Part shown: piece after piece, positions 1 through 64,000 of the stretch | How positions within the stretch are numbered: position 1 is the stretch's first letter | Layout: every line of letters starts with the position of its first letter | From: Rugalucina vietnamica | Taxonomy: Eukaryota; Mollusca; Bivalvia; Lucinida; Lucinidae | Reading direction: 5' to 3' | Assembly (NCBI GenBank): GCA_964017185.1 | Contig: OZ024870.1 | Location: 34,475,139-34,539,138, forward strand | DNA length: 64,000 bases | The notes under the pieces: generated by a model | What the model saw: the letters and a program-made list of their open reading frames with translations, nothing else | The model's database searches: none | What the model was told of the DNA's origin: nothing | Program-made: the position numbers and the translations under genes

Positions 1-161
1 AGAAGTGTGAAAAAACGTAGAAGTGAAAATTTTGCAGAAGTGAAAATTTTGCAGAAGTGTGAAAAAACGTAGAAGTGAAAATTTTGCAGAAGTGAAAATT
101 TTGTAGAAGTGAAAATTTTGCAGAAGTGAAAATTTTGCAGAAGTGTGAAAAAACATAGAAG
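1..161. repeat. Minisatellite, 17-21 bp units
   Basis: The window opens inside a tandem array built from two related units, GCAGAAGTGAAAATTTT and GCAGAAGTGTGAAAAAACGTA. About nine units are visible, and the left end is cut by the window edge. The array ends in unique AT-rich DNA near position 161. Confidence 0.85.
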
Positions 162-855
162 TTTTACTGTAAAATGTCCCCTATCGGCTTCCGTATTTGA
201 CAGTTTTCATTGTCTTTAAATGTGACTGTGCCTCTTTTTTCATCTTCAAACAATACTTTGAACCAAGTTTGGGCAGCAAAAACAGTCAAACAACAAATTT
301 ATAGACAAAACTTTGAAATAATAGCACTTTTTGTGATAAAAAATGTGTAATTTTTACTTTCATTTTTCTGCCTACATGATCACGTGATTTGTAAAACTTG
401 ATTGTCAAATCTAATAGATTGAACAATTTCCCTTAAATTCTGATACAATAAGACTCACTTTATGTCGTTATCTTAGAACAGCATCAACTTTTGGCATTTC
501 ACCTACTGGTAGTACATGTCGAGTTGATAATTGTCATTCTTTAAACCAAAAATTTGCCTCCAACATTCAAATAAGTATCTCAGCATATTATTTTCGGACA
601 TCTGATTTCATTATATTGGCTGATGAAAGTGTAATATGCTTAACTTTATGCAAAAAAGTATATAAAAGAAGACGAATCACCAATTCTAACCCACAACAAT
701 TAATGGTAGCATTCCAATATACAGCTGTATTTTTACTTTTATGACGATATACTAAGTGAAATAATAAAAAAAATAAAAAAAAAAATAAAAAAAAAAACAA
801 CATCTTAGCATATTCATGCGTATTAGCATGATAAAATGAATACCAAATCGCTTAC
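162..855. other. No gene recognised; downstream of paralog exon
   Basis: AT-rich sequence with an A-rich low-complexity stretch around 762-800. The small ORFs here are low-complexity and show no family motif. If the exon at 856-996 is real, this interval is its first intron. I searched it for the W..GKKLL exon expected next and did not find one, so that exon would lie beyond the left edge. Confidence 0.4.
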
Positions 856-996
856 CTGTGCGTGTTGTTCTGGCTGTCCCAGCAACAGAGCCGTTGCCGA
901 CACAACTTGCACGACAGCCGCTGGGGGTTTAGCGTACGATCTTATTTCACTGATATCCTTCTTGTCAATTACGATTGAAAAATCACTGGACGCCAT
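856..996 (-). CDS. First exon of a second dynein-stalk-like gene (partial)
   Basis: A 141-nt, 47-codon exon. It begins at an ATG in good context (A at -3, G at +4) and ends with a strong donor, CAG then gtaagc. The peptide contains DISEIRSYAKPPAAVVQVV followed by SATALLLG. This is the microtubule-binding-domain signature of dynein heavy chains (D-I-x-E-x-R-S, then P-P-x-x-V) and aligns with exon 2 of the neighbouring gene at residues 79-105. Unlike that gene, it has no coiled-coil lead-in. I see no acceptor with a pyrimidine tract just upstream, which supports ATG as the true start. Later exons must lie outside the window. It lies 779 bp downstream of the stop of the intact gene, on the same strand, so a tandem duplicate is likely. 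A truncated pseudogene is the alternative. Confidence 0.6.
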
Positions 997-1774
997 TTTC
1001 GTAAGTTTAATCTATATGCGGTTTAACTTATAAAGTAATCCTTAGCCATTGCTACCAATAAAACCAATAAATAAACAGAATTCTATAATGGAATGTATAA
1101 TGCCATTATTGATCAGACATACAGATCTAATTGATTTCGATTTATGCATAAATGCCTTGGCCATTTTAACTTGACCGCTCAATATCTACATGTATTGTAC
1201 TGTATTTTCCACTTACCTGAATTATACATTATACCGAGTTTTTCTGTTGAATCAATATAACATACGAAACCAAAACATCGCCTTTGTTGATATATTACGA
1301 GTATAAATAGCATAAAATATTAAATGAATATCAGTCACTAGTTTGCGTTTATTATTTTCAGATAAAATAATTGTCTCTGTGCAAAGGAAGATTCGCTAAA
1401 CATAGAGAGTAGGGAAAATGGTGCTAGAATGCATGTTTCACTGCAACTCGTATTTAATTCTTTGCTCTTAAATTCTATTTTGCTCCTTTTATATTTCATT
1501 GGTTGTGCAAAAGCATACTTTTAATGTCGTTCTGTGTTCCTGTTTAAGTGTTTTACGTTGTTTGTGAACTGTGCTTAGGTTCGAATTACCTGATAACTAC
1601 ACGAATGTTCCCATAATTACACCTTCTTTTTTATGCTTCTGGACGGACATATTAGCATAAAAAGGTAAAAGCAAGAAATAATACTGGTTAATACTATATA
1701 TTTTGACGCCTTATTAGTTCAATGTTTCCTCTGTTCTTCGTTTTTGTGCAGTTCACAGGCTTATAATCTACAAT
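997..1774. other. Spacer between two dynein-stalk-like genes
   Basis: AT-rich DNA between the stop codon of the intact gene (minus strand, 1775) and the ATG of the next paralog (996). It would hold the 3' UTR of the first gene and the promoter of the second. I see no canonical AATAAA on the minus strand close to the stop and no clear TATA box. Confidence 0.35.
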
Positions 1775-1825
1775 TTACTGAATTTGGTTGTTCTTGTTTA
1801 GAACGACGTTTGCAATATTTTCAAC
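1775..1825 (-). CDS. Exon 4 (terminal) of the dynein-stalk-like gene
   Basis: Seventeen codons including TAA, after acceptor TTTCTTTTACAG. The peptide is VENIANVVLNKNNQIQ. The copy at 22907-22957 ends at the same residue (QIQ then stop), so this short tail is probably the ancestral C-terminus rather than a premature stop. The protein ends at about the point where the second stalk helix would begin in a full dynein. Confidence 0.72.
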   Translation of the reverse strand, partial: VENIANVVLNKNNQIQ

Positions 1826-4800
1826 CTGTAAAAGAAAAAAAAAAGTAAATTATAAACGCTTAACGGGAAAACGCATATCCATTACTAGAATCATATTTTA
1901 CTGATAGATCAGTTGTTTACATAGCACGGAAATTTAAAAATTATAACTCACAAAATATTAGTGGAGCGGCTTAGTGAGAGATTTTGAGGAAATACTTCAG
2001 TTGATGATACAAGCATGACATTTTCACCATATGTTCTTTATATGACACACATTAAATTCTGATCCCTAGCCACTTGGAATTCCGCCATTTTCAAGATGGC
2101 CGCCAAAAAATAAAATGGCCGACAGTTGTGAAAGGTGTACGAGTAGTAAATTGCTCATATCTTAGGTTCTTTTCATCATAGAACAACAATATTGAAACCA
2201 AAATGAAGCTAAATGATTGTGCTTTCAAATAAAGTTCCAATATGCAAATTACCTAATTTGCATATTTATGAATATTAATGAGATCTTACTTTTTTGGCTT
2301 AAAATTGAGAAAAAAAAACACATCTTATTTTCTGAACGATGTGAAATGTTAAATGAAATGGATCTCTGTGGCTTTGATATTACTAGACCATAAATTATCA
2401 TAAATTGACAAAAGCTAATTAGCATGTTCATGAATATTCATTCTAGAATATCTCAAGACTTTGTATGTACCTATCAGTTTGGTTTAGAAAGTTCATACAG
2501 TAAATTGCTAATATCTTTGGTCGCGCTCATAATAGAACAGCAATATTGATACCAAAATGAAGCTAAATGATTGTTATTTCAAATAGAGTTCAAATATGCA
2601 AACTACCTCATTTACATATATATGAATATAAATGAGGTTTTTGTTTTGCTAAAAACACTGTACAATGTAAAATGTTCATGGTGTGGTGTCGATTGTCTAT
2701 AAATATCATTAATGGCATTAATATAAGATCTATGCCATTGTGCTTTCCTTCAAAAAGTGGGAGCTAAGTCCTGAAGAATTTAATTTCTACATTGCAAACA
2801 ACATCATTCCTTTTTGTCACTATGACCTGTGCATAATTCTGCGCGAGAATAAATTTATCTACAAGAAACCCAAATATTTCCGTTTTGTTTTCATTACATC
2901 TGATGAAGTTGTTCCATGATTTTGGAGGTCTGCAGTTACCAATTACTTTTTTGTATACACCAGTTACTATTTTCTGCCTGGTCTCATCGTTGAGACTATC
3001 TATGCGAATATAAAAAAAACGTACACCCTGGAATGTTTTCTGGCATATGACTTGATATGAGGTCCGGGTTAGAATACTGTGACCATGTGTATTTGGAGAA
3101 AGCAATTAGCTAAGAACTTTCAAGTATGTTGTCGCCCATTCTGGTATGCTTGAAATGAGCCGTACTGGCAATTATAAATTATGATTTTTTATTTCACTGA
3201 TTGATGTGTTCATCAAATACAAGAGAAGCACTTGGGCACTAACAAGCAACTCTACATGGCCGTCGTTGATCTGAAAAAAAAAAGCAATTGATCGATTCCT
3301 GAGGGATGTAATCTGGTGGCCAATGCGAAACTAAGAATTGACGAATGACTAGTGTGTCTGGTCCAGTCCATGTATAAGAGTATACATATTTTAAGAGAGG
3401 GCAGTGGATACAGTGAGGAGTTTGGTGTCAAAGTAGGTGTTCCTTAGCCCGCTACTCTTCATTATTGTGCTATAGGCTTTATCCAGGGAGTTCTGCACAG
3501 GCTGCCCTTGGGTTCTGCTGTATGCAGATGACTTATGATATGACACTGTCGAGTCCATGGAAGAACAACCTGTAAGACTTGGAAAGCAGAGATTGATAGG
3601 AAAGTTCTTTGAGTGAACACGGGGAAGACAAAGATCATGGTCTCTGTCCTCAATCTGAACCTGGAAAGAATCCATGTGGCGTCTGTCAAACAGGTGTAGG
3701 AAGAAATGCCGTCTTCCGTGGTGGATGCTTGTCCTGGGTCCACAAGAAATGCAATGGAATCAAAGGCTCCTTGCGCCGTGATCCTGATTACAGCTGTGGT
3801 GGCTGCCTATGAAAGGCGCGTCCCATAGATGGAAGGCTAGTGAAGGAAGTTCTAGTTGATGGCGAAAACGTTGAAGCTGTACCAGAGTTCTGTTATCTGG
3901 GAGACATGCTTTCTGCTGGCGGAGGTTGTGAACTGGCTGCAGTCATGAACTGCAAATCCGCTTAGGGCAAGTTCCGCCATTTACTCCCTCTCCACACCAA
4001 TCGCAATCTGCCGCGTTTGACCAGAGGTCAAATGTATTCAACTTATGTACTGCCACATGCAGCAGAAGCATGGGCAATGACTGGCTACACTTTGTCGCCT
4101 GCAGCGCAGTGACCGTGCAATGATGTGCTGGATCTGTAATTTCAAGGCGAATGATGAAGTAATCTCAGACTCCCCTCTCTCAAAGCTTGGACTTCAGGAT
4201 ATATATGCAGTGCTTTGCTCCAGCAAGATGAGATGGTATGGACATGGAGAGTGCATTAAAGGCTTTATTTCTCAAGTACGGAATCTAAATGTAGTTGCAC
4301 AGAATAGATCCGGCAAGCTAAGGAAATCATAGGATGAAGTGTTGTTGGACGACTAAAAGAAGGTTAGACTGGATACTGCCAATCCGTAGAATCACTCAGA
4401 GTGGAGAGGTCGTCTAAGAATAAAGATAAAACCGGGATCCTTTAAGAGCAGTGAGTATGTGATGGGCCATACCGCGGTTTCGCCTTTTCAAGCCTCTCAG
4501 TTCAGTGACCCTTTAGAATTGGCAACATGGAACCAAAGAGAATTGCTGTAATTTTGCAACTTTTAACAGGGTAGTCAATAAAAAAGACTTGTTTAATCAA
4601 AATGGGACCAATTGCAGTAAACGTTGGTTAGAAAATGAATCTTAACCGATAATAATTTTCTGATTTCTCAAAATACCCTCTCTGATCTCAAAGGACCAAA
4701 AGGAAAATATAATCTGCACTATGAATGCTGTACGGGAAGACTTTTAGGGCCGCCACAGGCACAACACCAGCTGCAGTAATAGCAAATAAAAATAAAACTG

Positions 4801-7800
4801 AGATCCTTTAAGAGCAGTGAGTATATTTGTGAGAAAGGTGATGGGCCATACCGCGGTTTCAGCTATTCAAGCCTCTTCAGTGACCCTTTAGATTTGGCAA
4901 CATTGAGCCAAAGAGAATTGCTGTAATTTTGCAATTTTTAACAGAAGATAACTTGTCAAACAAGTCCAACCCTCAGATGAGGACAAAGGACTATAAAAAG
5001 GCTGTGATGATGATATGATCAGTCGACAGACTTAGTAGATGCAAGCAAATAATTGATGGGAAGCTCACCACAAACATAAATTGTCAATTTTTAATTTAAA
5101 TATATGCATAGGTATGCACTATAGGGATCAAACATCATTTATATATATATATGATTAATACGTTTTGATATTCAGTTAGCCAGTGAACTCGTGCGAGCTT
5201 AGAAAGAAAGTACAATGACATATATCTTGTATTAATGACATTTACTTTACAATGAAAGTGATATCTATAGACAATTTACAGAATGAACTTTCTTAACTAA
5301 ACTGATACAGTCTTGATGTATTTAAAAATGAATATTCATGAATATGCTAATTGGCAGTTGTTAATTTATGATTCTTCTTTATGGTGTAGAAATATCAAAC
5401 CACAGTTATTAATCTCATTTAACATTTTCCATCATTCAGAGAATGAGATGTGATTTATTGTTTTTTCAAGTTTTTGGCAACAAAATAAGACCTTTTAATA
5501 TTCATAAATATGCAAATGAAGTAGTTTGCAAATTTGAACTTCATTGGAAAGAACAATCATTACGCTTCATTTTGATATCAATACTGATGTTCTATGATGA
5601 ACAGGACCTAAGCTTTAAGCAATTAACTGTACGAACTTTTAAACTAAACTGATAGATAACGGCAAACAAAGTCTTAAAATGTTTTAAAATGAATATTCAT
5701 GAACATGCTAATTAGCTTTTGTTAATTTATGATATTTTATGGTCTAGCAGTATCAAAGCCATAGATATCCATTTCAATTAACATTTTACATCGTTCAAAA
5801 AATAAGGTGTGTCTTTTTTTTTCTCAATTTTAGCCAAAAAAGTAAGATATCATTAATATTCATAAATATGCAAATGAGGTAATTTGCATATTGGAACTTT
5901 AATTCAAAGAACAATCATTTAGATTCATTTTGGTATCAATATTGTTGTTCTATGATGAAAAGAACCTAAGATATGAGCAATTTACTACATGTACTTCTTC
6001 CACAACTGTCGGCCATTTTGTTTTTGGCGGCCATCTTGAAAATGGCGGAATTTCAAGTGGTTAGGGATCAGAATTTAATGTGTGTCATGTAAAGAGCATA
6101 TGGTGAAAATGTCATGCTTGTATCATCAACTGAAGTATTTTCTCATTAAGCCGCTCCACTATATACCGCTGAATCGATAACGAAAAGAGGAAGAATGAAC
6201 TTAATAAGCTGATGCTTCCGTTTAAATCTCATTTAAACCACATTTTGAATATTGTATACATAGTTTTCTTGTATATATCTTATTTATATTATTTTATGTA
6301 AACTCATGCCTGTAAGTATTATATGTGTAAATATTTCAACTAAAATAATTATGATCAAACGATGAGAGCCACATACCCAAAGATACAAGCTTGCTGCTGC
6401 TGCGCTACTATTTTTACAGAGTTCCACGCTCGAGTTCGATAGTATATCCTTTGCTCTCTGAGCAGCTTTCTCTGATACCGCGTCAATATCAAGCTCACAA
6501 AGCTTAGAAACTAAAGTTGTATCTTGCAGCAGTTTCTTACCAAGGCGCCACTGCAAATAACACCGAGAGTCACTTCCATTGACGATATATATGAAAGCAT
6601 TATGTAGCATGAAGCGGATTCGGCTATTTTTATAAAGCCTCGTCAGTGGTACAAATGGCCCAAGAAAACAATGGCATTCTGTAAATTTAATCATGCTGCT
6701 AAACATTGAAAGCGTTCATAAAGTATTCTAAAAATAACATCATACTGAGTTTTAGGAAAACGAAAATAAACTTTAAATATTAACCACTTTTAATTATTTT
6801 CATACTTGTAGCATTTATCATATGACGTCGCTGTTTTCCAGTAGATAACGTCATGTCATAAAAATCATATGACCACACGTGTATTAACACTTTTGCGGGA
6901 ATACGTAACATCATCATTGACGACATCCGTAACAACAATGTAAATTTTCATTGAAAATATGTCCATTTCGAAGGCGATAAAATCCTATTTTAAAAGTCAT
7001 ATGATAAAACGAATCTTACACTCGTGGTCATTTCATATGAAATTTATAAACTCGCCGAAGACTCGTTTAATAAATTTCATATGAAATGGCCACTCGTGTA
7101 AGATCCTCTATTTAATTGTTTAGTTCGGGGTAGAATCGACAAATCTTACCATATCCTGCTGTTCCTTATACCCTAGGAGCACCAACACCGCACTTATTAC
7201 TTCTAAAACAGCCCGTGGGGGGTTAGGGAATGACCTCACTTCTACGATATCTCCTTTACAAACCACATTCTTTTTCTCTTCCAATGTCTTCTGTCGTTGT
7301 GACTCTAATCTGTCTATAAGCAAGTTGGCTGAACTAACTTCAGCTTCAAGTTGCTGGTCTAGTTTTGTTTCAAATAGTTCTTTGAGAAAGGATTTCATTT
7401 TTGGAACATCATTATGGAACATCGCCTTTGTTAAATCTGAATAGGAACAGAAAATACACCAAAGGCCGTGTAGGAGTATATTTAAACAATACATTACGAA
7501 AACATACCCATGCAATATAGAGATTTTTTCAGCTGTAAAAATTGAAAATTTCACCAGAAAATAAAATGATATTTTCATTTTTTATGCTCAAAACATACAC
7601 TGTGAGTACACGTTAGAACCGCCTCGCTGAGGCGGTTCTAACGAGTACCCATATGTTTTAGATAAAAAAAAAATAAGAAAATTAGGTATATACCCCTGCA
7701 AACCCCAGTTTTTCTATATAAAAGTGGGGTTTACCGGGGTATACATTACATGGACATGTTTTCCTTATGTATTTAGTCACTTTTGTTGCTGTTCCAGTGT

Positions 7801-8697
7801 AACCAACAGTTGATTTCACGTAAACATAAGACGTGTCATGAAATTTGACTACATGTCCGTGAAATGTATACCCCCTTTAACCCCACTTTTATATAGAAAA
7901 ACTGGGGTTTGCAGGTGTAAACCTATTTTCTTATTTTTGATTCAGAACATAGATTGTGGGCACTCGTTACTCTTCGAGGTGGTTCTAACATGTACCCGAA
8001 ATCTATGTTTTGGGCATAAATATTAAAGAAATCATTTTTTTCCAATGACATTTCAATTTGTACAGCTGAAAAAAAATCTCATTATATTCCATGGTCAATT
8101 TTTTCGTAAAGAATAAGAAAAAAGAAATGAACATATTAATGAGAAAGGGGATGGGCCATACTGCGGTTTCGGCTCTTTAAGCCTCTTCAGTGACCCTATA
8201 GATTTGGCAACATGGAGTTAAAGAGAATACTACAATATTCATGTACTACAACATTCACAAATAAATGAGCCGCCACATGGAAAAACCAACAATCTGCATT
8301 GGCGAAAACAAAGACGCAGATCAGCTTCGCGGTAACCGCGAAGCTGATCAGCGCCTTTGTTTTCGCTACACGGATAGTACAATTCCTCTTCTTCTTAAAT
8401 CCGAAATTTCAAGCTTCTAGCTCTTTTCTGTGCTTGTACAGGCTGGTTTGTGTCGGACCTGTGCGGAAACCACATTGTTGGTTTTCCCGCGAGGCGGCTC
8501 AAATAAGATATTGTAACCTTGTAATTCTGCATCACTATGAACAGAATGGGTATCCCTTTACCAGGTAATCATGGAAACAAATATCATACAATGATTTCTT
8601 AAACAAAATTCGGAAGAAAGTAAAAACAATCTGATACAAAACACTTACCTAATCTTAATTGTTCAGTTTTAGGGTCATTTTCGCGCATTTTTTCCAT
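1775..8697 (-). CDS. Dynein-stalk-like small protein, 186 aa, four exons
   Basis: Exons on the minus strand are 8697-8649, 7436-7150, 6550-6377 and 1825-1775. Together they are 561 nt and give 186 residues plus TAA. All junctions are GT-AG and phases agree (one split codon, then two phase-0 junctions). Residues about 33-75 are charged and leucine-rich, as in a coiled coil. Residues 79-105 carry DIVEVRSFPNPPRAV and VLLG. Residues 113-120 are WRLGKKLL, and residues 160-170 are SSAAAASLYLW. These match, in order, coiled-coil 1 and the microtubule-binding domain of dynein heavy chains (Pfam MT, PF12777, by recognition). The AAA+ modules, linker and second stalk helix are absent, so it cannot be a motor. 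Binding microtubules or competing with dynein is inference. A still earlier exon upstream of the ATG cannot be excluded. A foldback element fills intron 3 and a MITE pair lies in intron 1. Three relatives lie in this window. Confidence 0.78.
2764..3105 (-). pseudogene. Fragment of a transposon-associated ORF of unknown function
   Basis: A 113-codon minus-strand ORF inside the foldback element. The stretch from DSLNDETRQK through PPKSWNNFIRCNENKTEIF resembles a protein I recognise from many cnidarian and mollusc genomes, with a DSL..TR.KRG..RRV...P.NW..FLR..ENKTELF.FL pattern. That family is repeat-associated and has no function known to me. The copy is short, so I treat it as a relic. The assignment rests on pattern memory. 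Confidence 0.4.
3330..4400 (+). pseudogene. LINE reverse transcriptase relic with internal zinc finger
   Basis: Plus-strand remnants in shifting frames read, in order, a degraded GVP.G-type and polymerase region with YADD-like coding (near 3510-3530), the lysine-rich stretch before the finger, a cysteine-rich finger (CGVCQTGVGRNAV then CLSWVHKKCNGIKG, 3675-3760) and a C-terminal thumb region. Near 4118-4300 this continues as RAMMCWICNFKANDE and LLCSSKMRWYGHGE-like sequence. The whole resembles a known invertebrate LINE ORF2 in which a PHD/RING-like finger sits after the catalytic domain. Multiple stops and frameshifts make it dead. It lies in the centre of the foldback element. Confidence 0.65.
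4405..4950 (+). repeat. Two direct copies of a GGGCCATACCGCGG repeat
   Basis: The motif series GAGATCCTTTAAGAGCAGTG, GATGGGCCATACCGCGGTTT, CTCTTCAGTGACC and TTTGGCAACAT occurs once from about 4430 and again from about 4798. Related copies lie at 8135-8245 and, interrupted by a palindrome, at 53985-54713. No coding content is seen. It behaves as a dispersed repeat of unknown class. Confidence 0.7.
6377..6550 (-). CDS. Exon 3 of the dynein-stalk-like gene
   Basis: 174 nt, exactly 58 codons, phase 0 at both ends. Acceptor GTTATTTGCAG, donor TTTGG then gtatgt. It encodes WRLGKKLLQDTTLVSK through SEKAAQRAKDI to AAASLYLW. This is the same order as W-x-x-x-K-K-L-L-x-D and the S-x-A-A-x-x-L-x-x-W helix of the dynein microtubule-binding domain. 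The exon is repeated in degraded form at 22192-22357 and 5'-shortened at 54791-54928. Confidence 0.82.
7150..7436 (-). CDS. Exon 2 of the dynein-stalk-like gene
   Basis: 287 nt coding residues 17-112. The acceptor is a pyrimidine-rich run ending CTATTCAG and the donor follows ATG as gtaagatt. It encodes the predicted coiled coil, with an alternating leucine/charged pattern from LTKAMFHNDV to LESQRQKTLEEKK, and the first half of the microtubule-binding domain (DIVEVRS, NPPRAV, VLVLLG). Cysteine 76 sits at the junction between the two parts. Confidence 0.8.
7487..8115. mobile_element. Inverted pair of MITE-2 copies
   Basis: Two copies of one repeat lie head to head, 7487-7770 in minus orientation and 7838-8115 in plus. 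Shared landmarks are CTGGGGTTTGCAGG, ATACCCCCTTTAACCCCAC, a centre with the hairpin GAACCGCCTCGCTGAGGCGG, and a tail CAGCTGTAAAAATTG. Further copies or halves lie at 48199-48342, 56880-59140 (split) and 60345-60560. The pair lies within intron 1 of the dynein-stalk-like gene. Confidence 0.7.
8135..8245 (+). repeat. GGGCCATAC repeat copy
   Basis: A short copy of the repeat at 4405-4950, recognised by GATGGGCCATACTGCGGTTT and GCCTCTTCAGTGACC. It is followed within 25 bp by a MITE-1 copy. Confidence 0.6.
8267..8500 (-). mobile_element. MITE-1 copy (235-bp palindromic MITE)
   Basis: The ends are GAGCCGCC and GGCGGCTC, followed inward by AAAACCAACAAT. An internal long palindrome has arms CAAAGACGCAGATCAGCTTC and its complement. 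AAAT lies on both sides at or next to the element, which may be the target duplication. This copy is in the opposite orientation to those at 10516 and 25109. It lies just downstream of exon 1 of the dynein-stalk-like gene, in intron 1. Confidence 0.8.
8649..8697 (-). CDS. Exon 1 of the dynein-stalk-like gene
   Basis: Sixteen codons plus one base. It starts ATGGAAAAAATGCGC with A at -3 and G at +4, and ends TTAG before donor gtaagt. The last G combines with AT at the start of exon 2 to make an aspartate codon. The short lysine/glutamate-rich N-terminus has no signal peptide. The phase agreement with exon 2 is the main support for this exon. Confidence 0.65.
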
Positions 8698-9176
8698 CTT
8701 TGTTCTATTTTGGATATTTGTCTGTTACGTACCAGATAGTTATGTTATCTTTAAATGAAATTCTATTCTAAACTTAAACACACATATCGATAAAACGTTG
8801 ACTCAAAATAGATTGATTTCATAGATTGATATTATTCTGTCAGGATAAAATCGTTTAACATGACCTTATTTTTGCCTATATTAGTAATCCTCTATTCATA
8901 TGTAAGTCTTTGGAAATGTATGATATTTATTAATCAATTACATGTGTACATTAACTGCATTAGTTTCCCTTTCATTTCGCAATTTTGAATCATGCAATGG
9001 AAAATTTGAATGGAATGTCTGTTGGGGTAATGCATTGGTGACAATTGCAATGCACATAACATACCAGTTATTCTAAGAATGGATGCTATTCGCAAAAACA
9101 TTTAAAGGATCTGCGGATAGTCACACATTCGTTTCTACTCAACCAGTCATATAAAAGGCTAGGCCGAGTTTTAATA
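8698..9176. other. Upstream flank of the dynein-stalk-like gene
   Basis: AT-rich DNA upstream (minus sense) of the ATG at 8697. No clear TATA box, CpG cluster or X-box is visible in this stretch. The promoter or a 5' UTR exon could lie here. Confidence 0.3.
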
Positions 9177-9689
9177 CAGTCAGTGGACATAATTCTTCCC
9201 AACCTTTGGAAAACTTCATAGACTTCAATGTACATGATTTCATGTTTGCAAGAAAAATATTCTGCTTCTCCTAGTCAACATATTTTTTATGTTTTTGGTG
9301 CCATTTGAAAGGTGCATGTAAATTAATAAAGCTATAAACCAGATATTTTTCATTTGATTCTATGCATGCGTTTTAAAGCTACATTTGTTTTTAAAATTAT
9401 TTTTGACAGTTCTTGGCCAACGCCACCATCGACGTCAGCGGGAAAGTGGCTTTTTTTTTTTTTTCAAAATTTCCTAAAACTTTAAACTGCAGTTTATGAA
9501 AAATGCTATGTTGAAACTTCACCAATTGCAAATAACCACTATGGATTGCTTTATTCATTTAACTTTCAAATGGCACCAAAATCATGGATATATGTTGACA
9601 AGAAGAGGCAGAATATTTTTCTTGCAAACATGAGAATACATGGTCTATGTAGGTTTGAAAAGGTGGTGAATAATTATGTCAACTGACTG
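9177..9689. mobile_element. Tc1/mariner-type MITE, 513 bp
   Basis: Terminal inverted repeats begin CAGTCAGTGGACATAATT and, on the other side in complement, CAGTCAGTTGACATAATT. Homology continues inward for over 130 bp through TTGCAAGAAAAATATTCTGC and TTTTGGTGCCATTTGAAA. TA flanks both ends, as expected for Tc1/mariner insertion. There is no transposase ORF. Confidence 0.82.
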
Positions 9690-10168
9690 TATTTCGTATA
9701 TAGTGCAAGAGGTACAAGTATGTTGATCAATCTACTGAAAGATGTGTTTCTTACGACACAGCTCATATTTAAGGGCAAATGATACACTTAATGAGCGTCC
9801 CGTGCTGCTTATCTAAACCTGCAAATACGATATTAATGCATGTCCACGTCCTATTCGATTGTCTTACAGGCACCCGTTCGATCCTATTCATTTATTCCCT
9901 CTGATGTGACATACTTTGCGGTCTGTTCAAAGTGGTCAATTTATTTGCTATTGCCCGGGGTCAAACGAGGTGGCGATATCGTCCGAGTACAATAGGTCGA
10001 TATAATGACGCCTGACCTTGTATCATCTGCTCCTGTCTGTTTGTCAAATACGGTCAAAAGGCATAATTTTAGTGGCATTACGAGTAAACCTCACTTACAG
10101 CAACTATTTTAGTCACATCTGAAAAACATACGATACGTGACGAGCAGCTGTCTCGCAGCGCCATTGTT
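9690..10168. other. No gene recognised
   Basis: Mixed-composition spacer between the mariner-type MITE and a SINE. I found no conserved ORF, RNA gene or repeat unit here. Confidence 0.35.
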
Positions 10169-10180
10169 GCTCCTTTCTTA

Positions 10181-10427
10181 TTATTTATTTTTTTAGTTCA
10201 GTTTTACGTCCCTTTCAAGCTTATTTCAGCTCATATGAGACGGGCCAATCAGTAGGTGGGGCGAAAACGGGATAACCCCGAGAAAAACCACCTGACACAC
10301 CCGCAAGCAGAACTTGGCTTGTCTCACATGTGGCCAGAGCGGGGCTCGAACCCACACCAGACACATAGGTGAGATGATCGAGTGATTAAGAAACAGCGCT
10401 CTTGACCGCTCGGCCACGGGGGCCGCC
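10181..10427 (-). mobile_element. tRNA-derived SINE with 12-bp target duplication
   Basis: On the minus strand the head is tRNA-like, with an A box in GTGGCCGAGCGGTCAAGAG and a B box GGTTCGAGCCC, most like tRNA-Ser/Leu. The body reads GGTTTTTCTCGGGGTTATCC and the 3' end is GGGACGTAAAACTGAAC plus an A-rich tail. GCTCCTTTCTTA flanks it perfectly on both sides (10169-10180 and 10428-10439). That is the hallmark of LINE-driven insertion. Confidence 0.88.
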
Positions 10428-10515
10428 GCTCCTTTCTTAGATAATGATACGTGTATATCTGTTTTGATCATTTAGCATTTTATCATCACATGTTTCTTTT
10501 GCTGAGAGCACAATT

Positions 10516-10749
10516 GAGCCGCGACGCGAGAAAACCGATCTTCGAAATTTACGAACAAGTCCGAAACAAACCGGCATGTAGAGTCGTAGAAGAAAGCTTG
10601 AAATGTTGGACTTAAGTAGAGGAGGAATAATTATTATACTATCAGTGTATCGAAAACAAAGGCGCTGATCAGCTGTGCAGTTACTGCACAGCTCATCCGC
10701 GCCTTTGTTTTCGCATATGCAAATTGTTGGTTTTCTCATGCGAAGGCTC
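10516..10749 (+). mobile_element. MITE-1 copy
   Basis: Starts GAGCCGCGACGCGAGAAAACC, ends TTGGTTTTCTCATGCGAAGGCTC-like. The central palindrome differs from other copies in its loop half (AGCTGTGCAGTTACTGCACA), but both halves changed together and still pair. No clear target duplication. Confidence 0.8.
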
Positions 10750-11455
10750 ATATGGCAAGTATTTTTTAAATAAAGGGTCGATTACTGAACATCGTGTTCA
10801 GAACTTTTAACTTGTCATTAGCTTCCCCTTGATATAAAAATGTCGCCGGATGGGCAAACGGATTCATGCTTTTATCTGAAAATGTATCGTTAATGGCAGA
10901 ATGTGTAATTTAGTCGACTTAGCTCGCTTCTTGTTCGCTTTGTGTGTAAAAATTGCATCCCCAGCGCCTATACGGAATATCAAGCCTCTGACTTGGAATG
11001 TCACACGCCTGAAGCCCATTGAGTATTATGAGGTGGTTTTTAAGGGTCACTAATACAATTTGAATGGATTGTTTTAATATAATGAATTTTAAGAAATATA
11101 CAAGGATCATGGGGATTAAATTATTGAAAATTAAGGTCATGTTAAATGATTTTATCCGGACATAATAATATCAGTCTATAAAAATCTAAATTGTGTCAAT
11201 TTTTACCAATAACAGTATGGAATAAAATTTCATTTTATATTAACGAAACTATCAGATAGATTACACGTACAAAAACCCAACCGAAGAACGAAAATGGACA
11301 AATGACGCTAAAATTGAACAATTTTAAGTGCTGGCTCAGATAAAAATCATGCAGGTGACTCCACATGGTGGGTAACGGATTTGGCTGATTTTCATTTGTC
11401 TGATAGGTTTTGATGACAGAACAAGAAAAATAAGGTTTATTTCAATTTTTTTCAA
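10750..11455. other. No gene recognised
   Basis: AT-rich spacer. The minus-strand ORF at 10919-11140 has no recognisable domain or splice context and is left out. Confidence 0.35.
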
Positions 11456-11460
11456 TTCTC

Positions 11461-13539
11461 GTCACCATGGCAACGGGAACTAGTATTTTGCCTAAAAATC
11501 GCTAAATTCTGCTCTAAAAATGGTATAATTCAAAATAATATTTTATGAATGTGATAAATGTTAGGTAGAATGGAACAATTCGAATAGAAACACTTAACAT
11601 AGCTTAAAGCTTTTAAGCCAAAACAACATTGATTTTATTCAGCTTGGCGTTGCCATGACAACGCATATTATACCACTAAGTCAAAAAATATGAAAAAGGC
11701 ATTTTTGGCTGTTTTCAGATCAATTTATCGCAACTTCAGTAGACTGATATTGATATGCAGTAACACTTAATTTATAAAGCAACTCTTATATTACATGTTT
11801 CCACAATAAAACGCTTTGCCTTTTCATATACACGGTTGCCATAGCAACAAATCGAACACCACTGAAGTTAAAAATCTAAAATTTACATTTTGGAGGGTTT
11901 TCAGGTAAGCTTATATCAGCTTCTAATCACTGGTGGATATATTTTGTAGCAGTGTACCAAGAAAGGAACTTATGATTTATCATATACAATAATAGAAAAA
12001 ATAGCTTGGTAATTTACCTGGTTGCCATGGCGACAACTATAATGCTACAAAGGAAAATTATCTAAAATATTGATTTTTGGGTTGTTTTCACACCAAGATA
12101 TTGACACTTCAGTAGACTGATGTAAACATGATATTGCCGTTTAATTGTAAAGTAAGTATTATATTACAAGTTTCAACAACAGAACCCTTTGCCTTTTCAT
12201 ATACATGGTTGCCATAGCAACAGATCGACAACCACTTGAGGCAAAAATGTAAAATTTACAATTTGGAGGGTTTTCAGGTAAGTTTATGTCAACTTCTAAT
12301 CACTGATTGATTTATTTTGTAGCATTGTACAAAGAAAGCAACTATTGATTTATCATATTCAATAATAAAAAAGACAGCTTGGTCACTTACCTGGTTGCCA
12401 TGGCGACATTTATAATGTTACAAGGGACAAATATCAAAAATATTGATTTTTTTTTGTTGTTTTCACACCAAATTATTGCCACTTCAGTAGACTAATTTGA
12501 ACATGAATTTGATTTAGAATTATAAAGTAAGTACTATATTACAAGTACAACACTTCGTAAATTAATACGTGTGGTTGCCATAGCAACAAACCGAACACCA
12601 CTGGAGGAAAAAAAACGGCTAAAATTTACATTTTGGGGGTTTACAGGTAAGTTTATATCAGTTTCTTTTCACTTGTGGATTTGTTCTGTAACATTGAACC
12701 AAGAAAGCAAATAGTGATTTATCATATCCGATAATAAAAATGACAACTTGGTCACTTACCAGGTTGCCATGGCGACAACTAAAATGCTACAGAAGAAAAT
12801 ATCTAAAATAAAGAATTTTTTGGTTGTTTTCGCACCAAATTATTGCGACTTCAGTAGACTGATGTTAACATGATATTGAATATTAATTATAAAGTAAGTA
12901 TTTTCTTATAAGTTTATATAATAAAACGCTTTGCAAGTTAAAATGCATGATTGCTATAGCAACAAGTTGAACACCACTGGAGAAATATATTTAAACGTGA
13001 CATTTTAGGGTGGGTGGGTCGGGGAGGGTGGAGGAGCCTTCTGATCATTTATATCGGCATCTGGAAAATTATCGGTATTTATTTTGTCACATTGCATCAG
13101 TAAACCAACAATTGTTTTATCATGCTCGATGATGAAAAGACAGTATGATCACTTACCTTGTAACCATGACAACAACAAAGTCACACCTGAAGATGAATGT
13201 CCAAAATTGGAATTTTCTGCTGTTTTGAGACTCAATTCTTGTAAATTCTGTAGACAATTTTTGTTATGAAAATGTATAATGATCTAGAAGTATCAAATAC
13301 ATCATTTGTTCAAAAGATTTAACCATTTGAAAATTCAAATACTGGTTACCATGACAACAACAATGTCATTCTTTGACAGCCGCCCAAAATTGGCATTTTC
13401 TGCTGTTTTGAAACTCATTTATTGCAAATTCAGTAGACTGATATTGAAATTAAGTTTTGTCATGTAAAGTGTCTCTGATATTACGTGTCCGGAAAAATAA
13501 AACCCTTTGCAAACTCAAATACCTGGTTGACATGACAAC
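11461..13539. repeat. Periodic array of X-box-like palindromes, about 187 bp apart
   Basis: Twelve versions of GTTGCCATGGCAAC start at 11461, 11649, 11835, 12021, 12208, 12394, 12574, 12763, 12950, 13160, 13345 and 13526. Spacing is mostly 185-189 bp. In the central part GTTGCCATGGCGAC and GTTGCCATAGCAAC alternate, and a second landmark, TTCAGTAGACTGAT, recurs every other unit. The true unit is therefore about 373 bp with two motifs. The sequence between motifs has diverged much more than the motifs. The motif fits the RFX-family X-box. Whether it is bound is unknown. Confidence 0.85.
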
Positions 13540-13560
13540 AACAGAAACACCTGAAGACAA

Positions 13561-14239
13561 ATGTTCAAAACTTGATTTTTTTCCTCTGTTTTGAAACCAA
13601 GAGCTTGTAACCTAAGTTGTCTGATATCGATATGAAATTCTACTATAATTGCGAATCAACTAGATCTTCAAAAATGTGTTTCCAGGTACGAGTGAAAGTG
13701 CATAAAACAAGCACAATTAAAACTGCTCCTGAATTAACTATTGTTAATTTTAAAAAAAGCTTTAACTTGAAAAATGAAGTCGTTCCCCTTGAAAATAAGA
13801 TTTCTTTAAATTTTAGTTATTCTTGAATTTTCGGAAAATATATAACTACTTTCAAGCTGAAACAAACAAATTTCATAGTAAACACTTCAATATATATATT
13901 TTTTTTCGTTCCTTTATACTCTTCATACTGTTCCTCTAAATTCTTTCCAACGTGCACTTCTGTGTAATAAAATGAATGCAGTTCAAGATACATTGTACGA
14001 GACGCAATTGTGCTGTGATTTTCATTTTTCGTGCGGTCTCCCGCAGGCTTTAGATGTCCTAGCTCCGATTTTGAATTAGTCTATACTGCTACAACATCAA
14101 GTGTTTAAAAACGTTAGACCGTTACCACGCCATAGGGAGCATCGTCAAGAGACTGCGATGATCGTGCAGCCACCGCATGTTTTTTTTTTATGATAATTTG
14201 GTGACAAAAAATTGTACAGACATCGTTTGTTTGATGTTA
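13561..14239. other. No gene recognised
   Basis: AT-rich spacer after the X-box array. The small ORF at 13617-13826 is lysine-rich without recognised features. Confidence 0.3.
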
Positions 14240-14355
14240 AAATTGATGCTTAACGTCCCAGTCAACGGCTAAGATCAGGTCGGGACGTTGTCTCCATTTC
14301 CGGGACTTTTACCCAAAACATCCAACAAGTGCTTGATATATAACCATACAACAAA
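14240..14355 (-). repeat. SINE/LINE 3'-tail-like repeat
   Basis: Minus strand reads AAAAGTCCCGGAAATGG, then GTTGACTGGGACGTTAAG. A related piece lies at 29590-29660 (AAAAGTCCCAAAAATG, then TTGACTGGGGCGTAAAG). The GGGACGT(T)AAA ending resembles that of the SINE at 10181-10427. It overlaps the last codons of the ORF below. Confidence 0.5.
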
Positions 14356-14600
14356 GCCACAACCGCTATGACTTGAAACCACTTTTCCTCGGCAGGCTCA
14401 TCATGAGCGGTTAACCAGTAATAAGATGCAGTCAGCAGTGTAAAAGCTTTGCCTGGAGGCACAAGAAACCCATCTATTTCTTCGGGCCCCAACGGGCGGG
14501 GCCCGTACAGTGATCGCCGGTAAGGAGACCGAAAAGGCTCAGTCAGAAATCGTAGGGATTCGTCATAGACATCTTCCGACGATCTCCGTATGGTTTTCAC
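14262..14600 (-). CDS. Possible small membrane protein, unrecognised
   Basis: A 112-codon minus-strand ORF beginning MKTIRRSSEDVYDESLRF. It has a proline/arginine-rich middle (RSPYRRSLYGPRPLGPEEI) and one strong hydrophobic segment near residues 73-97 (WFQVIAVVALLYGYISST). A TGG GTAAAA just after this segment could be a splice donor. If so, the real product continues elsewhere and the last 17 codons, which lie in a repeat tail, are intronic. Composition is richer in CpG than the neighbours. I do not recognise the family. A chance ORF is possible. Confidence 0.35.
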   Translation of the reverse strand: MKTIRRSSEDVYDESLRFLTEPFRSPYRRSLYGPRPLGPEEIDGFLVPPGKAFTLLTASYYWLTAHDEPAEEKWFQVIAVVALLYGYISSTCWMFWVKVPEMETTSRPDLSR

Positions 14601-14762
14601 TCAGAACGTGGACGAAAGTAAGAGCAAGAAATCGTACGATGCCTGTATGAATTCTTAACATGCCCGTGATCACCTACGATGTCTAAAATAGCAGACCAAC
14701 TTGAAAATCGCACGATGATCGGGGTAAATGTAACCAAGGCATTGATGAGGACCCAGGAATGG

Positions 14763-14764
<2 letters not shown>

Positions 14765-14805
<41 letters not shown>

Positions 14806-14856
14806 AGTGAGTGACACACTGGTCTATGGACAAACGCGCTCCAGGTGTGTTGAGAG

Positions 14857-14890
<34 letters not shown>
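14765..14890. repeat. Two long poly(A) tracts
   Basis: A run of about 39 A near 14766-14804 and another of about 34 A near 14857-14890, separated by 52 bp that begins CAGTGAGTGACACACTGG. They may mark retroposed tails, but I see no target duplications. Read in frame they create spurious poly-Lys or poly-Phe ORFs. Confidence 0.7.
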
Positions 14891-14891
<1 letters not shown>

Positions 14892-15560
14892 AGCAACAAC
14901 AACGCTCAAAGCAAGTTCAACGAGAGACGCGTTAGAAACGCGTCACATAAGCGTTGTCAGGTGGCGAATTCGCAATGTACTCGTATTGGCACGCTATGCA
15001 TTGCAAATCGTGCAAGTCGAAAGACTGTCTTGTAATTTATGTGCGATCTCTTACGACAGGTCGCGATTCATACTATCGCCTGCCCCGCAACGGAATGCGA
15101 CTGTTTTGTTTTCTACCCGTTCTCCGAGGCTGCAAACCGTGACCGGCGTGCGACTCTCAAGGTACAGCTGTCTTGTTATACCTGAAGGTAGGCCTACGAT
15201 ACGTCAAAACACTGCAAGACTGGTGTGAAGCGGCTAGGCATATTGTGCATGATTCGATCAACATCGTCATTCACCTGTGATCGTCAAATACACAGTTTAT
15301 GTCGATACACGTTGCTTTTATGACAGTTAACTTGAATTTATATGTACTAGGGTGAGGGTGTTCTTGAATGGAATTCAGTGAGGCGGAGCCAACTCCGTTC
15401 CACGCCGTTACAGCCTCATGTTCGCGGACGAATGGTTTAGCTACTCGCCGTGTGAATCGTGGATTGCAGGTTCTACCCCGCTCTTCTTCAGTCGTTCGGA
15501 TGAGTCTTTTAACCCATGCCACGACGTAAGCTGTCATGACACTGATGGAAAAATCCAAAG
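14891..15560. other. CpG-rich stretch with a minus-strand ORF
   Basis: CpG dinucleotides are much denser here than in the flanks. A 95-codon minus ORF (15271-15558) reads MDFSISVMTAYVVAWVKRL and continues in basic sequence, with no recognised domain. It could be a promoter-associated region or first exon for the ORF at 14262-14600, but no splice pair joins them convincingly. Confidence 0.3.
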
Positions 15561-16960
15561 GTGGAGGTGTATACGATAGACAGGAAACTTCAAGTCAAAA
15601 ATGCGTACTGCTTTTACTAAAGCATAATCTTTATGATAGATTTCAAGGGAAGTAACTTAAAACAAAACCTCAATGTTTTAAGGTCAAGAATATGAACAAA
15701 TTTTGATTAATATTATTGTATTTTTTTAGATTACAATCAATCAGTTTAATTTTTCAAGTATACTTTTAATAGTTTAAAAGTGATTTACGCGTTTACAACT
15801 GAAAATATCAATTATAATTCTAAGTAAGTTTAACATGATAATACAGTTTATTTTTGCTGCTATATATTCATGATTTTACAAGATTGGTTTTTAACGTCCT
15901 ATTAGGTTTTTTTGCCGTTTTCTATTACTTCTACTGTTTATTTTTAAAATAATAGAACGTCCGTACTGGGTTATCTTCGTGTCAGTGTACTGAAATATCA
16001 CGCTGACGAAAGGAATAATTCGTGTTTTAATGGAAGACGTAATTCCCACATTGTTGCATGTTCAAATTTGCATTTTATTTCTAATAAGACCACATTTTAC
16101 TTGTCTTAATTGTCAATTAAGGGTCCACGCGACTTGGCACGTGAGGATGAAAGCACGTGACGACTGACGCCACGTCATACTAATCTAACGTCTTGTGACG
16201 TCAAATGCGTTCCATCTTTCTATTCTTTTCCGTCTTTTTACTTATTTCGTAGCTTCTTAAAAACACAAGAATTTCATGTTGTGTTTTCAATAAGTATTGT
16301 CACATGATTTTTGTCACATGACTCTTTGTCTTAGCAACGTCGCGCGGTTTGGTTACCGGCTTCAAGAAGAAATTCTACTGCTAAACGGGACACCAGCGCA
16401 GTAAGAAATACCTAGGCGCAAACATGTACAAAATACGGCATCAAAAGTGATTTGGCAACGCGTTTTATTTTTGGAAAATGTAGAAGAGAGGTTAAACTGC
16501 ATTTTCATGTATATTATGTATAATAACTCGTCTACTGAAGTGACCAAAATTTGACTTGAAAATTGAAGACATTTTCCCATAGACTTCAAGGCAAACTTGT
16601 AAAAGTGTGTTTAAAACTTCAATCGTAATTTTCTCTAAAACTGCTGGACAATTTTCAAAAATATTTCAGAGGTCAAATACTACCATAACGGCCTTCATAT
16701 AAAATAAATTTCATCAAAATCTGTTATACTCGATGTGGAGTGAATTTTCAATTTTGCATGATTTTTATGTGAACCGGCACTTAAGGTCCTTGCATAATAT
16801 ATCATGTTATTCAGTCCTATTAAACTTCAAGTTCTATACAAAATGAAAATTCCTGCTTCTCAGTGATTTTTCCATTCATTCCACTTATTCTACTACCACT
16901 AAGATTATTCGGTGACAGAGTACTATTCAAATATTACCAAGGATCAGGAAGTGATAATTG
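15561..16960. other. No gene recognised; CRE-like cluster
   Basis: AT-rich spacer. Between 16138 and 16205 there are CACGTGA twice, CACGTCA and TGACGTCA, an unusual local cluster of E-box and CRE-type motifs. No ORF with family features starts nearby, so I do not call a promoter. Confidence 0.3.
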
Positions 16961-17278
16961 TACTAGTCATTTGTAACCAAGGTTACGGGGGAGGGCGGGG
17001 GATAGCCGTGGAAATGAGCGGGGCTTTGACCAAAGTTTTGCCACGGCAGTGCGGGGAAAATACCTGGAGTTTGCTTTATGTATGCAAAAAAGGCCGTGAA
17101 TGAAAAGATAACAGGCTGCCGGAGAAAACAGCAGTGGTGCCTGCCGGAGAAAACAGCAGTGGGTTTACCAACAAGCAGTCCCCGCAGGGTGGGGCTTTTA
17201 GCGGGGATTTGCTGGACCAAAAGTCAAAGTCACCCCCTATTCCCCGGGCCTGGGGGCCGTGGTTACAAATGACTAGTG
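16961..17278. mobile_element. CACTA-like MITE, about 318 bp
   Basis: The right end in complement reads CACTAGTCATTTGTAACC and the left end reads TACTAGTCATTTGTAACC. The ends continue inward into G-rich sequence (GGGGGAGGGCGGGGG, with complement at the right). Inside is a direct repeat of GCCGGAGAAAACAGCAGTGG (about 17117 and 17143). The CACTA start suggests the EnSpm/CACTA group. No matching target duplication is seen. Confidence 0.6.
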
Positions 17279-17572
17279 CATAAATAGGATAATTATCCAA
17301 GCATTCTGTTATAAATGCACAGTTATAAAACTAAAATGAATGTAATAAAAAGAATAATAACATTCTCGTATTCATAAATGATTACGCTGTCGAAATTGGG
17401 GTGTGTTATGTCCCATGGAACTGTGTTATGTCCCATTGCACCACTCATTCATTCGAGATTATCTGCCGTGTTTGGAAGGTCGGGTTGGCAGATCACATGA
17501 TGCATAGCGTCTATAATAGCACAGCTATTCGATACAAGGTGTCATATAAGGTACAATCTCTGACTTACTGCG

Positions 17573-17650
17573 TCAGGGAGTCAGTGGTTAGAGCATTGGA
17601 TTTCTATCCCGGCGATCCGGGTTCGAATCCCATCAGGGACGTGGGATTTT
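17573..17650 (+). repeat. tRNA-like SINE head
   Basis: A box AGTGGTTAGAGCATTGG and B box GGTTCGAATCC are well spaced for a tRNA promoter. The 5' and 3' arms do not form a 7-bp acceptor stem, so this is a tRNA-derived SINE or tRNA relic rather than a working tRNA gene. The downstream extent of the element is unclear. Confidence 0.6.
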
Positions 17651-18061
17651 TTCAAACTATGCATCATTTCTTAGTTAAATTTGTAAGAAGATACTTTCAC
17701 AAAAATTCATTATCGGCTATACTCAAAACAAATCTAAATAGACTCGAGCCCTGACAAGTTTTACTTTGTGTTTTTGAAACCTTTTAGAAAAGTATGATGG
17801 CGTAAGAATCAATTTCTTTCATGTTTTAATGTTTGCAAGTTTATTTTATTTATTAGAAATTTAATGACAACATATACACATACATATATACTAATGACAA
17901 TTTACAAAAGCATTTCACATATGAGCATATCATATATACATATACATGGGTCAAGGGATTAGATGTAGGCTAGGCCTGTGATTATCCTCTCCCAGACGGT
18001 ATTGTATGCGTGAGTTGATAATTGTATAGAAAGGGCGATTGCTAATGATGATATATGTGGT

Positions 18062-18065
<4 letters not shown>
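17651..18065. other. No gene recognised
   Basis: AT-rich DNA with alternating TATATACATA runs near 17875-17945. Part of it may be the body of the SINE that starts at 17573. Confidence 0.3.

Positions 18066-18121
<56 letters not shown>
18066..18121. repeat. (GA)n microsatellite
   Basis: About 28 uninterrupted GA dinucleotides. Confidence 0.95.
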
Positions 18122-18123
<2 letters not shown>

Positions 18124-18644
18124 TTCCTAGTCTTACTTGACATAGTTAGTAAAATTAAAACTTCAAAAATCAATATATGAATGCGCATTAGTTACAGGTA
18201 CTGAAACGGTATGGTAGTGGTGTATCGGTAATTCGTTTTACCTCGCTAGCCATGAAACGACGTTTATTTAGTACCGTTAATCAAGGAAGGACTTGAAAGT
18301 GTTGAACAGGCGTGTTTCTGCATCTAGTTTTCACTTTTAACGGTAAAATGAGTGCCTTAACGGTAACGCAGGTAAGTTGTTAACAGTTTTTCTTGTGTAA
18401 TGACAGTTAGATTGTATTTTATTACATTTATATCCAGTTTTATGCAGGCTTTTGTGTTCTAATTGCGGTAAAGTTTTTGTGTATTCAAGTACAGTGCATG
18501 TGCAAAAGATAAAGCTGGTTTCATCGATTTTCTTCAAGAAGTATTTTCATTTATTTTTTGAAAGGAAAATAATATTTATTCTACTTTTACAAAACTTTTG
18601 CAGGAAGGGCTAGCAGAGATATTTATTAAATGTTACTAAAGTTG
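18122..18644. other. No gene recognised
   Basis: Spacer between the (GA)n tract and the 3' end of the LINE on the minus strand. Small ORFs show no family features. Confidence 0.3.
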
Positions 18645-18694
18645 TTTTTTTTTTTTTTTCCATGATATAGTATTATCATTTTAACATTTAGATT

Positions 18695-21600
18695 TTAGGT
18701 AAGTCTTTTTGTGTCGTTAATGTATTTGAAAATAATTTCCATAAGTTGTTGATTTTCTACGTCTGAAAGTTGTGCACATCCATGTAATAAGTCTACCTCA
18801 TTTATTTCTATTGTTTCGTAAATAGTTGGTTGGGAGATTAAACTGTTCATGAGCTCCATTCTTTGGAGTTGGTATTTTTTGCAATGGAATAAGAAATGTT
18901 TTCTTGTTTCAGGCACCATGCAGTGATTACAATTGGGAGATTCCAATAGATGGTCATTGCGGAGATCTGCGTTTAATTGGCTTTTATGGTTTCTAAGTTG
19001 GCACAGTAAGATATTATTTTTTCTATTTCCATAGCAGTAATATTTTGGGGGCTGTTTTATTTGTTTCTTAATGGCTTGTTTAAATGAATATAGGGAAGTT
19101 GCATTTTTAAGTGGGGTGTCTAAGTCATTCCATAGGTCAGTAGTTGCAATGAAAAAGCTTTTTTGGTAAGAGACAGTCCGAGGGGTAGGGTGTCTTAAGT
19201 TTGTGGATCTCAGGTTGTAACCAGTTTCATGAGTATTGAATTTTGTAACTATGTCGTTAATGTAAGACGGGGCTTCATTATTTAAAATTTTATAGAATTG
19301 TATAAGTTTTGCATGTTTTCTCCTTGTAGCAAGAGAACAAAGACCAACTTCGTTGTACAGGACATCATGGTCTGTTCCCTTCCGGAGACCAGTAATAATC
19401 CGAATTGCATCAAGTTGGATTGATTCAAGTAAGTCTGATTGTTGTTTGGTGCAGTTATCCCAAATGATATTTCCATATTCTAAGATTGGCCTTATAAATG
19501 ATGTGTAAAATCGTAGTAGTGACTTTCTATCTATGTCATATTATAACATTCTCATGATATTCAGACGTGTAGCTGCTTTTTCATAAATTTTCTGAATATG
19601 TTCAGCCCATGTTGCATCAGAAGAAAGAGTGATTCCTAAATGTGTATGTGTTTTATTATCTGTAATTACAATATTATTGAATTTAGCATCATCCCAGTTT
19701 GTTTCATGTTTTCTTGTAAAGGTCATAGACTTTGTCTTTGTCTGGTTTAGTATTATCAGCCAATCATCTGCCCAGTCAGCACTGACATATCGGGCCGCCA
19801 ACGGGCCTCCATTGCAAACACAGCGGCCCGCTGTCGGCTGCCGTCAACGGGCCCCTGGCGGGGATGCAACTCGGCAAATCAACGGCCCGCTGTCGGAAAA
19901 CCGCTATGTTGCCGCGATGTTGCCCCCATTTTACCGACATGCAAAACTTTAAGGAATTAAAGGTTTATTTATAGAATATCGCATACTTTTGCGTTTGCAG
20001 ACTTCGTAAACGAAGACTCTGCGTGTATTAGAACATGAAAGAAGACATGCCCATGAACACACAAGATGTTCTACGACACCAGAGGCGTCTATATGAATAT
20101 AATACATTATGTCATTAATTATCTATATATAATTACAAATTTATTTCGAAGTTGAAGTGCCATTAGATTGACCAAAACAAGTTATACACTTAGAAAAGTT
20201 AAATAATCACTATCTGTTATGAATTATCATGTACATATTTATCAAAACACCTTTATTTAAGAACAATGTGTAAAAATAACGAAAAGTCGATGTTATCGAT
20301 TTTGTTGTTTCCCTTTAATAAAGCTCCTAGCCGTTGACGGGCCGACAGCGGGCCCTCTTGAGTTTTTGTTTGTTACGTTTTGTGTTACGTTTGTGAAACA
20401 CTCAATGATCAAACACTCAATAAATAAATGAGTTCTAGTTATTAGGAAGCAAGAATGTATCGTTCAAAAATCAGCTTCTTGTAGGGCATTGTCCTATTTC
20501 GTGCCCCTGGCGGGCCGTCGTTGGGCCGATATGCAAAGATGTCGCTGACGGACCGCCAGCGGCCCGCTTACTACTCTAAGAGAATGTGAATTTTTTTCAA
20601 AGATCAAAGATTTTTCTTTCTTAGCCATTTCTACATAATAAAGAAATGGATTAATGTCAATTCCTGACACTGATATGTATTTTTGTCAGACAATTTGTAT
20701 CTCGGGCCCATGACGGGCCGTCATGGGGCCGATATGCCGCGATGCCCACTTAATGCCGCTGACGGGCCGATATATGCATGCTGGCTGGGTGACCATTGAG
20801 CAATTTCAATGAGATCTTCATTTAACAATTGAATTGATTCTTGGTTCTCAATGACTGTAAAAAGGGTAGTATCATCGGCAAATAATCTAATGTTTGTGTT
20901 AATTTTTTCAACAATGTCATTTACATAAAGCAGGAAAAGATATGGCCCTAGAACTGATCCCTGAGGGACACCAGCTGTAGTTGTCATCCATGTTGATTTT
21001 GAACCTTCATTTATTACCCTCTGATGCCTATTACAAACATAGCTTTCAAACCATTTATGCAAATTTCCATTTATTCCATACTTCTTTAATTTATACAATA
21101 ACCCTCGATGCCATACTTTATCAAACGCTTTGCTAACGTCGCAGAATATAAATTTAATATCTTTTTCTTTGTCAAGATTTTCTATAATTATATGATAGAT
21201 TTCCAATAGTTGGTTTGTGGTTGAATCCTTAGGTCTAAATCCTGATTGGTATTTTGTTAAAATTTCATGTTCTTGAAGATAGTTATATAAGTATTTAAAA
21301 ATAATTTTTTCTAAAATTTTTCCAAGACAACTAGTGATAGATATGGGCCTGTAGTTAGTTGGATCATTTTTATTCCCCTTGCCTTTAAAGATTGCCGAGA
21401 CATTTGCCATTTTCCATTGACATGGTACTTGGCCTAGTTGTAGAGATTTATTAAATAGCAGTGTTAAAGGTTTTACTAGATGATGGCCAAAAGTCTTAAT
21501 TAATTTTGGGCTAATTTCATCGGGGCCACCAGGTTTGTTTATGTTTAAATTGTCTAGTTGATCTTTTACGTCTTGTTCTAATACTATAATAGAGTCAAGG

Positions 21601-21998
21601 GTGAAGTTAGGATTATTTAAATTTTCAGGTAAATTAGGTTCAGCTCCTATTGTTGATATTCCTGCAAAATGCTCATTTAGAGTTTGTGCTTTTTCAAAAG
21701 GATGGATTTGCGGCTGCCCATTACGAATAAGCGGAGGTGGTGGTTTGTTCTTGTTTTTTAATTTTGTTATGTCATTTGCAATTCTATACCAGGCTTTTGG
21801 TGAAAGGCCAGGATCAGATAATTTTGTCTGTAGATTTGACATATAAGATTTTTTTGCATCCCGTATAAGTTGAACTACTTCATTTCTTTTACTTTTGTAT
21901 TTGCTCCAGTTTTGCTCTGTACTTTTGTTTTTTGCTTTCAGATAGAGCCGATCTCGTTGCCTCATGGTTCTGCGGATGTTGGTATTCATCCATGGTCA
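18695..21998 (-). pseudogene. LINE ORF2 reverse transcriptase, interrupted
   Basis: The minus-strand ORF starts inside the protein at PWMNTNIRRTMRQRDR. The reverse transcriptase carries DVSKAFDKVWHRGLLYKL, GVPQGSVLGP and LFADDT. After IEIAQWS the frame enters an inserted element. It resumes at 19769 as DDWLIILNQTKTKSMTF and runs to the C-terminal CNHCMVPETRKHFLFHC and a stop at 18695. Removing 1021 bp (element plus a 2-bp duplication) rejoins QWS-DDW in frame. One TAA at 19541-19543 (after LNIMRML) is the only other break I see, so the copy was fairly young when the second element landed. Confidence 0.88.
19771..20789. mobile_element. 1019-bp TIR element inside the LINE
   Basis: The left end is CCCAGTCAGCACTGACATAT and the right end in complement is CCCAGCCAGCATGCATATAT. 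Both continue as CGG(G/C)CCG. TG flanks both sides and probably is a 2-bp target duplication. Subterminal regions are GC-rich and hold many variants of ACGGGCC, GGCCGATATG and CCCGCTGTCGG, as transposase-binding clusters often do. The middle is AT-rich with no transposase ORF. Superfamily unknown. Confidence 0.8.
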
Positions 21999-22000
21999 AT

Positions 22001-22191
22001 GTTTGCAAGTACATCTTACTTTACTCATATCCACTAGCATCATGCAGTGTTTATCTAGCTGCTTTTGGCAGTTTAAATGGGTCACGAATGGGGCTTTAAT
22101 AGCCCGGCAAAATCGTAGTATGGACCACCTTGCTTCCAGTAACATCATTTAAACTTTAGTTTGATTTTCCGGCACTGTCGAATACTTGCAG
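22001..22191. other. Short spacer, upstream of broken paralog exon
   Basis: Sequence between the truncated LINE end and the acceptor of the next exon. It ends CGAATACTTGCAG, the acceptor. Confidence 0.4.
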
Positions 22192-22957
22192 TGGCGCCTA
22201 GGTAAAAAGCCACTTCAAGATACAACTTTAGTTTCTCAGCTTTTATATTGACGGGGTATCAGAGAAAGCAGCAGAGAGGGCCAAAGACATCATATCGAAC
22301 TTGAGCTTGGAGCACTGTAAAAAGACCAGCTTGGCAGTCGCAAGCTTGTACCTTTGAGTATGTAGTTTGGAATGTCTTAAGTTTGGAATATCTTAACTTT
22401 TGCAGTCACAAACAATCAAACAAATGGGGTTTAAACAAAACATTCTGTCTCCGCGCTTTTCATAATGCTATTGCTGAAAATATAAGAAAGAAGTGTAATT
22501 TGTAACGTTTGCAATTTATGAGCTCCTGATATTTTTCTTTTTAATGAACATTATTTATTTTACCAATTATACAGACACACTTTGGAGTTTATTCTCATTC
22601 TTGGATATGAGCCTGTGCGTGAAAAAACCAACAATTTAGGATTCTGACCAGGTCCGACACAAACCGGCCTGTACAGTCACAGAAGCAGGCTAGAAGTTTG
22701 ACATTTTGGATTTAAGAAGAAGAGTTATTTTACTATCCATGTAGCAAAAACAAAGGCGCTGATCAGCTTCGCAGTTACTGCGAAGCTGATCTGCGCCTTT
22801 GTTTTTGCCTAAGCAAATTGTTGGTTTTCCCATGCGGCGGCTCATATGCATTTTCTATTGTATTTCTGGTACATATGATATACGGGTACTTTTGTCTTGT
22901 TTTCAGGTTGAAAATGTTGTGGACGTCGTCCTTAAGAAGAAAAACCAAATTCAGTAG
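22192..22957 (+). pseudogene. Broken dynein-stalk-like paralog
   Basis: Two exons match exons 3 and 4 of the intact minus-strand gene. Exon 22192-22357 starts WRLGKK and ends ASLYL. It is 166 nt against 174, an 8-nt deletion after LVSQL that shifts the frame, and the final TGG codon has become TGA just before the conserved gtatgt donor. Exon 22907-22957 starts after TTTTCAG and reads VENVVDVVLKKKNQIQ then TAG, the same end as the intact gene. A MITE-1 copy (22609-22843) lies in the intron between them. No upstream exon was found on this strand; the LINE lies there. Keeping intron positions shows DNA-level duplication rather than retrocopying. Confidence 0.8.
22609..22843 (+). mobile_element. 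MITE-1 copy
   Basis: Starts GAGCCTGTGCGTGAAAAAACC and ends TTTTCCCATGCGGCGGCTC. ATAT flanks both sides. The internal palindrome is GGCGCTGATCAGCTTCGCAG with its complement. It sits in the intron of the broken dynein-stalk paralog. Confidence 0.85.
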
Positions 22958-23754
22958 AGTTTTATTATTTATGATTTGGGAAACAATAACAGCGTGGAAT
23001 GCAGAAAAAATACACAGAAACATAGCAATTTTAATTTCGCCATTGAAACCAATTAAAAAAGAGGAAAGGTGCAATAAAACAAACCGTTAAAATAGCATGA
23101 CTCTTTCAAAACTCTTTTTTACAAATGTAAAACAAAGAATATAAACGTGACCAGCTGTGTAAATTCTAAAGACTCAGTAAAATTTAACCACTCCCTATTA
23201 GCATCTTCATCTATTAGATCTTTATAAAAAAAAATCACATAATAATACTATTTCTTTCCTTTCCTTTAAAACAACATCTATAATTTTTTTCGAAACGACC
23301 AACCCGTTCTACCATTTCAATAGGATTTCTATACAATGAACCTAAAGGAAAAGGATTTGTCTTTTTCTGGAATAATTTCTAACCATGAACAAGATATGGC
23401 ATTCGTTTCTATAGTAAATAACTACCCCGTGACCAAAACTAAACCGACTTATCACGCTAGGATTAGTAAACAGATTAAATGGGTAGCTTGTAGCAAGCCA
23501 TTTCATCTGTTTACGGTCCGAGCGTGGTAAATCGGTTTATTTTTTGTCACGGGGTATTTCATCACTTTATAATGCAACGAAAGTTGACAAATTTCGCGAA
23601 AAAACTTACCCAATGTGAGGAGATTTGCTTTCCATCATCTTGTTTATTTAGTCGACAGCTCAGCAATTACTCCACAGTAGGACATAAATCTTCTGCCCAT
23701 TTGCATACTCCCAGCAAGTTTCACGCCATTTAATTATATTTTACTAATTTTTCT
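22958..23754. other. No gene recognised
   Basis: Includes the former 3' region of the broken paralog, with GCAATAAAAC near 23071 as a possible old polyadenylation signal. At 23424-23555 the inverted repeat TAAATAACTACCCCGTGACCA / TGTCACGGGGTATTTCATCAC-type ends mark another possible small element. No gene is seen. Confidence 0.35.
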
Positions 23755-24070
23755 CATTCAAATGCATGGACAACCTATGTTGGCCTTGCCGTAAAATAGA
23801 TCAAGGTCATCCCAAGGTCATGAATTTTTTTTTTTTTTATAAATTTTCTAGAGCTCTTATCCCTGATGCTTCATGCCAAGTTTCGAAATCATAGGCCTTC
23901 TGGTTCTGGAGAAGAAGATTTTTAAAGGTTTTTGCTATTCATAGCCATGGCGGCCATCTTGGTCATGTGACCTTGACCAAACTTTCATTCTCCCTTCCAA
24001 AGAATGTTCCACACGAAGTTTGGCTTTGATTGGCCAAGCGGCATCAGAGAAGATCTTTGAATATTATGGT
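23755..24070 (-). repeat. Fragment of the 454-bp repeat
   Basis: In complement this matches the tandem unit at 57000-58900. Shared pieces include GGCCAATCAAAGCCAAA, GGTCACATGACCAAGATGGC and the ATAGATCAAGGTCAT-type nuclear-receptor-like stretch. Confidence 0.65.
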
Positions 24071-24102
24071 AATATACAGTACATGTACGCCGGGTAATAC
24101 AC

Positions 24103-24172
24103 GTTACTGCTAAGCTGATCTGCGCCTTTGTTTTCGCCTATTCAGATTGTTCGTTTACCCATGAGGCGGCTC
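24103..24172 (+). mobile_element. MITE-1 fragment (right third)
   Basis: Only the right arm of the palindrome and the right terminus remain: GCTAAGCTGATCTGCGCC, TTTGTTTTCGCC and CATGAGGCGGCTC. It abuts the end of the 454-bp repeat fragment. Confidence 0.75.
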
Positions 24173-24280
24173 ATATCACAGTTGAGAAAGCCTTTTAATC
24201 GTAAGCTTTGATTCCTTAGATCAGATCCTGAATTGTTGCCCCTACTTTCGAATCCTTATGCACGCCTTTCACAAGCTCTT

Positions 24281-24824
24281 TCATGTTTCCTCCCTGTATA
24301 GTGGAATTGACCAATAGAAGAACCTTATCGGTTTTTGGTCCATTTCTAGCTCTGGGAGTGGGTTGTTTGTTTCCGTGGCTAATACGAACCGGGATATTTT
24401 GTGGCGTTTCGCACGGAGTTCTCTAACTGGACTGGGATTCACACCCTTCGCTTGAAGTGGCATTCCACTATCAGGTCTTATGATCGGCTGGGAGGCTGAC
24501 TGTGCAATGCAAGCAAACAGTGTCTCATGGCCCCTGTCTTGCGTATGATCATGGCGTCTCATGAAATTTTCTAGAGTCCCTTCTCGCTTTTTGTTTAGGA
24601 GGAAATCTTCCATATCCCGTATTTCTTCATCGGTGGCGATTTCAAACAGGCCTGTCTCTTGCCTCCACTCAGCCATTAAGGGACCTTCTTGGTCAAAATA
24701 ATTGTTACACAAATTCTCACCCGAGGCCGTCAATAAATTAATAGCCGACACACATTTGAAACTATGTTTATGAAATAATGTCATATATTGCTGTACTGGC
24801 ATGTATCTTTTGGCAATTTTCTCC
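24281..24824 (-). CDS. Unrecognised terminal exon, 181 codons
   Basis: The open frame is best read as an exon. A pyrimidine-rich acceptor, ATCATTTTCAG, ends at 24825, and the frame then runs without a stop to TGA at 24281. The peptide starts EKIAKRYMPVQQYMTLFH. It contains an acidic stretch (FEIATDEEIRDMEDFLLNKK) and a basic, proline-containing tail (VRELRAKRHKISRFVLATE). No domain is recognised, and no transmembrane segment or signal peptide is seen. Base composition is more coding-like than the flanks. Upstream exons on the minus strand were not identified. It could also belong to a mobile element I do not know. Confidence 0.42.
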
Positions 24825-25108
24825 CTGAAAATGATCATCGAAAAATGTGTAATAGGTGTGAAACGCAGTTGGAATAAAGTGTTATTATCTGATTAAGGTA
24901 ACTATATGTACCGAGCAGGTTTTTGAGAAAGGGTTAACATACTATTTGATGTTTTATAGCGACAAATGTATATCTCACATATTGTACATGTTGTATTAAT
25001 AACACGGCCAAAACTTTACGAGTGGTTCACTATTTTGCGGAAATCTCAATAAATTTCAAGGCTATACTGTAAAATAGGAGACTTTGACACTAATGATCGA
25101 AATAAATT

Positions 25109-25343
25109 GAGCCTCGACGCGAGAAAACCGGTCTTCGGGGTTTCCGACAAGGTCCGACACAAACCGGCCTGTACAAGCACAGAAAAGAGCTAGAAGCTTG
25201 AAATTTCGGATTTAAGTAGAAGAGGAATTGTACTATCCGTGTAGCGAAAACAAAGGCGCTGATCAGCTTCGCGGTTACCGCGAAGCTGATCTGCGCCTTT
25301 GTTTTCGCATAGGCAATAATCCCGTTTTCTCACGATGCGGCTC
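25109..25343 (+). mobile_element. MITE-1 copy with best-preserved palindrome
   Basis: Starts GAGCCTCGACGCGAGAAAACC. Its palindrome, 25244-25308, has 32-nt arms around one central T with a single mismatch. It ends TCTCACGATGCGGCTC. Confidence 0.88.
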
Positions 25344-25417
25344 ATTTCATGGCCATGGTAATGTTAATGACACTTAGATAATTGTGATTATGCGGATGAT
25401 GAAAGTGGCAGCTCAGA

Positions 25418-25502
25418 AGAAGAAGAAGCTGAAAAGAAGAAGACGAAATAGAAGACGAAGAAGAAGACGAAGAAGAAGAAAAAAAAAGAAGAAGAAGAAG
25501 AA

Positions 25503-25568
<66 letters not shown>
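25418..25568. repeat. Compound (GAA)n / (GAT)n microsatellite
   Basis: An impure GAA/GAAGAC run passes into about 21 ATG/GAT triplets. It makes artificial Lys/Arg then poly-Met, or poly-Ser, reading frames. Confidence 0.95.
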
Positions 25569-25570
<2 letters not shown>

Positions 25571-25918
25571 ATAAAGTAGAATGGCGAAGATATAAAATGA
25601 ATTACATAATTCGAGTAAAATTGTTGTTTTCAAAATTACATAAACGTTTGAATCTAAAAACAACATATTGATACGATGCGGTTTCTGGTACCTGATTCCC
25701 TCGTGAGCCTGCAGAAACCAGACTGAATCTCTGACGATTGATGACAAGCTAGTCGTTATCAGTAGAACGCCTCCCTCTACTAACACTCTGTGTGCACCTG
25801 TCAGTGTCTGTTCAAGAACCGGATAATGTTGATCGTCACCTAATGCGTCCAGATGATGAAGCGTCTGGAAAATAGCTTCGATACTTTTAAAGAGGCACCG
25901 AAATGTATTAATTAGTAT
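25569..25918. other. No gene recognised
   Basis: Spacer. At 25693-25740 GGTACCTGATTCCC and related short palindromes are present, with no gene evidence. Confidence 0.3.
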
Positions 25919-25919
25919 A

Positions 25920-26063
25920 TAAATACAACATTGCTGAGAGGGTGATAGTAAGAATTTTCACCCTGAGGAAATGATTATCGACCGAGGCGAAGCCGAGGTT
26001 GATAATCATTTTCAAAGGATGAAAATTCTTACTATCACCCTCTCAGTAATGTTGTATTTATTT
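25920..26063. mobile_element. Palindromic MITE-3, complete
   Basis: A hairpin about 140 bp long. The left arm begins CAACATTGCTGAGAGGGTGA and the right arm ends TCACCCTCTCAGTAATGTTG. The loop centre is ACCGAGGCGAAGCCGAGGT. There are only a few mismatches between arms. Confidence 0.85.
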
Positions 26064-26357
26064 GATCATATCGAAATTGATGAAAATCGAAAAAATGTCA
26101 TTTTATTTGAATGCGTAATACCAATTTTGGCGCGACGTTGCGTTATTTCGCATTTAGGTAACGTCATCACAACAACTGATTCACGATTTTTAACGTCAAT
26201 TTAGCCCATTTTCTGTTACCAAAATAATTTTATATGTTTGTTTTACTTAATTTTATCAAACCTCTATTAAAATTATGTGTTTTGAAGGTACCTTCTTTGA
26301 TTCTTTGAGATAAAACCTTTTAGAAAAACGAACTGTACGCGCATATTTTATGCGCAT

Positions 26358-26462
26358 GTGATACAACATTGCTGATAGGGTGATAGTGAGAATTTTCACC
26401 CTGAGGAAATGATTATCGACCGAGGCGAAGCCGAGGTCGGTAATCATTTTCGAAGGGTGAAA
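26358..26462. mobile_element. MITE-3, second copy, truncated
   Basis: The left arm (CAACATTGCTGATAGGGTGA) and centre match the copy at 25920. The right arm stops after AAGGGTGAAA, close to where the LINE relic begins, so that insertion may have removed the rest. Confidence 0.75.
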
Positions 26463-28709
26463 TATTAATTATGACCAGGCAACAAAATATACAGTATGTT
26501 AAGTTGAGCTCAGCAAGGCTTACTGACCAACCGGATGGAAAAGTGGTCTTACTAGTCAAACCTACTCAGGAAAAGTGGTCTAGTCAAAGCAACAGGTGCA
26601 GACAAAATATCCGTAAAACTATTAAAATTGGACAAGCCGTCATTGGTTAAACCTTTAACAAACTTAATATTTCTATAAATGCAAATTCATTTCCTAGTAA
26701 ACTTACACCACTACATAAGAAAAATGGCCCATTGTTAAAATCAAACTATAGGCCCGTCAGTATTCTCCCAATACCTTCCAAAATTTATGAAAAGGTTTTA
26801 TCTTAACAGTTGACCAGCTACTTTGACTCTATTTTTGATGATTTCTTGTGTGCGTTTAGGAAAGGCCACGGTTGTCAAACTACTCTTTTACGACTTCTAG
26901 AAGACTGGAAATTTGCCCTTGATTCAAATGAATATGTAGCAGCTATACTTATGGACTTGTCGAAAGCATTCGATTGTCTACCCCATGACATACTTCTTTC
27001 CAAACTATCAGCTTATGGCCTGTCTGATAACTCAGTACTATTACTTAAATCTTACCTTTCTGACCGCAAACAGCGAATCAAAATCGGTAGTGTTGTAAGT
27101 AGCTGGGCAAATATCAATAAAGGCGTCCCGCAAGGTTCAATTTTAGGCCCTCTGCTTTTTAATGTTTTTATCAATGATATATTTTATTTTATCAAAACAT
27201 GTACTCTTTACAATTATGCAGATGACAATACTTTATCATTCCATTCTCCAGACTTTAGTGAGCTCATTAAGTTTTTACAGCAAGAAGGAAAAATCCTTAT
27301 AGACTGGTTTTCAACTGTATGCAGGCAAATCCCAGTAAGTTTCAAGCAATTGCTGTTGGTAAGAAAACTTTTGAAAAATCTACAGTTTTTCGTTTTGAGT
27401 CTGTGAACATTACATGCGAAGAGGTTGTCAAATTATTAGGAGTAGATATTGATTTTAATTTAAGTTTTGACCAGCACATAAGTAATATATGCAAAAAGGC
27501 AGCATAGCAATTGAATGTTATGAGACGAATCGGACATAATATCAGCTTACTTAACAGATTAACAATTTTCCATACATTTGTCTTGTCCAATTTCAATTTC
27601 TGTCCTTTGGCTTGGCATTTTTGTACTGAAAGCAATACCAAAAAGATGGAGAAATTACAAGAAAGAGGCCTTAGGTTTGTATATAACGATTTTTCCACCT
27701 CGTATGAAGATCTTCTTACCAAAGCAAAACTTTCAACTCTACATATAAGACGAATGAGAACTATGACCATTGAAACGTTTAAAATTTTGAATAATTTAGC
27801 ACCGCCAATTCTTACAAATATTCTCCAAAAACGTGAAAATCGCTATAATTTTCGTTATTCAAACATTTTACAGATTCCGAGTGTTAGAACCAGTAAGTTT
27901 GGTAAGAACTCCTTTAGATACGCTGCACCTGTGTTGTGGAACTCACTTCCAGAAGAATTTAGAAAGTGTTCTAATTTTAACCAGTTTCGGCAGATGATTT
28001 TATCTTGGAATGGTAAAGAATGCAAATGTGTAGCTTGCAACTATACTTAAAAGTAACCACGGCACAGGAGTAGCAATATGTTTAAATTAGAATTGTTTTA
28101 TGTGTTTTCTTTGTATTTTAGTTACATGTTCTATGTTCATTTTTATAATTTTGTTCTTGTTTTTAAACCTTTAAGGTCCTTTGGACTAACCGTCTGCTCT
28201 GGACACAAACGTTTCTGGAGAGTCGGTCTGGCTCGTGGAGAAGCTTCGGTGACGCTCTGGTGCCAGGTCCATTGGATCCACGGGTTTCATTATTATAAAG
28301 TTTAGCAAGATAATCTAATGTGCTAATTTACTGTTCTAGACATATAACTAGTAGTATACTAATTTATTAAGTCATATTTTAAAAACTAACTATATAATAA
28401 GATTTACTGAATGCATATACATAAACATATAAACTGTTTTAGAAGAAATTGACTATTAGCATTATAATTAATATAAGTCTTATTTAAAACAAAATTTAAA
28501 CATATATACTATATTCAATCTTAACACGTGTATTTAAAATTGTCAATGTCTTTCATAATTGATGTTTTTCAGCTGTTTTACTTTTGTTGATTATATACAA
28601 TTGTTGTTAATTAGTCGGTTAAAAAGCTCGTCAGAGCTTATGTTGTACTTTTGTGATACTTGCCGACTCAAAATAAATCTTATCTTATCTTATCTTATCT
28701 TATCTTATT
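26463..28709 (+). mobile_element. LINE relic ending in (TCTTA)n
   Basis: A 5'-truncated plus-strand LINE with degraded reverse transcriptase. After its 3' UTR it ends in AAATAAATCTTATCTTATCT, a short tandem repeat at about 28677-28708 instead of poly(A). Such tails are known for CR1-type LINEs. Confidence 0.8.
26560..28050 (+). pseudogene. LINE ORF2 reverse transcriptase, several breaks
   Basis: Degraded pieces upstream (KATGADKISVKLLKL near 26595, NYRPVSILPIPSKIYEKVL near 26740) lead into a longer open stretch from 26810. It carries AILMDLSKAFDCLPHDILL, GVPQGSILGPLLF and YNYADDNTLS. A frameshift near 27320 moves the protein to MQANPSKFQAIAVGKK. A TAG at 27506-27508 precedes the thumb and C-terminal region (27511-28050), which ends CKCVACNYT. 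With the stop after KVLS near 26805, at least three disabling changes are visible. Confidence 0.82.
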
Positions 28710-29250
28710 CATAGAAGACTTAGCTGTTACTTGGCAGGTTACATTCAAAAGCCGTTTCGGATGTCATGACATTCCCTTTGACGGTTAGGAGACAACATCC
28801 CGACATGACTACATATACATGTAGTTGTTGACTGACATGTAACTTCAGCATAAAATCTAACCATTTAAAGTATCAAAACCTCAAATAGCATACACATGCA
28901 TAATCGTTCAATATTATGGGTGGTATCTGTATTCACAGGAAAATAATACGCATATCGACCCAAAAAGCGGCAAATCGACGTATCTCGTGCACGAATTATA
29001 CATTTTATGGTTTGATAGTAAGAATGACCCAAAATATAGCCTAATTTCTTTTAATTTCAGACTAGGCTAGACGCGATCTGTTTGCATAGTTGACTAATCG
29101 CACGTGTTCATATCTGGCCGACCAAGTTATTAATATAGAGTCCGTTCTATAAATACATCGAACCATTGATTATAGTGGCTGCTGTGTCCTACTGGGTTCG
29201 TCCATGTAAATGTAGCGCCAAATGGAGATACTGGAGACTGAAAGTGATGC
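28710..29250. other. No gene recognised
   Basis: Spacer after the LINE tail. No conserved ORF or repeat unit identified. Confidence 0.3.
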
Positions 29251-29532
29251 TCAGATGCGTTGATATTTTGGTTTCAGGCAGGATTTTGCTTTTAAAATCA
29301 TATACCCAAATCTGAGGATGTAGTCCCCCAGATAGTGCGCGGGATTCAGACCCTTCTTAACAGGTATTTGGGACGCAGAGAGCTGGTACGCGGGATTCAA
29401 CAAATACAGCAAATCGTACGCGTATTCTTTGTGCATTCTTAAAAGTTTTGTGGATGTTTCTCTAACCCTTTGTGCGGTAAAATAAAGTTTTTCTTCGCTC
29501 GCTCGGTATTTAAATGATATATTCTGCTGCAA
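29251..29532 (-). CDS. Low-confidence ORF, possible exon
   Basis: A 93-codon minus-strand ORF with coding-like composition (YRASEEKLYFTAQRVRET, then KKGLNPAHYLGDYILRFGY). The phrase LNPAY/LNPAH is repeated 25 residues apart. No domain is recognised and no clean splice acceptor was fixed. It may be chance or part of a repeat. Confidence 0.25.
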   Translation of the reverse strand: MQQNISFKYRASEEKLYFTAQRVRETSTKLLRMHKEYAYDLLYLLNPAYQLSASQIPVKKGLNPAHYLGDYILRFGYMILKAKSCLKPKYQRI

Positions 29533-29589
29533 TCAGGGCCGAGCACAAATCATTAGAACTAAGGGGTGCACCTGACACTTTCTATTTGC

Positions 29590-29660
29590 TTGTATGAATT
29601 GAGGCTTTACGCCCCAGTCAACATTTTTGGGACTTTTGTCCAACATTAAGATATCATGGC
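29590..29660 (-). repeat. SINE/LINE 3'-tail-like repeat
   Basis: In complement it reads AAAAGTCCCAAAAATG, then TTGACTGGGGCGTAAAG, matching 14240-14355. Confidence 0.45.
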
Positions 29661-31269
29661 ACTCTTAAATGTGCTTCAGAAATAGCCACCCAAGTAAATA
29701 AAGGGGAAAAATATGTGTACAAAACACAAATAAGTGAATCCTCAGAGAATTACAACTGAAAAAGGTGTGGATGGTAGTTGTATGCAGATAGACAAATGAT
29801 AGCTCGGACATCAATGTTATTGCATTACTTGTTCTTGCCGAGGTTATAAAAGCAATAAACCCCATTGAACTCTCTGCTGATTTGCCTCTGAAAACGTGTG
29901 ATAATAGAACATGTTCTATTCCATATGTTTAGCACACGTGCTAAAACATAGCAGTTCATATCGCAATTTAGATGGTAGGGCCTATGTTTTCCACATATGC
30001 ACAGCCAATATATGTGAAAAGCACATCGTCTAAATTAGCATTAAGGCTAACATGTATGAAAAATTTGACAAAACCAATCTAGGTGTCCCTTTTAACATGT
30101 TTACAAAACTTCATCACGTGAGTTCAAGAGTCACGGTCAACGTAATTTACGTATATGAGAAAGGGCCTCGGATCCATTATTTTTCAGGAATGGATACTTA
30201 CTCGGACTTTCTCCGACTTAAAATACACCATACACTGGCGCCTTTGTTTCGTTATAACAAGTGCTTTTAATCTTTAGACAGCAAGCCGGTTGACCAGACC
30301 TTGCACAACATATTTCCGCTTAATTTTCTTTTCTCGCGACATGATATGTTGGTCAAACTATCCCACGGACATAACGAGGAAACTAACTGTGAACAATGTT
30401 AACACTTTCTCGTGCATCCATGTACAAATAGAGCATTCACAGTAGTTTCCCTTTTTACACGTCGTTAAACGTAGTGTCTATGTTCAATACCATTTAATTA
30501 TGATTTTGTATAAATACATAATATAATGTGTGTTAATCGATGAGACAGCGTACATGGATCTGTTAAGGGCTAATCTCCATGCTCGAAAGACAGAGGACCA
30601 TTATAATGCCCGGCTGTTTTGGGGGGAAAACAGCTGGTCATAAATAACTGTGTGAAGTCTGTTCCTACTTCCAGGTTTCTCATTCACCCCACACTAACCC
30701 TAACCTTCTAACAATGAAACCAGGGAGCAAGAACCTTATGCGATGATTCGTTGGATAACGTTTTGGGGAATTTATGATACCGACTATTTCATCGCAAAGG
30801 ATTTCAAATACTAGGAAGAAATTGTATTTAATATTAGGTAGATTCTAAACCATTTGCTAGAAAAGCTTCCAATCAGACTGCACAAAATTTAATGTCTTTG
30901 AACATAGCGAACACATTATTTTGGGGTGCAGCAAAGGGAAAATGAACACTTCATTGGTGACCCTGACTTTTGTGCTCACACGAGCTCATGCGAAAAATAA
31001 TGGACACTAAACTGTCCATTCCCGAAAAATAATGGACAGTTTTTATAAAAGGATGACGTCATGGGTGTATTTTAACTATAGAACATGCAGAAATTTAAAG
31101 GCGCATTGTACAATGTTCACAAAGACGTTTCATAGCTTAGTTTTAAAGGATGTCATGAACATGTTAGTAGTGAATTAATTATTATATCCTTGTTCATTGA
31201 TACTGTCAATCTCAAATCTGGTAGTCGCCAACTTCGAATTCTAAGTTAGTTAGTTAGCAACAACCAGTT
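29661..31269. other. No gene recognised
   Basis: AT-rich DNA. Notable only for a CCCCACACTAACCCTAACC stretch near 30686-30706, which resembles two telomere-type units but is too short to mean much, and for palindromes such as GAACATGTTC near 29907. Confidence 0.35.
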
Positions 31270-31480
31270 GAATAACAATACCCCGACGCCTTACCTGATC
31301 GTACCTATCCGCACCCACAAGCCTGACCCATCCTATAACCTATCCCCACCCACAAGCCCAGACCCAACCCTACCCACAAGCCCCAACCAATTCCCATCCC
31401 ACTGAGAAACCGGGACCCAACCACTTACCTATCCCCACCCATAATTTCCGACGCTCCCTTTCCTTTCCCCAAGGCCCTGA
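31270..31480. repeat. C-rich degenerate tandem repeat
   Basis: Repeated variants of CCTATCCCCACCCACAAGCC with irregular spacing. The strand asymmetry (C and A on plus) is strong. No coding meaning. Confidence 0.6.
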
Positions 31481-32025
31481 CCCCAACCCAGATATGCGGA
31501 CCCTCACCGAGGAAACCGCTTAGTTGAAGCGAAGGCACAGCACCAACGCTCTTCGCCCAGGCTAAGCCCGAGCGGCATGTCGTTCAACATTGTGCTGAAC
31601 TAGAACCTTCTCCAGCACTTTGCTGTTGTGCAATAGCGATACGCAGGCCTCGGATTTATATCATTGGCACGGATATCACTTACAGCATGACGCCGAAGAA
31701 GGCAAAGTAACTGGTACAAAACCAGGTTAAACGCATACACTTCGGGGCAAAGGTTAAGAATAAACCAAGTATTACTGTAAAAAGGTATAATAAAATTTCA
31801 TTATTTATAATGAAACTAGGCTGTTGTAGATATTAGACTTGCGTATTTGCTGTTTGTAAAATCTGAATTTATATTAACATGCTAAAATGTATTTATATTT
31901 GAGACAATTATCGTAGGAAGCATTTTCTATGGACTTATTCTAGAAGCTGAAAAAATGAGTACTTCCCCTTGCAATTGTATATTTTCATAGAATTATAATC
32001 TTACTATAATACAAAAAGGCCCAAA
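31481..32025. other. No gene recognised
   Basis: A moderately GC-rich section (31490-31720) without a long ORF, followed by AT-rich DNA. Confidence 0.3.
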
Positions 32026-32115
32026 TGACATGGCCGAGTGGTAAAAGACGCAAATAATTTATCTTAATTGATTGACAAGCGTGGAACGTGCGTTCAAATC
32101 CCACAAACGTCGAAA
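32026..32115 (+). repeat. tRNA-like sequence (SINE head or tRNA relic)
   Basis: A box ATGGCCGAGTGGTAAAAGA and B box-like GCGTTCAAATCCC. It is most like tRNA-Ser/Leu but lacks a matching acceptor stem. It is followed by CAAACGTCGAAATG and an AT-rich stretch. Confidence 0.5.
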
Positions 32116-32195
32116 TGTTTTACTTCTATACTTATTTTGCTTTTATTTTAGTTTATTTCATACTTAATAAAACTTATTTTGTTTTTATTTTAGTT

Positions 32196-32232
32196 TTTAG
32201 CTCACCTGAGCCGATGGCTCCAGACGGCTCTT
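32196..32232 (+). repeat. Start fragment of the TAGCTCACCTGAGC repeat
   Basis: TTAGCTCACCTGAGCCGATG followed by CTCCAGACGGCTC matches the left end of the composite element at 56969-58941. The rest is missing. Confidence 0.55.
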
Positions 32233-32271
32233 TACACTTTCTTCCACATTGACCCCTTTGGAATTATATGT

Positions 32272-32492
32272 GAGCCTTCTCGTGGGAAAACCAATAATGT
32301 GGTTTTCGAACAGGTCTGACACAACCCGGCCTAGATGGCTAAAGACTGGAAATTTCTGATATACAAAGTAGAGGAATTGTACTATCCATGTAGCGAGAAC
32401 AAAGGCGCTGATCAGCTTCGCAGTCACTGTGAAGCTGATCTGCGCCTTTGGTTTCGCATATGCAGATTGTTGGTTTTTTCATGAGGTGGCTC
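32272..32492 (+). mobile_element. MITE-1 copy
   Basis: Starts GAGCCTTCTCGTGGGAAAACC and ends TTTTTTCATGAGGTGGCTC. The palindrome GGCGCTGATCAGCTTCGCAG is present with a few mismatches in the right arm. Confidence 0.82.
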
Positions 32493-33012
32493 ATTCTTCA
32501 TTGTCCATGTTCGTGTGCCTCGCAAGAGCATTTTCATAGCACAAGAACACAATTCATACCAGAAAAAGGACATACCTAATGCCTAGGTTACATTTGCGAT
32601 TTTCGTACGATTTTTTAATCTGCAATTTTCCCTCCGATTTTTAGGCATCGTAGGTGATCGTGGGCTACGACATTTGTCACGGTATATGTTAATCCCATTT
32701 CACCCGTGCCTCTGCAATTTTAAATATGCCTTAAATAGTATTCGGGACTCAGGGCAAAAATTATAGAGTATTCAGGACTCAAGGGGGAAGGGGGTTACAC
32801 CCTAAAATATGACAATAAAATATCTGATATTAATTTTTAAGCCCGGTTTTCGAGCTTCTTAAATAAATGGACAGGCTTTAGTGTCTTCAGACCATGTGCT
32901 ATTGTAAGAGGAAGGGCGATAATGTGTCATATGACAAGTCACATCAAATCACATTGGTGTGCTGGTAAATACATAATATCTGCCAATTCTATAGCAAAAT
33001 ATACAGTCGGAA

Positions 33013-33015
<3 letters not shown>
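32493..33015. other. No gene recognised
   Basis: Spacer. A TACGATTTTTTAATCTGCAA / GATTTTTAGGCATCGTAGG stretch near 32609-32655 looks repetitive but was not matched elsewhere in the window. Confidence 0.3.
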
Positions 33016-33053
<38 letters not shown>

Positions 33054-33415
33054 CTCTTAAGAAGCTGAGGGTGAGGTTAGGATCCTGTAAAACCGGTTTA
33101 AGCCCGCCAGTAACTTTGTGTTACTGATCGTTCCAAGGCGATACTTCTGTGGTGGTTCTTTTTGTTTTATGTCTTGGTGTTTAAAATTTTTTTGTGCTGT
33201 TGGCGCCTTATGTATGTTTTCATATTTTTAATTAAGTTAAGGCAACTGAGTGGCCACTTATTGGGAAAATAGCTGCTCATTCGGCTTACGATATGTTTCA
33301 TGGTATAAGTGCCTGATTGTTAATTTGGTTTTTTCCCACCTCGGTTTTTGGAGTGGGAATCTCTTTCTGATTGCGCCTTTTCCTGATCTTTGCCTACGTG
33401 TACCGTTTTCTTAAG
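33016..33415 (+). repeat. Poly(A) tract plus dispersed repeat R4
   Basis: A run of about 35 A (33016-33050) is followed by a 350-bp repeat also found, nearly unchanged, at 62950-63305. Landmarks are GAAGCTGAGGGTGAGGTTA, AAACCGGTTTAAGCCCGCC and CCACCTCGGTTTTTGGAGTG. Partial copies lie at 43225-43365, 55455-55530 and 55630-55790. Confidence 0.75.
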
Positions 33416-34160
33416 ACATATTTGGCGATCAAAACGGTGGCAGCCAAACCATTTTTATTTTAATAACTTTCCAACTATTTAAAGAAGTGTATGGAGGAGT
33501 GTTGTTCAAAATTTAGCATAAATTTCGTTTTAGAGGGGAAAAAAATAAAATAAAATAAAAATAAAATCAACAATGTTACCCCCTAAATTCCTTTTCAGAT
33601 CTGTTCCACCAGAATTTGATTAGAACCTGTTTTACATGAGCTAGCTAATAAAAAATCTAATAACATTCTGAATTTCGCTAAAATGACGCTTAAGAGGGAA
33701 TTTGAATGAATCTGATTTTTGAGAAACAATTTTGAAAATCGGCATTTCTCCATTTTTATATGAATTTGCGTGCTTTGTTAGACCATTTTATTCAAGTCTC
33801 CATCATATTTGCCCATTTAATGTTTATCCGTAGTACAATTTTTAACCATTTTTGAGACTTTCCGGTCCAAAGTATAGCCATTTCCTTACCCGTCCTATGT
33901 TCAGTATTACCCCATAGTTATTATGTTTTATAACCTCCACAAATATTTTTGTATGAGTAACCTCTCTTCTTAGGCTCAGAACAACATAGTCAAACTCAGC
34001 AGATGTGCATGTTTTTACTTTAAAAACAAAAGTTTGACGACGGGAGCCAGTCTATCATTTCCTCTGCAATGCATTCTTAACACCTATTCCGTAGCATCTA
34101 TCTTTCCTTCCGTTCATGACATTAATGAAACGTGCTTGTCATTCCGTAATTCTGTGACCG
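33416..34160. other. No gene recognised
   Basis: AT-rich spacer with an A/T low-complexity patch near 33537-33568. Confidence 0.3.
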
Positions 34161-34308
<148 letters not shown>

Positions 34309-34335
34309 CAACAAGTCCTTGTGTCGGTAATGATA

Positions 34336-35414
34336 GGAAGAAAGAATGAAATGAAGCAACAGCAACAATTTATTTCAGTCCTGTAGCGCTTTCACTTTAC
34401 AGCTCTTCAGCAGGAACGTCGCCATATTGTTATGGCGTTACTAAAATTCAATTCATAACGTCTTGACGTTATCTTTTACGGGAAATATAGATTAAAGGTT
34501 TGACGTCGCGGCAAAAACGTCAAAACTAAAATACAATATATTTTTCATGCTCAACCCAGTAGAACCCGAAACCAATTCCGTGTGTGTATGCTCACGACAA
34601 AAACGGCCTGGTTTAATGACCTGAACCAATTGATATATTAGAATGCTATTATGAAAGTATTCATAAGCAGCAAAATGTCTCGTTCTACCATGATGAGCAC
34701 GAAAAAGGTTTAATAACCATGTGTTTCTTTGTATAAACACTTAATTCATAAAACTAAACATATACGCAAACAGTGCGTAATTACATGATTCTGGGAAACC
34801 AGCACTGAGTGTTTCATTGTGAAAATTCAAATAAGCACAAAAGTTAACCAGCCAATTGACAGTCACGAAAATTAAACTCAACATTAGTCGCACAATGCAG
34901 AGAACACAGACTAAATGGAATACGACCATTTAAGACACAGCCATGCACACTACGAAATGCGATAATTTTCAACTGACTTCCTGCGAGTTGTACATGTATG
35001 CACAACTCACATGAAACTAGCAACTATCGCTGTTCCAAACTAGGATTCAATAAAAAAAAAAAAAAAAAACCTTTCGACAGCAATACATGTATTGCGGTAC
35101 CAGCGAGAGTTCCGGGTTTTATGAATAAAGACAGAATTTATGGGTAGTTCCCCTTGGAATTAGAAAAAAAACATCTTTTTCATATTCATTAGAATAATCT
35201 GCAGTTGATATTGAATTGAAGAAAAATATTATGAAATAAAATAATATAACTTTAACATTAAATCCCACTTTACACAATAACTACAACAATATTTGAGATA
35301 TTACGTTTAAAAGGAAATAATTAAGAATTTGAAAGACACTGCTGAAGAGCTGTAAAGTGAAAGCGCTACAGGACTGAAATAAATTGTTGCTGTTGCTTCA
35401 TTTCATTCTTTCTT

Positions 35415-35416
<2 letters not shown>
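34336..35416. mobile_element. Element bounded by a perfect 78-bp inverted repeat
   Basis: 34336-34413 and 35339-35416 are exact inverted copies (GGAAGAAAGAATGAAATGAA to GCTCTTCAGCAG). (TA)n tracts lie outside both arms. The 0.9-kb interior has no recognisable transposase. Identical arms point to recent insertion or gene conversion. Class unknown. Confidence 0.7.

Positions 35417-35461
<45 letters not shown>
35417..35461. repeat. (TA)n microsatellite
   Basis: About 22 TA units directly next to the right 78-bp inverted repeat. Confidence 0.92.
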
Positions 35462-35465
<4 letters not shown>

Positions 35466-36134
35466 GCAGTGAGAAATACATTTCCGACTTCAGAAAAGCT
35501 TAAAAACTACCACTTCAAGTGATTATCTCTCCAACTGTATCTTTATTACCAAGCAGATTCCTGATGAGGACTGTTAAAAGTTTATGAAAGCATCATTATG
35601 ATACTAACAGACAAAATTGATAAAAATAAAGATAGGTCTATCATGAATTATAGTGCGTACCCATCAAATTCAATCAATAGAAGTATTTGTTTTAATGAAA
35701 GCTTGTTTTCAAAATAATTCATTAAAACATTAAAGAGAGTGTACGTTTGCACTAGTGTTAAAGAGCATTGGGATTTTGATACAATACATGTAGCCTTTAA
35801 TATCATGTTGCTCTTTACGCGTGTGCGCCTTTTACGTTTATGGGTACCCTTGCAAGACGAATATGGACGTGACGTCATATGGCTGGAAATGTATTCGAAA
35901 TCAACTTATAGTTGAAGGACACACCAATCTTCTTGCAAGTTTGAAATGTTTAGCTTTAAAAGAATGATATGATATGAAACATTGTGTGCAGTTTGCGTTT
36001 TTGTACATATTTTGGTATTATCTTTTAAACTATACTTCTGGAATAAAGAAACACAAAAATCATTATCAGTAATTGTAAGAAGACGTTCTGCAAGTACGTT
36101 GAGTATGAAAGCAGTTTAAAATGTCAAATCAAAC
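35462..36134. other. No gene recognised
   Basis: Would be the intron 3' of the methyltransferase exon. No next exon was recognised. Confidence 0.3.
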
Positions 36135-36365
36135 CTGGTTAAACATAACAGCATCAAACGATCGATCCCCGAATGGGAAGTTTGGTAAAGTCGTTTCGAT
36201 AATTGCGTCTACCCGTTTGTCGACAACAGGATGGTGGAGTTTTTCCCTAGCTACGGCAAGCATGTTTGGACTAGCATCCAACAAGGTTATCTTTCCGAGT
36301 CCAAGATCAAGTAAAGCTTTTGCGTGGTGTCCTGTACCGCATCCAGCATCAAGCACGTGAATGTC
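36135..36365 (-). CDS. Internal exon of a class I SAM methyltransferase
   Basis: 231 nt, 77 codons, phase 0 at both ends. Acceptor ATAAATTTATAG, donor CAG then gtttga. The peptide begins DIHVLDAGCGTGHHAKALL. It carries motif I (D-A-G-C-G-T-G), an acidic end to strand 2 (LLDASPNMLAVAREKL) and the strand-4 region (FPFGDRSFDAVMFNQ). That is the usual SAM-binding half of a Methyltransf_11/25-type fold. Substrate is unknown. Neither flanking exon was found, so this is either one exon of a long-intron gene or an orphan. Downstream lies a 78-bp inverted-repeat element; upstream lies a block of mariner and LINE relics. Confidence 0.75.
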
Positions 36366-36544
36366 CTATAAATTTACTGACTATAAGAGTAGATTTAAAG
36401 TTCAATGGCTGTATGAATACATATTGAAACACTGTTATGTAATGTTAAAAACATTATGTTTCTTATGTGATTAAAATAATCCATTTGGATAACCCAGCAG
36501 CGTTCAGAATCCTTATCTCTAAATAAAGCATTTATTTAAAGATA

Positions 36545-37590
36545 AAAAGGGCAACGTTGCTGTACAGCTGCGTTCAGTTTTTAATATACCCTTGCGATAT
36601 TCAGAAATAAATTGACAACTTTTCTTATTTTTGAACAGAAATGGACAAGTGGAGGAATTTATTTATATATGTTGTTAAGTATAATTGTAAATATTTACTC
36701 TGAATATTAAACTTCCAGATCTTGTGATGCCGTATGCCTAAATTGATTACATAATATATGGAACCAAATTTTTAACAAAAAAATCTCTGATATTCGAGTT
36801 TCGAAGATTCCACAAGGAACCATGGAAAATGGTTTGTGATTTTATTTATAATTTGTGAAAGAACAACCATTTTGGTACTAAGGCTAAAACGTTTGTGTCT
36901 TTATAAGCACTATTGGCAAAGTTACACACAAGTTACAATATACCACTAACCATGGGAGCATGACTGGCATTTTAGGTCAACTGAAATGGGAATCTCATAA
37001 GAAAAGGAGGAAGGATAGTAGACTTATATTGCTATACAAAGGTCTAAAGGGCAAAGCCAGAATACACACAGATGACCTTATCCCAAAGAATAGGCGTTGT
37101 AGAAATCAACACTCTTTGGCTTTTCAGATACCTTCAGCTAGCAAAGAAGCGTACAAAAATAGTTTCTTTCCACAGACTATCAGGGACTGGAATGACCTCC
37201 CTGATTCACTTGTCTCCTCTGCTGAAATGTCTGATGACTGTGTGTCCAAGTTCGCTTCACTGGTGCGTTCAAGGGACTAATTTCTCCCCCATCCGAACCC
37301 TCTGGTGAAATAATGTCATTTGGCGTGCCACCAGTAAACTATTCAGATTCAGAACCATGTCAGTGATATTTTGCACGAAAACTAATATTCTACAAGGACG
37401 GTTGTACGATGAAAGCTTGCTAGTGGGTTCCTTTTTGAGGTAAGCATGTTTTAAAGCACTCTGGAGTCACCTCTGGCTTTATATTCTGCCAAAACGTGGG
37501 TTGGAATTTCATCATACAGTTTCATGACTTGTTTTCTCGGCACATAATACCATAGGGGGCTGGAACTTTCATAGAGAAGCTTCTCATTGT
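36545..37590 (-). pseudogene. Mariner-like transposase 3' end and flank, minus copy
   Basis: In complement the section 37435-37590 reads VMKLYDEIPTHVLAEYKARG, the C-terminal end of a Tc1/mariner-type transposase, then a stop and its 3' flank down to 36545. The same flank (AACTGAACGCAGCTGTA at its far end) appears in the opposite direction at 40850-41640. The missing upstream part, with EFPGDSLDLNPIQQ, lies at 40709-40850, displaced by the LINE between. Confidence 0.7.
36950..37290 (+). pseudogene. LINE ORF2 C-terminal fragment
   Basis: The 106-codon ORF reads LGQLKWESHKKRRKDSRLIL, then HSLAFQIPSASKEAYKNSFF and PQTIRDWNDLPDSLV. This is the typical C-terminal end of ORF2 in many invertebrate LINEs. 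It is inserted in the flank of the minus-strand mariner relic, since the inverted partner at 41100-41230 lacks it. Confidence 0.75.
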
Positions 37591-40500
37591 TAGGCAATCA
37601 CACACGCCTCATCTTCATGATATTTCATGATGCATTGTCAAACTGTAAATCATTCGAAGTGATTCATACTAAAGAACTTGTCGAATTACATGGTTTATAT
37701 AGTTTACTCGGTGAAAGGAGTAAGTTACCAGACCATGCTTTCCTCAGAACGGAATTTAATATTGCAATGTCGCCCATACACTCAAATACAAAACACAGCG
37801 CAGGTACCAATGACACAATTCGTTTTAAGCTCAACCGTATCCCAGACGATATTTTCCATTCGGAAACAAGTGCACTGGCCATTCTAGAATTGATAGAAAA
37901 CATTGAATTAGTCAGAGAGACTCAGTCGGAGATTGATGACATGTACAATAGACTATGCGATCTAATTTTAACAGAAATTAAACGAACTATACCGACATTT
38001 GATACGACTCGTAAATCTCGAAAGCGTTATAAACATTGTAAGCCCTACTGGACAGATGAACTTTCCGAGCTATGGAAAATAATGCGAGACAAAGAACGTG
38101 CTTTTCTCAGGTGTACACAAGGGAGACAAATTAAGGGTGCGCGCCGCCAGGAATATAAAAATGCACAAGATTTATTTGACAAACGCTTACGGTAGTTAGA
38201 GCGACAGTATAAGAAATCACTGGCAAACGATATCGAAAACTTATCTAGTAACAATCCAAATGAATTTTGGAATAAGATAAAAAAAAACCTGGGCCCGCGA
38301 AAATCATGTGAAATTCCTATTGAAATAGTGAATGAAAATGGCGAATCTGAAAGTTCCGAGGAAAGTGTGTTCAATAGATGGAAGAATGACTTTGAAAAGC
38401 TCTATAATTCTGGCGAGAGTACGGACTTTGATGAAAGGTTCTATAATGAAGCAAAATTTCATAAAACGCAATTAGAAGACAATATAGACGATCCACTCTA
38501 AATTAGTAATTACGATCTGAACTGTAATTTCACACTGGACGAGATAACCGCTGTGATAATGAATGCAAAGAACAAATCGACTACTGGAATCGACGGTATA
38601 CCTTATGGTGTTCTCAAAAATCCTCCCATAATAGCCTTGTTACACTCGTTCTTTCAACTTGTATTCGATACCGGACTCATACCATTTGTTTGGCGAAAGG
38701 CCATTATTTTCCCAATACATAAGGATAGCACAACGGACAAACGTTTACCCATGAACTACAGAGGAATTAGTTTATTATCGTGTATATCGAAGTTATATAG
38801 CAACCTGATTAATAAACGCCTATCAAAATATCTTGATGAAAACGACATACTAGCCGAAGAACAAAACGGATTCCGTAAAGCCCGCTCATGTGAAGATCAT
38901 ATCTTTACTTTGAATAGTATTATACGAAATAATAAACAAACTTTTGCGACATTCATTGATCTAAAAAAGGCTTTCGACTTCGTTGATAGAGACTTGCTTC
39001 TTTACAAACTGTTATTGTTGCACGTCGATGGCAAAGTGTACAACACAATAAAGAATATGTATAGTAATACTTCTGCCTGTGTTCGAATCAACGGTAAACT
39101 CACTATCTGGTTCGACTGTAAGTCTGGTGTGAGACAAGGATGTAATTTGTCTCCTATGCTATTCTCTATTTTCATAAACGATCTAGTTGCAGAAATAAAT
39201 AGCCTAAATGCCGGTGTGAACTTTGAAAATGAACAAATCTCGATGCTGTTGTACGCAGATGACATTGTTTTTATTTCCTCCAGTGAAGCTGAAATGCAAC
39301 GTATGCTAGACACTTTACATCAGTGGTGTAAGAAATGGCGTGTACTCATAAACTCAACCAAATCTAAAGCAGTTCACTTTAGACAACCACGAAAGCCAAG
39401 GAGTTTATATCAGTTTAGAATTGGAGATAATTTAATAGACACAGTCGAAACTTATAAATATCTAGGCGTGATATTTCACGAGAAAATGGATTTTTCACAT
39501 ACAGCAAAAGCGTTGGCTTCCGGTGCGGGTAGGGCTTTAGGGAGCATAATTTCGAAAATTCACGGTATGAAAGAATTTGGATTTAGTACATTCGAAAAAC
39601 TCTATGAGTCATGTGTTATGCCGGTGTTAGACTACGGTGCATCAGTTTGGGGCTATAAGTCATATACTGAAATAGACTCTGTACAAAACAGGGCTGTCCG
39701 ATATTTCTTCGGCGTCCATCGGTTTTCACCAACGCTTGCGATTAATGGGGATATTGGATGGTTGCCATCCACAATGAGACATTGGTTTCATATGATCCGG
39801 ATGTGGAATAAACTGGTATTAATGGACGATTCTCGCATAACAAAGCGTATGTTTAATTATGACTATGTGCAATGCCAAAATAACTCTTGGAACTTCGAAG
39901 TGAAGTCTATTTTCGACAAAATAGACATGACATATAGTTACGAAACGAAGGAAACAGTTGATATGTGTCTAGTCAAGCAAAAATTGTTTTCATACTATGC
40001 TGAATCATGGCCCGACAAAGTTCGTAACACCCCGAAACTGAGAACCTATAGACAATTTAAGACTTCATATGAAACTGAAACTTATGAAAAACTTAACCTA
40101 CTACGTAACGAGCGGTCAGTACTTGCTCAATTCCGATGTGGTGTGTTACCACTTCGTATTGAGACAGGCAGATTTGTAGGGGAAAAAACAGAAGAAAGGC
40201 TGTGTCGTTTATGCAATTATAATTCACCAGAGGATGAAATGCACTTTTTGCTTGACTGTACATTATATACTACCCTACGTGAGCAGTGGTTTAGAGACAT
40301 TAGTCAACGCTTTCCTGAGAATACTTGGACACAAATGGACAATCATGAGAAAATGAAACTCCTAGTTTGTTCGTATCCACGTCAAACAGCAAAATATCTG
40401 GTTAATGCGTTCTTAAAAAGACGAAGAACACTTTGTAACATATAACATCCTATCATGACTATATATTGGTTTGAAAGGCTTCTGATAACACTTCGTATTT

Positions 40501-40613
40501 AATTTTGTACAGTATGTTGATAAAGTGACATTTGGGCCCATTGGGCCGGGTGCAAATGTTGTACAATAATTACATGTACCATTTACGTATGCATATGTCA
40601 CTGTAATAAAAGA

Positions 40614-40705
<92 letters not shown>

Positions 40706-40706
40706 T
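37591..40706 (+). mobile_element. LINE, nearly intact reverse transcriptase, (TTAC)n tail
   Basis: A 5'-truncated LINE inserted within the minus-strand mariner relic. It has AATAAA at 40605-40610 and ends in about 22 units of TTAC (40615-40705) instead of poly(A). Confidence 0.85.
37600..40445 (+). pseudogene. LINE ORF2, two nonsense codons
   Basis: One reading frame runs from 37587 to the TAA at 40443, broken only by TAG at 38193-38195 and TAA at 38499-38501. The N-terminal part is the end of an endonuclease and linker (NYMVYIVY out of frame is noise; in frame SKLPDHAFLRTEFNIAMSP). From 38553 an uninterrupted 630-codon stretch holds TTGIDGIPYGVLK, ATFIDLKKAFDFVDRDLL, GVRQGCNLSPMLFSIF, LLYADDIVFIS and the C-terminal CRLCNYNSPEDEMHFLLDC. 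Catalytic aspartates (YADD) are kept. It is the best-preserved LINE in the window. Confidence 0.9.
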
Positions 40707-40708
40707 TT

Positions 40709-41640
40709 CAAACCTGTTGTATAGGGTTTAAGTCAAGTGAATCACCAGGAAATTCAAACACAAACGTTCCTCTAATATCAGGAATGTGTTTTGCGGTTTT
40801 AGAATTACTACAAAGAAAATTGTCTTGCATCATATACTAATTCTCTACGCAACCTTTATTGGCATGTTAATTCCCATGACTCAAACCCTATAGAAGAGGT
40901 TTGGAATACCAAGAAGAGGAGATGTGAGTTATTGACTAACAATAAATTTAGCCCACAACGGTATTCTGTGCTGAGGAACAAATCATGAAACTGTATGATG
41001 AAATGCCAATCCATGCTTTGGCAGAATACAAAGCCAGAGGTGACTCCACAGTGCTTTAAGACATGCTTACCTCATGAAGGAAGCCACATGGAATCTTTCT
41101 TCTTACAACCGTCCTTGCGGAATATTAGTTTAACTGATAATTACACTGACGTGCTTAGTTTTATATTGTAACAACCGCTTTACCATGAAATTCTAAAATG
41201 CACATCGATTGAAAATCAGGATATAACTTTGTAAAGAGTGCTCATATAGACACCAAAATTTCAGCCTTAGTACAAAAAATGGTTATACTTTCATAAATTG
41301 CAAACAAAATCACAAACCGTAAATCATGGTTCCTTGTGGAATCTTTGAAACTCGAAAATCAGCGATTGTTTTGTTTTTGATAAAAAAAAATTGGGCTCCT
41401 TTATTATGTAATCAATTTAGGCATACATCATCACAAGATCAGGAAGTTTTATATAAAGAGTTACTTAAACACTTACTTAACAAAATATGTAAATGCATTC
41501 TTCCAGTTGTCCATTCCTTGCCAGTGACGATTGTTCAAAAACAACAAGAGTTGTCAATTTATTATTGCAGGGGTAGATTTATAACTGAACGCAGCTGTAT
41601 GTTACGAATTATTCAAATGTGGCGAGTTTCCGAAAAGGCC
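40709..41640 (+). pseudogene. Mariner-like relic, inverted centre and plus copy
   Basis: At 40709-40830 the minus strand reads FEFPGDSLDLNPIQQ, the end of the DDE catalytic region of a Tc1/mariner transposase. From about 40868 the plus strand reads HDSNPIEEVWNTKKRR. It continues, with a frame change, to MKLYDEMPIHALAEYKARGD near 40987-41055 and the 3' flank to about 41640. The two copies meet head to head near 40840. Confidence 0.7.
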
Positions 41641-41901
41641 GTTGCAGCGGGGTCCTGTAAGCTGTGTTTATTGACAAGTCTTGTTTCGTCCTTGACTTAC
41701 CTCTGGTCTCCTCTTCATGTTTTCAGAACTTGTCAAGACATTAAAGGAGATAATAAACATATCAAAGGATACATGAAATCATTTCGGCTTGGTGGGTAAA
41801 CGACGCATAGATCAAATAATTATAAAATTAAACACAATGATAATTTTATCTTTTTCATGCACAAGCAGTTTACACGAAGTATCTTTCTAATTACAAAAGC
41901 G
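41641..41901. other. No gene recognised
   Basis: The long ORF crossing from 41326 is a by-product of the mariner flank read backwards and has no domain. Confidence 0.3.
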
Positions 41902-42030
41902 ATGGATGTCACTGTGTATTCTATGGAGTGGAGTCATGGATTGTAGTCTAGGATTGGAGCCATGGAGTTTGGTATTGGAGTCAATTTTTGGAGTGGATTC
42001 TTGAGGCCAAATTTCAGTTTGGAACAGAAA
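41902..42030. repeat. Left member of a 3.7-kb-spaced inverted repeat
   Basis: CACTGTGTATTCTATGGAGT and ATTGGAGCCATGGAGTTTGG, plus GGCCAAATTTCAG, match 45658-45790 in complement. GGAGT repeats dominate the sequence. Possibly the ends of one long element of unknown class. Confidence 0.6.
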
Positions 42031-43224
42031 ACTTAATTGAGACATAGCCAGATAATATCTTGATATTAAATACCTAGATCGAATATGGGTGTAAATTCCT
42101 CATCGAATCAGACAGATTAGATTTCTTGGACACCAAGATGGTTGTGTAACACACTGTATAAATATTCATTTTTTCAAACTGACGATTGAAATGCAAAAGT
42201 GAATCAAGCGTAACCATTTAAATTGAAGATGCGTGTGATGTTTGTCAAAGAGACATTGCCGTGTTAGCGCGTTGGCTTTTTTCACTGTATTGTGTCTAAA
42301 CCTTCGCTGACGAATTCGATTTGAAAACAAACAGTATAAAGTGTAATCGTAATTCTGATTTCCTTATTTTGCTTATTGTAAGAAAGATATATGACGGTAC
42401 TATAAGCGGTTACTAGTATAATCACCAATATGATTTTTAGAGCAAACAAATTGTGGAAAAAAGCTTACTCAGATGACAGACTGTTCCATGTTATTTGAAG
42501 TATGTTCTTTTTCCAAACTTCGTGTTAGTGGGTGGGAATTTTGCTGTACTTGCCCCGGTCCCTGGGCATTGCTTATTTGTTTGGTCGCAGACTCGGCTAA
42601 AACACTCAGTCCATCCACCCTTGTCACCAATTCAACACATTGCCTCAGCTCATACTCAACTAATGCTTTTAGTATATATGCCTTTTCACAGTTGTGGGTT
42701 TCTATTCAAGACAATTGAAACAGGTGGTAATTCCAGAAAATCATGCCTTATCAACAGGAGTGGTGGTATTCTGTAAGTCGTTAGTTGTAAGTTGTTAGTC
42801 ACAATAAGTTAGTTTTTAGTTCCAGTTTGCATCTTTATGTCCCACTCACCATTCCACTTCCTGGGCAATCCTGACTTCTCGAAATATACTATATGTAAAT
42901 AAACTGAGGAACCTGACTGTTTTACTGTATTTTAGCAAAATAATGAAACTATGCATAAATCCAACTACATGATGAATGGTGCTTGTTCAAAGGGATGTTT
43001 ATCAGCAGCATCTCCGTCAGAATATACACAGCTGATTATCATTCACAAAAGGCATCGGTACTGTTGCTTACAAAATTATTGCCCTTTGTACAGGTTCCAG
43101 ACCTGTCCTGTGTGTAAGTTGTCATTAAGAGAACATATTTGCTTAACATGTTTAACATCCTTATTATATCCTGAGGCATATCTGCGTTCATATAGAGTTT
43201 CATTTATGTGTGCAGATATCTGCG
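42031..43224. other. No gene recognised
   Basis: Spacer between the inverted-repeat arms. ORFs at 42473-42776 overlap in two frames with no domain. Confidence 0.3.
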
Positions 43225-43365
43225 TTCATATGGAAAAGTACAAGTAGGCAAAGATCAGGAAAAGGCGCAATCAGAAAAAGACTCCCACTCCAAAAACCAA
43301 GATGGGAAAAAACCAAACCAACAATCAGGTACTATACCATGAAAACATTTCGTAAGCCGTTTACA
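43225..43365 (-). repeat. R4 repeat, partial minus copy
   Basis: In complement matches the right third of the repeat at 33055-33415: CCCACTCCAAAAACC, AGGAAAAGGCGCAATCAG and CAACAATCAGGTACTATACC. Confidence 0.65.
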
Positions 43366-43536
43366 ATGCTCCAAGTCGTATGCGCAGCGCACGTGTGGCT
43401 TATGGTGCGTACCCATGGTGTAACCACTGTGTTTGCACTATGTTCCATATGCAGCCTATCTTCTCTTTAATTGATGCAGATGATAAATAAAAAGATGGTT
43501 ATTTTCTCTTTGTTAATGGCAAGCAGAGTTATCCAG

Positions 43537-43650
43537 TCACAATTCCTCATTGAGACGATTGTAATGTCCTAACTGCAACTGTCTAACAGTGTCAAGCCAT
43601 GGTCTTATCCACCATCTCCCTGGTCTTCTCTTCCTTCGCAGAACCACTGA
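43537..43650 (-). pseudogene. Harbinger-like transposase N-terminal fragment
   Basis: In complement this reads VLRRKRRPGRWWIRPWLD, then a short helix and a stop (HYNRLNEEL). The RRRxxWWxRPWL pattern is typical of the start of HARBI1/PIF-type transposases. An acceptor-like TGATCAG precedes it. Only this fragment was found; no DDE part. Confidence 0.5.
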
Positions 43651-44479
43651 TCACAGGTCCTTGTGTATCACAAAATGTCCAGGACAAAACCAAGCATAGC
43701 TACTTCAAAATCAGATTCTTCCAGGTCCATGGCTTTATAATACGCCTCAGTAGAGAAATGGACATGTACATAGCAAATATGTAGCACATACGTTGTTGAT
43801 AAGCCAGGTAGGCCAAACATACAACGCTGATACTCTGTAGATATGAAAACAGAGTCAGTATTACAAAAAACAACGTGCTCAACGCCACACATACACCACG
43901 TACGTTATACGTCACAGATACGAAAGTTACGCTGTACATATGCTATGGTTATGTGGCATGATTATTGCTATGTACCTGTGGCGTATCATTACGATATACA
44001 TTCCTACAGCATACCATACATGTATGTATGACACATGTGTAAAGTATGCATGGCGTATTAGAGCTGCCAAATACATGAAATGAATTTGAAAATGCACACC
44101 TACATAAATATAGCGCTTCGGCAAGGACTATGGGCTATGTATCGAGGAGTTTGACCTATACAAGCTTGCGAATTTGATAAGTACAAATTTTGCTATGAGA
44201 CAAACAACTAATGAGCATGTGGCTAACAACTTACAGCTCAATTTGACTAGCAAAACATCATGACCCGTAAATTCCTCACAAAAGACTTCATTTGTTTGAT
44301 AAGAAAAAAAAAAAATGTATCCTGTCTGCTACTCCAAGAAACATATGAAAAATCTGTGTGAATGCATATTAGAAGAATTCCGTATAACAATTTCTTAAGA
44401 TAATTGCATCAGTCGATATATGTGTAAGTGAGCAGGCTGTATTATGACAACAAAAAAACAACAACAATAATAAAGTTTA
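43651..44479. other. No gene recognised
   Basis: Contains a CATATGTACAGCG / TACGTACGTTATACG-type section (43840-44130) rich in alternating purine-pyrimidine steps. The overlapping ORFs here are unlikely to be genes. Confidence 0.3.
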
Positions 44480-44660
44480 GGCTGTACAGTCACAGAAGCA
44501 GGATAAAAGCTTGAAATTTCGTATTTAATTAAGAAGAAGAGGAAGTGTACTATCCGTGTAGCGAAAACAAAGGCGCTGATCAGCTTTGCGGTTACCGCAA
44601 GGCTGATCTGCGTTTTTGTTTTCTCCTTTGCAAATAGTTGTTTTTCTCATGAGGCGGCTC
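44480..44660 (+). mobile_element. MITE-1 copy, left end missing
   Basis: Begins inside the element at GGCTGTACAGTCACAG and ends TTTCTCATGAGGCGGCTC. The palindrome GGCGCTGATCAGCTTTGCGG is kept. Confidence 0.82.
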
Positions 44661-45034
44661 ATATGTACAACATGATAAAACGTTTTGGATGTCAAACTTC
44701 AGTTTTTATCAGTAATTTAAGCTTATCTCATGGCCTTTCTACACTACATAGATGGTAGTTTGTAAAACCTGGGCTGGATTTATTGGGCTTGGCTCTGGGC
44801 TCGGCTCAAATTTGACATTTGACTTGAACTCTCAGGTGATCGATCAGGAGATGTCAGACATAAATAATACATTACTATGTGCTCAAGGAACTGATCTGTT
44901 TGTGCACATCTCATTACTGGCATTAAACTGACTGATAGTGGAGTCCTCATGGCATTACATAATCCACCCAATGCCTTGTGTAAAGTTATATTATTTTTGA
45001 ATACCGTTTTGATTTTTAATTGTTGGGTAGTTCC
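44661..45034. other. No gene recognised
   Basis: Spacer with a GGGCTTGGCTCTGGGCTCGG stretch near 44785. No gene. Confidence 0.3.
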
Positions 45035-45372
45035 GACTGCACAGTGCGCAAATGTCTACAAGCAACCAAGCTATTTACAAGCTATTTACCTGACTGCCGA
45101 AGAGTAAAAACAAAAGGTCAACCTATTGACAAGACTGCACATATGAATCGATGCAACCCATCACCACAAACTATTCAGATGACTGCACAGATGTCTGGAT
45201 TCAGTCCATCACAACAAGCGATTAAGTAGAGTGTGCAGTTGTTAGCATGCAGCCCACGACTACAAGCCATTGGCAAGACTGCACAAATGTAGGCAAGCAA
45301 TCCGTTTCTAAATGCTATTGACAAGACTGCACAAATGTTCGTCAACCAGCAACAGCAAGTATTTTTGCAAAG
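45035..45372. repeat. 48-bp minisatellite
   Basis: GACTGCACANATG starts at 45133, 45181, 45277 and 45325, with a degraded unit at 45229, an exact 48-bp step. Looser units precede from 45035. A CCATCACCACAAAC / CCATCACAACAAGC phrase sits between them. Confidence 0.8.
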
Positions 45373-45657
45373 ATAGTTTTGTGCAAATATCAGAAAGCAT
45401 CACCAAAAGATTTGGCCAGGCTGCTCATATGAGCTGGACTAGGTATCTCCTGGCTGGCTGAAGCTGGTTTGACTGATCTGAGTTTTGGTTGATTCCTTTG
45501 TGAACTAAAGAACATATATCTACAACCATATTACTGTCCTAGAAATATAATCCATCTGGTTTGATGAGGAATTAACGCCCATACCCGATCTATCTGGGAT
45601 TTTTATAGTATATTAACTGGCTTTGTCTGCATTTACAGGCATTAACCATGAATGTTT
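45373..45657. other. No gene recognised
   Basis: Spacer between the minisatellite and the inverted-repeat arm. Confidence 0.3.
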
Positions 45658-45790
45658 AGTTTTCTGCTCCTCAAAAGATTTGGCTCGAAGGATTCCACTC
45701 CAAAACTCCACTCCAATATTCAACTCCATGGCTCCAATCCAAGACACCGATCCATTACTCCACCCCATAGAATACACAGTGCCCGATGGA
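45658..45790. repeat. Right member of the 3.7-kb-spaced inverted repeat
   Basis: In complement matches 41902-42030 from CACTGTGTATTCTATGGG to GAGCCAAATCTTTTGAGG. Confidence 0.6.
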
Positions 45791-46560
45791 ATTTCCAAGA
45801 TTTTTACATACCTTGAGTTGCTTACGACAGTACACATGCAACAATCCTGCAATAATGTCAACTCCCATCGGCGTTCTCGTACTGTCGTAAAGTCTCGCAA
45901 TATATGGAGAATTGAAGTTAAAAAACCGACTCATTTTCTTTTGCTCGTTACTTTACACTATCTAGGTATACACTCATCCAAAGTTCTAAGCGGTCACCTT
46001 CAAATTACCATATAATTGCCGGTATAAACAGGTGAATTCACTTCACCATCATGTTGAAGTGAAACATGATAGAAAGTCCGAATTTGAAACATGATAGAAA
46101 GTCCGAACTGTCACTTAAATTTGCCACACAAATATCATGATGGGATGGTAGCCAAACGAAGATCAGTGCCGAGAAACAATTATGGTATTTGGACAGTTAG
46201 GCTTACTCAAAGACTTGTATGGCAAATCTGGCCTCGTATGACCCCTTAACATCGTTGTTCGGTTATAACAAAACCTCCAACAGGAATTTTGTTGAAAAAT
46301 ATCCCAAACCAATCTATGTGTCCTTTGACCTAAAACACACCAATCACAAGTGGTGACCAATGCAAATGGCGGGCATACGTAATAAGAATATCAAGCACCT
46401 GTCGATGACTACACTTGTGGGAAAAGTGGGAGTGTCGTTACCGGCGATAAGATATATATGCGCATAGCTGTTTGAAGCCGTTTTCCAATGGACCGAAATC
46501 CGTGTTCAAACAGCTAAAACCATGTTCAAGTCATGAGATTTAAATGCCGTTTGAACCTGG
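45791..46560. other. No gene recognised
   Basis: Contains a tandem duplication of GAAACATGATAGAAAGTCCG (about 46061 and 46087). No coding evidence. Confidence 0.3.
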
Positions 46561-46905
46561 GTTTGGGCTAAAATCCGTTGATGTCATTGGTCAATGCGAT
46601 GTGACGTCATTGTATTATAAAGAAACCAAATGGCCGAGGTTGAAGAAGCTATGCGTTTTTCGAAGAGTTTTTTCGTTGTTAATGTTATTATTAAGAGATT
46701 TTTAACAGCCATAAAACAAGGTTTCTGCACCCAGCAAATCTTACCTTTCGCTTGCTGGGTACTGATTTCACTTCGTAGTCATTCTTTTATTCCTTTCAGC
46801 TTAAACTGCCCGCAAAATGTGGCAGAAAATTGCACGATATACCGTCATAGGATAGAGATTCCAAATGGACCCACCACCAAATTATTGAAAATGTGTCAAT
46901 TTTGA
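46561..46905 (+). promoter_or_regulatory. Possible promoter-like patch before a short ORF
   Basis: CCAAT in complement (ATTGG), a full CRE (TGACGTCA) near 46601 and TATTATAAAG near 46613 lie within 40 bp, just upstream of ATGGCCGAGG at 46630. The ORF that follows (91 codons) is unrecognised. The ATG is too close to the TATA-like box to be the start of a transcript initiated from it, so this may be coincidence. Confidence 0.22.
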
Positions 46906-47624
46906 ATTTCGATGGCCGTTGCCATGGAAACGGTTTGGTATTCAGCCGAAAAATCAAGGATCTGTACTTGACTCCATGAAGTAAATTTGCTGTAACAATT
47001 TAAAAAAAAAATCTGTAATTTTGCACATTCCATCATTCCATTGACGAAGCTCGATGGTTTGTGACAGGCTCTCTTTAAGGGGATTTGTGTATAAAATGCA
47101 AGAATAGCGATTAACCGTGTTTTGTTTCATTGTTCAAATATTCGCTAGATCACACGGAAGGGGATTGAACACGCGCCCTTCGACCTTGTGTTTAAACACC
47201 TTTCTCGTTATCCATGGGATGTTTGAACACTGAAAACCATGGTTGATCCCTATAATAACGAATGGATATTTGGATGATCTTTTGAAAGGCAACTCTCAAT
47301 GCAACATACGAAAGTGTGATTTTAGATATAATTACAAACATTCATTATTTTTCTCAACATTGAGTGACCGCTTAGAACTTTGGGTGAGTGTATCTGTGTA
47401 TAGTGACTTACTTATCATCGACACGCAATGCATTTATTTTTAGCCTACTCTTATCATAAAATGCGACATGCAAATTAGAAATATTGATCTATTTTATGTG
47501 TATTTCTTATAGGCCCTGGGCTTACTTCATCCAAATCGCGCCTGCAATATTGAAAATCAGAATCATGTTAAGTCTCAACAGCTAAATTGAATTTTGAAAA
47601 GGGTATTAATAATCAGTCAAACAA
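46906..47624. other. No gene recognised
   Basis: Spacer with a GTTGCCATGGAAAC near 46919 that again resembles an X-box, here single. Confidence 0.3.
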
Positions 47625-47668
47625 ATAATCAATCAATCAATCAATCAATCAATCAGTCAGTCAGTCAT
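47625..47668. repeat. (AATC)n / (AGTC)n microsatellite
   Basis: About seven AATC units followed by four CAGT units. Confidence 0.9.
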
Positions 47669-48198
47669 ATTATTCAAGGATTCATCTGGTCTCAAATCTC
47701 ATCATTTGTATGAAGATCTAAGTGAGCTATTTGAATACTCCCGAACTGATAGTAGATTGTTTTTGTTTTATCACCAAAATTTGAGGCAATGTTCTTCAAG
47801 AAAAATGCGTATATGTGAACTTGATACATTAAATGTCATAAATTCATCAATACACTATTCATTCGTATTTAATTCATCTCATTCGAAACAGGGAACATAC
47901 GTTTTGTTACTTGCCTCATGAAGAACCAAAACAAATATACGCACAACACAAGTAGCACAAAGAGCAACAATCGCTCATCTGAGAAACAATACGTTTCACT
48001 AAGCAAATGTGAAAAAAAAAACTCCCTGTCTGAGTGATGATTCGCATAAATTTGATCAAGTTTGACCAGCTGGTCTAACAGATATTCAAGTTTCTTTTTA
48101 TACGCTCAAGAGAGGTGGGGGGGGGGGATTCAAAGCCACCCACCCGATTTGGCCTGATATCGAATTCGTCTTGAGATTTAATGCATGTGAAGCAAAAT
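47669..48198. other. No gene recognised
   Basis: AT-rich spacer with a G run at 48117-48127. Confidence 0.3.
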
Positions 48199-48342
48199 TC
48201 ATCAGGAAAACAAGTCCATGAAAAGAATACCCCCTTGAACCCCACTTTTATATAGAAACTGGGGTTTGCAGGGGTATACCTATTTTTCTTATTTTTTTGC
48301 TCCAAAACATAGATTGTGGGTACTCGTTAGAACCGCCTCGCC
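48199..48342 (+). mobile_element. MITE-2, left half
   Basis: CATCAGGAAAACAAGTCCATG, ACCCCACTTTTATATAGAAAC, GGGGTTTGCAGGGGTATACC and GTTAGAACCGCCTCG are in the order of the complete copy at 7838-8115. The sequence stops at the central hairpin, where the Penelope-like relic begins. Confidence 0.72.
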
Positions 48343-51300
48343 GATTGGGTTAAAAATTAAGCATGCAGACTGTCGCATAACATTTAAGTTATATCCTATA
48401 CGTCTGTAACGCGTAATGATTTTTCTGAATTGAAAAGAAAAAACATTCGTTCCTATAAGTTTCTTAAATTTGTAAACCAAGTCACCATAAAATTCTGGTT
48501 CCGAAAGGCCCTTGCTTATAAGGGTCTTTAGCCCAACATTAAATTTGGAAATCATTTCATAGTGTCTGCGATAAAATATAGAAAAGGTGTTTCGAAGTTT
48601 ATGATACCGATAGTCCTGCTGAAGAAGTTTGGATGTTAAACATTTATTACGTGCATTGAAGTCCGCAACATGATTGCAGACTCTAGCAAACCTAATAAGT
48701 TGCGAAATGTATACGCTATAAGAAGTACGGCGAGGAACGTCACCATCCAAAAAAACGGAAAATTTACTATATCAAGATCAAAGTCATCGCGTTAGAAGAA
48801 ACGAATCCATTTGCAATAGAAAGATGTAAGTCTAAAACAGGGGCTTCGGTATATGTGTTGTTTGCTTTATTCAACTGTAATTCAGGGGGATGAATTTGTT
48901 TGACCATGCCTTCAAAATAAGCATTGTCAATGTTCAAAAGATCATCGAGGTACCTAGAAGTCGAATTAAAAGCCTCGATAACATCAGATTGATTATCATG
49001 GTTAAGAGAATCCATGAAATCTCCTCGTAGCAGCATAAAATAGATCAGCTACGAGAGGGGCGCAATTTGTACCCATCGGGATTTCAACAATTAGTCTGTA
49101 TAACTTGGTCCCAAATCTAATATAAATATTATCCAGGAGATAGGATAAGGCATCGCATACATTCTGACATGACCAAAGTGTATATCGAATTTGGTCAGAG
49201 GAAGTGAAAAAAGCTTTTCTGTCATTACATGCCAAATAAAGTGAACAATAGTTTTGAATGCTATTTTGAATGTCCACTCTATCAAATCGAGTAGTTTTTC
49301 TTTTATCAGATTATGTGGCAATGTGGTATACAGACTAGAAAAATCGTATGTGGACAAGCTCGTCGCACGGAACCCTCTACACTTCAATTTAGAGAGCACC
49401 TCGTCAGAATTTCATACACTGTCTCGCAGTATCCTATGACATGAGATTTGATAGCAGTAAGACTGGAAGTTAATAATTTAGAAAGTTCGGTGGTAGTACA
49501 AGAACTAGAATTAGCAATAAATCTAGCTTGCTTTGTACTAGTCCGGCACGAATATGGCATATTTTCGATGGACCTGGAAGTCGGGTATAAAGTTTTTTTC
49601 TTGACGGATTCTTGTAGGTAAGACATTGCAATTTAAGATTCTGGATGATGACAGCCTGTCATCATTGAGCATTTTGAGAAATTCAAGATGGCGTCCAAGA
49701 TATCTAAAATGATGAAAATACATATGGTCTGTTATACATTTTGTCCATAAAATGAATGAAAATGCAAAGTTGCCTAACAACTTTATTAGGTATTAACTCA
49801 ACTGTCTTCATGATTTCTGGTTTGAAAACCAAGGATGGCATTCAAGATGACTGCCAAAATAAGATTTTTTTAAAGATTTTAATTGTTTTACCATATATTT
49901 ATACGGTATACATATATGAACTTCTTCTGGATTAGACACTGACATTATAGAATCAAAATAATGAACTCATGACATCATTGAACCTTGTCAGAAATTCAAG
50001 ATGACATCCAAAATGTCTACCAGATACAGATTTAGAACTAAAAAGTCAATTACACTGATCTGAAAGTGAATGTTTGTTTGCATTTTGATCAAATTTTGAA
50101 GGGAAGTTACAGGACTGTTGAAGCTTACATATTTTTGCAAGCTGTAAAATCATCATATTTAAGATGGCATCCAAAATGGCTACCAGAAAAACACCACCAC
50201 AAGTTCTTCTCTTTCTGTATATTGTTGCTGTAAAATAGACACGAAAATACCACATGGTTCATCTAAGCAAATGCTTTGAATATATTTTAAGTAATTAATC
50301 GCTTTGAATTATCTTTGAAGCTATTAAAAGTGCAGATTTAACACACTGCATTGCTGTTATTCTATTACTGTAATTTCAGTTTATTTTTACACATATTATG
50401 AAAAGGATCCATAATATAGATCAATGTCCTGGGGAAATTACTATTTACGGATTCACACCAAGCTGTCTAACAATGGTGCAGAAATATACACCTTAGTGCA
50501 AGCTGTGACATTAATATTGTCAATGTCAACAGAGCATGAAAATCAGATCAAGGGGAATACCAGGCTATGGTGCATGCTTTAAAAGTATATCAATGACAAT
50601 TAACAGACACGATTACACAATCCAAATGTTAGCCTCTACTTATATGCATACTTGAAAGCATATTCAGCCAAAGAAAATTATTACATCCGAAAAGTTGAGC
50701 TCTTATATCACCCAGTGCTATAAGCAGATGCAATAAAACCACAATTATGCAGCTAAGGACGCAGTCTAAAAACCACAGTTTTGTGTTATTTATTTTCTAC
50801 AAGCCTAAGCCTAACCACACGGCGCTCTGTGGCGCTATGACTTTCAGTTTCACTTCCAAAAATGCAATTCAGTTGATTTAAGAAGGCGATTTGGTGGTCA
50901 GAGGTACCGTTCAAGTTTCGTCTCATTTGTCAGCCACCAAAATGACTCTGGCAACACATTTAACAGATCTGATTTTAAAAGGCATGACTGACAATTTCAG
51001 TTATTTAGGAGGTCAAAGTATAAACGTGTGCAATAGTGGCCAATGTTTATAGAACATGAGCGTTAATTAAATCAAGTGTTAGTTCACCAGTCTTGTATAC
51101 CTAGTCTGTCGGCTTATGACGGTTCTTGTTTTCAAATGATACCAGGAGTCGTGAGGTGTTGAGATTTAAAGTAACAAAAAGTACATCAGTGTCATCCGCA
51201 ACAACTGAAACTCCTTTTTCTAGGTGTTTTCGATTTTCATGAAGTACAGAAGTGACTATATGGTACACAAGGATATTATCTGTCTGCTTTTAAGTGTGTT

Positions 51301-53180
51301 TATGTCAATACTTTCAATTCAAATACATTTTTACACATTTTGTTCGCTTTTTTGCCTGTATCATCTAGTGTGTGGATATCATTGCTCCCTTTACAAATCT
51401 AAGCATCCTGTGTAAGACCATAGCCTATAGATTTAATAAGCTGTTGTTTGTTCTCAGTAACAGCAAACAACAATAAAATGAATACTGACCAGACAGACTA
51501 TGTGAGCGCCAACTATACAGCGGAGTTCTTGTTATTTTTCATTAGTATTCCTAAGAATTAAACGTGTTTTATGGTGCATTAAAATCAGAAATATACAAAA
51601 GGTTTAACAGTGTACATGTATTAGGAAAATGTTTGTTCTGACAGCCATCTTGGATTCCATATTGTACTCAAGCCTGGAAAAGGTAACCAATGTTAGATAT
51701 GTCAATATGTATTAAATGGTGGGATAAAACAGCATTTTTCATTCAGTTAGAGACAAACGTTAAAACAGTGCTTAAAAATCATTTTCAGATATCATCTTGG
51801 TCAAATTGTTTAATGCTGACAGGGTGTCACAAGTTGGATTCTATATTGACAATGTCAATGGATTTATAAAGGAAACAAAACTTAATATGTCATATTCAGG
51901 CCTAATTGATCAAAATATGTATGCATAAGAAGCTCAAATATGTATATCTTGTACAGACATTTGTATTAGTCAAGAAATCTTATTCTGGCGGCCATCTTGG
52001 ATGTAAATTTTGATCCTTAAACCAGGCAACAATATCTAATGTCAGATATAATAATACCTCCTAAAGTTGTGAGGAAACCTAGCATTTTATTCATTTTAAC
52101 GGGCACATTGTACACTAATATATGTATTTTCATTATTTTCTGACATCTTGGACGCCATCTTGAATTTCTCAAAATGCTCAATGATGACAGGCTGTCATCA
52201 TCCAGAATCCTTAATGGTAATGTCTAACCTACAAGAATCTGTAAAGAAAAAAACTTTATACCACAATTCCAGGTCAAATTGATTTTGTGCCGGACTATAC
52301 GGTCTTTTGTGAAGCTTAGGTAACCAACACATCGTAGGAAGTTTGTCTTGGCCTTCATTGACACAAACAGAAAACTTTACAGGTAATTCATTTAAGTGAG
52401 CATTAACTACAGACATTTCATCACTATCTGTCTCCTGATAAGCCCTGGTACCATCAGGCTCCTGTTTTAAGGTGTTAATATAGTGAAGCCTACAAACAAC
52501 AACAACGTTGTTTGCGGCCTTGTCTGCTGGAACCAAGACATACTTTCTATTGAATTCTTGGATACCCTGCTTCAAATGCTTCAAACCTTTAGAAACAATT
52601 TTGCGAATTCTAGAATCCGAAATTATTTTTAAATTTCCAGTTACTATATGTCCGGCGGGTTGATAAAGATATGTTGAATCTTTACAATCTCAAGACTTAG
52701 GAGTATTAGCATGAATATCAAGATCAGAAACAAGTTTATTGAAATTGAAAATAGTATTTCTGATTGGTTTATTATATTTGTAAGATATAATAGGAGGTTC
52801 CGAGTTTTGGAAGTACGTAGGTATAGACTGTGACAGTGATTTGCCCTGGAATATACTTGGTAGATCAATAAAGTCAATTCCTTTATTAATGAACGAAATT
52901 TTAATGAAATGTCGATATGATTAGATTCGGAATCGATAAATGGACGAAGAGCATGTTGAGTATAAAATCGTGTCAGCAGTGCAGCTTCGTACATTTGATG
53001 ATTTCTATCGTAGAATCTGTTAGCCTCTGTGTCCAAGGAACGTAATACGGCACTAGGTAGAGAACTAAGATAAGAAAGCATAGAGTGTGTTCCCTTAGTT
53101 TAGCCGCTAAATCATAAAGGGAAGTGTTCAATTTCATTGCAGCGCACCGTTTTCGCTTGTCATTACCCCTTTTCATTATA
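48343..53180 (-). pseudogene. Penelope-like reverse transcriptase relic, split by a foldback element
   Basis: Reading down the minus strand from about 53180, several frames give a protein family I recognise from many invertebrates. First come KRCAAMKLNTSLYDLAA and IQEFNRKYVLVPADKAANNV, then LPTMCWLPKLHKRPY, where a 2.76-kb insertion splits it. It resumes as ARFIANSSSCTTTELSKLL, STYDFSSLYTTLPHNLIKEK, IPMGTNCAPLVADLF, FNSTSRYLDDLLNID, DGDVPRRTSYSVYISQLIRF and ISKGLSEPEFYGDLVYKF. The YDFSSLYT, GTNCAP and YLDD motifs fit a Penelope-like reverse transcriptase. No GIY-YIG endonuclease is seen. Several frameshifts and stops make it inactive. The 3' end is cut at NPI by a MITE-2 half. Confidence 0.8.
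49539..52297. mobile_element. 2.76-kb foldback element inside the Penelope-like relic
   Basis: The ends are TAGTCCGGCAC and its complement, and homology between the arms extends inward for more than 300 bp. Shared stretches include GATTCTTGTAGGT, TCTGGATGATGACAGCCTGT and TTCAAGATGGCGTCCAAGAT. TAC on both flanks gives a 3-bp target duplication. Removing the element and one TAC rejoins the host gene as PYKA. The interior repeats AAGATGGC(N)TCCAA-type motifs in both orientations and has no ORF of note. Confidence 0.85.
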
Positions 53181-53529
53181 CCATGAGATCTGGATTTACG
53201 TTTACGAGACTATAAAAGTGTAAGAACATCAAATCGGGCATTTTAGAAATACATGTATTACCTTCATGGTAAATGTTGTCGTTAAATCCCAGTGGAAAGG
53301 GTGTTTGCAATAATTTTATCCATTTAAGTTCAGTTTCAACAAACCACAAATTAAATCTGATTTGTCCCAAAACCTGATGGAAAATTCTCCCTCTTCAGTT
53401 ATACTTCACGTTATATTTGACTAATATTCAAGTTCCTTCTTTAACTCATTTAGTTGTCTGTAGTCTATCTACTTTCAGGTCACAGGCTACAAAACTTTCT
53501 GGAAAATTTAATGTTTCCACTATGTTACC
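53181..53529. other. No further gene recognised
   Basis: Upstream flank of the Penelope-like relic. The ORF at 53176-53370 (minus, ELKWIKLLQTPFPLGFNDN) is likely an extension of the same relic, with the N-terminal phrase seen in this family. Confidence 0.35.
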
Positions 53530-53870
53530 ATATTTGACCTTCCCCCCTAAAATAGGTCAAGGTAATGATTTATATACACTATGATGGAGCAGGGGTATTG
53601 ATGCTACATGCCAACTTGGAAGCGGTCCATTCATTCCAGAGAAGATTTTTAAGGTTTTTGCCATATATGGGCATGACGGACATCTTGGTTATGTGAAGTA
53701 GACCATTTATAAACCATTTAGACCCCCATTTGTATGGATACTACACATAACATTTGATTTGATTGGTCAAGTAGTTACTGAGAAAATTTAGTTTTAAATT
53801 CAATATGTGAATGACCTTTGGTCAAGGTCAAGGACATTTACCTTAAATACTCACATAACTTCAATAACTC
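53530..53870 (-). repeat. Fragment of the 454-bp repeat
   Basis: In complement shares ACATAACCAAGATGTCCGTC, CATGCCCATATATGGCAAAA and the AATAGGTCAAGG stretch with the tandem units at 57000-58900. Confidence 0.6.
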
Positions 53871-53984
53871 AATACTTTTTCTGTATCTACCAATTTTCAG
53901 GTCATTGGCTTTCTGAAAAACCCCATGTTTACATTTTTCCAGTGAAAAGCCTATTTAACCAAAATTGAACTCAGTTTTGTAATA

Positions 53985-54713
53985 CTGATAAAATTAAAGC
54001 TGAGATCCTTTAAGAGCAGTGAACATATTGTAATGAGAACTGGGATAGGCCATACCACTACTGGGAATCACGTGGTATTGTTTACATACAAACAGGTAAA
54101 TGATCGGGTGACACACACTACAATGAGAATGCATTTGACGTTATATTTTCGAGTTTTCTCCTACAGCGTTTCTGCTACTGACTGATTGATAGGTGCAGTC
54201 AATACAGAAATTGAACATGTATTGAAAGAAACTAACACAAGAAATCCCGATTATTTCGTTTCCGCAAACACTTCAATACTACTGTATGGGAAGTACTATA
54301 TGTTCATGGGACGGAAGTGTTTGTGAAAACGAAATAATCTGGATTGCATATGTTACTTTCATTCAATAAATGTTCAATTTCTGCATTGACTGCACATTTC
54401 TATCAGTCAATAGAGTAAACGTAATGGGAGAAAACTCAAATTTCTCATCTCAACATTGAACAGAATTTCATTGTGCGTCACCCGATCATTTATCAATTTG
54501 TTGGTATACAATACCACGTGTTTCTCAGCTGTGCATACCATAGTCTCGTCAGTGACCTTATAGATTTGGCAACATGGGGCCACAGAGTATTACTTTCAAC
54601 AGGGTAGTCGATACAAAGACTAGAATTATCCAAATGGGGGTAAGAAAGTGTATCTATTCTGATTTCTCAGAATCAAAGGACCAAAAGGAAAATATAATGC
54701 AAGTTACATATAG
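53985..54713 (+). repeat. GGGCCATAC repeat copy, split by a palindrome
   Basis: The left part (53985-54057: GAGATCCTTTAAGAGCAGTG, GGATAGGCCATACCA) and right part (54534-54713: TCGTCAGTGACC, TTTGGCAACATGGGG, AAAGGACCAAAAGGAAAATA) are the two halves of the repeat seen at 4405-4745. Confidence 0.7.
54058..54533. mobile_element. Near-complete palindromic element, 476 bp
   Basis: The left half begins CTACTGGGAATCACGTGGTA and the right half in complement begins CACAGCTGAGAAACACGTGG. The two halves pair along most of their length (TAAATGATCGGGTGAC, GATTATTTCGTTT, CAAACACTTC). CATACCA flanks both sides, an apparent 7-bp target duplication. No ORF. Confidence 0.8.
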
Positions 54714-54790
54714 TTAGCTACAATCAGTCTCTAAACGGAGTTAATTGTTAGCTAAAATTTGGGTTTTCGTTAGTCAGTGTTGGTTATCCT

Positions 54791-56521
54791 TTAGTTTCTA
54801 AGCTTTCTGAACTTGATATTGATAAGGTATCAGAGAAAGCAGCACAGAGAGCCAAAGACATGATATCGAACTGTAGTGTGGATGACTGTAAAAATACCAG
54901 CTTAGCAGCCGCAAGCTTGTATATTTGGGTATGCGACTTGTTCAAACTATTACAAATATAAACATATACAACCATACAGAATAGGATTTGAACGGTAGTA
55001 GCAGCAATTCACTTACTTTTTTTGCAAGGTTTGTTTTATAAAGTGTAAACATTTTATTATATTCATCAAAAGAAGTTTTGCACCAGTTAATATTTTTCTC
55101 ATTTTAAAATAATGTTAAGTATAGATAATTTTCAAATAAACTTTTAAAACTCCATACCATGTTAAAAGGCTGGACTTCGTGAATAACAAATCAATATTTT
55201 TTCTTAAAAAGATCAAGTAAAATGTGCAAAAATGCATGCTTTTGAAAACACCAAAATTTAGGATGCAGCTAAAAGCCCGCATCTTTATTTCTGGGCTTCC
55301 AAACCTGAATTCGTTTCACATACTCACTCGAGATACTGAAAGCAATCATTTAAAGCAAAAAACTAAAAATTGAATTTTTTTGGACAAAACCACTATTTTT
55401 GACCAAAAATAACGATTTTTGAGATTTTGTCTATATTCTCAGATAAAGCTTATATACACCTCGGTTTTTGGAGTGGGAATCTTTTTCTGGTTGCGCCTTT
55501 TCCAGATCTTTGCCTACTTGTACCTTTTTAGTAACTCATCTCTCAAATAAAATGGGTTGTTTTTCCTTCAAACACAGCATGCAACACCCTTCAATGTTTA
55601 ACTGGAGGTACTGCTTTTCAAACCATCAGTACAAATAGGCAATGATCAGGAAATAGCACAATCAGAAACAAATTCCCACTCCATAAACCGAGGGTGGGAA
55701 AAAATTAAAATGACACTTAAGTACTTATACCATGGAAACATGTCGTAAGCCGAGTGAGCAGCTATTCCCCAAAAGCTGCATATCAAAAACATACTCATGC
55801 AACATCTTTGACATGAGATCGCCTTTAGCAGAAAGAAGACAGGCCGCAGGTTTTTGTGTCAAAACATCTCATAGTGATCAAAAATTGAAAACAAATTTGA
55901 TTTTACTCATATTCTCCAATATTATTTATGATTTTTTTGGTCAAAAATTGCAATTTTGTAAAAAAAAAATGAATTTTTACCAAAATTTTGAGATGTTTTA
56001 AATTGTTTTAGGCTTAATCATTAGCTTTGGAGCCCTTGTGTGTAAATTTGGAAACAAAAATGTGTTCTTAACACTGTGACATTTTTGGTGGAATGTTTTC
56101 GATTTTCCAATTTTCAGTATCTACAGAAAATGGGAATTTTCCATTTTTTCCTAAAATAATTTCCGCAACGTTTTTTGGTCTTATCACACACATTATCAAC
56201 TCTTTCAGACTGTGCAAATTCAAAAAAATATATATTAAAATCTAAATGGTGCAAAACTTCTTTTGGGGAGTATATTTTACCAATTACACAGAACTTGTTT
56301 TATTCACTCATGGAATTGCGTTTTTCTGTTGTGTTTCTGGTACTTATGCTATTTTTATATTTTTTCAGGTAGAAAATATTGTGGACGTCGTCCTTAAGAA
56401 GAACAACTATTTTCAGAAGAGTTTTATCATTTATGATTTGGGGAACAACAACTGCATGGAACGAAAACAGAGTCCAGAGAAATTATACAGAAACATTCAA
56501 CGAGTTTATCAACCAAAATAG
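54791..56521 (+). CDS. Dynein-stalk-like paralog, partial, with extended C-terminus
   Basis: The two recognisable exons are 54791-54928 and 56369-56521. The first reads LVSKLSELDIDKVSEKAAQR to AASLYIW, open throughout, and ends TTTGG before gtatgc. It matches exon 3 of the intact gene from its 13th codon; the WRLGKK part is missing and a possible acceptor is TTATCCTTTAG. The second starts after TTTTTTCAG with VENIVDVVLKKNNYFQ. Where the intact gene and the broken copy stop, this copy has AAG instead of TAG and reads on through KSFIIYDLGNNN to PEKLYRNIQRVYQPK and TAG. AATAAA follows at 56571. No upstream exons were found on this strand, so it may be a 5'-truncated duplicate. The intron holds an inverted pair of R4 repeat fragments. 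Confidence 0.62.
55455..55790. repeat. Inverted pair of R4 repeat fragments
   Basis: CACCTCGGTTTTTGGAGTGG at 55458 (plus) and CCACTCCATAAACCGAGGGT at about 55677 (minus) are inverted copies of the same section of R4. The minus copy continues to AGCAGCTATTCCCC. Confidence 0.65.
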
Positions 56522-56580
56522 ACTAAATAGCATAAACCAGTTTTTGTACTAAATTGAATTTTGTCATTGAAATAAATAAA

Positions 56581-56879
56581 TGAAGAAAAATGTACAGTCA
56601 AAGCATATGGCTGTTTAAGTAAGTTTTTGTGAGATCGACAAAACGTCTCGCACAGGAGTACATTTTGTTCTTGGCATTTCCTTTGCACTGAGTTGTCTTG
56701 CCGTGAAGCTTATGTCTATTGTCCTTTTGTCTTTCCTGAAGCCACACTGAATTTCTAGATGGAATTTAAGTTCCAGTCCTGTCTGCTCTAGATGACATGT
56801 GGTATATCAACAAGGGGCGTTTGTCAGGCAGTAATTGAAGATACCTTTATAGCCCAATACCAAGCGGCTACTGGCTCGG
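56581..56879. other. No gene recognised
   Basis: Downstream flank of the paralog after its polyadenylation signal. Confidence 0.3.
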
Positions 56880-59140
56880 ACATCAGGAAAACATGTCCGT
56901 GAAATGTAACCCCCTTTAACCCCAATTTTATTTAGCAAAACTGGGGTATGCAGGGGTATACCTATTTTTAGCTCACCTGAGCCGTTAGGCTCACAAGGTG
57001 AGCTTATAGGATGGCCATGATCCGGCGTCCGTCCGTCGTCCGTCCGTCCGTCCGTCTGTCGTCCGTCCGTCCACAATTTCAAAGATCTTCTTCTCTGAAA
57101 CCGCTTGGCCAACCAAAGCCAAATTTTATATGAAGCATCTATAGGAAGGGGGAACCAATGTGTATATAAGAAATCCAGGTCACATGACCAAGATGGACGC
57201 CATGCCCATATATGGTAAAAACCCTTCAAAAATCTTCTTCTCCAGAACCGGTGGACTGATTTCAACGAAACTTGGCATGAAGCATTGATGGCTCAAGCAC
57301 TACAATGTATATATAAATCACGACCCTGTGATGACCTTGACCTATTTTACGGCAAGGTCAACATAGGTCGCCAATGCATTTGAATGGGGAAAACTTTTAA
57401 AATGTCATTTAAAGTGAAAGTCTTGCAGAAAATGGGCAGTAGGACTGAATATTAATGATTCTGAAAAAAATTGGACCCCAGGAGCTCATATGCCCCCACC
57501 CCGGGGCAATATACATGTATATTACCGTAATATTCAAACATCATCTCCTCTGAAACCGGTTGGCCAATCAAAGCCAAATTTTATGTGAAGCATCAATAGG
57601 AAGGGGTAATCAATGTGTATATAAGTAATCCAGGTCACATGATCAAGATGGCCGCAATGCCCATATATGGTAAAAACCCTTCAAAAATCTTCTTCTCCAG
57701 AACCGGTGGATCGATTTCAAAGAAACTTGGCATGAAGCATCGATGGCTCAAGTACTACAATGTGTATATAAATCATGACCCTGTGATGACCTTGACCTTT
57801 TTTACGGCAAGGTCAACATAGGTCGCCAATGCATTTGAATAGGGAAAATTTTTAAAATGTCATTTAAAGTGAAAGTCTTGCAGGAAATGGGCAGTAGGAC
57901 TGAATATTAATGATTCTGAAAAAAATGGACCCCAGGGGCTCATCTGCCCCCAGCCCGGGGCAATATACATGTATATTACCATAATATTCAAACATCTTCT
58001 CCTCTGAAACCGCTTGGCAAATCAAAGCCAAATTTTATGTGAAGCATCTATGGAATGGGGGAATTAATTTATATATAAATTATCTAGTTCACATGACCAA
58101 GATGGCTGCCATGCCCATATAAGGTAAAAACCCTTCAAAAATCTTCTTCTCCGAATCTGGTGGACCGATTTCAAAGAAACTTGGCATAAAGCACCAATGG
58201 CTGAAGTACTACAATGTATATATAAATCATGACCCTGTGGTGACCTTGACCTATTTTAGGACTAGGTCAACATAGGTCGCCAATGCATTGGAATAGGGAA
58301 AACTTTTAAAAAGTCATTAGAAGTGAAAATCTTGCAGGAAATGGGTAGTAGGACTAAATATTAATGATTCTGAAAAAAAAAAGGACCTAAGGGCTCATAT
58401 GTCCACACCCCGGGGCAATATACTTGTATATTACCATAATATTCAAACATCTTCTCCTCTAAAACCACTTGGCCAATTGAAGCCAAATTTTATGTGAAGC
58501 ATCTATAGGATGGGGGTACCAATGTATATATTAATAATCTAGGTCACATGACTAAGATGGCCGCCATGCCCATATATGGTAAAAACCCTTCAGATATCTT
58601 CTTCTCTGAAACCGATAGATTGACTTCAATGAAACTTGGCGTGAAGCATCCATGGCAATACTACAATGTATATATGTGATGACCTTGACCAAGTTTATGG
58701 CAAGGTCAACATGGGTTGCCCATGCATTTGAATGGGAAAAACTGTTAAATGTCATTTGAAGGGAAAAACCAGCAAGAAATTGGCAAATGGACAGAATATT
58801 GATTATTCTGAAAAAAGAAAACGGCCCAAGGGCTTCATCTGCCCCTGCACTGGGGTTAAATACCATAATATTCAAACATGTTTATTGGTATATGCAGCAG
58901 ACTCAGGTGAGCGTTTACAGGATCATTGGTCCTCTGGTTCTTAATTTTGTCCCAAAACATAGATTGTGGGTACTCGTTAAAACCGCCTCGGCGCGACGGT
59001 TCTAACGTGTACCAACAAGCTATGTTTTGAGCAAAAATAAGAAAAATATAAAAAAAAAATCTTCTGAAAAGTTTCAATTTTTCCGACTGAAAACATCTTT
59101 TTACATTGCATGGGCAAGTTTTCGTAATGGAGGTGAGCAA
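56880..59140 (+). mobile_element. MITE-2 copy, split in two
   Basis: The left piece 56880-56968 (CATCAGGAAAACATGTCCGTG to GGGGTATACCTATTTT) and right piece 58942-59140 (AAAACATAGATTGTGGGTAC, AACCGCCTCGGCGCGACGG, GCATGGGCAAGTTTTCGTAA) join to the same order as other MITE-2 copies. Confidence 0.72.
56969..58941 (+). mobile_element. Composite repeat with four 454-bp tandem units
   Basis: Starts TAGCTCACCTGAGCCGTTAG, passes through a GTCCGTCC run (57026-57072), then has four units marked by TCTGAAACCGCTTGG-type phrases at 57097, 57551, 58005 and 58460 (steps of 454-455 bp). It ends CTCAGGTGAGC then TTGGTCCTCTGGTTCT. The terminal GCTCACCTGAG and CTCAGGTGAGC are inverted. Each unit carries GACCAAGATGGCCGCCATGC and TGACCTTGACC followed by AAGGTCAACATAGGTC. 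Confidence 0.85.
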
Positions 59141-59713
59141 AATGGCGATGCGTTTAGTTTTTTATTTCTGAAGACAGAAAGTTGAAGGCCATCAGAAAAT
59201 TTTAGATGAAAAAAGAGCTGACAAGACTGATGGAATTATAAGGCCAGACGGTTATCCATTAACTTTGACATTTCTTTTACAGGGGCGTGAAGTTCCCGTA
59301 TTTTATGGCTGGTTTGTTAAGAATGGTGAGAGATGGTCTGTTCTGAGTCGCCCTCTTTTACAGAATTATTTCTCCTCCCAGTGCTAAGTTTGTAAAAGGT
59401 GTCAGTCGAGTCATATTAAGTACATCTTTTGAAATATTAGTGTAACCGCAGCTTCTAGAAAAAAATCTAAGGCACTATAATCTCACAACATTTATTTTGG
59501 GAAAGATCTTGATCTCCATCTTCGTTGTATGATTAAATAAATGCCATAATTGTACTGACGGCCGTGTGTTTCCGTGTCAGCTTTGCCCTACAGAACCTTA
59601 AGACCTCTTTGGTCCTAAAGATTGTTGGATTCCAGGCTCTACCGAACGAGATGAAGAGCGCTATGCCATCATCACATCAAGATAAAATATCCGTTCAATT
59701 TATGGTGCTATTA
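59141..59713. other. No gene recognised
   Basis: Spacer; the ORF at 59564-59803 runs into the next element and has no domain. Confidence 0.3.
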
Positions 59714-60343
59714 CATTTGCGCACATTTTCCGAAAATTTCGTTTGCGCACAGTTTTCATTTGCGCGCAGAAATTTATATCATTTGCGCACAGTTTTTGTA
59801 TAACATTTGCGCACATATTTTTCCCCTCTACCATGGCCAGCTGCTAGTATTTTATTGTACATTTATCAAGATATCAGCACTGTCACCCCTGTTCAACGAC
59901 CTGGAGGAAAAAGAGTTCGAATAGGTTTACAAAGTCACTTAAAAGTCAATTTTTAGTTTTAGTTTACCGTAGTTACACTTTGCGGCACTTTGATTTGTTT
60001 TGGCATCATCACGCGCTGGTTTTATGCTTTCTCAGGTTTTAAATTCACATATTCACCACAGGCTGTGCACTGAATGCCATTTTGGCTTGTTTATACAGTC
60101 TTGTGAGCGGCAACCATTTACGAGAGAAAATCTGGTGTGCGCAAATGTAACATTTACCTGGGGAAATTGTGTGCGCAAATGAATACGTTTACCTGGGAAA
60201 ATTGTGTGCGCAAATGAACCACATTCTTTCGAAAATGTGCGCAAATGTGCTGCCACCAAATTGGTTACGTTTACCTGGGAAAATTGTGTGCGCAAATGAA
60301 CCACATTCTTTCGAAAATGTGCGCAAATGTGCTGCCACCAAAT
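59714..60343. mobile_element. Element with converging TTTGCGCACA arrays
   Basis: Five ATTTGCGCACA-type motifs lie at about 59714-59812, and at least six in complement (TGTGCGCAAAT) at about 60136-60330. The right array includes a duplicated phrase with GTTTACCTGGGAAAATTG. The 320-bp middle is unique. This layout resembles subterminal transposase-binding clusters, but exact termini are not clear. Confidence 0.65.
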
Positions 60344-60344
60344 T

Positions 60345-60560
60345 TATATCCCCATTATCCCCATTTTTATATAGTAAAACTTGGATTTACAGGGGCATAC
60401 ATTTTTCTTTTTCTTCATAAAAATAGCTCCAAAACAAAGAATGAGGGTACTCGCTGTCGGATGCAGTTCTAACTTGTAGCCACAATATAGGCTTTGAATT
60501 TTTTCACTTTCGCAGCAGCAAAAAATCTCTGTGTATTATATGGGTCTGAATAAACCATTT
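60345..60560 (+). mobile_element. MITE-2 copy, diverged
   Basis: CCCCATTTTTATATAGTAAAAC, GGATTTACAGGGGCATAC and AGGGTACTCG follow the MITE-2 order; the central hairpin is lost. Ends near TCTGTGTATTATATGGGT. Confidence 0.6.
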
Positions 60561-60592
60561 CTTTATACCAAACATTTATTTCCATGGTGTTA

Positions 60593-61263
60593 GGCTGCGT
60601 TCACATAGAAATATACGCTATACGGTATACGGTATTCGCTATACGCTATTCGGTATTCGCTGTACGCTATACGGGCACGGCGGTTCACATAGAAGTAGCA
60701 CGTGTTTTCAATGCGCTCTTTTCGTGAGTATGAAAAAGTTGCGAGATCGGTATTTTGAAACATTTGACCTATGGCATTGTTCTTTCAAAATTAAATCCTG
60801 CAATAACACACCCGGGTCTCACCAAGTTTTGGTGAAGGTAGGCAACTAAACTACCTGGGAGGAGTATGAAGACAAACAAACAAACAAACGTTACTTGAAT
60901 TATAGTATTATGAGAAGTTATCTAAGTTATTTACGTTGTTTTACATATTCATGAGGATTCATATGTATGACTTTATTATGTAAAAATGATTTTAACTTAG
61001 TTTTCTAGCAAAACATTAGATATAACTTGTGTAAATAAAAAATCAGACCAGCAAAACCACTATACGCTATACGAAAATCGAACATGTACGATTCCCAGTA
61101 TACTATACTATACGCACCTCTACGCGCCTATACGACCTTTTCGAATAGTACCCTCTTATGTGACCCGGCATTAGGAAATCCTAATGTTTGATTTCAAGTA
61201 TTTGCGTGCCCTCAAAAACGTGCACCGTATACCAGAATAGTCTACTCCTATGTGACCGCAGCC
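60593..61263. mobile_element. MITE with GGCTGCG TIRs and TTA(A) flanks
   Basis: Ends GGCTGCGTTCACATAG and, in complement, GGCTGCGGTCACATAGGAG. TTA on the left and TTAA on the right suggest TTAA targeting, as in Kolobok or piggyBac. Many variants of TATACGCTATACG cluster near both ends. No transposase. Confidence 0.75.
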
Positions 61264-62073
61264 TTAAGCCAGAAACGCCGGTACAAAAAGTTACCTCTTC
61301 CTTACTTTCAAAAAAAAGTTTCAACTTCCAAAAATTTGTTTACTGTAACAGCCTTGAATTGTAGTTTAACATTTACGGTTTATTTCCAGGGATTCATAAT
61401 GATGAAATATACCGGGTTTGATGTTGAGTGTTGTTTTACAAAGTGTTTGTTTATTTATTTATTTATTTATTTATTTATTTTATTTTATTTTATTTGAATA
61501 CGGTATATCAGATTACGTGTTCCAGTATAACACACGTTGGGGGTAGTTGACTTGCGTTACCGCTTCTTTCATCCGTCATGAAGTCGCCTGGCCATCACAC
61601 CTGAATGTAGCCTTACTTCACACCTGGGTTCTACTATATCTCACACCTTTGCAGTAGGGGGCGTCAAAAGGTGGACGGGGGTGTCGCAGGACGACAGTAA
61701 CATAATTATGGAAGTGTGATCCGTTCTTTCGCCTGTGTGTGTAATTATCACAAATCAAAGAGAAATTGAACTTATCCAGACAGACAGTTCATGCGGTAAG
61801 GCTTTAAAATGCGATATTCTTACAGATTTCTGCGTTGTCAAAGCAAAGACTTCCAAATAAAGTTTAAGTGGACATGATTTAAATTCACACAGAAGACTTT
61901 CGATGAGATGACACTGGAAAAAAAAAAAAAAACAGTTTAAATTGTCTCTACGCAAGGGGACGCTCAAGCAAGTCGCATTGAGTACTCTTCATTACTGACA
62001 GAAAAAGCTTCAGTTGATAGAATATATATTATATGCATTAAATCCTCACTGAATCATTATCATCATCTTCTCT
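61264..62073. other. Simple repeats, no gene
   Basis: (TTTA)n at 61446-61497 and a run of 15 A at 61918-61933 in otherwise unremarkable DNA. Confidence 0.6.
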
Positions 62074-62122
62074 TTCTTCTTCTTCTTCTTCTTCTTCTTC
62101 TTCTTCTTCTTCTTCTTCTTCT
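62074..62122. repeat. (TTC)n microsatellite
   Basis: About 16 TTC units. Confidence 0.93.
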
Positions 62123-62231
62123 CATGTGCAAACTGAAACCTTGCTTAGACGTGAATGATAACTGTTTTTCGTGCCCTCAGACTCACCTTTGTCGTATACC
62201 TCCAGGTAAGACACAATGCTCCACTATTTTA

Positions 62232-62470
62232 TATGGAGTGAGGCTGCGCGTGAAAAATCTAGCAATTTGGGTTCCGACCTGGGGCCAGTTTCATCAAAAA
62301 GGTTCCTAGGACAAATCTTTAAAGTGTCCTAGGACATTTTCTGAGACGTGCGTAAGTCAGTTTAATCAACACGTCCTTAGAATGTCCTACGACCCTAAAT
62401 GTGCGTTTCATAAAAAAAAACTTCCTACTTTAACTATGCGCTACTAAACGACCCTATAAATATCATGTGC
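62232..62470. repeat. MITE-1-like end plus GGGCCAGTTTCATCA repeat
   Basis: GAGGCTGCGCGTGAAAAATC to GGTTCCGACCTGG matches the first 45 bp of the MITE-1 copy at 22609. It is followed by GGGGCCAGTTTCATCAAAAA and repeated GTCCTAGGACA, a phrase I associate with dispersed invertebrate repeats. Confidence 0.45.
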
Positions 62471-62639
62471 TGGATCACGTGCGATCTTATTTTAGCTGTG
62501 TAATAGCCATAACAAGTATAAGTCTTACCAAAAAGATTGCGACCGTTTTGATTAAATATACATGTACTACAGTAAAGCACTTTCAAAACGCATCACTTGT
62601 TTTACTGATTCCTACCCTCAGAATACAGGATGTATCGAT

Positions 62640-62682
62640 AATAATGGGTCGGGCGTCAGACTCTATGATGGCCACGACATAA
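62640..62682 (+). pseudogene. Possible Penelope-like C-terminal scrap
   Basis: MGRASDSMMATT followed by TAA equals the usual last residues of the Penelope-like protein family seen at 48343-53180 (GRASDSMMA.T). Nothing upstream matches, so only the end remains. Confidence 0.4.
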
Positions 62683-62934
62683 AGCTATTCATTTTAGTTG
62701 GTTGGGGCCGGAGCTTCTTGTCTGTTGCTTGGCCCACCGGGGTCCAACTGGTGTTTTTCTTTTGCTCCGGAGTTAGTACGTTATTCGGCGCCCAGGGATC
62801 TCCATCGTCGGGCAGCTTACTCAGTCTGTGAGTCCTGGTTTTTGATCCATCAGGATGTTTATCATGATTTATTTGTTTGTTCTTGATGATCCATTGACTA
62901 GTTAGAGATTCACCACGAGGACCGAATAACTAAC

Positions 62935-63310
62935 TAAATGTTATGAACCACTGCAGAAGCTGAGGGTGAGGTTATGGCCATGTAAAACCGGTTTAAGCCC
63001 GCCAGTAACTTTGTGTTACTGATCGTTCCAAGTCGATACTTCTGTGGTGGTTCTTTTTGTTTTATGTCTTGGTGTTTAAAAAAATTTTTGTGCTGTTGGC
63101 GCCTTATGTATGTTTTCATATTTTTAGTTAAGTTAAGGTAACTGAGTGGCCACCTATTGGGAAAATAGCTGCTCATTCGGCTTACGATATGTTTCATGGT
63201 ATAAGTACCTGATTGTTAGTTTGGTTTTTTCCCACCTCGGTTTTTGGAGTGGGAATCTTTTTCTGATTGCGCCTTTTCCTGATCTTTGCCTACTTGTACC
63301 TTTTTTTGAA
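62935..63310 (+). repeat. R4 repeat, second long copy
   Basis: Nearly identical to 33055-33415 over about 355 bp, from GAAGCTGAGGGTGAGGTTA to TTTGCCTACTTGTACC. No poly(A) precedes this copy. Confidence 0.8.
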
Positions 63311-64000
63311 CTTAGAAATATAGTTGGCCCGCTTAACCCATATGTCATAGCCGAAACGTCAATGTCAGTCATTAACGCCATAATGCACAATGATTTCAAG
63401 CGTCACTCAAAATGGGGACAAAGCATATTCATAAATTCTAACATGATTTCTGGACAGAAGTGTCAAAAGCCAAGCAAATTATGTTGGCTGGCTTTCATCT
63501 GCACTAGTAACAATGTGTTAATTACGTCACTTTAACGTTTATGAAGAAAAAAATATTTTTTCTGTGTAAAATGAAACAGATTCAAAAGTTTTTGAACAAA
63601 ATAAATAGGCAAGAACCTGCGTAAAACGTATCATAACTTTTGACACTGTAATCCAATATCTCTGATTTTTACACTAAATACACTTGACGTTTAAAGGGCA
63701 TTATTTTTATTTCGCTTTGTGTTGTGCTAAAGGTGGTGAGCTATCACCAGAGATGGATTGCTTTCAGAAAAAAGAAAATAAGAATCAGGAACAAATTTTA
63801 TGGATATACTGGCTAAATACTGTTTATGGTGTTAAGATAGAATTTTAAAGCAAATGAAAACTGATGTAAAGTCAGGCCTAGTATATTTGAGAGTCGTTTG
63901 AGGATATTGCTATATGCGTTTAGCGTTTTTATTGATTGCGTGTGGTCGTTCTAGGAATTGCGGGCCGCATTTCTCCTATAAATAATATATTAAGTTCACA
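63311..64000. other. No gene recognised
   Basis: AT-rich right end of the window, without ORF, repeat or RNA evidence. Confidence 0.35.

Follow-up and report, generated by a model that had tools for sequence, protein, structure and literature searches.

The microtubule-binding head of dynein is usually regarded as a component acting on its stalk, and proteins of the KY (kyphoscoliosis peptidase) type are linked to the cytoskeleton. Titles and abstract openings in the open-access literature yielded no report of a motor-free family of stalk tips, an earlier report being possible, and in PMC5549309 the Pfam name of the MT domain appears once, in a gill annotation table. We analysed a window of 64,000 nucleotides from the lucinid bivalve Rugalucina vietnamica (C2:34475139-34539138; the genome searched comprises 1.09 Gb in 47 contigs), for which an initial annotation had proposed a stand-alone and locally duplicated dynein-stalk gene. 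We lean towards a genuine small non-motor gene, predicted to carry a dynein-type head that most likely serves as a microtubule-binding module. Beyond the earlier reading, the gene belongs to a genome-wide family with head-only members and with a second branch located beside KY-type Ig exons.

The four exons lie exactly where they had been annotated, on the minus strand, and splice in frame to 186 open codons ending on TAA, with all three introns bounded by GT and AG (Table 1); the motifs DIVEVRS, NPPRAV, WRLGKKLL and ASLYLW, on which the initial annotation had relied, are all present. The assignment of helices H2-H6 to exon 3 is based on the family profile, which covers the domain in dynein chains, and about 16 residues are kept past the head, in the position expected for the onset of the second stalk helix. 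A protein search of the genome recovered a paralog at C5:68.30 Mb (L023), whose exons, read by hand, follow the same layout: a first exon with the ATG that is likewise short and of the same phase as exon 1, a 287-nt exon 2, an exon 3 that runs up to the conserved Trp and a final exon containing the stop codon, the latter being the counterpart of exon 4, also seen (by eye) as the last exon of gene 2, the neighbouring gene of the local array. All three introns occupy the same places in the two genes, in phases 1, 0 and 0, and identity amounts to 36% over 186 aligned codons and to 43% over residues 17-109 of the window protein. The intact four-exon frame, the match to the Pfam MT profile and the paralog with matching exons together rule out chance open frames.

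Table 1. Coordinates of the stalk-tip gene, of its local copies and of the second-branch loci. Positions refer to the window unless a contig is given.
Feature	Position	Strand	Description
Exon 1	8649..8697	-	ATG, residues 1-16, end in phase 1; open frame, GT donor
Exon 2	7150..7436	-	287 nt; AG/GT sites; putative helical unit (~residues 17-62), short stalk neck, MTBD helix H1
Exon 3	6377..6550	-	AG/GT sites; predicted helices H2-H6 of the microtubule-binding domain
Exon 4	1775..1825	-	AG acceptor, TAA; 16 residues in the position of the second-stalk-helix start, then stop
Inverted-repeat element	1985..6145	.	~4 kb, within the 4.5 kb intron 3; arms ~1985-2647 and 5309-6145
Gene 2, first exon	856..996	-	ATG, helix H1; remainder in L022 (4333-4148 and 3830-3786), outside the window to its left
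Decayed exon 3 copy	22192..22354	+	Frameshift; TGA at the final Trp
Exon 4 copy adjoining this decayed exon 3 copy	22907..22957	+	
Decayed exon 3 copy	54788..54940	+	Without the 5' part
Exon 4 copy	56369..56416	+	Stop codon lost
Second-branch loci (Mb)	C5 33.99, 66.28; C8 10.86, 47.20, 47.35, 57.19, 57.21, 57.23, 57.74; C14 3.14, 28.74; C15 35.92		

Scanned against Pfam MT (PF12777), the check that the initial annotation had suggested, the spliced protein scores 28.6 bits (cut-off 24; E 9.6e-7), with residues 70-175 matching profile positions 96-207 of 344. Among eight spliced relatives one passes the cut-off (25.3), five fall below it (14.8-20.1) and two (L023 and L033) give no match, while no other Pfam family scores above cut-off in the five short proteins scanned whole (the window protein, L023, gene 2, L028 and L033; the broken third gene was left out). 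A PDB search with the single window sequence returned 57 distinct sequences at E<=1, headed by DNAH10 (6e-9), the sole non-dyneins, with E-values of 0.38 or worse, being transportin/karyopherin chains. When a profile of nine members (A1) was used instead, the best E was 9.4e-13, over positions 2-102 of 102, and all 60 matches shown of 69 were dynein heavy chains or constructs, as judged from names and lengths (6rzb, 'MKIAA0325', we take to be mouse cytoplasmic dynein). Aligned by hhalign with six of the genome's own dyneins, the family profile reached a probability of 99.1 (E 5e-19) at 26% identity. The head H1-H6 is thereby recognizable by sequence in the window gene. In a tree in which several dynein rows are partial and joined by eye, and in which the dynein set is incomplete, 13 family members split from 14 dynein heads with support of 95/91 and the second branch is held at 100/99; a single clade of the six short members is not rejected (p-AU 0.325).

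The initial annotation had matched the protein to coiled-coil 1 plus the microtubule-binding domain, of which the second part stands and the first was drawn too long. Since the Pfam MT match starts at profile position 96, most of coiled-coil 1 is unmatched, and with profile coverage limited to positions 96-207 of 344 and 16 residues after the head, no long antiparallel coiled coil (CC1 + CC2) was found. Residues 17-62 appear closer to a helical repeat found in relatives than to coiled-coil 1. A helical-repeat profile, built from nine helical units of second-branch (KY) relatives, scores 16.8 bits against the N-terminal part of the window protein, a value reached by none of 500 shuffles, and at most 2.8 bits against four dynein CC1 stretches; against L023 it scores just 4.1 bits, which 19 of 500 shuffles reach. 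The AlphaFold2 (AF2) model of exon 2 alone (one sequence, pTM 0.36) speaks against this correction, as it shows a single long helix over residues 20-74, followed by the H1 helix at 91-105; the model of exon 3 alone (pLDDT 52) is uninformative.

The stalk homology detected by Pfam MT would also suit exons of a full-length dynein heavy chain gene, a possibility that the initial annotation had itself named as fatal to its claim, and to which we give almost no credence. A genome search for the AAA1 domain (PF12774) returned 109 matches (122 of 141 candidates scored), distributed over C1, C3, C4, C6, C7, C9, C12, C13, C15, C16 and C17, and none of them on C2, nor on C5, C8, C10 and C14; in addition, a stop codon follows soon after the head. 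The window gene contains no AAA+ motor ring, and the description of a stand-alone tip without a motor is upheld on chromosome C2. The Pfam MT profile itself gave 23 genome matches, each within ~75 kb of an AAA1 match, hence none of these is a free stalk-tip gene. When 32 open frames of dynein loci (many of them non-coding) were compared by tblastn with the window, 40 kb to its left and 10 kb to its right, they matched the heads and otherwise stretches read as interspersed repeats.

Several dynein loci of this genome display tandem arrangements of their own. Thirteen tandem matches to AAA1 profile positions ~130-175, spaced by ~112 bases, occur at C17:29963764-29965233, and several tandem matches to profile positions 10-55, ~156 bases apart, at C4:45152804-45153706, possibly as repeated or alternative exons. 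Two different tandem exons for H1-H3 of a cytoplasmic-type dynein head (L038 4793-5891) may be alternative exons, and two similar tandem exons of a DNAH10-like dynein head (L027 440-1487; C13:8.01 Mb) may encode alternative heads.

Local duplication, the other element of the initial proposal, was confirmed: besides gene 2 there are a third array gene, further out and carrying an in-frame TGA, and a pair of decayed 3' copies on the plus strand (22192-22957 and 54788-56416). Gene 2, whose last exon was located by eye, encodes 123 residues that make up a head and nothing else, and scores 20.1 bits against Pfam MT (E 3.6e-4), under the cut-off of 24. The broken state of the third gene and of the two nearby 3' copies, together with the 4 kb inverted-repeat element in intron 3, could indicate that the window gene is itself a defunct or silent remnant among decaying copies. 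This is improbable in our view, given that its 186 codons are open, that all its splice sites are intact with a structure identical to that of the distant paralog L023, and that its dN/dS against both decayed copies, computed with a Nei-Gojobori script, lies below 0.3 (0.135/0.494 over 46 codons and 0.143/0.857 over 36 codons); between themselves the decayed copies give 0.154/0.273. With L023, dS is saturated and dN/dS not usable (pN/pS 0.55). Two other paralog pairs show purifying selection, namely a head-only pair (0.296/1.305 over 118 codons) and a KY-branch pair on C8 (0.049/0.594 over 155 codons).

The surroundings are rich in repeats, which also dominate an all-against-all comparison of the open reading frames. 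Retroelements lie around the array, as indicated by reverse-transcriptase frames at 20721-21989 (-), 26810-27406 (+) and 38553-40445 (+), with Pfam RVT_1 E-values of 4e-34, 5e-21 and 4e-42, respectively. The intron 3 element consists of inverted repeats I1-I5 and I8, with arms of 64-212 nt that are 83-95% complementary, and also has internal direct repeats at a spacing of ~355 nt. A short palindromic interspersed repeat is found at 8303-8366 and 10651-10714 of the window and in L024 near 3960-4070, and stretches in L029 and L030 translate similarly to it.

Four queries served for the genome searches, namely the window protein, gene 2, one protein of the KY branch and the head-only protein from C13; only the best candidates were scored, which makes the following counts lower bounds. 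Short loci number at least six: C2 holds three, the third being the one with the TGA, and single loci lie at C5 68.30 Mb, C10 38.21 Mb and C13 46.57 Mb. Half of them (3/6) encode only a head of ~120 residues, the C13 and C10 genes having two exons each and 123 and 119 residues (C10 counted from the first Met). The second branch numbers at least 12 loci at E 1.7e-4 or better (Table 1), seven of which were included in the tree and five placed by their match in the search with the KY-branch protein; two weak loci stand outside the twelve, C8:38.69 Mb (E 0.72), which has an upstream KY match, and C13:49.41 Mb (E 0.018), which has none. Head hallmarks include PP at the start of H1 (12/13 members), a W near the start of H2 and a W at the end of the head (12/13). 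The H1/H2 intron is in phase 0, at the same place within one codon, in all 13 members with both exon ends read at base level, whereas in a DNAH6-like gene (L040), the single dynein observed to have an intron within this loop, the phase is 2 and the position lies one to two codons further 5'; because of this mismatch, no intron shared with dynein is claimed.

Exons upstream of the head at two second-branch loci match Pfam Ig-like_KY (PF23265; E 1.4e-62 and 5e-46), one of these loci having a transglutaminase match as well (E 0.048, below cut-off). Ig-like_KY gave 59 matches in the genome and is found upstream, on the same strand and 0.9-10.2 kb away, at 10 of the 12 second-branch loci, the exceptions being C5:33.99 and C8:57.74. 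From this order and strand we infer that KY Ig exons and second-branch heads probably form single transcripts. By the same pattern, the window exons might form the 3' end of a longer KY-type gene with undetected exons further upstream, a possibility that is very improbable and was rejected. Among the matches listed, Ig-like_KY does not occur within 1 Mb of any of the six short loci, and the nearest on C2 is at 48.2 Mb, with none within 10 Mb of the window gene. A tblastn search for KY Ig in the window and its flanks found nothing but one stray match (E 0.12), in L022, and the window gene and L023 share a short, phase-matched first exon that supplies the ATG.

Residues at tubulin-contact sites were compared using the numbering and contact roles that we assume for mouse K3299, R3342, E3378 and R3382. 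At the K3299 site, all six short members have K or R (lysine 77 in the window protein), all seven second-branch members Q or T, and 10 of the 13 dynein rows with a residue there K. The R3342 site is occupied by D, N, E or H in short members and by R or K in the second branch (7/7); it is acidic in 10 of 14 dynein rows and basic (R/K) in the mouse cytoplasmic row, as in the second branch. An acidic residue is found at the E3378 site in 5/6 short and 4/7 second-branch members, and a basic one at the R3382 site in 2/6 short and 0/7 second-branch members, the window protein having N. For tubulin binding by the window protein and the other short members, the K3299 and E3378 sites speak in favour and the R3342 and R3382 sites against, although acidic residues at the R3342 site are common in dynein too. 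On these tallies, neither branch keeps every contact, and the branches differ in an ordered way, not by random loss. One may read the substitutions of the KY branch at the K3299 and R3382 sites, the N of the window protein and a profile identity to dynein heads of 26% as signs that the head fold was reused as a protein-protein module and that tubulin binding was lost across the family. We regard this as rather unlikely: the short branch keeps its K/R at the K3299 site throughout, and the R/K of the KY branch at the R3342 site resembles the mouse cytoplasmic dynein row, which argues for branch-specific charges.

For the preferred reading, a small gene with a microtubule-binding head, we propose a head (H1-H6) that is borne by a very short neck, is preceded by a single helical unit and would dock on tubulin at the site used by dynein. 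The N-terminal helical unit may pair or bind a partner, and the protein might thus tether something to microtubules or compete with dynein for sites, roles into which the cytoskeletal link of KY-type proteins would fit. Binding would be constitutive and of fixed strength, and a registry shift of the dynein type hardly possible, because the neck has ~16-20 residues on each side and there is no AAA ring. More broadly, and tentatively, the family may represent a portable motor-free domain maintained by selection, occurring as free heads of ~120 residues, as heads with a helical unit and as C-terminal heads of KY proteins, and acting as tethers or dynein competitors. If so, such heads would offer minimal microtubule binders ready for use and a natural set of variants whose tubulin-contact residues change from one branch to the other. 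They might also regulate ciliary or cytoplasmic dynein in nature, and a microtubule link would be predicted for some KY-type proteins. A family of motor-less tips, some stand-alone and some apparently ending larger proteins, is worth microtubule-binding tests.

Among known systems, the dynein microtubule-binding domain (PF12777) is similar in that the family head H1-H6 aligns with it over nearly its whole length, with the PP and W positions common to both. Unlike dynein, the family has no AAA ring on C2, no long coiled-coil pair and no tail, and is one or two residues shorter ahead of the last helix. As for KY-like genes, second-branch loci carry this head too, after a comparable helical unit and downstream of the KY Ig exons, whereas neither the window gene nor any of the other five short loci has such a listed exon in its vicinity, and no KY-type Ig domain was found in the window gene, either by the listing near the gene or by tblastn in the window. 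The engineered stalk-tip constructs (seryl-tRNA synthetase fusions, PDB 3err and 3j1t) are alike in presenting a head on a short neck without a motor; these are man-made, whereas the window gene is natural.
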